Positions 1 through 64,000 of a DNA stretch of 64,000 nt are shown here, one piece after another (position 1 is the first letter of the stretch; every line of letters begins with the position of its first letter). Below the pieces are notes generated by a model. The model did not search any database. It was not told where the DNA came from and worked only from the letters and a program-made list of their open reading frames with translations. The DNA comes from Symbiotaphrina buchneri (lineage: Eukaryota > Ascomycota > Symbiotaphrinales > Symbiotaphrinaceae). The position numbers and the translations under genes are program-made. The DNA lies in NCBI GenBank assembly GCA_001599915.1, contig BCIG01000012.1:496001-560000 (forward strand), given 5' to 3'.

Positions 1-3002
<3,002 letters not shown>

Positions 3003-3976
3003 CACTCTTATTTTGAGATAGGAACGTGGGTTCAATACATTCAGGGAGGCGTCTCGGAGGACAATGCTTTCACAGGCATCTGCAAGCAAGCTTTTTAAGT
3101 TTCCAGCGGGTTGATTGGGTGAGGGAGTGTATCTTATTGTGATGGATTCACGTCGTATGCCGTATGCTTTTTAATGCTCGTAGACATTTCCTAATTCAGC
3201 ATTTTTGCTTCTTGATCGGAGCTTCTAATATCTTGTTCTAGCAGTAATGCCAGATGCGTACTCCGTAGTCCGGTTTCTGTTTGTGTGCACTTACTTGTAC
3301 CTCGCGAGCTTGTATGTAGCACGAGAGCAGTACGGGATGGGATGCCAAGAACCCGCCCAGCCACCTATTTTTGAGCTTGAAACATCCCGCAACGCCACAA
3401 CTTTAGGTTGGCAGTTGCGGCTCCACATGGCGGCGCTACAGTTCCGGGTACTGTACTGTGCATCGGTAGAGTAATTGAATAACCTCATCATCGCTCAAGC
3501 AAATAACTCTTGAATTGACATGTACGCCTAAAACTAGAAAAATCTACTGTCGGCTCGCTAGCAGCCTCGACCTAATTCGTCAGGAGAGAAAGGCGTCTTT
3601 TTGTCCATTGTTCTCCCGATCCGTTAATGGCAGTCATGTCACGGTGCTGGAAGCGGTGAATGCCAGCTATTGACCCATCGACGCAAGCAGTGCAAGTTGA
3701 CCCTCAAAGAGCCACAATACAACGAAGGGTGGCAGCCTTTTTAGTCGATACTCTTATTGTCCTTGACATCTCCCTCCACTTGGTCTATCTCGAGATGCTC
3801 TCCAACATCCATCCCGACACTCGACATCCTCTTCTTCTCCGCTCTTAAGCTATCCAGATACTCGCTCTTTGCTCTATTGCAAGGAAGCCAACTGCTTGCG
3901 AGTAATAGCCCGCTCTCTTACCGCTTTAACAGTTCTAGCGGGTAGTCGCGCAGAGATTGTCTGTAAGCTTTTCAAG
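3003..3976. other. Intergenic, PKC1 3' end to next gene
   Basis: This stretch holds the PKC1 3'UTR and the upstream region of the next plus-strand gene. A 75-codon open frame at 3247-3474 has no family resemblance and no splice partner. I see nothing else. Confidence 0.5.
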
Positions 3977-5351
3977 ATGGACGTCCTCTACGGCCTCAAA
4001 GACCGAGTCACCTCCTTTTTTTCTCCGAAGAAGACCAGCGTACCAACCGCGTCCAAGACATTCGCCCACAAACTTGACCGGTACTCTATGAGCCCGAGGA
4101 GCAAGACTGCCCATTGGTTGAGTCGTCCATTCAAATCCGACACGACTACCAGCGAAGGATCATCCAGCGTCCTGCATCGCACAAATGCTGGTATCAGGAA
4201 GAAGCCCCCGAAGGCGACTCCTGCGCGTCGTCTGCCGAACAAGTCAGAGGTCGCTAATCATTTTCTCATGTGGGAGGAGAAAGGAATGGTCACAGACATG
4301 CAAGAGGATGACGATGATGAGGAGATGGACCTCGATGGTTCTACACTGCTGGACGTCGGCGATGCTGAAGAGGAGCATGTCGGAGATGATACCCTTGTTG
4401 AAGAGGATGAGGCGGAAGAGAGACATCATCGCATCGGCAAACGCGGTCCTCACTTTACCAGTCAACAACAGACTGCGTATCTGCATGAGCTTGACCGGCG
4501 CCAGGCTACCATCCGTCGTGTCTAAAAGTACGGTTGGAAGCAACAGGAAGTGTTGTTGTATCAGAGGTTGAGCATGCGCGGCTTCGAGCCTTTGCTGCCT
4601 CATCATTGGAGGATCGACTTTCCAACTGTGCCTGGTGGCCTCTTTACAAGGAATGATGACCTGGCTTTTGTCAAGTCCCTTTCTGCAAATGACTTCAGAG
4701 GTAGGATTATAGCCTTTACAAATCTAAACGTCGTCCGCTAATCTTATGGTGGCCACCAAAGCATTGGACGATTTGATCATGCTTGGTCCCCGTATCCGAG
4801 ACAAACTAGCCATGGGTCTACGTGCCGAGCCGATTGTCAAGAAACAGATCCAATCATACATCGCCTGGATGGAAAAGGACGCGGACATTGTACCAAAGTC
4901 CTACATCCCGCTGATCTCATTGGCGATTTGCAACCCACAGAATCTGAAACATATCGATGGGCTCGTCACTACCAAGCTGCATGCACTTGCTCGTCGCTGG
5001 AGAGACAGGTTGCGCCTACGCCGCTCAATCGAAGACGCCGAGGCGCTCGAGCTCTATGGCGACCACGTTCCCTACTTGATGGAACCTCCTACGCTATATG
5101 GAATTGTCATGGCTCACTCGATGGTCGCGGTCGTCACGTATGACGCGGCCGAGGTCGGAGCGTCGGCGAGGTTCATAGGCATGTTCGACTATGGAAAGCG
5201 TGGGCACGACGTCTGGAACGGGTTTGCGCTGGCGATCGTGTTGTGCCATGCCAGGAACGCATTGCTGGATCTGCTTGACTATGAAGAGCTTGGGATGGGC
5301 AAGGCACGCTTGGATGGGAAGGAGGTTGTTGAAGAAGATCCTGATGCTTGA
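3977..5351 (+). CDS. Conserved-looking hypothetical protein with an in-frame stop codon
   Basis: I do not recognise the family. From the ATG at 3977 (MDVLYGLKDRVTSFFSPKKT) the frame runs 182 codons to TAA at 4523-4525. The same frame then continues with protein-like sequence (KYGWKQQEVLLYQRLSMRGF and on), an intron at 4701-4761 (GTAGGA donor, CTAAT branch, AAG acceptor), and a final exon 4762-5351. The N-terminal part is basic and Ser/Thr-rich, followed by an acidic stretch (about residues 110-145, EDDDDEEMD). The part after the stop is globular-looking, rich in Leu/Arg, with a GMFDYGKRGHDVWNGFALAI segment near the end. No intron with usable sites and the right phase removes the stop. It could be a pseudogene, a recent nonsense change or a sequence error. 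An ATG at 3869 would add 36 residues but looks like 5'UTR. Confidence 0.6.
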
Positions 5352-6076
5352 GATTTACATGGTCTCAGAATTGCCGCGATGATAAGTGTCTTTCCGTGAC
5401 TTGATGCAGAAGAGAGGATTGGAAAGTAATCTCCGGTTACTTGCTGGGATGGACAATTACTCTCTGATGTGGTGGTTTGGTGGTTTATGCCTCACGCGCC
5501 TGACATTCGTGGCACTCTGCAGGATGATGTTTCCACACTCTCGATTTCTCTTCCATTTTCCTTTGTCGAGGAAGGATTGGTCTGCAACTGTCAGGGCGTC
5601 AAGGGATGGCGGGCGCATGATCTGATTCGAGGCATTGTTGCACAAATACCCCCTGGTGATTAAAGTACCCTTGCGTTGCGCTGAAGATGGCTAGCACTCA
5701 GACACTTGCTTTTGTAATCAACGCTGGCTTTCGAAATTGTTTAATCTAAAGTCTAGGATTAGGAATTGAAGTCGATCTTAATGAATATGGCGCGGAGATG
5801 GTGTGGCTTACGGCTGGTAGTCCGGGAAATAGATATAGATGAGATAAAGCAGCCGGCACGATCGGTACGGCCATTCCGCGGCACGAACGGCTCTCGGGCT
5901 GTGTGTCACTGTCTCTCTCACGACAGACCCAAACAATATGTTCATAATCAGGTACTTATCTTACACCAGATGACGGATAACATGACGTCTCTGTACGATG
6001 CAGCAAAACGCTCATAGACACAAATGCTAGTATAACAATTCTCTCCAACCCTTCACTGAATACTTTTGTACAAGCA
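5352..6076. other. Intergenic between convergent gene ends
   Basis: The stretch lies between the stop codons of the hypothetical gene (+) and the SNG1-type gene (-), so it should hold two 3'UTRs and their polyadenylation signals. The short open frames here (up to 83 codons) resemble nothing I know. Confidence 0.45.
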
Positions 6077-7791
6077 CTACTGCTGCTTCCCTTGCTCCTT
6101 CTTCTGCGCCTCTTTTTTCTTCTCACGCATCATCTTCCACCGCAGGAAGTAGCAGCAGAAGGGGAACAGGGTCGTGTTGACCGCCGCCCAGGAGAACAGG
6201 ATCCCAAAGTCAAGACCGATCTTGGAATACGTGTCGAACAAGATAGTGCGGCTTCCTTCCACGACTGGAGAGTGCGTTAGCATGAATGTTCCAGGGATTT
6301 GTCGAGTGGGAAAGAAACTTACCCGAATGCAGAGGCCACGCGAAACCCCAGTGGTAGAATACAGGCGATAGGTCAACGCTATAGAATCCCGTGGCCACAT
6401 TGGTGATGACCCAGAAGATCAACCACATGGCCGTCCATGGCTGACCAACGACCATGGCCACGTTCTCACACGCCAGACCGAGCGCGATCATGCCGACGAA
6501 GTTCAGCATCCAGTAGACAACAAACGATGCATCGCCGTATGCATTTCCATTGTTGACCACTTCGGTGTGGGGTCCGGTCTTGTTGTTGAAGGGGATTTGG
6601 AATGCGAGGGATATTAGGGAATATGCCAACGATAGCAGGAAATACGCCGTCATCGTGGCGCACCAACGCCAGATAACAAGCTGGTAGAACTTCAAAGGTG
6701 GATGTCCATCAGGTTGGATGAACTTCATGTGGATTGGCAAGTAAAATGCGAAGGAGAAGAAAGAAATAATGATGAGGTCTGTCACGGGTCAGATTGACTC
6801 AATGGCAATGGGGTCAGGAACACTTACAGATCAGTCCGATGCTGACTGCAGGTGTCGCAACACCTGGGTAGAAAGGCCTGAGGTCGTAGTTCGAGAACCC
6901 TACAGCTGGACTAACGGCTTGTGGCGCCTTTTGGAGATTGGCTTGCAGTGTGGTGTTGGAAATGTTCTGGAATACCATGCCTGCCCACCTCTCACCAACG
7001 GCCGCAACAGCTTCGCTCTCAATCAGCATCAGGAATGGCTGGATATATTCGAAGACGGTATTCTGGTCTCGAGCCGAGACGAATATAGCTTGCGCAACTC
7101 CTGTAGGATCATAGGAAGCGTTTCCTGTCTGGATCGCCGAATACAGCAGGGCCGTTGCATTCGGATTGATAACAATCGCTCCCCAGCAGGCCTCATTATA
7201 CACCGCCTGACGAACTTGAATTGGGTCGTATTCAAAGTCGGATGGCGATTTGGTGACCCATCCGAGATGAGGGAGGGGAGATTGAGCCTCGGACTCGGCG
7301 ATCTCCCGTATCATCGGTCCGACAAAGGGGGTCGGCCCACTGTTGTATGGCGCTACCTGCCCGTCGAAGTCCACGATCCATACCTGCAACGCGGTCGTCC
7401 TGTCTTCCACATGATATAAGATGCCCCAGTAGAGGGAAAGGACACCAAGGATGAAGGTTGCGAGAATCAAGGCTGTATAACCGGTCAGTAAAGAATTAAT
7501 CCCTTAAACATCACGTCGCTCACTCATTAGGCCCCACAAACTAAATACCCGCAGCCTCACTTTGTTCAGTCTCTTATCCCAAAAGCCTACTGGAGTCGGT
7601 GGCCCGCTGGCTTGTCCTCCACGCTCGCCCATGTCGTCTCCCTTGTCGGAACCGACATGGTCTGCTTCTGGCTGCCCTGCCTCCGTGGCTATGCCTTCGC
7701 GGTTGAGGGTCTCGTCGGATGAGGCAGTTTCGGGATCATTCCAGCGTCCTTCTTCTTGCTGCTCCTTGCTGGTGCCCCAAGAGGTCGACAT
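6077..7791 (-). CDS. SNG1/DUF3533-family multi-pass membrane protein
   Basis: It resembles the fungal SNG1 (nitrosoguanidine-resistance) / DUF3533 family. These plasma-membrane proteins are linked to drug resistance and phospholipid translocation regulation; their fold is related to the membrane part of ABC-2 transporters. The model is complement(6077-6264, 6323-6778, 6828-7472, 7524-7791), 518 aa, with 49-58 nt introns. Residues 1-85 are acidic, hydrophilic and probably cytosolic. A first membrane segment lies at about 91-110 (LILATFILGVLSLYWGILY), followed by a roughly 190-residue extracytosolic domain with several N-glycosylation sequons (NAT, NAS, NIS). About five membrane segments run from residue 300 to 495, and the tail is strongly basic (KKKEAQKKEQGK). 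The order of one helix, large loop and helix cluster is typical of the family. The substrate is unknown. Confidence 0.85.
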
Positions 7792-8733
7792 GCTGCTTTA
7801 GGTGCACTGCGCACCGACAGTCCTCTGTAATATAGACTTCTGTCCAAGAAGAGTGAATACGTGTTATGACCAGTGGGACTCAAAGATGATGTCCATCCTC
7901 GCAGCGAACCTCAATTATGAAGAGAAAAGTTACGTCGCGTTCTCGGCCTTACCAGCGCTGTTAAGCCCGACTCGCCGATTACCCGCTAAACTCTAGAAGC
8001 GTCCGGGGCGACGGGTAATGACGTTTAGACAGACTTTTACCGTGGGAGCTAGCCAACGATTTGCGAGCTCTCCACCTGACTTTGGTTAGATGGCTTCGGC
8101 ACCTGCTGCACTAGCCTAAAACACGGAAGACCTCTTCATCACCGATTTGTACGATGACGGTGTCAATACGGGAAATATTTGATCGGGAGATGAAAGTGCA
8201 TGTTACGAGATTTGGCTCTAACAGTCCGCCTAAACCTCGAGTCGAAATGCCTTCTGCCTTGCGCACCCAACTAAGGTTTGATCCGCCCAAGAACAATAAC
8301 CTTCAGGTAATGTCAAGGGTTGTGCTTGTCTGAGCCAAGCTTTTGCAGATCTCCCCCCTGATACCGGCGATGGTTCAGCAGCTTCGAACTGGAGATTCTT
8401 CTAACGAACAGTCGCCGATTCTACCGAAAGTTCGTCTACGGACCAGAGTTGAGAATGGTACCTACACATGAGAAAATTTATTGACCGTCTCACCAGCGCG
8501 TGCTTGACTAAACTACTGGACTTTCATCCACTGAAACGGATTTCTCGATACGCATGGTTTTAGTCACCATGTGATTCGTTGCTCTGCTTCATCCTTCTTT
8601 ATTCTATCTCTGTTTCTTGACCGGGAAGTTGTTCCTCCCTCTGCTCTCACACTGGTATCAGAAATCGCGTATCAATTCAAAAAGCACTATATCCTCACTT
8701 CCCCCTTCCTCTATAATCATCTAAACCTTCTCA
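7792..8733. other. Intergenic, upstream of SNG1-type gene
   Basis: Promoter and 5'UTR of the minus-strand SNG1-type gene, then sequence downstream of the next minus-strand gene. No coding or RNA feature is visible. Confidence 0.45.
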
Positions 8734-9561
8734 CTATACCCCGAGCTTCATCTGCGGCATAGAAATTTCCAACCGTTGTATTGCAAGCACCAGGAAGACT
8801 CCTAGGAGTAATCCAACGAACAAAGCGTCTGTCTCAGCAACAATCTTCCTCACTCTAACTTTCGCTTCGTCCAACCAGAGGATATGTCCACGGTCTCGGC
8901 GGGCTCGCTTCAAAGATGGCAGGCCATCCAAGCTGCTTGCATTCCATTCTTTCTGATAATCATGCATGACACCTTTTGCTACCTTTTGCTTAGCGAAATG
9001 ACCCAGGGTCTTGCGATCTTCGAAATAGGCCGCTCCTTTCTCAGCATCCGACTCATTTGCAGTGGCAGGGTTTTTGGCAAGCATGGGCACAGCATAACCA
9101 CATGAAGTTTGCACCTGGAGAAATTCGATCAGTACAGGAAGACCGGGTACGATGCATTCCGAGCTCACCTTGAATATATCCAACAAGATCACGGCTCTCG
9201 CACCATCGATGTTTTGTTTACCCATCTTCTTCAATAAGCCTTCAAACTCCGGGTGGTCCCATTCTACCACCCTTCCTTTGCAGAAGAACCGCATGATCCT
9301 CGGGCTCGTTGTGAAGGAGCAGAACATGATGGTTATCCTTCCATTCTCGTACACATGCGCGATCGTCTCACTGCCCGAGCCAGTGGCATCTATATAAGCG
9401 GCATGGTTTGGATCGAAGATAGTGAAAGTCGTAGAAGGGAGTCCTTTTGGTGACAAATTCACGTGCTTGCCGTACAAAGGGGCAGAAGCTGTGAAGAAGA
9501 CAGACTGCTGTAGCGCCCAGTCGCGCAGATCGTCGGGAATTGAGTCGAAAAATTGAACCAT
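8734..9561 (-). CDS. Pyridoxamine 5'-phosphate oxidase-fold protein with C-terminal membrane anchor
   Basis: It matches the fungal family of PNPOx-like split-barrel flavoproteins. The N-terminal half (residues 1-135) has the family pattern, including ATGSGSETIAHVYENGRITIMF and a KVQTSCGYAVP block. Read straight through, the protein is 275 aa. I infer a 54-nt intron at 9115-9168 (GTGAGC donor, CTGAT branch, CTCCAG acceptor) whose removal joins DIFK to VQTSCGYAVP without a frame change, leaving 257 aa. The middle is charged. Near the C-terminus, ALFVGLLLGVFLVLAIQ is a clear single membrane segment followed by about 14 residues, so this is a tail-anchored form. The start ATG at 9559-9561 is the first available. 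FMN binding is known for the family; the substrate is not inferable. Confidence 0.8.
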   Translation of the reverse strand: MVQFFDSIPDDLRDWALQQSVFFTASAPLYGKHVNLSPKGLPSTTFTIFDPNHAAYIDATGSGSETIAHVYENGRITIMFCSFTTSPRIMRFFCKGRVVEWDHPEFEGLLKKMGKQNIDGARAVILLDIFKVSSECIVPGLPVLIEFLQVQTSCGYAVPMLAKNPATANESDAEKGAAYFEDRKTLGHFAKQKVAKGVMHDYQKEWNASSLDGLPSLKRARRDRGHILWLDEAKVRVRKIVAETDALFVGLLLGVFLVLAIQRLEISMPQMKLGV

Positions 9562-10201
9562 GGCGGAGATTCAGAACTATCCCAACTGCAGGACGGATTG
9601 ATTACTGAATATCAATACTTTACCGTCTGGCCGGTGTTGTTGTTTGCGGACAGAGATCGGGGTAAATAGCGAGCCGCATCAAAGATAAGATAAGTACATC
9701 TTCTATTTTCGCTCTCATCGCCTGTCTGAACCGGCCAGCTATGCCAGAGCATTCGGAAGGCAACGTCGGTAGAATGCTGCTCCCACCCGTAATTCGGTTG
9801 GGCCTGAGTGGCAGCTCTAAGACATGCTCCTCATGATACAGAAAGCCGGTAGACTTTGTTAATCAACGGCATCTCCTTATCTCAATCTTCCTCTGCTATT
9901 GGACTGCACGTATCAGTTGTCGTTGAGGCTGAGTCTCGGATTCTTCTTTTCGCCCCTGTCCAGACATGTGCTACGTCCCACAAGGCTGTAACCCTTGTTG
10001 CCCAGCCAAGCCGGGTGCGTGCATCAGGGCGGGGCTGAGCTGGAAACTGGATCTTTTAAGACTTCATTCGTGGCATATTTTGCGGCCTCAATGCTATAAT
10101 ACATCAGTGATACCCCGTTGCATGCGTGCTGCTTCGTGGACCTTCCTCTTTCAGCCCCAACTTAGGTGCAATTAAGGTGCTTACCTACATCAATGCTAAA
10201 A
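9562..10201. other. Divergent intergenic region
   Basis: The region separates the PNPOx-fold gene (-) from the surface-protein gene (+) and should carry both promoters. It includes the tandem GATA motif listed separately; nothing coding is apparent. Confidence 0.45.
9684..9694 (+). promoter_or_regulatory. Tandem overlapping GATAAG motifs
   Basis: GATAAGATAAG places two GATAAG cores back to back, sharing one G, about 123 bp upstream of the PNPOx-fold gene and 510 bp upstream of the surface-protein gene. Paired GATA sites are the typical target of fungal GATA factors (AreA/Nit2, SreA, NsdD). Binding is an inference from the motif only. Confidence 0.35.
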
Positions 10202-11605
10202 ATGCTTGTCTCTACCCAAATCAGAACGTCTGTCTGCTTGACCTTCAGCCTCTTATCAGCAGCATGGAGTCAGGTCACCCTTGGTGGTGAAGACTCTTCG
10301 TTCATAATATGTGAAAACTTCATTGAGACATGCTTTCCAACGATTATCAGTTAGTTGCCTTTTGTTTACCTTCTCCTGCTCCTATGTCATTTTATCACTG
10401 TCAGCTTGACGAGAGCATTCTTTTTTGGAGTTCTAGGATCCTTCTAAAGTCTAATTACTGTAGGCTGCGCGTCGAGCGTTTGTGCATTCTGCACCTCTCT
10501 AGGAGTCACCAATATTGATAACTGCTGCGGAAACCCCACACCTGCAGTTTGCTTTGCAAGTTTTGCAGCATCTGTACCTTCTAGCGTTTCCAATCCTACC
10601 ATGACATCGATGCCTACCAGTGCCGTCACCATGGAGTCATTTTCGACCATGACTGATCCCAACGCTCAAGCATGCGGGCGAGTGGACAACTACTTTACCT
10701 CTTGTTACGCCGCAACGACGGGTTTCAGTACTCTGGATGCCACCGGGCAAGCGAGCTGCCTATGCTACTCTGCGTCCGCCTGGAATCCCAGTGTCTTCGA
10801 CAACGCCTACAGCTCCTGTGTGAGCTGGTACTCGACCGGTGATCCCGCCGATCTACCCAGCTTCACAGCCGACCTAGGCTTCTGCTCTTCCATGGGCAAT
10901 GTGGCCGCCACCTCCACGCTCACTAGCACCAGCAGCCTTTCCCCATCCATCGTCTTCAACTCCGGTATCGACCCCAACGAACAAGCCTGCGCCACCGCCG
11001 CGGGCTACATCTCGAGCTGCACCTCCCTCAATGCCAACTTCGCCGCCTTCGACGTCACCCAGCAGGCCAGCTGCCTGTGCTACGCCAGCACTGCATGGCA
11101 GCCTGCCGCCTTTGACGGCTACATCGACTCCTGCCTCGACTGGTACTCGACTGCGGGCCGATCGCAACTCTCGACCGTCAGCGCCTGGTCAGATTTCTGC
11201 TCCACGGTAGGGAACGTCGTCTTCTCGTTCACCGGCATTGCCACGGCCGGAGAGACGAGCACGACGGGCTTCTTTGGATCCAGTTCTGCGGCGTCTGCAA
11301 GCGGTGTCTCCGCCACCGAGGCCAGTAGTACGACCCCGCCTGCGTCGTCTTCAAGCCTTCCACCATCAACTAGCACGACCTCGACAACGGAAGGGAACGC
11401 ACAGACCGCTTCCTCTTCTCCGCCCAGCACTAAGACCTCTGCTGGAAGGCCAGGGATTAGCAAGGTAAGTCTCATCCGCTCCATTCCCTCTCTCAACCAT
11501 GAGTTCTGCAGCGGAACTAATTTGAGACTTGGAAACCGATAGCCTGGAATTCTGCTTTTGCTATCCGTCTTTGTTGGATCAGTATTGTTGGTCTGCATGC
11601 TTTAA
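10202..11605 (+). CDS. Secreted Cys- and Ser/Thr-rich surface protein with duplicated six-Cys unit
   Basis: The model is exons 10202-10349, 10464-11464 and 11543-11605, giving 403 aa. A signal peptide begins at MLVSTQIRTSVCLTFSLLSA, followed by a Cys-rich stretch (residues 35-85, CAFC and NCC). Two 83-residue units then follow (10655-10903 and 10970-11218). Both begin DPNxQAC, share QASCLCY and end in FCSxxGNV, with six cysteines at matching places. A roughly 80-residue Ser/Thr/Pro-rich stalk follows, and exon 3 encodes a hydrophobic tail (GILLLLSVFVGSVLLVCML) that ends the protein. The layout fits a GPI-anchored or single-pass cell-wall protein; no named family is recognised. Using the ATG at 10601 alone would lose the signal peptide. 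The first intron (114 nt, GTTAGT donor) is the least certain boundary. Confidence 0.75.
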
Positions 11606-12198
11606 GGTACCGAGTACTTTACTTTTGGAGAGTCCTGCCTCGGTTGTAGTCTTGGACTGTAGGAATCCGTTACTTCAGATCGGGAATGGAAAAGGGGCCA
11701 AGAAAAGAGAGTTGATTGTAATACGGAGATTTTTAATCTTATCATATCTCATCTGATCACCCCGCTTCTTATCGCGGGTAGACAGGGGTCTGGTTGGTCA
11801 ATTAGCTGTCTCAGGGGTAGCCAGTTTACGTAGCTCCCTTAAAATAGCCTCTAACCGGATCCTGACCCTTTCTCGGCTCTGCTTCTTCTCCCTTTCATTC
11901 GATGGAATCACTTGTGTTTCTACTCTTCACGTAGAACGGTACGCAGATGATGGACCAGATACAACATTATGTTGAAGTAGCTTAGTGGTTATCATTCCAT
12001 GAAAATAGACTGACCCTCTGCCGATTTGTGGCGGGTGCGCAAAGCAATATCAACAAAGAAGGCAAATCGCTGGAAAATGCAAGCATCCATTCATCCCATC
12101 CATCATAAAACGAGAAAAAAGAAAGTAACAACGACGTCACTTTTCCCAACCGGAGCCTATCTCTTAGCACACACGATAGGCTCTCTCTGATTCAACGC
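11606..12198. other. Intergenic between convergent genes
   Basis: 3' flanks of the surface-protein gene (+) and the alcohol dehydrogenase gene (-). I see nothing else. Confidence 0.45.
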
Positions 12199-13656
12199 TT
12201 ATTTGCTCGTATCAACCACATACCGACCGACGATCTTGCCGGAGCGCATCAGGTCGTAAACCTTCTCGAGCTCGCTCAGGCCGATGGTCTTGATGGGCAC
12301 GTCGATGAGGCCGCGGCGGTAGAAGTCGAGCGCCTCCTGCGTGTCGCGCCGGTTGCCCACGTACGAGCCCTTGATGGAGATCATGCGGATGACGGTCTGG
12401 AAGACGGGCGCCTTGAGGTACGCGCCGGCGGGCAGGCCGACGGCGACGACGGACCCGCGTGGTCGGACGTACTCGGCCGCCTGCTGGAAGGGCTTCTCGT
12501 TGACGGCGACGAGCAGGACGGCGTGGGGGCCGAGACCGTCCTCGGTGCATGCTTGCACGTCCTTGACGACGTTCTTGGATTTGGCAAAGTCGATGAAGAA
12601 CTCGCCGCCCAGCGACTTGCAGAACTCGGCCTTGTCGTCACCTGTGTCGATAGCGATGACACGCAAGCCCATCGCTTTCGCGTATTGGATGGCCATGGCG
12701 CCTAGACCTCCACCCGCGCCCACGATGGCCACGGTTTGACCTGGTCGAGCGCCCGATTCTTTCAGGCCCTTGTAGACTGTGATACCGGCACACAGGACGG
12801 GCGCCACCTTATCGAGCGGGATGTCCTTGTGCAGCCGCGCCACATGTGCGGCTTTGGCAATGGCGTATTGTTGGAAGGTGCCGTCGACGGTGTAACCGGA
12901 AAGGAGAGCCTGCGGGCACAGAGGTTCGTCGGACTGTTGGCAGAAGTCGCAGGCCAGGCAGGAGCCGTTGAGCCACTGGGGACAGAAAGTTAGCCATCTG
13001 AAGCAGTCCAATTGAGTAGCTTGAGGACGAAAATGAAGTATACCTTGATGCCGACATGGTCGCCGATTTGGACGTCTTTGACCAATTCACCTCTGGCGAC
13101 GACAACGCCAGCGCCTTCGTGACCACCGACCAAGGGGAGCTTGGTATCTAGTGGCCAGTCACCTTGCAGGGCGTGTAGATCGCTGACACCGTGTTAGCTA
13201 GCTAGCTCCTGGGAGTGCTGTCGGCCGAGAGAGGGGACGGGTAGAGGCACTTACGTATGGCAGACGCCGGAGTATTTGACATTGACCAGGACCTCATCTG
13301 GACCTGGCTTCTGAACCGGGATCTGTTTGTATTGGATTGGACCGCCCTGAAGCAAATGTCAGTAGCCCGCCCACAGTGGTATAATTGGGAGTTGGGCTGA
13401 GACGTACGGTCTTCTCAAAGACCTGCGCCCATTGCTTCTCTGGGAGATTGCTCATGCTGGAAGCGAATCTATATGTAGTGGAGGGGACACCAAGTAGTCT
13501 GGTACGGGAGAGAGTGATTGGAATAGCAGGAAGCTGTATGGCAGAAGGAGATGGCAATCTGCAAGTGTGGCTTAAAGTCAAGGGATGCTTCTGAGATGCA
13601 GCTCTCACGGCTCGTGGGAGGAGGGCGGTTCTTATAGGCGAGGGGTTGAGCATCAT
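12199..13656 (-). CDS. ADH1: Zinc-dependent alcohol dehydrogenase, yeast ADH1-3 type, with N-terminal leader
   Basis: It interconverts ethanol and acetaldehyde with NAD(H). The model is complement(12199-12975, 13044-13182, 13255-13346, 13408-13656), 418 aa. Catalytic-zinc ligands are visible as GVCHT (Cys112), GGHEG (His135) and CAGIT (Cys222). The structural-zinc loop runs from residue 161 with Cys166, 169, 172 and 180. The Rossmann motif GAGGGLG is followed by [10 protein letters not shown], whose Asp favours NAD. Residues 1-67 precede [15 protein letters not shown] and form an Arg/Ser/Leu-rich, acid-free leader typical of mitochondrial targeting. A second ATG at 13455 would give a cytosolic-length protein of about 351 aa. 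The cds 5' end here assumes the upstream ATG at 13656; either or both may be used. Confidence 0.92.
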
Positions 13657-15324
13657 GGAGGGGATCTCGAGACGAGGCAGCAGGCGTTAGGACCAAACTC
13701 CGGGCTGTTACCAAACAGGGGTGGCCTTTTGTTGCAGCACACAACACGGGAAGGACGGTGATCCGGGCAAGACGGAGCTGCCAGATGGAGGTCGAACATG
13801 TTTATCATTGGCTAATTGTCTGCCAAGGGCGAACCCAGGCTACCACCAAGTGCCTGATTTGCGTCTGGCCGGTCCTCGGTCCAACGGGGAAGTAGTGGAG
13901 GGAGCAGAGGACGCATCAGGAGACAATCGGGGCGAGAAAGTCTCCTGACGCCGCCGGCCCATCATCGACATCATACCGCAAACAGGTGTGGTGGAGAAGG
14001 GCGCAATGCTGTCGTCTGGGCGTCGTATGATCTTTTTGGCGGGCGGGTGGTGTGTGGTCGGTTGTGTGATGGCTCGGGTGCTTGGCGGGGCGCGGCCCCT
14101 TGGGATCGGTCCAGCTCCGGTCGAGGCCCTTACCAAGAAGCTTCCACCAATCCGGAGCACCCGGCATCACTTTCCCGATCCACCACCATCGAGCTCCACG
14201 AAGTACGTGTGTACGAAGCATGTGCAACCAGTCCCAGCCAGAATCGACTTCACGGGTTCTACGGTACGACGACGTATGGAGTGGGACCCAACATTGCCAT
14301 GACAGTTCGAAGAAGACGTAAATAACTCCGATTTCTACATGTGAACCCCCAAACCTTCGCGATGCTTAATTCAACATGACTTCATACCTTCATCGAATCC
14401 ACTGTAACAGAGCCAACATTATTATCTCGTACAGTGTCTTACCTTCGTGACTTCCCGGCCGTTGACACTCCGCTCCGTCCTATCGGAAATAAAACAGGCG
14501 AAGACAGATGGTGTGCAGCCCCGACTCTCGCGTTTCGACCCGGCCATCCCCGACAGGGCTAGCATGATCCTCCATCCCCACCTTTTCTATTTAGGGGCTC
14601 CTTCGAAGCTCCCTTGTGAGGGGTTGTCGATCCGATGGGAATCCGGAAGCGATGATGATGTGGTGAGAACTCAATCCCTAAGGCAACCATTAGGACACAT
14701 CCAAGTCGGGTGTACCTTACCGTTTATGAGAGGACGGGATTGTCAGTCAGCTCTACCCCGCAGATACGGAAATAAGAGTCCTAAGGTACCTATAAACACC
14801 TGTACTCGGAGAGTTTAGCTTCCATATCACCGGTTGTGGCTTGTTCCTGGCTCTTGCGTTCGGGCATGCGCTTCCGCATCTGTAGCCCAAAGCTGCGAGT
14901 CAACAAGAAAATAATCCGGGGAGCGTATGAAGATCCCTGCACCTAGTAGTCGCGGGGTAAGCACTTGCTTTCAGAAGTGTACTCGCTCCCGGCTTGACTG
15001 CCAGGATTGACTCTTTATCGAGCGCCCTGGAGATCAAGCTCCCGTGATGAATGCGGGGAGACAATAATCGGGCACCAGGTGCTAGCTGCCTATTTAGGTA
15101 GCTAGCTCGCGGAGCTCAAGCTCGGGCCAATGGAGATCTGCAGAACAAAGATCATGATTATGAGCTTAGAAAAGCCATTGCAATCGCAATCTATCTAATC
15201 TATCCATGGTATCAGGTGCTTCCTCGCTTGAACGCCTTCGAGGTCTATGCGTGTCAATCACATGTGAACCGCCTTCAACATAGAAGAAAAGCCCAGATTG
15301 GCCAACATCCACTCGTAGAGCGAC
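13657..15324. other. Long divergent intergenic region
   Basis: 1.67 kb between the ADH gene (-) and the DUF3433 gene (+), so it should contain both promoters. Several open frames of 75-123 codons overlap one another on both strands and show no recognisable motif. A short palindromic GCTAGC-rich patch occurs near 15080-15110. Nothing firm. Confidence 0.4.
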
Positions 15325-17809
15325 ATGAATCTGGGCAATGCATCTCTGCGCTCAGTAAATGTCAGCCGCCCGCAACTACAACACAGTGACTCGAAGCAAT
15401 CTGTTACTGCTTCGGATGACTACTGGTCCCTCTCCGAGGATGCTTCCGAACGCTCAACAATTGACGAAAAAGCAGCACATGACGGTTGGGTCACTCCTCT
15501 TTCGCGGACAACCTCACCGGCAGGAAAACAACAGCTCCATGACCCGGAGGTGACCACTGCTCCCAAAGCGTCAGCCACGCAACAGTCGAAAGGCATCAGG
15601 ATGGTCCCTCCACCTAGGGGTGAACGTCCAGCACCAATTGACGAAGAGAAGCTTGGTTCGACAGCGACCGCCGAAGGCTACAGCCCGCGGTCCTCTCCGG
15701 CGGTCGATGATACTCCCTACATCCGTTTTGCGATCGAGCAACTTACAAGGGACGAGGAGGTGGCTGGCCGGGGAAGAGCTTCTCGCATTAGCAACGGGTC
15801 TTACCCTGTCGAAAGGATAATACCCACTGAGAACGTCGTCTCTTACACACCGAGCCCCGTATTACCACCGCCGCCGCCACCGCCGCCTCCCCAGGAACCT
15901 TCAGAACAGGACGGTGAGGGTCTCCACCCTATAACAACGCATCAGATTCGTTGATACTGACTATTCATGCCCAGATTACCCTGAAACCTACCAACCTGTC
16001 AACATCCGTCATCACTCGTTCCGATATCCTGCGCTGAATTATGTTCCCCCAAGCCTTCACCCCCTCTCATTGGGACTTCTGCTCGCAAGTATACTCCTAA
16101 TGATGGCTGGCATAATCTTTTGCGCGGTGTGGTCGAAGCGTCGACATGGTCTTTGGGATTATAATGGTATAGATGGCAGTCGATACTTTGTTTTTCAGTT
16201 TCTTCCGCAAATATTAGCGTTCATAATTCTTTTTTGGGTATGGAGCGTGGAGACGGCGTTGTATCGCATTTTACCCTTCATGGCAATGGCGTCTGGCTTC
16301 GGCAATTCATCGTCTAATGCTTTCTTAATGGACTTATACCCGACCAATTTCCTCTTTCCAAATGCCGCTTCTCTTCGTTCCGGGAACCCGCTGTCGTTGA
16401 TCTGCTCAGTCGTCTTTCGCCTCCTGAACTTCTCCATACCACTGCAAAGCTCGCTGTTCACAGCCCAGCTGATTGGCTCCGGCAATACTGCGGTTTGGAA
16501 ATGGGTGACAGTGCAGCCTGTCGCATGGACGTTGCTCGCATTGTATGCGTTACTTGCTATTGCCGTGTTGGCCTTATTGGTATCCTTCTTAAGGCCCAAG
16601 ACTGGACTTAAGTGGGATCCAACCTCTTTGGCAGACATTGTGGCCCTTCTATGTCGGTCTAATGTTGTGGAAGGCTTTGAAGGATCAGAAGTTTGGCGAT
16701 CCGGGAAAGACTTCCACTCGAGGTTACCCCTTCGGACGGCAAAGATTGGCTATTGGCGGACCTCCTTTCATCCTAATGAGCTCTTCTACGCTGTTGCGGA
16801 AGAGGGCTCTTCGCCTAGGAGGTTTTCTTTGCGTCAAGGCAAAGTTGAGGAAGTCCGTCCAAGCAGCAAAGGGGGAGCTGGGAGACTCGCAGACGTGGAA
16901 GCTCAATGGCCTGCGCACTCCAATTTAGCGGCCTTCCAGGGAGAAATCCGTTCGAAGGCTATCCGGTACAGGTACATCCCATGGTTCCTTCGGACGCCAC
17001 TCGTCTTCGTGTGGATCTCCATCATGATCGCGTTACTCATCGCTTTCATCGTGGTCAGCTTCGTCGACGATGCTCTTCTGCACGGCTTCCGCCCTTTGAT
17101 AGGGTCTACTCCGGACAGTGCTGGTTTCAGCTCGGCGAACTTCCTGTACAGCTTTGTGCCTTCACTGATCGGCATGTTTTTCTGCCTGGCGTGGCAATCA
17201 ATCGATATGCATTTTCGGGCGTTGCAACCCTTTGCGGATATGGCTCGCCCCCGAGGCGCCTCCTCCGAGTCTTCTCTGCTGTTGGACTATCCGAGCTGCC
17301 AGCACCTCGAGGTCAGCGTCAAAGCCGCGGTGGCCGGCCATTACAAAGTGGCTTGGATATCTTTCGTATCCGTCTTGTCGGCGACACTGCCAATCATCGC
17401 CGGTGGCTTGTTCTGGGCGGAACTCTTTCCAGGCAGCGGGCAGGTCCGCATGGTCGCCCAGCAGGCGGCATTTCATGCGCTCGTAGCCTTCTCCATCATC
17501 TACGCGCTTTCCTACCTCGCTATATTTCCGACGCGGAAACGCTACCTGCCGCACGGCGTCACGACAATGGCTGAATTGATCAGTTTCCTGTATCGCAGTC
17601 CGCTTGTGCTGGACGAGCCTTTCCGGGAGCCGAAGACGAAGACGGAGCTGGTGACAAGGCTGATCAGTGGCCCGGCGGGAGAATCCATCAAGCCTACCTA
17701 TGGCTTCGGAATCTACCATGGTAGCGACGGCCTGGATCACCTGGGAATCGACCGTGCCTCACGGCCGGGCTTGCCTGTCATGCTTATTACGAGCGGTCAT
17801 TTTCGATGA
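15325..17809 (+). CDS. DUF3433-family multi-pass membrane protein
   Basis: A fungal-specific integral membrane protein with the duplicated DUF3433 architecture; its biochemical role is unknown. Exons are 15325-15913 and 15975-17809 (61-nt intron, GTGAGG donor, ATACTGACT branch, CCCAG acceptor), giving 807 aa. Residues 1-215 are disordered and Ser/Pro-rich and include a proline run just before the splice site (nine Pro). The first membrane block begins near HPLSLGLLLASILLMMAGII and continues through four or so helices to about residue 425, with the family signature YRILPFMAMA. A hydrophilic stretch follows, then a second, similar block from about 555 (TPLVFVWISIMIALLIAFIV), with the matching FRALQPFADMA. 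The repeat of YRILPFMAMA / FRALQPFADMA in the two halves shows the internal duplication. Confidence 0.88.
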
Positions 17810-19683
17810 GCTGTGGACCCGAAGTGGGAGTCTGCTGTTGAGACTTTTTTTGTTTGTATAGATTCACGATTCATGGCTCATGCATTGCACGGACGGTTAG
17901 CATTGTACGAGTATGAGGACTTTGATTTAGCGCTGCATCGAATAGAATACACTTCACTACATCCTTGAACCCTGCTTGTGGAGATGTCAGATTTTGCAAT
18001 GACCATAGCTCGGCGGTGAGTGGTTGACAGGTCAGATGAGTCTCAAGCCTGCCGCAATTCCCCAACACCAGGCCAAAATTTTTGCAAACATGCATGTGCA
18101 AATAGATCGATCGGTCAGATCAGATCGCTGTGCCGCGACCCCTGATCTAGTTATCCACAGGAAGCCATCTTCTGCCCCTGACCCATGCAGCTGCACATCG
18201 GCAATTTGAGCCCAGTCGAAGCGGTGTATCAGAGGACATCCACGACGGGTCTGTCGCTGTGTCTTCCCACTGGCCACGGCGGCATAAAGAGTAACGAATG
18301 GCAAGGTAATAACGGTGACATTGCATGCGCCACATGAAAAGGAATCAAGGAAAAATGGGAAATAGGACAAAAGGAAAGAAAAACCTTCCCGGTTCCTGCA
18401 GCATGCAGCGTGCAGCGTGCATGGCGGACGGCTCGATGGCTGACGAAGATGCGCGAGGACAAGAATTCAAACACGCCTGCCTCAACATTATTTCATTATT
18501 TCCTGTACGTACGTATTCCGCGCATGACGATGTAGACAAGCCCATGGGCTTCAATCTGCTCCTATCCGCTGCATATGTTCACCTCAAAAATTCGCGCACG
18601 GGATTGCATGTGAGCTCAATCGTGATCCTAGCAGGGGAGCCCATGCAAAGTCAATATTTCGAACCGATCGATCTTTAGACTCATAAACTCCCCTGCTGCT
18701 GCTGCTGCTGCCCTTAGTCCTGACCGGGGAAGCGGGTAATGTTTACTTAGCGGAAAATAGGACCGTCGATCATGCACTATGTAAAATCACAGAAAGGATC
18801 AATCTACTTCCTACTGATTGGATTGTCCAGTAGCTTTAGTCTCCGATCTTTTTTCCTTTAGCAGATCTTGACAAAAATCTCCTGCGCTCTGTCCACGGCG
18901 CACGCGTCACGGTGATCGACGGCCGGACCGTGGAGTCGTGAACTGCCCCTTTCTTTTCTTTCTGTCCGTGGCGTGCCCTCGAAGCTGTGCATAACGGATA
19001 CGATCCGCTGAGTGGGGCAAAAGGAGCTCGCGCGGGCCGTCGGCGCGTTTCGAGTCGAGGAATGCGGGGTCCGTTCGAAAGAGAAAAAAGGGAGAACTCT
19101 ATCTGGTGATGCGCGGAGCTAGGAGCTATCCCGGCTGTTGGGACGCCCTTGGTTCCCAAATGCCCAGCTCAAGGAGTTTTTAACTTTCTCGGATATGTGC
19201 CGCGGAGGAAATCCTGTCGTTGGCAAAGGTGATTGATGCATGTGGGATAATGAGTCTTGCAGCTTCGGCGGGAAATGAACTCGTTAATGTAGAAAGACCT
19301 TGATCTATTTCTGCTAGAAGCTATGGTAGGTAGATATCTGATCACTGAGCTAGACAAGAAAGGAGTCATATAGGGCAATGGGTTGATACATGGCTCGCCG
19401 GCCGCTGGTATCGTCTATATCGTAAAGCATGTGAGCATCAAAAGACCGTCAAGAAAAGACTTTTCCCCATGAACACGTGAAATGAGATGGCCCCCGTCAA
19501 GGGGAGAAGAGGTGCACCTGGCGCCGCCATCATGCCCGCCATAATCGTCGTAACAGTCGTTGAGAAAAGCCGTCATATCGTCGTTGAACCTCAATTGCGT
19601 AGTGACCGACAGTGGAATGCAATGGGGAATTTTGGCTTCAAAGCCACCAGCCCTTTCAACACGGTGGTCGTCGTGTCCGTATT
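17810..19683. other. Long intergenic region between convergent genes
   Basis: 1.87 kb between the 3' ends of the DUF3433 gene (+) and the disordered-protein gene (-). It holds a (CTG)6 run (listed separately) and scattered open frames of up to 117 codons without recognisable features. Large for a convergent junction, but I see no gene in it. Confidence 0.4.
18693..18710 (+). repeat. (CTG)6 trinucleotide microsatellite
   Basis: Six perfect CTG units in noncoding sequence. Confidence 0.85.
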
Positions 19684-20739
19684 TCATATAGAATGATTCC
19701 GCTTCATCCACCTACACCGGAGTACATCTTTCATGGTTTTCGAGAAACCCTGACGCTGGCTGACATCCTCCTCGTGCTTCTTGAGGGTGCGCTTAGAAGA
19801 TAGGCTGCCACTCCTGTAACGCTGATTGACAACGGGAAATTCATCGTCATCGAAAAATGACCTCTCCTGCGAGTGAGGTGTCGAGCGAGGTGGTGAAGGC
19901 GCCGGGCGTTTAGGGGCCCAGTCCGAGCGTTGCCAGGCCGACGTGGCGCTGCAAGCTATAGGAAAGATGAAATGATTGCCGTCGATGTCTTTGGGCAACG
20001 AGCTGCTGCGTGGTGGGCACAGGAGGCTGGGCAGCATTGTGCTGCTCATGGAGGTTCTTGGTGGGAGAACAGCAGCAGGTGCTTCGGTGTTGGAACAGAG
20101 CCTTTCAAACTCCGGTGTCGAGCGGCGAGCACGGACGAAGGCTACTGACTTGTGCATCTGATTGAGTTCGCTCTCGACGTCGGTCGAGACGTGCTTCGTG
20201 CTGTGGCGGTAGTCGGTATAGTACTTCTCCATTTCTTCCTGTTCAATCTCCGGAGAGAATTGAGCGGCCTCGGAATCTTCAAGCGCGGCCAGGCACTCAT
20301 CGAGTTCTGCAAAGAAGTCCATGGGCTCCAGGAATGGGTCGTCGGAAGGTGTTGGCTGATCATCGAAGATCATCTCGGGTGGCTCACTGCATTCACTGGA
20401 AGACGAAGACGCCGATATCTGTTGCTGTTCTGCTAGAAGCACGGGCAAGATCTCCCAGACGGCTGCCGTCCCCATAGCATTGACAGTAGATAGAGGCACA
20501 CCGACCGATGGGGAGGGCGAAGACGATGGAGGTGGTGGACACCGCACAATGTCTAGAGAATCCTTCTCTGGTGCTGAAAACCACGAGGTTCTCATATTTT
20601 CTTCCCAAGACTTCCCAATTGGGGAGTAGAATGGGCCCGAATTGCCCTGGTTAGCGACGGGAGTCATATCGGGGTCGGCCGGCGACAACTTCGCTACGTA
20701 TCGGGGACGCTGTTGAAGAAGAGGACGAGCTGTAGCCAT
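19684..20739 (-). CDS. Hypothetical low-complexity protein, family unknown
   Basis: A single-exon frame of 351 aa from the ATG at 20739 (MATARPLLQQRPRYVAKLSP). The frame stays open another 62 codons upstream with a possible ATG at 20925, but that part reads like 5'UTR. The protein is Ser/Pro-rich and probably mostly disordered: PPPPSSSPSPS near residue 70, an acidic segment at about 110-185 (DDPFLEPMDFFAELDECLAAL, a possible short amphipathic helix), and a basic C-terminus. No signal peptide or membrane segment is seen. Coding support is the long open frame and biased composition; I cannot name a family. A regulatory or scaffold role is only a guess. Confidence 0.6.
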   Translation of the reverse strand: MATARPLLQQRPRYVAKLSPADPDMTPVANQGNSGPFYSPIGKSWEENMRTSWFSAPEKDSLDIVRCPPPPSSSPSPSVGVPLSTVNAMGTAAVWEILPVLLAEQQQISASSSSSECSEPPEMIFDDQPTPSDDPFLEPMDFFAELDECLAALEDSEAAQFSPEIEQEEMEKYYTDYRHSTKHVSTDVESELNQMHKSVAFVRARRSTPEFERLCSNTEAPAAVLPPRTSMSSTMLPSLLCPPRSSSLPKDIDGNHFIFPIACSATSAWQRSDWAPKRPAPSPPRSTPHSQERSFFDDDEFPVVNQRYRSGSLSSKRTLKKHEEDVSQRQGFSKTMKDVLRCRWMKRNHSI

Positions 20740-23700
20740 TGCGTAGGATAGCACAAAAGGGTTATGAGAGGAACCGGAAAATGTGAAGAGACGACCACCC
20801 GAAAGGAGCTTTTCAATGGATGTATAACAAGCAGACGGGGACGGAGAGCAGCACAAGAGACGGAGGGGTGCTATACATATGTACGAAAAAGTATAGCGGG
20901 ATACAACAGCACATGCGAGCAACACGAAAGACGGGACGAAGGGATGGGAAGATGTTAGTCAGGGTGTTCGCGGTTGTGTAGGAGTCGCACAGTAAGGGTC
21001 CCGACCCTGACCCTGGCCCGCGAGAAGGATGGGCGTGATACGCGACTCAGGAGCGATAGTGGTGTGCATCTCGCTCGTTGCTTGCATTCCTCCAAGGGAG
21101 ACCAGCGGCTAGCCTACCCGAACAAGGATGCATGACGATGGGAGGTGCGGACGATGCGCCTTTCCCCGGGGCCAGGTCGATTTCGGGTCCCGGGAACCAG
21201 AGCCAGGCTTGCTGGCCGCGGCCAATGAGTTTGGGTCCAGCCCAGGGATGCGCTTTTGCTCCTCCAAGGGGATGCGAAAGCGTCGGTGCATCCGGCAAGG
21301 GGGTACATCCGAGTAGCAGTAGTGCGAAGATGGCTTGATGGGCAATCCCGGCACATCACCTCACCACCTTCCTCGCCCAGCACACCCCCGTCCAGATCTT
21401 GCCTTTCTTTCGTCTCCAGATCTGTAACCACATTTCGGGCGTTGCATAAAGTTAAGTTTCTCACTGAGCCGATTTAGCCCGATAAGCATCACAAGCCCAG
21501 CGGCCCAAACAAGGTCAACCCAGGTTTGGGCTTCCTTATCTCACCCAAAGATTATCAGCATCATCAAAACAAGAGACGCAACGACTCTTAACTGCTGCAG
21601 CTCCTTCTGCAAAGTCATGCCCGCTGCCAACTTCTAGCCCTGAAGCCACAGTGGCAGTTTGTGGGCGGTGCTGAACGAGGGCTGGCCTGGGCCATCACCA
21701 GTCTGCTCCTTCCCTCGCTGCAGTCGTGGCATCCGCTCGTATTCAAACGCGCAATCACCTGGAGACCCTCCAAAAGGATTGTCCAAAGGGGAGAGCTCCG
21801 CGTCTTTGCCCATCCATCACGCAGTGGATTACTCGAAGAAGGCATAACCTGCTCCCAAGGAGGGGATACGACTCCTTGGCAGTCCTGGATCGGTGTTCGT
21901 GCTAGACTAAAGTGATGCTTGCCTCGAGCGGAAGCTCCCTCACCCTACCTTGCTTAACTTCTTTACGGAGTTACGAGATAGATGCCCCAGCTCCACTTCA
22001 GGTACTCCTGTACGCTGGAAGTGAAGGCTCGAGTCGCCGCTACACATTGCCGATCCAAAATGCATCCAAAACTATCGCCTGCTGCTCAACTTCGAGATCG
22101 CTAGATCCGGTTACACACCAGGTAAGGATAAAAGGGGACTGCGGCAATTGTACTCCGTATCATTGTGATCAATTAGACCCTGGACGGCCGTACAAATGCC
22201 GAATACGCCTCGGCGCCTTCAGAAGAGGGTTGTGCGTAACGGGATTCTTCCCTTTGTGGACTGCAACACCCCTTGCTTCCTGGCGAAACCTCACACAACA
22301 CAAACCCACATAAACGATATTTTTTTTGTCTGTTCTGGCCCGGATACAAATGTATCCAAATTCTCCTCCTGCCCTTAGTCCTACCCTGTAAAAGACCAAC
22401 TCAAAAAGTATGATAGTCTTCTGCTTCCTACTAGGAGGACATGCTTGTAACAATGCACTGCCGTTCAAGATAGTGTGGTCATTCATTGAGGGAGGAGACG
22501 AAGAGGATATTGCGAGATTCCTAGCGCCATGCTCTTGCAGGAGATGACAATCAATGACATATAGCACCGGCCTTTTGACTGGAGTTGGGTGTAAATCATT
22601 CATGCTAGTATGCATAACGCTGTACGGAAGAGCAGGCTACATTCGTGGTGGAGCGAATCGATGCAAGGCTCACAGAAGTAAGCCATCCTTAGGATATTCC
22701 GGAGACGTCGTTGGAATGGTGAGGCATGGTGGAAGAGGACTTCAAACCATGTAGGCTGTTTGAGCAACTGTGGAGAAATTCGCGCTCCAAATGGATAACA
22801 CCAGCGGAGATGCAACGATCTCTTGGTCAAAACTGGGAACTCGGAAGAGCACTGTCTGCTTCCAGAGTGAACATTATAAGGTCAGGACAAGGCTTGCTCG
22901 AAAAAGCTAATGGTCATCACAAATGATTGAGTACTCTTGATGGACCGAAAGGAGTCTTTGTGGTGTGAGCCGCACAATACCCGACTCTGCTAGCTGTGAG
23001 AAAGGATAGCAGTGACAAGTGTAGCTTTACGGATGCCTGTGCGGTACCGAGCCGTTTGGTCTGCATTGAAAGGCAACAGCCTGAGCTTGTGCCACGTTGT
23101 ATGGTCTTTTGCGCTACGCCAAGATCGAAGCCTATCTAGCATAGGGAGTAGGTCTCCGCAAGATCAAAAGCCATGAAGCCGTTCGTCGTCGGTGATTCCA
23201 TAACGACCGGAGTGGATGACTTACTGCGTCGCTGTCGATGACCTATGTTTGGAATACTCGCCCAGCATGTCAGCCCGCCAGTCCTCGACGCCGAAACAGG
23301 TCGAAAATGTGCAAGAATTCAATCGAGGCAATTGTGGTTAGCCTGCCGGCAACAAACCCGGTTCGCTGAATGTTGAATGCGATCGGAAGTTGATGGTAGA
23401 CCGGGGCCACTGTCAGAGCCCGCAGATGTGGGACTTTCGGGACTGCCGGTCTGCAGCTGGGCGATAGGCTAGCCAATGGTAAGCCGTCTTAGCTCTTATT
23501 ATTGGTCGACTTCCCTGCCACACACCCACACGACGAAGTACACTCGCGGGCGGTCTTTCGCCTGTCGAGGAACGGACCGCCAGGACCGAGCGCCCGACTC
23601 GATTATCGCAATCAACGGTTTGGATTGTTTTAAGTTTTGTTTGTACCGATGAGGAGGCACGCTCGAGAGTGGAAGATTGCTCCTCGAAATAAGCACGTTG

Positions 23701-24731
23701 AAATTCGAGAAAACCATGCCTGCAAGATTGGCTGGCGGACTCTCGACCACCAACATGGCACTGGCCTTGTTCGTTCCTGATCTTCCTTTTTCTTGCAGGG
23801 ATCTTTAGCAGTGCCAACGCATCGGTTCAGCCCTTTTAGACTTTGGAGCTGTTCGCTCATCTTCCCAGCCTTCCTGCTTTTGCACAACAGCTGGCCCGGA
23901 TGCTGCCAAAACTCGGTCGCATGATGGTTCGACGACCCAATTGATGTCATCTGAAAGCCCTAGCCCTCCCCAGAATTCAATTGGCCCCATTGCGATTTTC
24001 TTCAGCTGTGTGACACAATTTCGATGTTGGACCTCGAGTCTCGCGCACACGCAACAGCAGACGACTAAACCAGGTCCAGCAAACGTCGCAATCAATCGCC
24101 ACAACATCAGTAAGCTGAGATGACTCGAGAGTTTATGCGGTTACCTCGTTCAGTTACACATCCAGCGGGTATCAAACTTCCGGAATTGTCGCGGCCCTGT
24201 GGGTTTGCGACGCTGGAGGAGCGTTGGTGCCGGCGGGCCAGCATCTGCTGTAACTGACCGCCGCGTTATCTGTCATTCACCGCACAACGGGTGAGTGCTG
24301 GTGGACATCACACACATTGATTTGCTGCTAATCAAATCTGTAGGAATAGCGAACTAATTAATGACTTCTAATTGATCAAAAGTCTTTTCCCGCTGCCTCT
24401 GTTGTTGTTCAAGCTTTCGCGTTGCGCGTATGTTCTTGTTCTGTTTCGCTACACCCAGCCACCTCAATACCAGCGGATTTGACCAGCCACCTGCTCTTTC
24501 CCAACCACACCACAACGCTTCTGTCCGTAGCCTTTGTGCTAATTCCTACGCGTTTACTCTGTAGAATTTGTTCTCAGGGTGAAATCCAAACATTCCTTAC
24601 ATCCGCGTAAGGGAATCTACATTCCAATCTACACCTCGCCGGAAGTCGAAGCTATCGTGACCTTGCCAAAAGAGACATTGACAGCAATCAACACACGTGC
24701 TTGACAGGACTAGGGGACAGCCCTACCGTAG
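20740..24731. other. Gene-poor region of about 4 kb
   Basis: Flanked by the start of the disordered-protein gene (-) and the first recognisable exon of the coiled-coil gene (+). The longest open frames (148 codons at 22169-22615 on the minus strand, 133 at 21912-22313 on the plus strand) have no recognisable motif and do not join through plausible introns. I found no tRNA, long repeat or transposon end. The 5' exon of the coiled-coil gene probably lies in the last few hundred bases. Confidence 0.4.
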
Positions 24732-27305
24732 GGCGATACCAGGTACTCCGCGGTCGTGTTGTCCTCCGGAATCCCCTCGCGGCAAGGACAGTCTGCAGCA
24801 TTGTCGCACATCAATCCTCGACCTTTTGACGAAGCCTACGAAGCCTACGACCCTTTTACGTACACCTCCGGGCAACGCCAGCGACCACAGCAGTACTCCT
24901 ACTCGCAAGCCCAACATCCATCTCGGCCCTCGAGCTCTTCTGACAGCCACCGCACCCTTCGAAGGACACCTCGACTTGAAGAACATCAAAGCGGGCATCG
25001 TCGGTCTGCATCAGCACATGTTCCTGTTGTGCATTTCGCGGAATCAGAACCCGTGCAACAGGGAGCTAGTGACCGACGTGGCGAGTCTTCAACTTCTCAA
25101 ACATCGACAAGGGCCCCTTCAGCCTTTCGAGAATCCCCGGTCACTCCTCGCGCCACTCGCATTTCGCGAAGCACCGCCTCTGCTATTCTATACGCCCTCG
25201 AGGAAGCAATTAGATCGCCATTCCCGTTTACACCGGACCTGATCGAGGAGAACGCTTCCATGTCAGACCTCCTTCGTGGGGGTCCATCAACTGCTGCTGG
25301 AGGGAATGGACGTACCAGTAACGGAGGCACCCGGACTGGCTCAGGCCCAACCCCTGTGTCCCAGAATGCTCCTGCTGGAGTGCGTGGCCCTAGAGATATA
25401 ATGCGGGACCGTCAGGCGCGCGAGGCACGACGTAAAACTGAAAGCGAGGCAAGGGAACGGGAGAAGTCCGAAGAGGAGCAACGAAGGATACAAGAAGAGC
25501 GGAGGCTGAGTGCAGAAAGGAGAGCTGGGTCTGCTGGCGTTGCCGGTGGCCCGGTTGGAGGAGTTGACCAACCGAGATATCGTTCTGCTGCTGGAAGCAC
25601 TTCTGTACCTGCCCCTACCGCAGGCGCTGTAGGAGGACCTGATTACGGGCGGGGAATTGAAAGGAGGCAAACAGAACCGACCTCTGGCGGTAACGCGGGA
25701 CGGACGGGGCAGACAGCTCCTCAACCATCAAGGATGGCTGCCAGTGGCGGAGCAGGTGGAAGTGCCGCACAATCAGCCGGTAGGACCCGTGGGCCGAGTG
25801 TTTCTCAGAGTCAACCAAGACCAGCAGCGCCGCCTGTGCAGCAACCACAGGGGCAATCATCGCAGACAAGGCAAACATCCGGAACCCAGCAGACCCCACC
25901 AGGACCTTCCACGACTGCTCAGGCGCCGCCCCAGGGTCCAGATACGAGCCAACAGAGGGGGACAACATCAACGTTCCCTCATGCATTTGAAAGATGGGAA
26001 ACATTATCCTCACACTGGGAAGGTCTAACATCGTACTGGATTCGTCGCTTGGAACAAAACAGCGACGAGGTACGCCGGGAACCTCTTGCGCAACAAATGT
26101 CGAGACAAATAACAGATCTCTCTGCTGCAGGCGCCAACTTGTTCCATGCTGTTGTCGAACTTCAACGACTCCGAGCATCCTCGGAGCGTAAGTTTCAGCG
26201 CTGGTTCTTTGAGACGCGACAAGAACAGGAACGAGCGCACGAAGTCCAGGGAGAGCTGGAACGGGCGCTACGCGCTGAACGACAAGCTAGAGCAGATGAT
26301 GCTGCCAGGGTCGAGGCGCTTGTAAAGGAAAAGGAGAAGGCCGAGAAACGCCTGCAAGAGATGGTACGCGAGTTACAAATTTCGAAGGAGGAAGCTCGAA
26401 GAGCATGGGAGGAATTAGGAAGGCGAGAGCAGGAGGAGAGGGAGAGAACTGCAGCTCTGAGAGATGGAACTGCCATCAATATTGGAGGCGTCCAAGTCCT
26501 CCCGGTCACGCATGGTGCCAGCAGGCATACTAGTACCAATCGACCCCCTACTCGTGAAGGACCATATGGTGCTGGGCCGGAGCCCGGCATGATGAGCGGT
26601 CAAAAAGGTGGTCCTGTTGGGGGCGTCAGCTCGGAATATCCAGGCTACGAGCCTGAAGGTGCCTCGCCGACGGGCAGCGATCTTTTTGTCGAGGGAGGTG
26701 GCCGAGGTGCTCTGCATCATGAGCCTGATGTGCCGCAATTACCTACAGCCAGTTACCCCACATACTCTCAAGGCAGCCCTCAACGCCCGACTACCAGTGC
26801 AGGGCCTGGTTCGCACTACTCTCAAGCCCCGGCTGGAAGGGGTTCTACCGCGCCACCTTTCTATCAGCACCAAGGTACCTCAGTCCAACCGGGCCTGGAA
26901 CAACACACGCCGGTAGAAGAAGGCTCTTATGTGGGCTCTGAACCCCTTAGCGAAGAAGAATACGAGATTGATCCGGCCGGCAACTTTCGCCTCGACCAAG
27001 AGGGACATAGAATTGTTTACCGTCGCGGGCCCCGGTCGAATGACAGCGACGAGGAAGACGTCAGCGCCGAGATTGCTCGGGAGCGCGCATATGCTGCTCA
27101 GTATGGTTCTGGGGCATACGGACAGGGTCCCAGCACCAGAGCTCCTCAGAGCAGTGGCTACTCGACTCAGGATCCCGCTGAGTACGACCGGCCAGGATAT
27201 ACTTCTGGCGCATCTTACGACTTCCCACGGCATCATCATCCGACCAGGCTGAGTGACGTGCCAGAGGAGGATGAGATGAGTAGGACAAGTGCAGGCCAGC
27301 GCTGA
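24732..27305 (+). CDS. Hypothetical coiled-coil protein; 5' exon not resolved
   Basis: A single long frame of about 857 codons, open from 24732 to the stop at 27303-27305. It has no ATG in its first 176 codons (first in-frame ATG at 25260), although the sequence from the start already looks protein-like. I therefore expect an upstream exon joined at the TAG acceptor ending 24731 or the CAG acceptor ending 24742. Counting from 24756, residues 1-400 are Ser/Gln/Gly/Pro-rich and disordered, with a charged helical patch at 215-260. A conserved-looking domain starts near 407 (FPHAFERWETLSSHWEGLT) and leads into a long charged coiled coil (about 470-565, heptad-like, Glu/Arg-rich). The rest is disordered. 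There are no membrane segments. Function unknown; the coiled coil suggests a structural or scaffold role. Confidence 0.75.
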   Translation, partial: GDTRYSAVVLSSGIPSRQGQSAALSHINPRPFDEAYEAYDPFTYTSGQRQRPQQYSYSQAQHPSRPSSSSDSHRTLRRTPRLEEHQSGHRRSASAHVPVVHFAESEPVQQGASDRRGESSTSQTSTRAPSAFRESPVTPRATRISRSTASAILYALEEAIRSPFPFTPDLIEENASMSDLLRGGPSTAAGGNGRTSNGGTRTGSGPTPVSQNAPAGVRGPRDIMRDRQAREARRKTESEAREREKSEEEQRRIQEERRLSAERRAGSAGVAGGPVGGVDQPRYRSAAGSTSVPAPTAGAVGGPDYGRGIERRQTEPTSGGNAGRTGQTAPQPSRMAASGGAGGSAAQSAGRTRGPSVSQSQPRPAAPPVQQPQGQSSQTRQTSGTQQTPPGPSTTAQAPPQGPDTSQQRGTTSTFPHAFERWETLSSHWEGLTSYWIRRLEQNSDEVRREPLAQQMSRQITDLSAAGANLFHAVVELQRLRASSERKFQRWFFETRQEQERAHEVQGELERALRAERQARADDAARVEALVKEKEKAEKRLQEMVRELQISKEEARRAWEELGRREQEERERTAALRDGTAINIGGVQVLPVTHGASRHTSTNRPPTREGPYGAGPEPGMMSGQKGGPVGGVSSEYPGYEPEGASPTGSDLFVEGGGRGALHHEPDVPQLPTASYPTYSQGSPQRPTTSAGPGSHYSQAPAGRGSTAPPFYQHQGTSVQPGLEQHTPVEEGSYVGSEPLSEEEYEIDPAGNFRLDQEGHRIVYRRGPRSNDSDEEDVSAEIARERAYAAQYGSGAYGQGPSTRAPQSSGYSTQDPAEYDRPGYTSGASYDFPRHHHPTRLSDVPEEDEMSRTSAGQR

Positions 27306-27887
27306 CACATCTCCAGCAGTGTTGCTCTCTTCCCTTCGACAGCTTTCTGCTTTTCAGCTGTGACATGTGCAAGTTGCTCGGGCATGTCGGCTTTCTGTGG
27401 CTTTCGGCATCTAAATTAATATTGACAGGCGCAACGGAGACTTGTTCGGAGATATGGATGGCTACGGAGTCGAAGTCTAATTTTGAGGTCCCATCAGGCC
27501 ATATTATCTGCATCTGACATCCTTTTGCTTGGTCTTTAAGTACAATAACAGCCTTTCGTGGGCACTCGAGAGGCCCGGGGGATATGTGTATGGGCCAGAT
27601 GGATATTTGTAAGAGTAGTGCGAGATTTCCTATTTTTTCCCCGCGACAGATTGCGCTTTACAGCATCCAGCGGAGTCAAAGGAGCATGGACAGACAGAGC
27701 ATGGAAGCGAATTACTTGATTGTGTAAGGTTGCCCTGATAGTGATGATCTTCTGAAGTAGCTTGATCAATAATAACATTCAATGCCTCCCCGTCGTTGTA
27801 AATTTTGGCGGAGAGAGTGAGAGAGTTGCTCTTTTCTCGTCACGCAACTTCTCAACGACGCTTAACCCGAAAGGGACATGTCAACCA
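27306..27887. other. Intergenic, upstream of SCO1
   Basis: Holds the 3'UTR of the coiled-coil gene and the SCO1 promoter. An in-frame ATG at 27762 would extend SCO1 by 42 residues. Nothing else is seen. Confidence 0.4.
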
Positions 27888-29049
27888 ATGCTCTTCCTCA
27901 AGCTCTCATCCAGCGGTCGACAAAGCCCAAGCAGTATCAGCTTCCTGTCCTGTACGAGCCGAGCAATGCAGACTTCTCCATCCGTCCTCTCTTGTACCGC
28001 TCGCGCCTGCGCAGGTACCATGCGCACAGCCCGCCGAGGATTCTGCAGCTCCCGGTGGACATCCATACCACATCAGCAACAGCACATACCTCTGCGATCT
28101 CAGCTACAGCAGCAATCATGTAGCGCACCACGGCGGGAGGCTATCCGCTCTCCCATATCATTCACGCAAAAGCCTGCGTGCCGTTCCTTCACGACAAGCC
28201 CTGCCCGAAAAGCATACAAGACCGTCCAGCAACAAGCCTCGAGGTATCGATCCGGGGTAAGCTCCCGCTCTCTCTGCCCTCCTGCCGCAGCTCCGATCGC
28301 TTTTGCTGATTTTTCTGTGATGTTAGCCCTTCTCCTGGAAAGCCGGCGGGCTGTTTGTGGTCACGGGCGTGGCACTGGTCGCGTACTTCCGGTATGAAAA
28401 GGCGCGGATGGAGCGGAAGCGCATCGCGGAGGCGGCAAAGGGCGTGGGCAAACCGAAGGTCGGCGGGCCGTTTGAGCTGGTCGATCAGGATGGGAGGCCG
28501 TTCACGGATGCGCAGTTGAAGGGCAAATATGCACTGGTGAGCCTTGGACCGGATAGACAGCTCTCTGTGGAGCATTGAGAGGGAAGGGGGTTACTGATAC
28601 CTTGTGCTTTACTATAGGTCTACTTCGGCTTCACCCACTGCCCTGACATCTGCCCAGAAGAACTCGATAAAATGGCGGGTATGATCGACCTGGTCAAGAA
28701 ATCCTCAGGCAACGTGCTACGACCCGTCTTCATCACCTGCGATCCGGCCCGGGACACGCCCGCGGTGGTGAAGACGTACCTGGCCGACTTCCACCCGGAC
28801 ATCATCGGCCTGACCGGCACGTGTCAGCAGATCAAGGACGTGTGCAAGAAGTACCGCGTCTACTTCTCCACCCCGGCCGACGTCAAGCCCGGCCAGGATT
28901 ACCTCGTCGACCACAGTATTTATTTCTACCTGATGGACCCCGAGGGTGACTTCGTTGAGGCGATTGGAAGGCAGCATACTGCCGAGCAGGCAGCCAAGAT
29001 CATCGCCGACCATGTGGGAGACTGGAAGGGCCCGCTGGATCGAAGTTGA
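27888..29049 (+). CDS. SCO1: SCO1 copper chaperone for cytochrome c oxidase assembly
   Basis: An inner-mitochondrial-membrane copper chaperone that delivers copper to the CuA site of Cox2. Exons are 27888-28256, 28327-28536 and 28618-29049. The leader is Arg/Ser/Gln-rich and ends near RSFTTSPARKAYK, typical of mitochondrial targeting. One membrane helix follows (AGGLFVVTGVALVAYF, start of exon 2), then the thioredoxin-like domain with the copper-binding CPDIC (Cys201, Cys205) in VYFGFTHCPDICPEE and the conserved DYLVDHS histidine (His292). All three copper ligands are present. The start is uncertain: ATGs at 27762, 27888 and 27966 are in frame, giving about 378, 336 or 310 aa; family lengths favour the shorter ones. 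Confidence 0.93.
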
Positions 29050-29501
29050 GGAGGTGAATGAGTCGGATAATCATTTGACTGAGGTTGAGGATTGCATAGC
29101 ATAAAGCAATGTAAGATAGTAGAAAAAGCATTCGACGGGTGCGACGGAATGGCGCAGGGACTGAGTCGAGCTGTACATATCATATACCACTCCATCATCT
29201 AAAGAAACGGAATTGCTTCCAGTCAAGTACCACCAGGACTGATCCTGACCTCGAAAGCGTCTCTGTTCGTTTGTAGGCAGGCAAAGTGTGCATCACGCAG
29301 GAATTACTCAAGCAAGCATTGAAGTATGTCTGCATTTCATCAGTTTAAGACTGCTTTCCATAGACTAATCTAGAGCATCGCGAAGAACTTCTGTTGTACT
29401 AGCATAGCATTCTGAATGCGCAGAGACATGGCGTGAGTGAAACAAAGCTGTCTCGGCATCCGGGGCAGCCGGATACGCAACGGCGAGTTGGGACGAAGAC
29501 A
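29050..29501. other. Intergenic between convergent genes
   Basis: 3' flanks of SCO1 (+) and the DEAD-box helicase gene (-). I see nothing else. Confidence 0.45.
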
Positions 29502-31571
29502 TCACCAAGCCATATCCTCAGGTTCCACCTGCTCGGGCTCAACCGCAGGCTTAGCATCGTTGAGTGAGGCTCCGCCATCGCCGTCGCCATCGCCATCCCC
29601 ATTGTCCTCACAATTCTCGCCAGCCTCGCCGTTCTCTCCCTCGTTATCAGTATCATCATCCCAGTTGATCGCACCAGCCTCCTTGAATTCCTCGGGAATG
29701 TATTGCTCAAGGAAGTCGGGCACAGTCTGCTTTGTCTCCAACAGGACTTTGACTAAGGACTCGGCAATATCGGCGTTCTTATCGTCGTTATAGAAAGAGG
29801 TAGCTACGCCTTCGTTCCCGATACGAGCAGTACGACCTATTTTCTACATTAGAAAAGAGCAGGATCGTGAACGGACCGTTGACTTACCAATACGATGGAT
29901 GTACTCATCAATGCCTCCGAATGCAGTGCTGGGAAGGTCAAAGTTGACCACGTGCATGACATGTTTGATATCAAGCCCACGGGCTGAAACTCCAGTAGCG
30001 ATCAAAATCGGAGTCTTGCCAGTACGGAAGTTACGCAACGAATCTTCACGCTCACGTTGCGTACGGTCTGCATGGATTGATGTCGTAGGGAGATCGAGGT
30101 TGTACAAGTAATCATCAAGAAGATCAGCCGCACGCTTGGAATTGACGAAGATTATGGTCCGAGCAGGGGGCATTGAGAACAACAAGTCATAGACCGCCTT
30201 GCGCTTCATGTCTTCCGTAACATAGACAACCTTCAGAAGTCAGCATGGAGGAAGAACACCTGGAGAAGAAGAGTTTTACCGTTTGCTTGACGTTGAGATG
30301 GGTGCTACCTGCACGGCCTACGCGGATACGGATATGATCGTGAGCCATGAATTGACGAGCCAGGTCGCGCGCCCCTTTGGGGAATGTAGCGGAAAACATC
30401 GCATAGATGTGGTCGGCATCCTCATTGGTATCTAGCAGATCAGCAAACAGCGCGTTAATTGTTGGCTGTAGAACAAGACATACCACCGCCAGACATGATG
30501 AGCCTCAAATCTTCTTCCCAATCCATTTGGAGCATCTCGTCAGCCTCGTCAATGACTGTGTACCTATAGGATATTCAGCAACTCATTCTACAACGTATGA
30601 CCGAATCGCTTACTTGCAACGGTTGAGAGAAAGTATATGCGGCTTCGACATGAAGTCCTTGAGGCGGCCAGGAGTAGCAATGAGCACATCGCAACCCTTC
30701 TGAAGATCATTACGTTGTAGTGCGGTGGGTGGACCGCCATAGATAACGCAAGGACGTAGATACGAACGATAGCAGAAACGACGAGCCTCATCGAAGATCT
30801 GCGTGGCTAGCTCACGGGTAGGGACGACCACAACCACGAGAGGCTCGGCTCGGACATACGCGTTGGCTGGATCATCTGTGGTAGGATCTGGCTTGGGAGC
30901 ACACAGCTTCTTAGCCTTACCCATCAACCGTGACAAGATAGGGATGAGGAATGCCGCCGTCTTGCCGGATCCTGCGGATGCGTTAGCATGGTATAGAATC
31001 GTACATCTGTAAAGAGACGGACCAGTCTGGGCACAAGCCACTATGTCATAGCCCTTCAAGAGTGCTGGGATGCAGTATGACTGAATCGGAGTCGGCTTGT
31101 CATAGCCGGCAAGCCGGACATTCTCAAGCATGACGGGATGGAGACCAGCCTCTTCGAAAGACTTGATCCGATCAATCTTGACGGAACCCTCTTGTGTGAC
31201 GTTGATGTTTTGGATTCTGCGGAGCGATTAACAGCGATAATATTGCGTAAGAGGAATACATACACGTCAAAGTTGATACCAGCGTGGACGCGATCAGGAT
31301 TGAACAGCACCTGCTCGATCTCCGGAACACGCGGACCCACATCACCGTAATCTTTCGACCACTCGTACTTATCGGCATTGGATGCCCAGGTCAAAGCCCC
31401 GGAAGACTCGAGTTGCTCACGCTCCTCACGCGAGTTGGCGTTGTACACCTTGTAATCATAAGGCTGTTTCTCAGCCCACTTAGGTTTGTCGTCGCCACCA
31501 GCAGCCTTGTTCGTGATATCTCCAAGAGCAGTGCTCAAAGCACCGGTCTCGAAAGCGGCTGTGTCAGACAT
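29502..31571 (-). CDS. DEAD-box ATP-dependent RNA helicase, Ded1/DDX3-vasa-like
   Basis: An RNA-unwinding ATPase probably acting in mRNA translation or RNP remodelling. The seven-exon model is complement(29502-29836, 29888-30230, 30280-30431, 30484-30563, 30614-30971, 31023-31216, 31264-31571), 589 aa, with introns of 46-52 nt. All core motifs are seen: Q motif GYDKPTPIQ, motif I AQTGSGKT, PTRELA, TPGRL, DEAD within VIDEADEML (292-295), SAT (327-329), ATGVSARGLD and HRIGRTAR (from 476). Helicase domain 2 carries HADRTQREREDSLRNF, typical of the Ded1 group. The N-terminus is short and lacks RGG repeats. The last roughly 60 residues are very acidic (EGENGEAGENCEDNGDGDGD), partly encoded by a GCCATC-type hexamer run at 29575-29605. 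Which yeast helicase is the orthologue is unsettled. Confidence 0.92.
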
Positions 31572-32724
31572 ATTGATAAGTGGAACCTGAAGTGAGTGAC
31601 CCTGAAGTTGATGTCAATAAGCACTCGTGGCGCAATCGCGTCTGCAAATACGAGAAGGGAGTCAAGGGGGAGCCAGGAGTCACCAGCGAAGATAAAGCTG
31701 AGGACGGGGAACCGAGTGCCAGGGGATGCAAATGATCAGTGCCGCAGGCGCCGTGACACAAACAAGGGAAGGAGGAGAGGAGGTGTGGACACTCACAAGT
31801 TGACCAAGACAGGAAACACGCGATACGTCGGAGAAACCAAGATCAGAGTGAAAGAGAGCAGGAGGTCTGCCTCTTACACTTATCTGGAAAGAGCCCGCAA
31901 AGCTTGCCAACTGATTTTGGACGGTTGCCTGAACAGCCGTATGGAAGTTGGTGGGTGAGGAAGGAAGGTGAAAGTGAGGAAGCGCAGGTGCGGTGGGCGG
32001 TATTTATACCTCGTCAGGGAGGCCGCGGCGAGGCGACGCGCTTGCACGTCAACAGAGCAACGACAGGAGCAACTGCAAGGTATTGACTTACCCTCCTCAC
32101 CTTCAATGACCATGCAGACTGCATGTGAGTGTGAGCTGAATGTCCTACCAGTCAGGGGACGATATCCTATTAGTGGCTACCAAGTCAGAGGCATAAACTT
32201 TGGGGGCCCGGTCGTTCCAGTAAGACAGTATGTCAGCGGAGGCAGGAATCTTGCATTTGAGCATGCAGATAGCATATCAATAATCACAAGGCAGACAAAG
32301 AGAAGGCAATGGGTCCTTGACTATAACTGGTTTCATGCAGCTAGGAAGGTCGCATTGCAGCTGTGGCAAGGATGAAGCATTGAGCCCTAAGTGATGAACA
32401 GCAGCTATTGAATGGCTAGCCCATAGTAGGGCAAGTCAACGATGCCACAAAAGAAAAGCAATGCACATGAGAATATAATATACTGGAGGTAGTCAATGCT
32501 GATCGATTAAAGAAGACTCCGACAGTGTGTTTTCCTGGCTCCTTTCTTACCCCTGACTCCCGAGGACATACTGACCGGTAATGTATTGGTTAGAAAAGCT
32601 CACGCATGGCATCAGTGCTAGTGAAAACAGAAGAATTTGCGCCGGGGAACAAGAAGCAGACAAAAGGGTAGTATGGAAAAAAAAGAAAAAAGGAGAAGAG
32701 GAGCAAAGAAGTAAAAAAGAATAT
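31572..32724. other. Intergenic, upstream of DEAD-box helicase
   Basis: Promoter and 5'UTR of the helicase gene on the minus strand. A 135-codon frame at 31968-32375 on the plus strand has no recognisable motif and unusual Arg-rich composition; I do not call it. Nothing else is seen. Confidence 0.4.
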
Positions 32725-32886
32725 TGTCCGAGGCAGGATTCGAACCTGCGACCTTTTCACCCTGGCCCCAGCGCAGAAGGGACACGCTCAAGAGATATAC
32801 CTAGGAAAGGAAAGGAAATAATGATACCCGGGGCCACCTTATACACGGTAGGGGGGGTGACGCTCTGACCACTGAGCCACTCGGAC
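32725..32886 (-). tRNA. tRNA gene with a long intron; isotype unresolved
   Basis: Reading the minus strand from 32886, the acceptor stem GTCCGAG pairs with CTCGGAC. The D arm is GCTC/GAGC with loop AGTGGTCA. The T arm is a perfect 5-bp GCAGG/CCTGC with loop TTCGAAT, followed by discriminator A at 32725. The anticodon stem TCACC (32860-32856) pairs with GGTGA just before the variable region, but about 85 extra bases separate the halves, so an intron is inferred. The anticodon loop is abnormal. Seven C in a row follow TCA, leaving no U at position 33, so CCC (Gly) or CCT (Arg) readings are only guesses. The variable region also seems to be 7 nt. It could be a degenerate copy. A- and B-box sequences (TGGCTCAGTGG, GGTTCGAATCC) look usable by RNA polymerase III. 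Confidence 0.7.
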
Positions 32887-33942
32887 TATTGTTATTCCGA
32901 TCCACCTATTGCTCTATATGGCTTAGCGCCGTAGCCCTGCACCAGCAGCAAGAGGCTGCCTGTCTGAACAGAGCCTCCAGTGCATATCCGTGTTTCCCAG
33001 TCCCATGCCTCACTCCGCAGTCCGGCATCAATGTAGATGCATATAGCTTAGTCCATTGGGCAGTGTTTCCATGGTTCTCCGACGTCTGTGGGATTCCGAA
33101 GCAGCAATGTCCTCCAGTCCGTGAGCTGGATAGGAACTAAGTCCTGTACTGCCGGCTCCCTCGATAGCAAACACCTGTCCTGTCTTCATGGTGATCCCTG
33201 AAGCCTCATTATCATATTCTATTTGACCACCGGCAGACAAGCAAATGGGTCATTGCAATGCGGCCTGGAGGTTTTCAAAGCCAGAACCATCTAGTGGGAG
33301 ATGCAGTACCTCCGAGAGCAATAATGTCAGCAAGGAACAATACACTGTCAGCTGCAGACGGACACACATGAACTGAGTCGATATGCTCTGTACCCGACAG
33401 CACGGTCAGTAAGTATGAGAAAGGTGTTTTATAGAAGGAGGACAAGGCTTGAAATGTCAAGAAACGTAACCAAGCGAGCAAGGTTGGATTAAGCGACAAG
33501 ATGCACCATTGGCCTAAATCGTATTCCGAAGCCGTTACCCCTATTCCAGATTTCAGGGGTCAAGCCGTGATTAGATGAATGTGAACATGTACGCCTTGCT
33601 GTCATTGAATGGGTTTCAAGAACACTGTCATCTACGTCTTGATCTGTACTTTGTAGTGAATACATACCTTGCCTTAACTAAAGATGATTCAGGTCGATAT
33701 TCCATTCTGTAACACAAAATGCACTCACCATCATCGTCATGGATGCAGTGTTGCCGGATTGGTACAAAGTAGAACCGGGGTTTATTCTTCATCAATTCTC
33801 AAGGTATCTGCTCCAGAGGGCTGCTCGATCTGTCAACAAGGGGCACATTATTGGAGCATTAATCCATCGTTTCATGATCAGACTGACTGCCGACACCGGG
33901 TATCTAAGTTCTATGCAAGTCCCTCGAGGATGGAGCCGTGGC
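32887..33942. other. Intergenic, tRNA to carX 3' end
   Basis: About 1 kb containing the tRNA upstream flank and carX 3' flank. Short open frames on both strands lack motifs. I see nothing supportable. Confidence 0.4.
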
Positions 33943-35985
33943 TTAACCCAAGCTCCTCTGAAGCCATCTTCTTACAGACATCCATGGTCCCCAGCTCTGA
34001 CTCTCTTCCATGCACAGTCCATGGTCCAAGTGACAGCTCCTAATCCTTGTGAGGGAGCGTTGGTCCGATATTTCCTCCTCACTGAACCAACAGCCATGAA
34101 ATCCATAAGGCACGCGCTGCGGCAAATGCACGCGACCTACAACATTAGCCATTGTGAGAGCATCAATAATCCAGAGCTCGCTTTTGGCCTCTAGGGTGGC
34201 TTCGCCATTTTCGTCAAGCTGAGCCTCATTGAAAGCATAGGCTAAAAGCCATCCGTCATCTTCCGCGACACCGTCCTGCCTCGGGACGAATCGACATTCC
34301 CCTGTATACCAGCCGGGTGGCATCTGGAACACTTTAATAGGGTCATCTGGGTCGGTCGAATTTGATACCTCTGCAATGGAACGTGTATCCACGCAGCCTG
34401 TCACCGGGGATGGAGGCGAACGAGTGCCGCGGGCTATGAGTGTATCGACATCAAACTTCGCGAGGGTATCAGTCTTGGCAGTTGCGTCGAGAGCGGCACC
34501 TGCTGGCGCCCCAGATGCAGAGCAACAATACACGTACCGCACCGCTGACATCGAACGGTCATCCCGGATGGTGGGAAATTCTACATTAAGCGCAGAAAGA
34601 GCATATTGCTGGCTGATTACCCCATCCACCTTGGCAGAAGTAAGTTCGAACTGATAGAAGTACAATCTGCACTGCTCTTCTTCTTCATCGGTAATATGCT
34701 TAATCTGCGGTACAGTAATATTACCTGCATGATAGAGAATGGTAGCCGGAGTGAGACGACATGCGAGCATGTTCACCAGCTTTCTTTCCTTCTCGCCGGA
34801 ACCAATCGTAACATCCCAGGTATTAGCGGTGTGAAATATGTAGCATGATTTCGTCTCGAACCACTGGATCTCTTCCGGATGGTATCTCGGGAATATACCA
34901 AACCTGGATGTGCCCTGATGGTCGTAGAACAGGGTAGGCTTCTTTGCAAGCATGTTGAGCGGAGTCAAGGAAAGAGGAAGGTCCATAATGACAGTATAGG
35001 AGCGTGATACACCGAAATCGTGCATCATCTTTGGCGATGAGACACCTGGTACAGCTGAATTGACAATACGCGGCGTACTTCGGATAGTCCGGTCAGCCGT
35101 TGGCGGAATGATCGAGTACTCGACGTAAGGAGGTGCAACGCTCGGATGAAACAGGATCAGTTCCTTAGTAATGGGGTCTTTTCGAGGCTGATGTTATTAG
35201 ACATGGTCAGCGGTCAGTATGAAATGCACTCACATGGCCAGTAGTCCATTCCTTCATGAAGCTCAATAAGCCTGTCCCACCGAAGCCCTGTATGTCATTG
35301 CTCTCTATCCGTGATCCACCTTCCGCTCTTATGCCATTGAACCATCCCACAGTTTCCAGACCGGGAAGCGCCACACGGATCGGTGGCCCACTTTCGCAGG
35401 TAGCCAAGGCTCTCCCATCATGATATAAGATAGCGGTGTTTGCAACGCTGATTCTCTTGATGGCCTGTCTCGAGCCTGGCAGGTATGATATGATGATCAG
35501 GAGTATAGTCCGGAGGGTTTCAGCGAGGACACTTAACGCAGTACTGTTGGGATCCACCAACTTCGCAATGCTGGTCATGATTGGTCTTCTGATCGCGGGA
35601 GACGTAGCTGCCGAGAGGTAAATATCTGTCAAGACATATTGATTGACAAATTCAGCCTGGACTTGTCCACGATCTCTGGGCAGACGACGGAACCAGACAC
35701 CGGTAAGCATGCCATCGCCGTCAAACCAATGCGCTTCCCTGTTAGCGTCATCGCCGATCACTGGATTGCTACCATTCCGCACATATTGACCTCCAATGAG
35801 CTCGTCTGGAATATAGCCCTCGTAGTTGCAGGGGTTCAGAGGCTGTACATGGCGGACGGGGGCAAAGTTCCCAGAGAGATATCTGTTATGTCCTTGTCAG
35901 CTTTCCCGTCTGCACGGGGTCCAGAGGCCACATACGGATGCTGTGATCTTGTTGCTCCCTGCTTCTTCGCAATCGTCGAAGGCAT
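33943..35985 (-). CDS. carX: Retinal-forming carotenoid oxygenase (CarX type)
   Basis: A member of the carotenoid cleavage oxygenase/RPE65 family: non-haem Fe(II) enzymes. The fungal CarX type splits beta-carotene centrally into two retinal molecules. The model is complement(33943-35187, 35234-35882, 35936-35985), 647 aa, starting MPSTIAKKQGATRSQ and splicing into PYLSGNFAPV, which matches the family N-terminus in phase. The four iron-binding histidines are visible in WTTGHP (His233), MMHDF (His289), IFHTANTW (His352) and YGFHGCWF (His597). Long blocks such as KRISVANTAILYHDGRALAT and MDLPLSLTPLN recall Fusarium CarX more than the torulene-cleaving CarT. The gene faces away from carRA across a shared 1.1-kb intergenic region. 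It supplies the chromophore for the opsin encoded at 44381. Confidence 0.92.
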
Positions 35986-37083
35986 TGGAGGCAGAGCGGC
36001 GCGTGTACATCCCTAGCTGGAGTTCTTAAGACGTGGATGATAAGCCACTGTCTCGTTGCGGGAGGCTTGTAATTAGGTATCATAGCAATCACGGTCCTGG
36101 CAGGAAGCGAAGCCAATGGGCATGGTCGCTGCAGCAGTGAATGAATCTGCTCGAAAGTGAAATTTTACAACTCATTATTTACCTGGCCCAGGATGCAGGA
36201 CTGTCCGTGTTAGCTCTCAACAATATTGGTCAAAGGAGGAACGAAGATATCGGACTGCGGCAGGACCATGTGTAGATAGCTTAAAGTGATAGCAAGTCCT
36301 ACAGGGTACGGATTTACGGTCCTCTGATCAATAGTTTGCTTTTGCGTGGGGAGGGAGGTGTGCTCCTTCCCCCCATTGTGACATCGACATGGAAAGAGCG
36401 TTGCAGAACCGGTACCTGCAACGGCCGGAAGATGAGAGCCGAGCCGGTGAAACAATTGTTTGCTCTGTTTGTTTATCTGTACACAATGTTTCTCGTGTTT
36501 GCTTGGAACTGGCGGTCACGCTAAAATGGCGGGCGATTGGCTTCCCGCATCTACCGTTAGCGCATGTGCGCCGTGCATCTCTCGGCTCCTGCTTCCCCTT
36601 GGCTTCTATCTTCTGACCAATCACCGTCTTGGAGACGGTTGTCATCCGAAGCCAACAAAAAGATCAAAAAGACAAGTACGTCTAGGGGATATCGAAACGT
36701 CATGACTCCCCTCTCGGACATATCGAAAGTGCCTATTCTGGCGCAGAATCTTAATGACTAACGGTCTAATCTGCTTTGATGGCTTCGTCTCGACTCCACT
36801 GCCTCTAATGCCGGCCTGCCCGTGCCCTTCCGGCTTTGCCCCTGATTCACCAACGGAATGTTAGTTGCGCCGACTCATCATAATAAATCATGCATAGAAG
36901 GTGCGACTGCTTCACTTTGCCTTTTCCTTGTTCATGCGCGAATCTGCGCCCCACAGCTTCTGTAGCTCCTGTGAATGCCAGATGCCCTTCGCACAGCCTC
37001 AGCTCCTCTCAAACCTCTCTGCTACTGCGTCGACCACCCACTGAATTACTACACATGCTTCTAAAGCGAAGCTGCTACTAACA
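35986..37083. promoter_or_regulatory. Shared divergent promoter region of carX and carRA
   Basis: 1,098 bp separate the start codons of carX (-) and carRA (+), and no other gene is seen here, so it must hold both promoters. In other ascomycetes these genes are induced by light through the White Collar complex. Several GATC/CGAT motifs occur (for example near 36237, 36326, 36533 and 36662), but at a frequency I cannot separate from chance. Confidence 0.55.
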
Positions 37084-39162
37084 ATGGGCTTCGACTATGC
37101 GCTGGTGTACGAGTCTTTTGTTCCCTGCCTGTTATGTACAACTGTGACTGACTAGAGCTTGTCCACGGAAGGCACCTCAAATATACAATCCCGCCTGCTG
37201 TCGCGCTGACATATTTATACCGGCCTCTCCTTATGCGTCTGGACCTCTACAAGCTCGTGTTTCTTATCACAGTAGGTCGTCCTCTGCAGCGTGCAGGCAG
37301 CAATTGTTGACCATAAATCAAGATCGCGGTCGTGGCCACGACCCCATGGGACTCATACCTGGTCCGTACCAGGATCTGGACATACCCACCCTCCGCAGTA
37401 CTTGGACCCACCATCTTCTCCATTCCAGTAGAAGAGGTGTCCTTCTTTGTGATCCAGACGTACAATACTTCTTTGTTGTACCTTCTACTGAGCAAGCCTA
37501 CCTTTCATCCCGCCTACCTTTGTGCAGACCGCAGGCTTGGCCATGACAATGAGAAGTTCAACCAATTATTCCTCCAAAAGCGTATTGGCCAAGCTATCTT
37601 TGGTTCCGTGTTTGCCTTGGGGACATGGCTTGTTTGGAAGGGTGGCCCCGGGCTGTACCTAGGCTTGATATTGATCTGGGCTACTCCAGTCATCCTCTTC
37701 TTGTGGTAAGCCTGGACGTCTCTTCGGCGAAGATTAACAAAGGCTAATTCCACCAGGACTATGTCGTATCAGTTCATCATAGGCTTATCCTGGACGAACA
37801 CTGTTCTTCCAATTGCCCTGCCCACCATCTACCTTTGGATTGTTGATACTCTAGCTTTGAAAAAGGGCACGTGGGTTATTGGTTCCGGTACTAAGCTCGG
37901 GAGTCATTTGTGGGACGGTCTTGAGGTTGAGTTAGTAGACTGCATGCAGATGTGTGACCAGGGAGCTGATACTCAACAGAGAAGCGGTATTCTTCTTTAT
38001 CTCAAACACAATCATAGTTTTGGGACTCATTACTTGCGACTATAACCTGGCCGTGTTGCATACATTCGTGGATATCTCACCTGAGGTCCCTTCCTGGCCA
38101 TCACCTGCCTTGCTTGCGCGAGCATTAATGGTGCCCGAATCCGCGTTTGACAGCGAAAGATTGAGCGGTATATGTCAAGCCGTGGAAAGGCTCAAAGGGA
38201 AAAGTCGCAGCTTTTATCTCGCAAGTGGAGTGTTTGAAGGTCGGCTCAGGATCGACCTTATTCTTCTGTAACTCTCCCCGATCACGTCATTTATGTCTTT
38301 AAAATGGTACTAACTCGAATTCTCTAGGTATGCTTTCTGCAGGGTTGCGGATGACTTGGTGGATAATGCTTCTACACCATCCGAAGCTCGAGGCTGGCTA
38401 CACAAACTTCGAGACTTCCTGAACGTCACCTATACCAGTCCGTTGAAAAAGTCCCCTGAGCTTAGGAAATGTGTACACCAACAATTCCCTCCCAGGACCC
38501 GGTCTGCTCTTCTTTTGCTTCCTACGTCATATCTCTCAAGCGCCCCATTTTTCGACCTTCTTCGAGGGTTCGAGACAGACTTGAATTTCTTCGAGCGAGG
38601 CAGCAGCACTTCGACAAAAACTTGGCCTATCCATGACGAAGAGGACCTGGAGCAGTACGCCTCCAGAGTTGCCAGCACAGTTGCTGAGCTCTGCATTGAG
38701 CTCGTCTATTATCATACTCATTGTCAAACGCCCGTTAAAGACCGGGAGAGGATTCTAGCAGCTGGGAGGCGCATGGGTCTTACACTACAGTATATTAACA
38801 TATCGCGCGATATTGCAGTCGACGCAAGCATTGGACGCGTCTACCTGCCCACAGTATGGCTTCAAGAAGAAGGTCTCCAGCCGCAGGACGTTCTGAAACG
38901 ACCCGAGGGACCAGGCATCGAGAGATTACGCACGAAGTTGCTCGGTAAAGCAATGCAGATATACAAAGAGTCTAAAGGTGCAATCGAAGAGTTGCCGGCC
39001 GAAGCCCGGGGCCCTATGAGAGTTGCGATCGAGAGCTACGTCGAAATTGGGAGGGTGCTTGGCGAGAAGAACTATAAGGTCAAGGCTGGCAAGGCCACAG
39101 TACCAAAGTTGAGGAGGTTGTTAGTGGCCTGGAAGGCAGTGAGTGGTCCTCAGCAACCTTAA
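37084..39162 (+). CDS. carRA: Bifunctional lycopene cyclase/phytoene synthase (AL-2/CarRA type)
   Basis: The N-terminal domain cyclises lycopene ends to make beta-carotene, and the C-terminal domain condenses two GGPP to phytoene. Exons are 37084-37106, 37172-37271, 37323-37705, 37757-37930, 37980-38267 and 38328-39162, giving 600 aa (AL-2 of Neurospora is about the same). The N-terminus reads [15 protein letters not shown] after splicing. The cyclase half has membrane helices and the [15 protein letters not shown] motif. The synthase half starts near residue 260 and carries [20 protein letters not shown], the first Asp-rich motif DDLVDN and the second, [15 protein letters not shown]. All expected motifs are intact. 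This is the entry enzyme of the cluster; it is paired with carX upstream and carB downstream. Confidence 0.95.
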
Positions 39163-39456
39163 CAAACTGGTACATGAAGCTTCGTCGTACCAAGATCGAA
39201 AGATAGATTACAATAGAAGTAGGTGGTACCAAAGCTTGCCTGGGTGTTCGCCCAAGACTCGTGTCACGATACCTCAAGCAGGCGGGGCCGGTAGCAGGGG
39301 ATCACCCCGCACTCGTATTCTGGCCCCACAATGTAGCCACCCCAGACTGCTCATAAGCAATCTAGAAAATCCGGCTTTTGGACTGCCCTCACCATCCTAC
39401 ATTTTACCAATTGCGAGTTCATCCCTGACACCATCTTTGACCATCCTTCGCTCGAA

Positions 39457-40254
39457 ATGACTAGCAGCTATTCGCCTCCACAGCTTGCTCTTCCCAAAGA
39501 AGATGATTTTTGGGACTCCGTTCCGGTCCAAATACAACAAGCAGTCGCTAAGGTGGTTCCCACCGACCGAATCGACGAAATGGTTCAGCAGGGCGTTGGA
39601 ACGCTTTCTGTAAAAGAAAAGTACGGGGCCTTCGAAACAACACTCCAGGATATGCTCGATGCCAGACGCAAATCGTTGGGTCCTCAGCATATAGACACTC
39701 TTGCAGTCCTCCACCCTCTGGCTATGGTCCAGACGGAGCTTGGAGAATCCGCCCTCGCGGAAGAGAATTATCGACTGCTTTTGGAAGTGTATGAAAGGCT
39801 AGACGGCTCGGACGCTTCGTGGGCGGTCATGAATAACCTTGCTCTGGTGCTCAACGAGCAGGGCAAATATGCAGAGTCTGAGGCGATCCTTAGGCGGCTA
39901 CAGCCAGTTCTAGCCAAGGGAATGGGGGAAGATAGCCCACAGGCTCTGGGATGTTTGAGGAAGCTGATGGAAGCCCTGGAAGGGCAGGGAAGGCATGCGG
40001 AGGCCAGGGAATTACTGATGCAAGGACTGGAGAAGACGAACAGGATGGGTGGAGAGCATCAATCGGAGGAGAGGGAAGCAATGCAGGAGATGGCTACTCG
40101 TATTGGCGGGGACACACCCCGTCAAGGGTCTGTTGTTGCTCATAGGCACCCCGGTCTTAAAGGTCAGCGCTCCCTTCGGGGGATTCGGATCTCAAGAGGC
40201 TGGCCTTTTCACCGGTTTTTGCTATTCTTCACACAGCACTGCTCGTCGGCTTAG
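39457..40254 (+). CDS. Small TPR (kinesin-light-chain-like) protein inside the carotenoid cluster
   Basis: Single exon of 265 aa beginning MTSSYSPPQLALPKEDDFWD. Residues 45-205 form about four tetratricopeptide-like helical repeats of the kinesin-light-chain/NB-ARC-associated type (ARRKSLGPQHIDTLAVLHPL, AEENYRLLLEVYERL, MNNLALVLNEQGKYAESEAI, EGQGRHAEARELL). There is no signal peptide or catalytic motif; a short hydrophobic stretch ends the protein. The C-terminal about 40 residues are low-confidence: a frame change near 40130 would give a different tail (a downstream intron or alternative splice is possible). TPR domains bind proteins, so a partner role is inferred. Its position between carRA and carB, same strand, is the only clue to function. 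I do not recall a TPR gene here in the Fusarium car cluster. Confidence 0.8.
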   Translation: MTSSYSPPQLALPKEDDFWDSVPVQIQQAVAKVVPTDRIDEMVQQGVGTLSVKEKYGAFETTLQDMLDARRKSLGPQHIDTLAVLHPLAMVQTELGESALAEENYRLLLEVYERLDGSDASWAVMNNLALVLNEQGKYAESEAILRRLQPVLAKGMGEDSPQALGCLRKLMEALEGQGRHAEARELLMQGLEKTNRMGGEHQSEEREAMQEMATRIGGDTPRQGSVVAHRHPGLKGQRSLRGIRISRGWPFHRFLLFFTQHCSSA

Positions 40255-41102
40255 CTTTATAATCACACTATTATCATGATTCGTCAGTCAATCCCTGGAG
40301 GTAAGGTGGGGCCTGAAAGAGCGGAGTTTTCGACTATTGGTGCTTCTCTGCTGGAAGGGGAAAATAGTTGACTGCCACATAAGGTAGCTAATGAGCAATT
40401 GGCAGAGAACGCATCCAGGCAACAGCGCTGCGTCCTCCACTTCTAGACCAATCCAACAGGGCCACGATGCTCTCGCTTTTGTTGTAGAAATGCGAGGAAT
40501 TTGATTGTTCCGATTTCGGAGATAACTGTGTAAAACGGGCAGGCTTTACATTGTGTATACCCCCAGTATCTCAAGCCCGGGTCTTCCAACAACAGTTGTA
40601 CGCTCAGATATACGGATACGCCATTATATTTATTGTTTGATGCGTATACTGATCTGGAAACTCACAGTATGCTGGGCAGGTGGCAGAGGGTTCTATTCCC
40701 TGCTATGTGCGCCCGACTAGAGGGCAGTGCAAGTCCTCTCCCGATGGTCTCAGGTTAGGATTAACCTTTTACTTCTGACCATCAAAATCAAAAGCAAATA
40801 TCTCGCACATTTTTGCGCGATAGGGAAGGTCTGAAGCTTTATCTTATCTTAGTGGACAGAGCTTGCAGGGTTCCAACCAGGCCAGCGGGGAAGCTAAGAA
40901 ATACCTTAATTTAGCGTATTGCAAGTACAGATCGCGCTAAACAGAGGTTAATATTGGACGTCATGACTTGTGGCAGCATTTCACTTGTCAAAGAAGGTGA
41001 GACCCTGTAGGAATCGAGCCGAGGCACTCTACTTCAGATAAACTCAGTCGTACAACAACAAGAGGACATCATGAGGCAAATATCCTTTCTTTCCCACGCG
41101 CA
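40255..41102. other. Intergenic, carB promoter region
   Basis: 849 bp between the TPR gene and carB on the same strand. It should hold the TPR 3'UTR and carB promoter. I see no coding or RNA feature. Confidence 0.45.
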
Positions 41103-43042
41103 ATGGCCCACCAAGGCGGCCAGAAAACGGCCATCGTTGTTGGTAAGGATTCTCCCTTCAAGATCGATATTGCGTATTTTTGCACGTACGATCCTCTAAC
41201 TTTGAAACATAGGCGCCGGTGCTGGCGGGGTGACGACAGCAGCTCGGCTTGCAAAGGCAGGCTTCAGCGTTACAGTCTACGAGAAGAATGGATTCACCGG
41301 CGGTCGATGTTCCCTCATCCATTACGATGGCTACGTAGGCACCCAGCTGCCGCTGTTCCAGATACTACCATGCTCACTATCTGTCCAGCGTTTTGACCAA
41401 GGGCCTTCCCTTCTGCTTCTCCCTCCGCTATTTCAAGAAGCCTTCCACGACCTAGGAACCAGTTTGGAAGCGGAAGGTGTCAAGCTCATGAAATGTGAAC
41501 CCAACTACAGCATGTGGTTCGGCGACGGGGAGTCGTTCGAGCTGTCAACTGATCTGGCACGAATGAAGAAGGAAGTTGAAAAGTGGGAGGGAAAGGATGG
41601 TTTCGAAAGATACCTGCAGTTCCTGCAAGAGGCCCATGTGCATTATGAAGCCAGCGTCACACACGTGCTGGGTAAGAATTTCACCTCCTTCGTTTCCATG
41701 GCGAGGCCGGCCTTCATGCGCTTCCTGATGAAGCTGCATCCCTTCGAGTCAATCTACAGACGGGTCTCGCAATACTTTTGGACGGAGAGACTGCGGAGGG
41801 TCTTCACTTTCGGGAGCATGTACATGGGAATGAGCCCCTTTGACGCCCCGGGAACGTATAGTCTCCTCCAATACACAGAGCTAGCCGAGGGAATCTGGTA
41901 TCCAGAAGGTGGTTTCCATAAGGTGCGTCTTCAGCTGATGATATTTAGGTGGACATTGCTGATTTCACTAGATTATTGATGCCTTGGTCAAGCTTGGTCA
42001 GCGATTAGGTGTTAAATATCATCTCAATACCTCCGTCAGACAAGTGCTCCTCAGCTCAGACCAGACTACAGCAACCGGCATTGTTCTGGATGATGGCTCT
42101 ACGAAGACAGCTGATGTAGTCGTCATCAATGCGGACCTAGTATATGCCTACAACAACCTCCTGCCGCCTTCTTCGATGGGGCGCTCACTTCGAAAACGCC
42201 CTGCCTCCTGTAGTAGCATCTCCTTCTACTGGGCCATGGACCGAAAGGTTACAGAGTTGAGCACGCATAACATCTTTCTGGCCGACGAATACCGAGAATC
42301 GTTTGACTCCATATTCCGCGACCAGCAAATGCCTGAACATCCTTCATTCTACGTCAATGTTCCCAGTCGCGTTGACTCGACTGCAGCCCCAACGGGCAAA
42401 GACTCCATTGTAGTACTGGTCCCGGTTGGGCATATACTCGATCCAGAAGAGGGCAAAGGGCTCAATCCCTCTTCACCACAAGACTGGGCGGCTATGGTCG
42501 AGCGTGCTAGGTCCACAGTATTCGAGACTATTGAGGCTCGCACGGGAGCTAAAGGGTTGCGTTCTGCCGTGGCTCATGAAATTGTCAACACCCCGCAAAC
42601 ATGGAAGACGACTTTCAACCTGGACAAAGGTGCCATCCTGGGGCTGAGCCACTCTTTCTTCAATGTTTTGAGCTTCCGTCCCCGGACGGGTCACCCAAAG
42701 ATCAAGAAGCTACATTTCGTTGGCGCTAGCACACATCCAGGAACTGGCGTCCCAATATGTTTAGCTGGCGGCAAGCTCACCAGCGAGCAGATATTGGAAG
42801 ACCTGGGTATGGACAAACCCTGGCAAACTACCGCGAGTACACGGCGTGGCTTAGGTTCCATGTGCGAAGGGTGGATCAGAGGGGAGCTTGACGATCAGGG
42901 AAAGGGGAAAATGGCTAGACGAGAGATTGACCGCTTACAGATCCCGCCCCTGGTGGGGATGTGGCACATGGTCTTCTTGCTCGTTGTTTTGGTTTCGCTC
43001 ACCCGGTACTTTCAGGTTCTCGACTTGGTCGTCAGGAGGTAG
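41103..43042 (+). CDS. carB: Phytoene desaturase (CarB/AL-1 type)
   Basis: An FAD-dependent membrane-associated desaturase that converts phytoene stepwise to lycopene and, in fungi, to 3,4-didehydrolycopene. Exons are 41103-41142, 41213-41334, 41389-41922 and 41972-43042, giving 588 aa, a normal length. The FAD-binding Rossmann motif GAGAGGVTTAARLAKAG appears at about residue 14 after the first splice and leads to VYEKNGFTGGRCS. The 54-nt second intron lies in frame with no stop, but removing it joins HYDGY to RFDQGPSLLLLP as the family requires. The C-terminal dinucleotide-binding block is FVGASTHPGTGVPICLAGGK. A hydrophobic tail (MVFLLVVLVSLTRYFQVLDL) ends the protein, as in other fungal desaturases. 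Confidence 0.95.
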
Positions 43043-44380
43043 CAGATCGAATCTCGTATCGCTCCTGGTCACCGTGACAACTACTGGTTAGCAGTGCTTC
43101 ACATCTGCGGATGCTAAAGCAAGATCATGTAGCAATGATTAGCCTGTTCTTGCTCTTTCGACAACGTCCCATTCGTCGCGAAGAGCACCGTGCGGTTTTT
43201 AGAGTACTTGCGTTCTAGCGTAATGCTTTGACCGGAAGGACGTTCCGTGCTTGTATCACAGTATCAATAAAATTTCTTGTTTTCCGAAGTGCTTCGTTAC
43301 AAGGCACCCGTCGTTGCGTGCGACGATCCTCATCCCTTTGGGTCGCACAAGCTTTCGGGCCGTTATGTGCCATTGGGCAGTCGGGTCGGGAACTTAAAGT
43401 GCTAGTGCAATCTGGACCCGAGGCTTAATTCTTGACAGTTTTCACTTCACGACTGCCATTGTGTTGAAAGAATAACTCGAAATCTTTGGGTCATGGCGCG
43501 ACCAATGACTGCACAATTGCAATTTACTGGTCCAGCAGACCGGAGGTACCTTTCGACGATGACCGGTATCCCGGCCAGCACATACATCAGATGCAGTCTC
43601 AACAAAATCGCCGTCGCCGGTGCGATTAACCGCCTAAGGAGCCCTGTTATGCTGTGCTACGTGAATTTTCTCCTTGGACTCTTGGGGGCGGGATGCTTTG
43701 TCCACAGCTGCTTCTCGCAAGCTCAATCCTGCGTTGAGCCAGAGGACGTGATTGTCCTGGTGTCACTAGTAGCTCAAGGCAAACCTGGCTGACCGTGTAA
43801 TATCAAAATGCCAAATCAGACCATAGGGAAATGATGGGAGCGTGTTTGTGGGGCCGTGCGTTGTTCACCGGAGCTTGACTGTTCCAAGACCTGTCAATGC
43901 AAAGATGTGGTATCCATTATTCAACTGTAATTGCAAAGGTGCCTTGATATCGGGCTGACAGTAAGAGTATGCCCAGCTTAGGACAGCAAGCTTCGAACAC
44001 GGCAGGAAAGTACAATATCTTCCGCGTGTGGGCCGGACAACACGACGCCTGCATCATTAACTCAGCATTCACTGGCCACAACATTCGGTCGTGCCTTCCT
44101 AACCTGCATATGTCACTTGACGCGCTTCTGACGTTTCTGTTTGGTGGCCGTGGGTAGCCCAAGCCGTGGACTATTTCTCTCACACCTGACTTGCTTCCTT
44201 CTTCCTCCCTTCTCTTTCCTCTCCCACACCGTTTCCCACAACTGCTTTCCCCCATCTTCCTGTGACGCCGTTCAACACCCGTTGATCAGCTTACTTCAAC
44301 CACAGAAGGTTTCAAGTTCTTACTTCCTTCATATTTTCCACACCGATCGCTTATTGTATCATCTACAATACGCGTTCGAG
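43043..44380. other. Intergenic, opsin promoter region
   Basis: 1.34 kb between carB and the opsin gene on the same strand. A 99-codon frame at 43493-43792 has no recognisable motif. The last 200 bases are C/T-rich, as is common just upstream of highly expressed fungal genes. Confidence 0.4.
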
Positions 44381-45456
44381 ATGGCGGGTGGTAATAAAGC
44401 AACCAACGTTAACCCTAACACGGTTAACGGCAAGCATGTTGATATTGCCATTACTTCTCACGGCTCTGACTGGCTTTGGGCCGTCTGCGCTGTCATGGGT
44501 GCCACTGCTCTCATCATCATGGGCATGAGCTTCACCGTTCCTCGCAACCGTCGCCTGTTCCACTACATCACTGCTGCGATCAACTTCGTCGCTTGTATCG
44601 CCTACTTCACCATGGCTTCCAACCTCGGCTGGACTCCCATCGACGTCGAGTTTGCACGCGGCGGCAAGGTTTCTGGCGTCAATCGTGAGATCTTCTATGT
44701 CCGTTACATCGACTGGTAAGTGTACGCACATCTCACGTCTCTGCAAAAGCTGATTCTGAACAGGTTTATCACTACCCCGCTGCTCTTGCTGGACCTGCTC
44801 TTGACTGCAACTCTCCCTTGGCCTACTATTCTTTGGGTCATCTTCTGGGACATCGTCATGATCGTCACGGGTCTTGTGGGTGCACTCGTCAGAACGACCT
44901 ATAAATGGGGTACGTAACATTGTTCTTGTATTACGCACACCGCTCACGTCGGCTAGGTTTCTACACGTTTGGCTGTATCGCTCTGTTCGTGGTTGCATAC
45001 AACCTTCTGTGGACGGCTCGCAAACATGCTGGTCCCCTTGGGTCCGATGTCTACCGCTGCTACAACATGTGCGGTGCCTGGCTTGTCTTCATCTGGTTCC
45101 TCTATCCAATTGCGTGGGGTGTCTGTGAAGGAGGCAATGTCATTACATCCGACTCCGAAGCTGTCTTCTATGGCATCCTTGATATCTGCTCCAAGCCAAT
45201 CTTCAGCTTGCTCCTTCTTTTCGGCCATCGTGGAATTGATCCAGACCGCCTGGGTATTCGCATCCGCGACTACGAAGATCCCATTCCCGCATGGAACCAC
45301 AACGTCGACGGCCGTTATGGTGACAAGGGCGTGACGAACGGACACAACCACGTCAACGGTATCCATGACGGTCCCACGGAGGGTCTCATGCAGCCAACGA
45401 CCGCCGGCATCCCTGTCAACACCATGGCCGATGCTTACCGGGCCCAACCCGTCTAA
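44381..45456 (+). CDS. carO: Microbial-type (type I) fungal rhodopsin, CarO/Leptosphaeria-rhodopsin-like
   Basis: A seven-helix retinal protein of the plasma membrane. Exons are 44381-44715, 44764-44909 and 44957-45456, giving 326 aa. The Schiff-base lysine is in helix G (LDICSKP, Lys240). Helix C reads RYIDWFITTPLLLLDLLL: Asp111 stands at the bacteriorhodopsin Asp85 (proton acceptor) site and Asp122 at the Asp96 (donor) site, as in pumping Leptosphaeria rhodopsin. The hydrophilic C-terminal tail (about 75 residues) contains HGHN/NGHNHVNGI, a His/Asn-rich patch. Starting at ATG 44381 gives the usual short extracellular N-terminus with a glycosylation-like NPNT. Retinal would come from carX in the same cluster. 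Pump function is inferred from the residues, not shown. Confidence 0.95.
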
Positions 45457-46062
45457 GGATGGGACTCGCCACCAACCTGTTCAAAGACGTCTCCTCTCGA
45501 TGGTCGTTCGAAAGCACAAAGGGGAAACTGGATAGGTCTGGAGGATAATGCCGTGCACTTTAACTGTGAGCAGCACAGTGAGGGAGTGCCAAAAAGGTGG
45601 ATGAGGACAATTGCATTGACGAAAGCTCTGCTTTCTTAATGGTATGCGTTACGCTAGATTTGAGTTTGGCTACTGTTTCTATCGCTTTTGTGACCATGCA
45701 CAGCTATGGGCTGGTCACCACTACAGTTAGCCTAATGCAATCATGCTTTGCCTTGCCGTTCCCTTTGAGTGATTCCGACCATCGCCAAACAAGCCATGAC
45801 CGGCCGGTCGTGGGTGCCGTACTCACAAGAAGTAAGCCAGGGTCATCTCACAGGAAATCTCCAGGCCTGTGGCCGATGGCCTCGATGGTGGGCCGTGTGT
45901 TTCTTTGTGGGGCCCAGCAACAATGGTCTGCAGCAGGCAACTGGCCTGATATGAGGGATCCAAGTCCCCGCGGCTCTGCGTTTCCGTGCAGTGGATGTTC
46001 CATGCATGGACTCTGGAGCGTGTCCACAAGCATTGGATGGGATGTGTGGGCGAGTGCGTTGC
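45457..46062. other. Intergenic between convergent genes
   Basis: 3' flanks of the opsin gene (+) and YAE1 (-). Short frames only; nothing supported. Confidence 0.45.
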
Positions 46063-46647
46063 TCAGCTCCCAGCTTGCTCGCCATCTACCACATCATAAT
46101 GTGCATGTATCCCCCATTTTTGGAGCTCCTCTTTTGCCAGGTTCTCCCAGCGTTCAATGAGTTCCTTTTTCACCGTAACTTCTCCCTGGCCTTCACCCTC
46201 CTCGACCTGGACAAACAACTTCCTGATATCCAGTTCCAGCCTGGCCTCAGCAAGCAGTCTCTTCACCCTCTGTCCTTCCATGATCAGCGCCTCCTCCCTG
46301 TCCTCTGCCGTGCCGCTGCCTAGCAATGCAGCCATCAGGCCTTCCAGAGCCCCGAAGACCCTGCCCACTCGTAGCCCAATCTCCGCTCCCTCGGCGTACC
46401 CTTCGTCGAACCCTTCCTGGAGAAACTGCTCCTTTGCCACACTCACGCCCTCTCGATAGCCATTGGTGACATGAATAGAGCGTAGGCGTGCTACGTCGGA
46501 AACTTCATTTTGTGGTCTGGAGTATGCGGGCGCGGCCGCACCGCCTAGGATTTGCGCGTCTGAGTCTGGCGGAGACGCTGAGAAGATATCCGTCAGATCA
46601 TTTGGAGGCGTGGATGGCGGAGTCTCCGGCTGAGTGTATGGAGGCAT
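46063..46647 (-). CDS. YAE1: Yae1-family protein (Fe-S target adaptor)
   Basis: Yae1 with Lto1 links the cytosolic iron-sulfur assembly machinery to Rli1/ABCE1, the ribosome-recycling ATPase. This is a single-exon frame of 194 aa. Its signature is the glycine-spaced 'deca-GX3' helix, visible at about residues 62-100: GYREGVSVAKEQFLQEGFDE followed by GYAEGAEIGLRVGRVFG, with Gly every four residues. The N-terminal 50 residues are Pro/Ser-rich and disordered; the C-terminal part is helical and charged. The ATG at 46647 is the first in frame. It lies back-to-back with CAB2 (start codons 268 bp apart), so they share a short promoter region. Confidence 0.85.
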   Translation of the reverse strand: MPPYTQPETPPSTPPNDLTDIFSASPPDSDAQILGGAAAPAYSRPQNEVSDVARLRSIHVTNGYREGVSVAKEQFLQEGFDEGYAEGAEIGLRVGRVFGALEGLMAALLGSGTAEDREEALIMEGQRVKRLLAEARLELDIRKLFVQVEEGEGQGEVTVKKELIERWENLAKEELQKWGIHAHYDVVDGEQAGS

Positions 46648-46915
46648 CCCTTGCGACTATGACTTCGACGTTGGGGCGCCGAGGTCCGGGGATGCGGAGG
46701 TCGGATAGGGGGGTTTAGGATTTGCGGAGGAAAAAGTTCGAGGGATGGGATGTTCGCGGTGGAACTGGGCATGGGCTTGACGCAGGAAATTGGGGTCTAC
46801 AGAGATTGCGCTTCTGCCTAGAACATCAGCAAAACGTGTCAATTGTATTATTGAAGCTTCATTGCGTCTCTATCGCCCACAGTTAAGCAATTGAAAGCGT
46901 CTACCTTCTTCTACT

Positions 46916-48091
46916 ATGTCCGCCGCTCCCGAAACTCAGAGCTCCAAGGCGGGGCAGTCGGCGCCGGAGCTCGCGGAGAGCTCGTACTTCACCAGCGAAC
47001 CACCCCCGGCCCATCTCGACAAGCATAAAGCCTTGACGGCCGAATTCATATCCTTCCACCTCCAGACCGGCCGGCGAGTAGTCCTTGTAACCTCCGGGGG
47101 CACAACGGTGCCGCTGGAGAACCAGACGGTGCGCTTCATCGACAACTTCAGCGCGGGCACACGGGGCGCGACGTCGGCGGAATATTTCCTCGAAGCGGGC
47201 TATGCGGTTATCTTCTTGCACCGGCAGTTCTCGCTGCTGCCGTACTCGCGGCATTACTCCCATAGCACCAATTGCTTCTTGGATTTTATGCAGGAGGACG
47301 ACGAGGGGCGGGTAGTTGTGAGCGATGAATATCAACCGCACATGGTGTCTGTCCTGCGAGAGTACCACGCCGCCAAGCGGGATGATCTGCTGTTGTTGCT
47401 ACCCTTCACGACAGTCACCGAGTATCTGTGGGAGCTGAGAGAAATCGCCATGGAGATGTCGAGGGTGGATTCAAAGGGCTTGTTTTACCTCGCGGCGGCG
47501 GTATCCGACTTCTTCGTGCCCAAGGATCGGATGGTGGAGCATAAGATTCAGTCTTCCAATGAGATTGAAGACCAGATGGCGCATGGCGAGGGGCCTAATG
47601 GCGGCATCATGCCTGCTGCTCACACAGAAGGGAAGAGGCTAGTTGTAGATCTGGACCCAGTGCCTAAGTTCCTGAAGCGTCTGGTGGAAGGCTGGGCTCC
47701 TCAGGGCATGATAGTGAGCTTCAAGTTGGAGACTGATCCTTCGATCTTGATCAAAAAGGCGGAGCAGGCGCTCCATCGTTACTCCCATCACCTAGTTATC
47801 GGGAATCTTCTATCTACGCGCAAGTGGGAAGTCGTATTTGTCATGCCTAACGCGCCGCACAAGTGGATCAGAGTTCCGAAAAATCGGCGTACGAAGAGTC
47901 TACATGGCAATGAGCTCGAAGTGGGCAGAGCTGAGCCTGGCACGAATGATGCAGATGGGAATGTCATAGGGAGTGGGCCATTGGAAATCGAGTCGCTCAT
48001 CGTACCCGAAGTTCAGAAAATGCATACCGACTTGATCGAAAAGGCACGAAACAAAGATGCCTCAGCCCTGAATGGCATGAGGGGCGGCTGA
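46916..48091 (+). CDS. CAB2: Phosphopantothenate-cysteine ligase (PPCS)
   Basis: It joins 4'-phosphopantothenate and cysteine in coenzyme A biosynthesis; cytosolic. One exon, 391 aa, from ATG 46916. The DFP/CoaB fold is recognised by VLVTSGGTTVPLE, the RFIDNFSAGTRGA motif (substrate and nucleotide loop), FYLAAAVSDFFVP, VSFKLETD and the later NLLSTRK. All are in the order seen in eukaryotic PPCS, which lacks the CoaC decarboxylase half found in bacterial fusions. The length is slightly above human PPCS (about 311 aa) and near yeast Cab2 (about 365). The stop at 48089-48091 lies 17 bp from the stop of the convergent gene. Confidence 0.93.
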   Translation: MSAAPETQSSKAGQSAPELAESSYFTSEPPPAHLDKHKALTAEFISFHLQTGRRVVLVTSGGTTVPLENQTVRFIDNFSAGTRGATSAEYFLEAGYAVIFLHRQFSLLPYSRHYSHSTNCFLDFMQEDDEGRVVVSDEYQPHMVSVLREYHAAKRDDLLLLLPFTTVTEYLWELREIAMEMSRVDSKGLFYLAAAVSDFFVPKDRMVEHKIQSSNEIEDQMAHGEGPNGGIMPAAHTEGKRLVVDLDPVPKFLKRLVEGWAPQGMIVSFKLETDPSILIKKAEQALHRYSHHLVIGNLLSTRKWEVVFVMPNAPHKWIRVPKNRRTKSLHGNELEVGRAEPGTNDADGNVIGSGPLEIESLIVPEVQKMHTDLIEKARNKDASALNGMRGG

Positions 48092-48108
48092 TGCCTTCAC
48101 TCAGCGGC

Positions 48109-49401
48109 CTATGCCGCACTTGGGCCCGCTTGGCTCATCCTATCGCACCCGCGAGTCTTGTCCCGCCCCTCGAGGAGGCAATTGGCGCAGCACTCATTAG
48201 CTACGCCCGCCAGGGTCACGCAGCCGACAAGCTTCTTCTTGCCAGCAAGGCGTTGACGTTGGCAGTGCGAGCATTCGCGCCCCGACATGCCCGCCACATA
48301 CACTAACAACGCGCGGACAACGTCCTCCCCACAGGCGACATCCGCGAAGATCTCCTCGAATTCTCCGCCCTTCTCCAGGTAGAAGTGGGCGTTGCGCTTT
48401 TGCGCCTTCTCCACCCATTCCTTGACGGCCCCGATCACATGAGCGTGGTCGCCGACCCAAGGGATCGGATCGAACACGATGACCTCAAAGTTCTGGAAGC
48501 CGATGTTGGTGACGTTAGAGGATCTCATGGCCTGGATCTCTAGAACCTCTTCCGCCCCGTGCTGTTTGGGTTCAACTCCTTCCACTTCACTCTTCTCGTA
48601 ATGGACGACATCCAGTTCTCCGGAGGCAGTCGCGGAAGAAGGATCAGTAATCAAAGACGCCATACTGTTCAGATTAGCGGATCCGTTAATGCCATTTAAT
48701 CCCGCTTGGGGCACTTACTTGTAAACGAGCTGATCGATGAGAATAGTTTTCTCGTTAGGGAGTGTGTATGGTAGCGGCTTGTCCTTGTATCCGGCTTTGA
48801 GGATGCCTCGGAAGATCTCCACCATGTCGCCATCCTTGGACGTTGTTTCGTCGGCCATCTCTGGCTTAGGATCTTGCTGCTGTGAGTCTTTTTGCAGGGA
48901 CTCTTCCTGCTTTTGCTCTTGTTCCTTAGAATCGACCTCCATGGGCTCATCCTGGGTTTGCTCTCGTTGCTTGCCCTTGTCTTGATTCATCTTAGCGACG
49001 TCTGGCTTCTGATGTTCTTCCACTGGAGTTTGCGGACGTGCAGCCACCTGAATGGTTTCGCTGCTACGTCTGGGGTTCAAGACAACGATGCTGAAAGATG
49101 CTTCCGAAGAAGTAGTAGATGCTTTTTGAGGAGCGGGAGCGTCGTCCTCGTCGGGCTGTGCGTCCTCAGATGAGTTGAGGCGTGAAGCAATGCGGGAGGA
49201 GCGACGACGGAGAGATGCTTCTTGAGCTGTATGAGGTGTTTCTTGAAGAATAGGAGATGCTTTCTGAGCAGAAGGAGATGCTCCTTCAGTAGTAAGAGGT
49301 GCTTTTTGATGAGGAGGGGAGTCGTCTTTCTGAGGTGGAGAGTCTGAAGATGAGTTCACACGCAAAGCAAGACTAGACGACCGGCGGAGAGGTGTCGACA
49401 T
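48109..49401 (-). CDS. Hypothetical protein with C-terminal Cys cluster (DUF3716-like)
   Basis: The model is complement(48109-48664, 48719-49401), 412 aa; the 54-nt intron has a GTAAGT donor and GAACAG acceptor and joins LVY to NMASLITD in frame. Residues 1-190 are Ser/Pro/Glu/Gln-rich and disordered, with short imperfect QKAS-type repeats (about residues 20-70). The C-terminus (about 345-395) carries CSHCQRQRLAGKKKL, then ECCANCLLEGR and a final Cys. This pattern of CX2C and CANC pairs is seen in fungal DUF3716-like zinc-binding segments and suggests metal binding. Function unknown; DNA or protein binding is a guess. The gene ends 17 bp from CAB2's stop. Confidence 0.75.
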
Positions 49402-50514
49402 GTTGGATTAGTTTCTGTCCAGCGGGCGACTCAGCGATTCCGACTCGGCAAATGACGGTGCAGCAAAAGTCGACGACTCAGCGATGCCCCGGCGAATGGC
49501 GATCCAGCAGATGTCGACGACTCAGCGAGTGTGGTTGGGATGGAGGAGTGCTGATCGTTGGGGTTGAGGAGTCGAGCACGTTGCTACTTGCATTCACTCA
49601 TTCGGACCAAGCATTCGCCTCAGAGCACCATTGTGTGCGTTATTCTTTGGGTGCTGTCACTGGGCCCTACTCTTGAACGCAGGGGGAGGAGAGTATTGTG
49701 GATAAAGGAGACAAACCCTCTGACAATCACTAAAAGAGACTGCACATCAGGTAGATGTTCATGGTTAAAGGGGCTCAATATGACCGTCCAGCAGCATTGC
49801 AGTCACAATCACAATCAGCATCAATTATAAGCAAATTGTTTTAGCAGAATATCATTAAGTAAACCAGCTGATACGACGATAGTATCCGTGATAATCTTAT
49901 AAGATCCCTTGATGGGTGCAACCTCTGGTATATAGCGTGGGCTGCTTCTCATCAATGATCGTATCCCAGGAGGAGAAACCACTAGCAAGTAATCATAGAC
50001 AGTCATGCTTCATTGCCGTAGGCGGCTCTCCATTGTTGAATTTCCAGCATGTTGCGCTGGGAGAGGCACCGCAACGAAACTGAGCTATTCGCAGATGGCC
50101 CGAAAGGAGCTTTTGATTTGACCTTTTGCTTTCTCTGTGCACTGAGCTTGGTTTTGCCTTTCTTCGTTGATCGACTCCTCAGGAGTATCAAGGGCGCTAT
50201 ATTCGATGCTGATCAGGATGAGGTCCCTTATAATATATTAACAGTCCTTGCCATTCTTGAAAAGACTCCCACGGTAATAGCCTGGTATCATCACCGTTCG
50301 TCAGTATCCCATCCCAACACCTTCAAAACCTTGATGCTCAGACATACCGACGTATAAGAAGTCTTCTAACCGATCACCATGATTCAGACCAAGAACATCG
50401 CAGCATGGTGCCCTCCCATTCAGAAAGCACTACCTCGTTGTTATATATATATAGAGTCCATGGCAAATTATTTGAGACTTCTTCACTTCACCGAGGCACA
50501 TCAATTTCCACGCA
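49402..50514. other. Intergenic with a repeated motif near the downstream gene's promoter
   Basis: Upstream of the Cys-cluster gene (-) and downstream of ATG29 (-). It holds three 11-bp CGACTCAGCGA copies near its left end (listed separately) and an otherwise AT-richer stretch (49800-50450) with a short TA run near 50443-50455. No gene is seen. Confidence 0.45.
49427..49528. repeat. Three regularly spaced CGACTCAGCGA repeats
   Basis: Exact 11-bp copies at 49427-49437, 49474-49484 and 49518-49528 (spacing 47 and 44 bp), with a partial copy CGACTCGGC at 49441. They lie 26-127 bp upstream of the start codon of the minus-strand gene at 49401. The GACTCA core overlaps the Gcn4/CpcA half-site family (TGACTCA), but the first base differs. 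They could be transcription-factor sites or remnants of a tandem repeat. Confidence 0.6.
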
Positions 50515-52099
50515 TCACCGCCGAGCCAGACTAGCACCGAGAAGGCTCAACCTGCTGGCTCCTCCACGTTGCAAATTGCTTGCGAGCGCTTCCTCCAGAG
50601 CGCTCTGCGTCACACTAGCGTCGTCCAGATCAGAGAAACTTGAGCCCATGGTACTGGGCGTGCCCCCACCTAGACTCGGCGTCCCCTCACTACCCTCCCT
50701 TCTAGGCCCATTTCCAGGAGCGCGCGAGCGACGCGGTGATGTTGGTCCTCCGGTAGGAGAAAACCGGGGGCTAACTGGTGCACCTGCAGACGATAGTGCT
50801 CTGGCGAGGCTGAAGGGGCGCCTCTGATCAGGCGGCGGAAGAGCTGCATCGGAACTGGTGGACGAATGTGTGGAATGAGTGGTAACTGGAGATAGAGGCT
50901 CTGGCCCCCTTGAGATTGAGTTATCGGGTTGTGGCTGGTTATTGACGCCGGGATCTTGTTCCTGGCCAGTATTAGAGAATGGGAGAAATGCAGGCGCATC
51001 ATCATCGTCGTCATCGTTTGAGTCTGACGACCCATCCCCAATATGCGTTCTCTTCTGCTTTCTAAGAGACGGAGCCCGCCTCAGGAACTGACTTCGACGG
51101 GTAAGATTTGTTTCAGACGAAGAGCTCGAAGACTCAGAACTGCTGTCATCCGCGTCTTCCAGATCGTCCTCGGGCGAGGAATGCTGTTTGTCCTCGTGTG
51201 ATGGGAGACGCTTTGTAGACGCTTCCTCTGGTCTTAAATAAGACCCAGACCTTGGCCTCTGGGAATGCGAGAAGGAAACCCTGTTCGGTCGATCAGTGCG
51301 AGGGCTGGGTACGACAGCATGTCGGATCGTATTTGCAGATGACGTCCGCGAAAGGCCGGGAGCTTCTCGTTGATATGTGTCAGTTACAAGGAGAATCGAA
51401 CGTGAACTGGGCCAAAATGACTTACCCACAAGGTTCCGAACACTGGCATCTATGCTGCCTTCGCCCTTTTGGAGCGGGCTGTCCCTGGAACGGAAATAGA
51501 GGGCTGACGGCACCCTGGAAGCCGTGGTTGTGCTAGCCCCTCTGCTACCTGCTCTTCTCATGGGCTGAGAGGCCGAAGAAGGTTCCGGGGAGCCTGATGG
51601 GCTCCCTTGGGTGGCCGCGACCAATTGAGGATGGCCAACCTTCCGCATCTGTGCCCGTACTTGTGAGAGCTGCCGCTCGTAAAGCCATGCTGCTTGCTGA
51701 AGCAAGAAAGGGAGCGTAACCTCGAACTCCTCCGCTCTACAAATAGACGTCAGCCTGAGTCCCTGGAATTTGATACCCGTACATACAATGTATCCCCTAG
51801 AATCTAGATGAGCCAGCCCGTTTTTTGTGCATAATAATGGTTGAGACTTACACTCTATGTCGTTCCCATGCGATGTTTGAGAAAGGATTCTCCATAGCGT
51901 TTGCTCTTTGCCGGCATTCCAATCAACCTATGAACATGAGCCTCTAACAAACCAGGAGCTAGGAGTCTCATACGGGTGGAGGATCGATGAATCCGTTCCT
52001 TGGGAACGGCAGACGGACAATGACGGTGTAATGGACGTCCGGCGAAGGGATGTCGGCCTGCTCGACCCGTTTCTGGGATCGGGCGTGTGATTTGGGCAT
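50515..52099 (-). CDS. ATG29: Autophagy protein Atg29 with an inferred 10-nt microexon
   Basis: Atg29 is part of the Atg17-Atg31-Atg29 scaffold that starts autophagosome formation. The model is complement(50515-51365, 51426-51736, 51787-51796, 51852-51927, 51974-52099), 457 aa. The N-terminal Atg29 domain is assembled across four exons: VHYTVIVRLPFPRNGFIDPPP, VDWNAGKEQTLWRILS, then NDIEW-DTLAEEFEVTLPF and LLQQAAWLYERQLSQVRAQM. The bases joining IE to AEEF are supplied by a 10-nt exon with TAG before it and GTATGT after it. The fourth intron is 60 nt and in frame. The rest (residues about 105-457) is Ser-rich and disordered, with an acidic run (DDSSSESSSSSS), and a short conserved SALEEALASNLQRGG helix near the end. 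Confidence 0.85.
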
Positions 52100-52431
52100 C
52101 TGGCCGATCAGGGGGATAAATTTGCTTGTGAATTATTCAACCGCAGGAGTATGAATCTAGTTCCCATCATATGGAGGATTACGGAGAGTTTTATAAGGGG
52201 AGTGTCGATAAAGGCCGGCGCTGCCGCCGGGTGGTCAGAGCTTCAAGGAGCTGTTCGCAGGGCAGTTCGCCGGAGGCCTTTCTAGCGGCTCGCCTAAAAC
52301 CTTCTTTCCCCGCATCTTCCATCAACAGCAGCTTGACCAGCACCAGTCGTGACCCCATGGAACAGCACCCACTTTGCAGTCGGACTAACGAGCCAGCCAG
52401 CAGAAAATTCGTATGCATAAGGTACGCTACG
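52100..52431. other. Intergenic, ATG29 upstream and CENP-O downstream
   Basis: 332 bp holding the ATG29 promoter/5'UTR and the CENP-O 3'UTR. I see nothing else. Confidence 0.45.
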
Positions 52432-53483
52432 CTAAGCAGCTGGACTGCTAGGCATAGCCTTTAATCTATCCCACAACTCCTCCATGTCTATTCCTCCATC
52501 CTGAACAATGTGTCGTTCCATTGGTCTGTCCCTTCCTTCAAGCCCGAAGATAACGCATTTTTCAATCTTCCCACCCTTGCTCATCCTGAGTCGCCCAATA
52601 GACCCTGTCGACCACTGAATCCTCAGGTCAAGCTTCTCTCCATCTGTGAAAGAGATCTCTTGGACGCCATATCGAGCCACACCACCTTCCGGCCGCTCTT
52701 CACTTCCTGCAGGCTCTTCCGGAAGTCCCAGCTCTTTTCGCACACGTACTAATGCCATCTCACGCATGTGCAATGAGACAATCTCGCGCCGTAACGCTCT
52801 GACCAGACCCGGCAGATCTTGCTTGCGCGCCTTGGCCGCTAAAGCAGCCACAGCAGGCTGAGGCAGATATCTCGAAGCAAGACTTCGTAGCGGGATACAT
52901 AAGGGAATCGTATGCTTATGGATGTGGAGGATACTCTGATTCTCGGCGTATGGTCGATTGAGCAAGATGTAGTAAGGAGTCTGGAACTTGTCTCCAGAGG
53001 ATGTCAGCCATGTACCAAGCCGACCAAACTGCGACTCACTTTGTACAAGGACCTCGATCCTGACTCCTAACACGCGCCCTCCGTCAACAGCATTTGGGTC
53101 CGGATCGCGTACGCTAAAGGTAGTGCAGCCAGCACCCAGTCGGTAGTTGGATTCTTGTGCACGTCGCGATAGTTTGGACGATATGGTCTCCGCTGTGGCT
53201 GCAAGTGGAGAAGTTTCTGCTGTGTCTGATGGAAATGATGTTGACGCGCCTGGGCGCACCCGTTTGAGCAGCGATTGCCCGGATGTGGTTGCCAGGAACG
53301 AGTTGGCGAGCTCTTTCCGATGTCGCCGGAGAGATTGGACTTCGCGCATCAGTACAGCTAGCCAGAAGCCACGAACACGAGTAATGACATACTTTGTGAC
53401 CTAATATTCGCGATCTCTTTGTCCAGCTCTGCATGCGGGCCGATAGAAGCTTCCGCGGGCGCGCTCATGTGCACTGCCGCCAT
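52432..53483 (-). CDS. MCM21: CENP-O/Mcm21-family inner kinetochore protein
   Basis: A COMA/CCAN complex subunit at centromeres. The model is complement(52432-52991, 53040-53339, 53393-53483), 316 aa. The N-terminal part (residues 15-60) is a coiled coil (AELDKEIANIRSQIQSLRRH after splicing). The C-terminal RWD-like domain has the family block LGVRIEVLVQ...FQTPYYILLN, then HTIPLCIPL and DLPGLVRALRREI. A 48-nt in-frame intron (52992-53039; GTGAGT donor, CTGACA branch, GGAG acceptor) is inferred because it removes a 16-residue insert between IEVLVQ and KFQTPYYILL. Read through, the protein would have 332 aa. The first exon (start ATG 53483) is short. Confidence 0.83.
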
Positions 53484-54053
53484 TATTTTGGCGATCGTAT
53501 AATTCTCATTAAGCGATTAGAACGCCGATTCTGGTTTCGATGATGTATAGGCCTACGCTGGCTTTGGAATTAAATCTCGGAGGGATCGCAAGTAAAGACG
53601 ATAGTGGGTGGGGGCGCAGAGATGAGTTGCGCAGACGGACCAGATTGACGGGTTTGTTTACATCTCGCCAAGACCGCGAAGCGCGTGGTCTTAGTCTTAT
53701 CTGATCACGTGCTTCAGGGACGGCGCCTTATCCCCTTTGTGTTCCCGTACCCCTACTTTGCGAGCTTCAGACGATCCATTTGGACTTGCGAAAGAGCCTC
53801 TGCTATCGTCGCTCAAACTATCTATCAAGACCATTCGCAGTTGTGGCTGTTTCTTCATTGTCGATATGCCCTTGTTCTAAGCACGCGGATTGTTGATTCC
53901 AGGGTGTCGCCGCCGTGCTCTGGACCTGCATCCTAAGACTCGCTCGCTTGACGTCGCGTTGGCCTTTTCGGGGCAAAAAAGGAGCTAAGGTGAAAGGCCA
54001 GCGAGTCCTTTCTAGGGGAGGGCTTCAGACCCCTCCAACGAACCGCCATATGG
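53484..54053. other. Divergent promoter region
   Basis: 570 bp between the CENP-O gene (-) and the acetyl-CoA transporter gene (+). It should hold both promoters; no specific site stands out. Confidence 0.45.
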
Positions 54054-56253
54054 ATGCCTACCCCTCTCGGTGACGATCTTTTGAATCCTTCTTCCACCTT
54101 TGCCCACTCTTCGTCCGCAACGTCTCCTGTTTTGCCCATCCATGTCGCTCAGCACCAGCAACTCTTAGCCCAGCACAACCGGTCAGGCGCAGAGGGGGAA
54201 GGTCACGAGCTGCAACATATAGACACCAGACACGCACAGGGTGAAGGAAGTCAGAGAGACCGGCGACATAGCAGACATCTATCTCACTCGTACAGTTCGG
54301 GAAACAAGGGGAATAGCGTATCATCACCTTCTCGCGATCAACACTCGGACTCCGAAGCTTCAGATACGCAGATGTCCAACAAAAAAAGACGGTCAACGTC
54401 TAACCAGTCAAATCGACCGGCTTCTTCCTCCTCTTCGGACACCATAGGCCACGACGGCCACTCGACTGGCACAATGAACGGCCAAGTGGAGTATCGGCGG
54501 AAAAATCAGTCGCAAGATAGTCCTGTGGCAGACCGCGAACGTCTGATGCAGCATGAGAGCTTCAGTCTGGATCAGGAACCGCCGCGCACACCTATACATT
54601 CTTCTTCGAGTATAGGGTTCAGGGATTTGCCGCTGAAAGACCGGAGAAATTTCCTCCTCTTGGTCCTACTATACTTTCTTCAGGGCATACCAATGGGCTT
54701 AGCGACAGGCTCCGTGCCCTTCTTATTAAAATCACACATGTCGTATGGGCAGATAGGGGTGTTCTCACTAGCATCATATCCCTATTCATTGAAGCTGTTA
54801 TGGAGCCCGATTGTGGATGCTGTGTGGAGTCCGAAAGTAGGCAGACGAAAGAGTTGGATCATGCCAATACAACTGCTGTCGGGTCTTGGTATGATATGGC
54901 TGGGTGGCAGGGTGCAAGAAATGATGATAAAAGCTGGGGAGGATAATGGTGCAGGGGTGTGGGGCTTTACGTGGTGGTGGTTCTTTTTGGTCTTTATGTG
55001 CGCAACACAAGATATCGCTGTAGATGGTAAGTAATGCTTTTCCTCCCTTCCTCCTCTGCAAGCTGCGTGCGGGTTCATTTATCAGTGGGTTACTGACTAT
55101 CGTATTCATAGGCTGGGCGTTGACATTACTTTCACCTGAGAATCTTTCATATGCTTCGACTGCACAAACAGTGGGTCTCACAGCGGGACATTTCATGTCA
55201 TACACGGTATTCCTGGCATTCAACGCACCGGATTTTGCGAACCGCTGGTTCCGAAAGATACCAAAGCCAGAAGGAGTCATGACATTAGGCGGCTACCTAA
55301 CATTCTGGGGCTGGATATACATTCTGGTCACGATAGGACTTGCCGTGTTCAAGCGGGAAGAGCGAACTAAGGACCGAGATGGAATCAAAGAAGTCTACAA
55401 AGTCATGTGGGGTATCTTGAAACTCAAGAACATCCAAACGATCATTGTCCTCCACTTGATCGCCAAGATCGGCTTCCAAGCCAACGACGCAGTCACCAAT
55501 TTAAAGCTGCTAGACAAGGGCTTCAGCCAGGAAGACATGGCTCTAACGGTCTTGATCGATTTCCCATTCGAAATCTCACTTGGCTACCTGGCAGGGAAGT
55601 GGTCGTCAACGATGCCCCCCATGCAGCTCTGGTGCTGGGCATTCGTAGGACGCCTTGCGGCAGCAGTCATCGCGCAGCTGACAGTCATGGTGTTCCCCGC
55701 CAACGGCGTTAACACGTGGTACTTCCTCTTCATCATCTCCGAGCACATCCTCTCGACCTTCACCAGCACCGTCATGTTCGTTGCCATCTCCGCGTTCCAC
55801 GCCAAGATCGCCGACCCCGTCATCGGGGGCACCTACATGACGCTTCTCGCTACGTAAGTCCCCACTCCTCTCTTGCACTTCTCCACAACATCATACTAAC
55901 CTCATCCCCTCCGCAGCGTCTCCAACCTGGGGGGCACCTTCCCACGCTTCTTCATCCTCAAGCTGGTCGACCTCTTCACCGTCGCGACCTGCATCCCGCC
56001 CACCGTGTCCCCAGCAGCAGACTCTTTAAAACCCGGCGTATCACCCATCACCAGCGCCTTCTCGTGCGTGCTCGAAGCCGATAAGCACCGCTGCATCGAC
56101 GGCGGCGGGGCGTGTGTGATCCAGCGCGATGGATATTATATCACCAATATTATCTGCGTCGTTGTTGGCGCCGTCACGTTCTGGTCCTTCATTAAGCCCG
56201 CGGCGCTAAGGCTGCAGGCGCTGCCGTTGAGGGCGTGGAGGTTGGTGGGGTAG
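54054..56253 (+). CDS. Acetyl-CoA transporter, SLC33A1 (AT-1) family
   Basis: An MFS-like membrane carrier of the ER/Golgi in animals that imports acetyl-CoA for lumenal acetylation; fungal members are largely unstudied. Exons are 54054-55026, 55112-55853 and 55917-56253, giving 683 aa. Residues 1-190 are Ser/His/Gln-rich and disordered, longer than in human AT-1. Membrane segments start at NFLLLVLLYFLQGIPMGLAT, carrying the family's QGIPxG motif; LKLLWSPIVDAVW and CATQDIAVDGWAL are also family hallmarks. About eleven further hydrophobic segments follow, ending near residue 665. Splice sites are strong (GTAAGT at both donors). It diverges from CENP-O. Confidence 0.92.
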
Positions 56254-57124
56254 ATGGTGAATGGTTAGAGTTAGCTTGGGTTGTTTGTTGTTTTTGCTTC
56301 TGGTTGTTAGAGTCTGGTAGACAGATGAATGACTGGAGACAGAATGTTGCTGGTGACCGCGTTGCCTTGCCTGCGAGTGTTTGGTCCCGTTGTAGGTTTC
56401 TATGTGTGTGTATGTGAAGTGATAGCATCCGTAGAGTGGCTTATGGTGTTCATGGCATGGTCTGCGGTTGAGAGGTGAAAAAGAAACCAAAATGTGCATT
56501 GGCTGCTCGCTCCAGACCCTGCTGCCTTCCCATTCAATCAAATATAGTATACAACGTGGGATGAATGCCCTTATTTAGCCACCGCAGCCTTTATCTACGA
56601 ATTCTTCTTGAAACTAATACCTTGATAATCATTATCACGATCACAAGCCACAGCTCATCTCATCTCTCACTCATGTTAAAGTACGAAGGTATATACGTTT
56701 TATATTCTTTTCTCCCAGTTCAGTTCAGTGGAATTCAATTCAATTCATACTCTCTCTCTCTCTCTCTCTCTCTGTCATTCCAAAACTGTATACAGAGAAG
56801 GCCAGGCAAGGTAAGGTAAGGTAGGTATCTTGTTCAATCATGAACCCAAAAATCCATATAACGCCGCCCTTTCCTTTATTCCCACCGGTATCCCCAAAAG
56901 AAAGAAAGAAAGACTCCATGGCTCATGCTCTGCCGCCTGCCTGCCGTATATGCTTCTTCTTCCATCAGGAAATGGTTCTCGAAAGGGGTTCCTCCGCCCT
57001 TTTGTTTCACGCATGCCCGCTTCCTTTCTTCCAGAGACACTTTGCCGCCTGCCTTGGCAGGTTGATTTTAATCCTCCTCCGCCTCTTTCACAGTTACAAC
57101 AAAATCGTTAGATTTTTCAGATTG
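56254..57124. other. Intergenic between convergent genes with a TC microsatellite
   Basis: 3' flanks of the acetyl-CoA transporter (+) and the small secreted/membrane protein gene (-). It contains a (TC)n run (listed separately) and AAAG repeats near 56898-56912. No gene is seen. Confidence 0.45.
56751..56773 (+). repeat. (TC)11 dinucleotide microsatellite
   Basis: About eleven TC units in noncoding DNA between two convergent genes. Confidence 0.9.
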
Positions 57125-57802
57125 CTACCCTTGCACCCCGCTCTCACTCTCGCCCTCACACTGCTCAGCCCTCAGCTGCGCCTCCGCCCCAGCCAGCCGA
57201 ATAGCTCCAATCCGGCGCGCCTTGTAGCGCTGCCAGCAGGCCTCGACAGCCTCAACAAGCACCACAGCCATGACGAAGAGCACCACAGGCGCAGGGACAA
57301 TGATATTGACCAAGCCGTGCTCATGTTGCCGGCGGTGGGCATGTCTCGAGGAGGCATGGCACGGTCCCGCCCTGCCATGCCGGTGCTGCGTGGGCGGTCC
57401 TACCGACTCAGGCGGCGGCGGATTTTTCAAGTTAGGCGCGAATTGTAGCAGGCGCGCTGATTCGCGCATCAGCTCTGTGGTTGGGATGGGGTTCTTCTCG
57501 CTCTGGGCGATGCGGGACGGAGGTGTGGAGGTTGGCGCGGAGGGGAGACCGGAGACTGGGTCTGCCGCATCGTTGTGGGGAGGGGAGAGGATGTGAGGGT
57601 CCAGCAGGGGTTGGGCGTCTGAGGCGATGTAGAGTGCCACGCGCTGGCCTTCGAGGAAGCGTGGGATGTCGCTTGTGAGGATCGCCGTTGAGGGTGCGTT
57701 GTATGGTAGTGAGGCTTCGGAGAGTGATGCGGCGCGCAGGGCGATGGGTAGAGCGGCGGTGAGGAGAGGGGCTGAAAGGAAGAAGAGGACGGTGGTCTTC
57801 AT
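57125..57802 (-). CDS. Hypothetical secreted/membrane protein
   Basis: Single exon of 225 aa from ATG 57802. The frame is open further upstream (to 58144), but MKTTVLFFLSAPLLTAALPI is a classical signal peptide, so this start is chosen. The middle (residues 30-150) is Pro/Ser-rich with no glycosylation hot-spot, and includes a His-rich patch (HRHGRAGPCHASSRHAHRRQ). A membrane segment lies at about 172-192 (IIVPAPVVLFVMAVVLVEAV), followed by a basic cytosolic tail (QRYKARRIG). The gene therefore looks like a single-pass type I membrane protein. I do not recognise the family and coding support is moderate. Confidence 0.55.
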   Translation of the reverse strand: MKTTVLFFLSAPLLTAALPIALRAASLSEASLPYNAPSTAILTSDIPRFLEGQRVALYIASDAQPLLDPHILSPPHNDAADPVSGLPSAPTSTPPSRIAQSEKNPIPTTELMRESARLLQFAPNLKNPPPPESVGPPTQHRHGRAGPCHASSRHAHRRQHEHGLVNIIVPAPVVLFVMAVVLVEAVEACWQRYKARRIGAIRLAGAEAQLRAEQCEGESESGVQG

Positions 57803-60405
57803 GTTGGATGGAGGTGTGGAAGAGGTCGTATAGCTGGAAAGGTTAGTTGGAAGATCACAAGGCTGAGGATGGATTGAAACGTACTGAAGTCCTGGTTCTG
57901 TATATATATATATGATTGGGCCGAGTCCGTCCAGCCTTGAATATCGAGGTTCTGAACTGTTCAGACTTCTGGGGTACAATATAGAGTGCTGAGAAGGCTG
58001 TAAGCCAAGTGAAACCGAAGCCGTCACGGCGTTGGAATCATCCGTAGCACCAAAGCGCAGCAACGTAGCAGGTCGTAGTATGTTGGTGGCTATGACATGA
58101 TCCCGAGGATGGGAGGGCTTCGAAGGATACAAGCTAAGAACCATGCAGCAGGCAGTTGTTCATCGAGTTGACCATTCGAGTCGTGGTAGGTCTGGCCCAT
58201 GCCAATGGTAGGACTCGGTGCTGCAGGGGCAGATGTTTGCTGATTGCAGAGTAGCAGTAGCTCGGTGAGCGGCCAACTATTTAAGAAGCGTGGTGATGAG
58301 ACCAACGATGACCGCAATGAGGCCATCCTCTTTTCCGCCCACAGTTTATAGGTCAGTGACGGTGCGCCGAAAAGGGAGCAGCAGCAGCAGCAGCAGCACC
58401 GCTCCTCTCTCCTCCCTCACGCACGGTGCTCAGCGCAGGCCATCATTCACACGCGCTAAGCCTTGAGTGTAAAGCAAACAAGCCTGGTCCCCTTACCTTG
58501 GCGGCCCTTCCGCAGCGAATCAGGCACGCACGCACTGGCCCGCGCCGAGCGGATTTGTCGTAGCTGCAAGAAAGCTTAAGCCCAGCTAAGCAATTGAATC
58601 TGTACCTAGCGCTAAGTTACCAGAAAAGCCCCGAGAGGTGACTTGGCAGATGGCCAGGAAGGGCGAAGAGCAAAGTCTAGAACCCCGCAGTCCGACTGTG
58701 CTCCCTTAAACCGTCGGGTCCTTTCCATCGCTTCTGTCACTGCCATCATTCGGATCGCTGCTTGCGCAACCGCGAAGCTTTCTTAGACCTCTTTTTGGCT
58801 CGTCGAACCTTGACGTACCGAGTTAGAAGAGCGTAGTATGCGAAGAGGCAGCGCGCTCTGGAGTTTTGGAAAGCGGATCATGTGCTAGCTGGATCAATAG
58901 ATGGCTGGAAAGAAAGCCAATCGCCGAGTGCTCATTTCTCAGCCATCATCACCACGCACGCACAGACGGCACGTACATACTGTAGCACGTTGGGAGAACG
59001 AGGCACAGAAAGCAGTCATCCTGAGACGGGCCCCTGAGCCCTCAACATGCATGCCTGACAACAACAGGCGAGGGCTGCCAGATTCCATTCCTTCTCCAAC
59101 CACATCACAGCCCGCTGTCACTCGACCTATCGGAGCAGAGCAGAGTAGAGACTACTTCCTTGCATCTTCCTTGTCGTTGTAAGCACAAATCCCCACCACG
59201 GCGTCCCAGCAGACGCAAACCCCCGTGGGCAGTGGGCACGGTGCGGGATGATCCCATCCAATCTCGACGGCGCGCTCTTCAGCTGCCACCACGGCCGCCT
59301 TGGCACTAAGAATAGGTAAAGCTCCCCTTCCCTGCCCCCTGAGCCTGGCCCGCACGTCCGCCCGGCTCTGTGGAACCTTCCAAAATTAAAGATGCCATTA
59401 TTATTACGGAGATGGGAGCTTTGAGATGCCGATTGGCAAAAAGAAGGCTAAGAGATGACCGCATGCGCGAAGTCTGGACTTTCTGACTGTACTGTACCGT
59501 GTGCATTTTCAGCTCAGCCTCAGAAGTCTGGCTGGCTGGCCTGATGCCATAAAGATGTAATATTATCTGGGCCGACGCGGATCCTAGTGGAAACCTCTAC
59601 TAACAGATAGTTGGCTTCGCATAAACTACCAAATCGTGACTTTAACTGAATGCCTGACCTGATTGTCTGAGCCTCTGAAGAAACCACTGGAACATAGGCT
59701 CCCGCCCACGAAGTCGATCTTCGAATATCCCGTCTACCTCATGTACCGTCCGAACGTACTCCGGTATATGTACTACCTTACCTTAGCTATTACCTGATGG
59801 AAAGTCCCTCATTCGCTCAACCATGCCGTCCAGCAGCCCGCATTGGGAAGCTTGTCACGAGCCAAATTGCATCTTACGGCCATCAACCAAACCCAAACTT
59901 AACCTCGTTCGCCCGCAGATCCTTATTGGTACATCTCGTACATCTCTGGTGTCCCTGTCTGGGCGGCGCTGGTTGACATCAAGACTCTTAAAGCTTACTT
60001 AAACTCTCCTCGTGCGAGCTTGGTCCTTTATGACTTGGTAGAGATTGGGGTTTCGATTCCAGCTCTACAGGAGGGGATGCGTACGGAGTGGACGAAACAG
60101 TAAGATATTATCTGGCATCCTCCGTACCTTTTATTTCCGTTTTTCGCTGGTGCCAGATCTGCTTGCATGCAGCTGTATTCATAACGCGACTTCATAATGA
60201 TGCTGTCCTTTACTCCCCAGCCTCCCAAACCCACAGAGAAGGGCAATATAATAACAAAGCTGCAAAGTCCCTCCATGGTCATGATACCGCTCGTAGGAAT
60301 ATAAGAGAACTCCACAGGACCCAAAACCCCAATGGCGCAATCACCGCCTCCCAAGACGCCATAGCCCGAACCACTTGCCTGTTAGAAATGCAATCCGTGA
60401 ACCAA
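57803..60405. other. Long intergenic region
   Basis: 2.6 kb with no convincing gene. Includes a (TA)6-like run near 57901-57913 and a (GCA)n run at about 58379-58398. A 93-codon frame at 58901-59182 and others lack motifs. The left end holds the upstream region of the 57125-57802 gene, and the right end the MFS gene's 3' flank. Confidence 0.4.
58379..58398 (+). repeat. (GCA)6-7 trinucleotide microsatellite
   Basis: A near-perfect GCA run in noncoding DNA; complementary in motif to the CTG run at 18693. Confidence 0.75.
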
Positions 60406-62764
60406 CTAAAACTTCTCCATCAGGTTCCTCCTCACGGTCCACATCCGCGCTCTCTTGCCATAAATATACAAAGGAATCGTAAACAGGATCACAGCCAGCT
60501 GGATCCCGCCTAGAACCAAAAAGACCTTCCGCGATCCGTCCGAGTCCAGCCAGTTGTTGAAGAACAGAGAGAACACCAGGCCGTGGAAGATATCTGTGAC
60601 GGCCACATGTTAGCAAAGGAATCATTTTGCACAGATAAATCTCGTACAGGGGCTTTCTGGAAGACTTACTCTTGGAGAAATTGAGCGTCACAAGCGCTTC
60701 GCCAGCATACTGCCTGTAGCTGTCCACGACAAACGTGATGGAGGTTGTACTCCCAAGACTGCAGCCGAAGCTGATAAGCCCGAAGAAAATCGTCGGCACG
60801 ATCCACTTGTCATGGTTCTGCGCACTCCAGCCATAGCCCATCAATCCAATGACGGTCGTGAACGCAACCGGTATGGCCATGACCAGTCGAAACTCTGGCT
60901 CATAGATGCCGCCGTTTTTCCGGCTCATGTAACGCACGATGATGTCGCTGACTTTGCCCGCCACTGCCGTGCCCAGCACGCCTCCGATGAACGGGGAGAT
61001 GTATATGAGACCCACGCTCAAGGGAGAGAAGCCGTATGTGGTCCTCTTCTCGAAGATGGTCGACACAGACTCGGAAAGGACGATGAGCCATCCGACGGAG
61101 CACGAGTAAACGAATGAGCTCCACAGAACCGCTGGGTACGCAAACAAAATGAAGGGCCGACAAGCCACTCGGAACCAGTTGTCCTTACGGAGCCTTCCGT
61201 TCCAAGGTTTCAAAGTCTGTACAAAGGTCTTCGGCGGTCGCGAATCCAGGTCGGAAGTATAGTTGAAGCTCGTATGGCTTTGGCTAAGAGAAAGCCTCGG
61301 AGACATCACCGGCGTGAAAACAGGGCCGGGAGAGACGACATCCAGGTGTGCGCGGGCAGGTCGATCCGGTGTCCTAGGCGGCTCAGCCTTGAAGTAGTCG
61401 TTCGCGTCGAGGCCGGAGTAGTAAGGGGAGTTTAGTCTGTGAAGAGGAGGAGTCGGTGGGCCTTGACCGGTCGGTTCTACCCTCCATGATGCCGAGTGGC
61501 TCGCAGGTGACGCAGGTCCAGAGGAATATTTCCGTGCTGGTTTCTTTGAAGGAGACGTATTGTCGGCCATCGGCGTTGGTTGGGCCGTGGGCGCAGTGAT
61601 AAAGGTTTCCTTATCAGTGCTTGGAGTCTCCTTGCTCGAGAGGGTCTGAGTCTCCTGGATCGCTACCTCTGGCGCATGGGGCGCGGCAGGACTTTCGACG
61701 GCAGTCCCGTCCACTGTGTCTTGCGCGAATCCAACGTGGGCAGTCTTCTGTCTCCGTCTCTGCATAATGGTAGACGAACCTAGCGCTGCCGCATCGCTCG
61801 GTATAGGCGCGGGGCTAAACTCGACTCTTTGAGAGGCATTCTCTGCCGCTGGTGTTGTCCCCCTCGTGTTCCTACCATGTTGATCGTGGTGGAATAGCGA
61901 AGAGAATGTGCGATGGGCTCTCTCTGGTCTCCGTTTTGGCTTCGGGATACGATTCCAGAAGGTCTCCGGCACAAACAGGAAAAGAAAAACGAAGCAGAGA
62001 CCGACCACAATGGCCACAATCCTACCAAAGATTAGACTTGACGCTCTGACCGGACTCGGGACCACCTACCAGAACACCCAACGCCAGCCTTTTGCCTCGA
62101 TGATCGCGGCGCTGACCAGTGGTATAAGATTCTTGCCCCCAAGCAGCAAGAGCGTGTAGATGCCCACTCGATACGCTCGTTCATGGAGGAAGAAAATCTC
62201 CGCAATGGTAGCGGAGGGCAAACACTCACAAGGAGCCACAGCAATACCCATGACTATACGAGCCACCACCAACGAAGCGAAGTTGGGCGATAATGCAGCC
62301 CATACCGCACAAAGACAAAACAAGATGACCCCAACCAGATATACTGGGCGCTTGCCGTATAAGATAGCCGTGGGTGACCAGATGACCGACCCTATCCCGA
62401 GACCCATCATGTACAACCCTGTAGTCAGAGCAACCCGCGGGACAGTGACATGGTAGTCGGAGGCGACCGAGTTGAAGCCCGCTGCGAGTATAGGTGTCAT
62501 GCCACCTCCAACCATGCAGTAGAACCCTAGTGACAGCAATGCAGTATCTCGCCTCCATGTCGGCCAGTTCAATGGATCGTTCGGTGAATCATCCGGCTGA
62601 GGATCGAGTACTATCCGTCCGTCTGATGTCTTCTTAACTTCCGGTTCCGACCTGATCGATTCAGGGCGGGATGGATGTGGATATGGTGACGGGAGTGATG
62701 AGGCAGATGTGCGTGCCGGCTGGTTCCGGATACCAAGAGGTTGGTTGTAGGCAGAATGGGACAT
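60406..62764 (-). CDS. MFS transporter (HOL1/DHA1-like) with a very long central loop
   Basis: A plasma-membrane drug:H+ antiporter-like protein, substrate unknown. The model is complement(60406-60593, 60670-62021, 62070-62764), 744 aa, with 48 and 76-nt introns. The N-terminus contains NDPLNWPTWRR, the usual lead-in of fungal DHA1 members. Six helices follow, with GSVIWSPTAILYGKRPVYL (motif A region) and VARIVMGIAVAPCECLPSAT (motif C region). The central cytosolic loop runs from about 253 to 518 (roughly 265 residues), is Ser/Thr/Pro-rich and disordered, and is several times longer than usual. Helices 7-12 follow (CRPFILFAYPAVLWSSFVYS onward). The last exon ends IPLYIYGKRARMWTVRR. The stop is at 60406-60408. 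Confidence 0.9.
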
Positions 62765-64000
62765 GAGCAGGACGGAGCCTGAATACTGAGGTTAGCAGAT
62801 GAGCTGGAAAGAAAGCCTCTGGCCCAATGCCATGTAGGACAATGAGCCCTCAAAACCAATCAGTGGAGGACATACCTGGGACTTCCTCCGTTTCCGGATC
62901 GTTAAGTATGCCTAAACTCCATTTCTCGGGTCTGGTCTTCCAGTTGCCAGCGTCTGAAGACTGTTCGGACTTCTCGCCACTTGTTACGCGCCTCCCGAAC
63001 CATCTGTTCCACCCATGTGGAACCTGCATTTCTCCGTCCTTCTCCGCCATGTTGTCAAACCTATTCGCGAGGCGCGGTCGGATTCTTGCAGTTTTGCTTG
63101 ACGTCTTGGTGAGCAATATCCTTCTCTATCACGGGCAATGGCCAGAAATAGAGTCGCTCAGAAATCACGACTTCAAATGAGTTCGCTGATGCGGTATGCT
63201 CCAGTGCCACCGCGTTAACCTGCGCAGACGGCCTGTATCATGAGAATGTAAAGAAGCCCGGGTTCGCAGTCGAAATAAAGCGCCAACGCCAGCCTGCTGA
63301 TTGTTGCACTTCGGAAGGGTCAGCGAAGCATGACGCGATTCTGGTTTTGTGCTTGCCCCTTTGTAAGGAGGAAGCAACAACAAAGCGAGGGCGGGTGGAA
63401 GGGCAGGTTATCTATGGCGGGGATGTGGGTGAGACCGCGGGGGTTGTGCACGGTCGGAAACGAGTACCAGAAACAGAAAGAAGAAACAGTGCTGACAAGC
63501 CCAAACAGCTGAATATCACGGCGTGCTTAGGTAGTAACGTCGTGCAGATGGAATGAGTCTTTAGGGCCGGATAGAGTCGAGAGGAACATGTGGACGCTGT
63601 ACGATGACCTCGACGTGCAGCCGTTGATTGTGTTGCTTTGTACCGTAGCCTGGGCCGGTCTGTCATGCGCCAGCCAATGACAAGGGTTGCTGCACACACA
63701 CCGCCAAACCCCCAGACTTCGCTTGTCTTATCGTATCCGTTCAGATCCATTCCACCGAGGAGGATGAACAAGATGCAGGAATGTTACCAGTTGCCATCTA
63801 GGAGTCTCTAACCACTTCTTCCGCTGTGTTTATCTTGCATCTGTTTGCATTATCATTTGACTATGCCTTCACTTGGCCCTATTGTGTGTGTTGTTGCATG
63901 GCAATTCCCTGAGATAAAGCATTCCTGCGAGCCTGGATCACGATGCTATCGATATCTGCCTTGCTCGAACCAGCTAGTCTCGTGCCTCCCACAGTCTGTC
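62765..64000. other. Intergenic to window end
   Basis: Upstream region of the MFS transporter gene (-) and 1 kb more. A 119-codon minus-strand frame (63412-63771) and a 117-codon plus-strand frame (62827-63180) have no recognisable features. Nothing supported. Confidence 0.4.

Follow-up and report, generated by a model that had tools for sequence, protein, structure and literature searches.

A probable further copy of the fungal retinal-rhodopsin (car) gene cluster in Symbiotaphrina buchneri, with a TPR reading frame between carRA and carB

In Fusarium fujikuroi, the genes for retinal formation are clustered with a rhodopsin gene, with carX divergent from carRA (text passages of PMC5715946), and the locus tags FFUJ_11801-11804 correspond to carX, carRA, carB, and the opsin gene, in that order (PMC5561558, likewise in part). 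Text passages on other fungi describe similar groupings, including the black yeast Wangiella (Exophiala) dermatitidis (a four-gene cluster, HMPREF1120_02861-02864, encoding CarO, CarB, CarRA, and CarX; PMC4059230), Knufia petricola (linked phs1-phd1-cao1-ops2; PMC11580375, PMC10512386, PMC7745021), Cryomyces antarcticus (four linked genes, phs1 and phd1 having a terminator region in common; PMC11580375), and Botrytis cinerea (bcphs1-bcphd1-bccao1-bop2, with a cluster layout equal to that of Fusarium according to a figure legend; PMC3886904). A four-gene cluster is also given for Sclerotinia and others, a single predicted cluster of Zymoseptoria tritici (cluster 34; PMC5561558) includes an orthologue of each of the four, and the Corynespora cluster contains carX and carO (PMC5274520). 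In most fungi phs1 and phd1, which correspond to carRA and carB, are co-oriented (PMC11580375). The passages available describe the cluster as highly conserved, occurring in orders of the Dothideomycetes and Eurotiomycetes, in all families of the Helotiales, and in many species of Fusarium (PMC6941272), and in one set of 11 species, 8 have carO in the car cluster (PMC5796164). The car cluster is nevertheless not invariant among fungi (e.g., the locus of Trichophyton rubrum comprises three of these genes and includes an inversion, with the opsin gene lying elsewhere; PMC4059230).

The window analysed here is a stretch of 64,000 nucleotides from Symbiotaphrina buchneri, located on one contig (C12) of an assembly of 23.4 Mb in 82 contigs; all positions given are those of the window. 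The region at 33943-45456 contains four intact genes, namely carX, carRA, carB, and a type I opsin gene (Table 1), and is very probably another instance of the retinal-rhodopsin cluster that is widespread in the Pezizomycotina, with orthology to the known car clusters proposed from family membership, residues, and gene order. The gene models were made by eye from the translations and the sequence, with the choice of splice sites guided by residues known from the relatives in Neurospora and Fusarium, and were afterwards checked by script. All 12 introns (five in carRA, three in carB, and two each in carX and the opsin gene) begin with GT, end with AG, measure 46-70 bases, and leave the frame open, and in the spliced models the stop codons of carX and of the opsin gene coincide exactly with the two limits of the region. 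The possibility of broken genes was ruled out, as all four car genes splice cleanly. When the models are compared with the published order, the four genes are linked and carX is divergent from carRA, and the adjacency of carRA, carB, carX, and opsin genes claimed in the first-pass annotation of this DNA is upheld by the agreement of spliced models and family matches.

Table 1. Positions of the car genes, the divergent intergenic region, and the additional reading frame within the window.
Feature	Position	Strand	Description
carX, carotenoid oxygenase	33943..35985	-	3 exons, 647 aa; RPE65 match, four iron His
Divergent carX-carRA region	35986..37083	.	1098 bp; model coordinates
carRA, bifunctional lycopene cyclase/phytoene synthase	37084..39162	+	6 exons, 600 aa
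TPR reading frame	39457..40254	+	single exon, 265 aa; TPR_12 1.3e-17
carB, phytoene desaturase	41103..43042	+	4 exons, 588 aa; crtI_fam match
Type I opsin	44381..45456	+	3 exons, 326 aa; Bac_rhodopsin match, D111, D122, K240

Each of the four proteins carries the domains and catalytic residues that characterize its family. The product of carX (exons at 35985-35936, 35882-35234, and 35187-33943) belongs to the RPE65 family (Pfam, 1.9e-109) and keeps the four iron-binding histidines (H233, H289, H352, and H597), each aligned to a histidine of the solved dioxygenase 9luz. Among solved structures, the closest in sequence is that of a carotenoid 9,10-dioxygenase; by analogy with CarX, the S. buchneri enzyme would cleave beta-carotene symmetrically, giving retinal and not another apocarotenal. 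The promoters of both carX and carRA presumably lie within the region that separates the two genes. CarRA has the architecture of CarRA/AL-2, in which an N-terminal lycopene cyclase is fused to a phytoene synthase with two Asp-rich motifs (here DDLVD at 331-335 and D484-IAV-D488). The synthase part matches the Pfam family SQS_PSY (2.1e-59), and the cyclase part matches the NCBIfam lycopene cyclase domain TIGR03462 in two stretches (2.4e-35, over the cut-off), with the Pfam cyclase domain PF18916 remaining under its cut-off (22.5 versus 27 bits). CarB combines membership of the CrtI family with the FAD-binding GxGxxG of CarB/AL-1, as seen in the NCBIfam match to crtI_fam (5.3e-128, over the cut-off), the Pfam matches to flavin oxidoreductase families, and the motif GAGAGG at 14-19; one of the comparisons made with carB spans the first 516 of its 588 residues. 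The NCBIfam scan took carRA, carB, and the TPR protein as its input.

The opsin matches Bac_rhodopsin (Pfam, 2.3e-40) and contains, in helix G, the Schiff-base lysine K240 within LDICSK. Alignment to 7bmh, which is taken here to be the Leptosphaeria rhodopsin, shows that the helix C carboxylates D111 and D122 are retained. From what is known of bacteriorhodopsin, D111 is presumed to be the proton acceptor, D122 the donor, and K240 the Schiff-base lysine, and the opsin accordingly holds the residues of a CarO-like pump (a helix G lysine together with acceptor and donor carboxylates in helix C). All of the catalytic residues listed in the first-pass annotation (the four histidines of carX, the Asp-rich motifs of carRA, the FAD motif of carB, and the lysine of the opsin) were thus located. 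Judging from the relatives of these proteins, CarRA would convert two molecules of geranylgeranyl diphosphate to phytoene, CarB would desaturate the phytoene, CarRA would later close the beta-rings, and CarX would cleave the resulting beta-carotene to retinal. The opsin would then bind retinal at K240 and most likely pump protons outward on green light.

A six-frame search of the 23.4 Mb genome found at least three carotenoid-oxygenase loci (7 match rows), at least two type I opsin loci (3 match rows), and at least four places matching the squalene/phytoene-synthase family. Since there are few of each genome-wide, the presence of one oxygenase, one opsin, and one synthase within 11.5 kb indicates a grouping beyond chance. 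Polyprenyl synthases gave 5 match rows at three loci (on contigs C4, C8, and C9), none of them on the contig of the window. The proposal that the cluster encodes every step needed to make and use the pigment therefore stands from geranylgeranyl diphosphate onward and fails for the precursor step. Beside carRA, members of the squalene/phytoene-synthase family occur in at least three more places (on C21, C22, and C2). For the carotenoid-oxygenase locus on C14, a 141-residue piece is close to the carotenoid oxygenase 1 structure 5u8x (2.7e-63), presumably Neurospora CAO-1; for that on C1, a 299-residue piece is far from the solved enzymes (best 6vcf, 1.7e-21), and the protein presumably resembles CarT. 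In Fusarium, the carotenoid genes beyond the retinal ones are likewise unlinked (text passages of PMC5715946).

Regulation by light was approached through a motif scan of six stretches, in which GATCGA/TCGATC (presumably the White Collar type motif), GATC, GATA, CCAAT, and WGATAR were counted and compared with 500 first-order resamplings for each stretch. Overall, the intergenic motif counts contained nothing above chance. GATCGA/TCGATC was seen 0 times between carX and carRA against 0.47 expected, i.e., with no enrichment, and the lowest of the 30 motif values (WGATAR in the carX-carRA gap, p 0.042) is at the level expected by chance for 30 tests. The listing of paired motifs in the same scan is a loose one that has no control. 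Light induction of the cluster genes is expected by analogy with Fusarium and Botrytis, the cluster genes of the latter being described as light-induced (text passages of PMC3886904). Co-regulation of the four genes in relatives is not uniform, as seen in the portions of text and tables available: in W. dermatitidis under radiation, carB and carRA are clearly up and the opsin and carX change little (PMC4059230, Table 2), and in F. fujikuroi on plants, carB is up, carRA is hardly changed, and carX is down (PMC5796164).

The role of the opsin and the main product of the pathway can each be read in more than one way. Going by its residues, the cluster opsin is probably of the CarO kind; since it keeps the two carboxylates of a pump as well as the retinal-binding lysine, it is more likely to be a light-driven pump of the CarO type than purely a sensor. 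A sensor that binds retinal and signals through a partner protein, with no pumping, is an unlikely reading. It would be consistent with the presumptive site for an unknown transducer described in CarO-like rhodopsins (text passages of PMC5796164), and with the lower similarity of the cluster opsin to 7bmh (36% identity over 232 positions) than that of the opsin on C22 (46% over 165 positions and 63% over 38), although these values come from different stretches of unequal length. However, D111 and D122, both of which are needed for pumping, are retained in the cluster opsin, and CarO itself pumps (PMC5796164, in part). The C22 gene is a second type I opsin, in which the two pump carboxylates and the lysine for retinal are likewise present, and it is nearer to 7bmh than the cluster opsin. 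Two rhodopsins are thus present in this genome as in Fusarium, which has CarO and a NOP-1-like one (PMC5796164, in part), the assignment of the two opsins here to these subtypes being tentative. As for the product, the pathway may serve mainly to make pigment (torulene, a neurosporaxanthin-like compound, or torularhodin), with retinal as a side branch; this reading is compatible with the locus being a car cluster and is a serious possibility, somewhat short of an even chance. In Fusarium, the pathway leads mainly to neurosporaxanthin, and beta-carotene and retinal form a minor branch (text passages of PMC5715946), and the third carotenoid-oxygenase locus, on C1, would suit such a pathway if it is CarT-like. 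Against this, the CarT identity of that locus is tentative, and the neighbouring carX and opsin genes indicate retinal as at least one product.

The first-pass annotation also noted an extra gene in the cluster, and the 265-codon frame between carRA and carB is indeed the sole departure seen from the known cluster. Its product consists of kinesin-light-chain-like repeats with significant homology to TPR proteins (in addition to the Pfam match in Table 1, the solved structure 6fv0 at 2.6e-17), and in NCBIfam it matches the TPR part of FxSxx_TPR with 58 bits, the cut-off being 300. The codon score of the frame is 0.069 bits/codon for codons 1-130 and 0.025 for codons 131-200, close to the 0.026-0.058 of the four car genes, which are somewhat flattered by a training set of 17 open frames that includes parts of carX, carRA, and carB. 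The last quarter (codons 201-265) has no positive signal at -0.019 bits/codon, a value taken over only 65 codons; as controls, scores of -0.08 to -0.09 were obtained for wrong frames on the same strand and of -0.015 to -0.074 for the antisense. The frame looks like a genuine gene, either truncated or ending in an odd tail, and the most likely explanation is that an unrelated gene, or a fragment of one, landed in the carRA-carB gap. A recent duplication was rejected as its source, the best other of the three genome candidates scored having 23% identity (E 7.3e-4), as was carriage by an element with flanking repeats, since no direct or inverted ungapped repeats of at least 16 bases occur in 38800-41500. 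That the TPR gene instead belongs functionally to the cluster as its fifth gene, sharing the regulation of the others and acting in carotenoid or rhodopsin biology, is very improbable. Its position on the same strand between carRA and carB, the scores of its first 200 codons, and its TPR homology all fit such a role, but the tail has no positive codon score, TPR_12 domains are frequent in this genome (24 match rows, 2 of them from the TPR gene itself), and the text passages compared here on published clusters do not mention a TPR gene. No observation made here links the frame to the pathway. It is more improbable still, to the point of being barely credible, that the TPR protein is a lineage-specific, co-regulated adaptor, gained between carRA and carB, that would convert the pump into a signalling complex by docking at the opsin's presumptive transducer site. 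The frame would matter only if it proved common to relatives and were shown to act with the opsin.

Several features were observed around the cluster. To its left, a tRNA gene with a long intron lies on the reverse strand at 32725-32886 (162 bases in total; Rfam tRNA, 48.6 bits, E 2.4e-07), which ARAGORN, run with the bacterial code, did not report. Further left, an open frame of 857 codons from stop to stop (24732-27302, forward strand) has no Pfam match at 1e-4; it is one of 5 such frames among the 16 that were scanned in the window. The right-hand neighbours at 46066-48088 are housekeeping-like, encoding a Yae1_N-domain protein on the reverse strand and a DFP-domain protein on the forward strand, the latter presumably of the phosphopantothenate-cysteine ligase kind.

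In the Fusarium car cluster, carO is assumed to have the same orientation as the opsin gene here. The gene order of the locus had been thought unusual, a view that has to be given up: carX divergent from carRA, followed by carB and the opsin gene, is the order of F. fujikuroi, and the mention of a related cluster in Fusarium in the first-pass annotation is confirmed by the same four genes in the same order (text passages of PMC5715946 and PMC5561558). The two loci differ in that the F. fujikuroi tags are consecutive, with no annotated gene between carRA and carB, where S. buchneri has the TPR frame. The same four genes in the same order, again under consecutive tags and with no annotated gene between carRA and carB, are found in W. 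dermatitidis (PMC4059230, in part). In Zymoseptoria, the carX orthologue has the protein accession EGP82655, out of series with the other three (EGP82649-82651), so that its position may differ (PMC5561558, in part). The text passages compared here on Knufia and Botrytis contain no TPR gene. More generally, the text passages on the cluster located by term give no mention of a TPR gene, and the word "tetratricopeptide" is absent from the 20 papers searched for it. Knufia petricola has the same four linked genes as S. buchneri, with phs1 and phd1 in the same orientation (PMC11580375, in part). The type and order of the cluster are already known, and the single departure seen is the small extra TPR gene; the locus extends the already wide distribution of the retinal-rhodopsin cluster by one genome, with the cluster intact and the pump residues retained.
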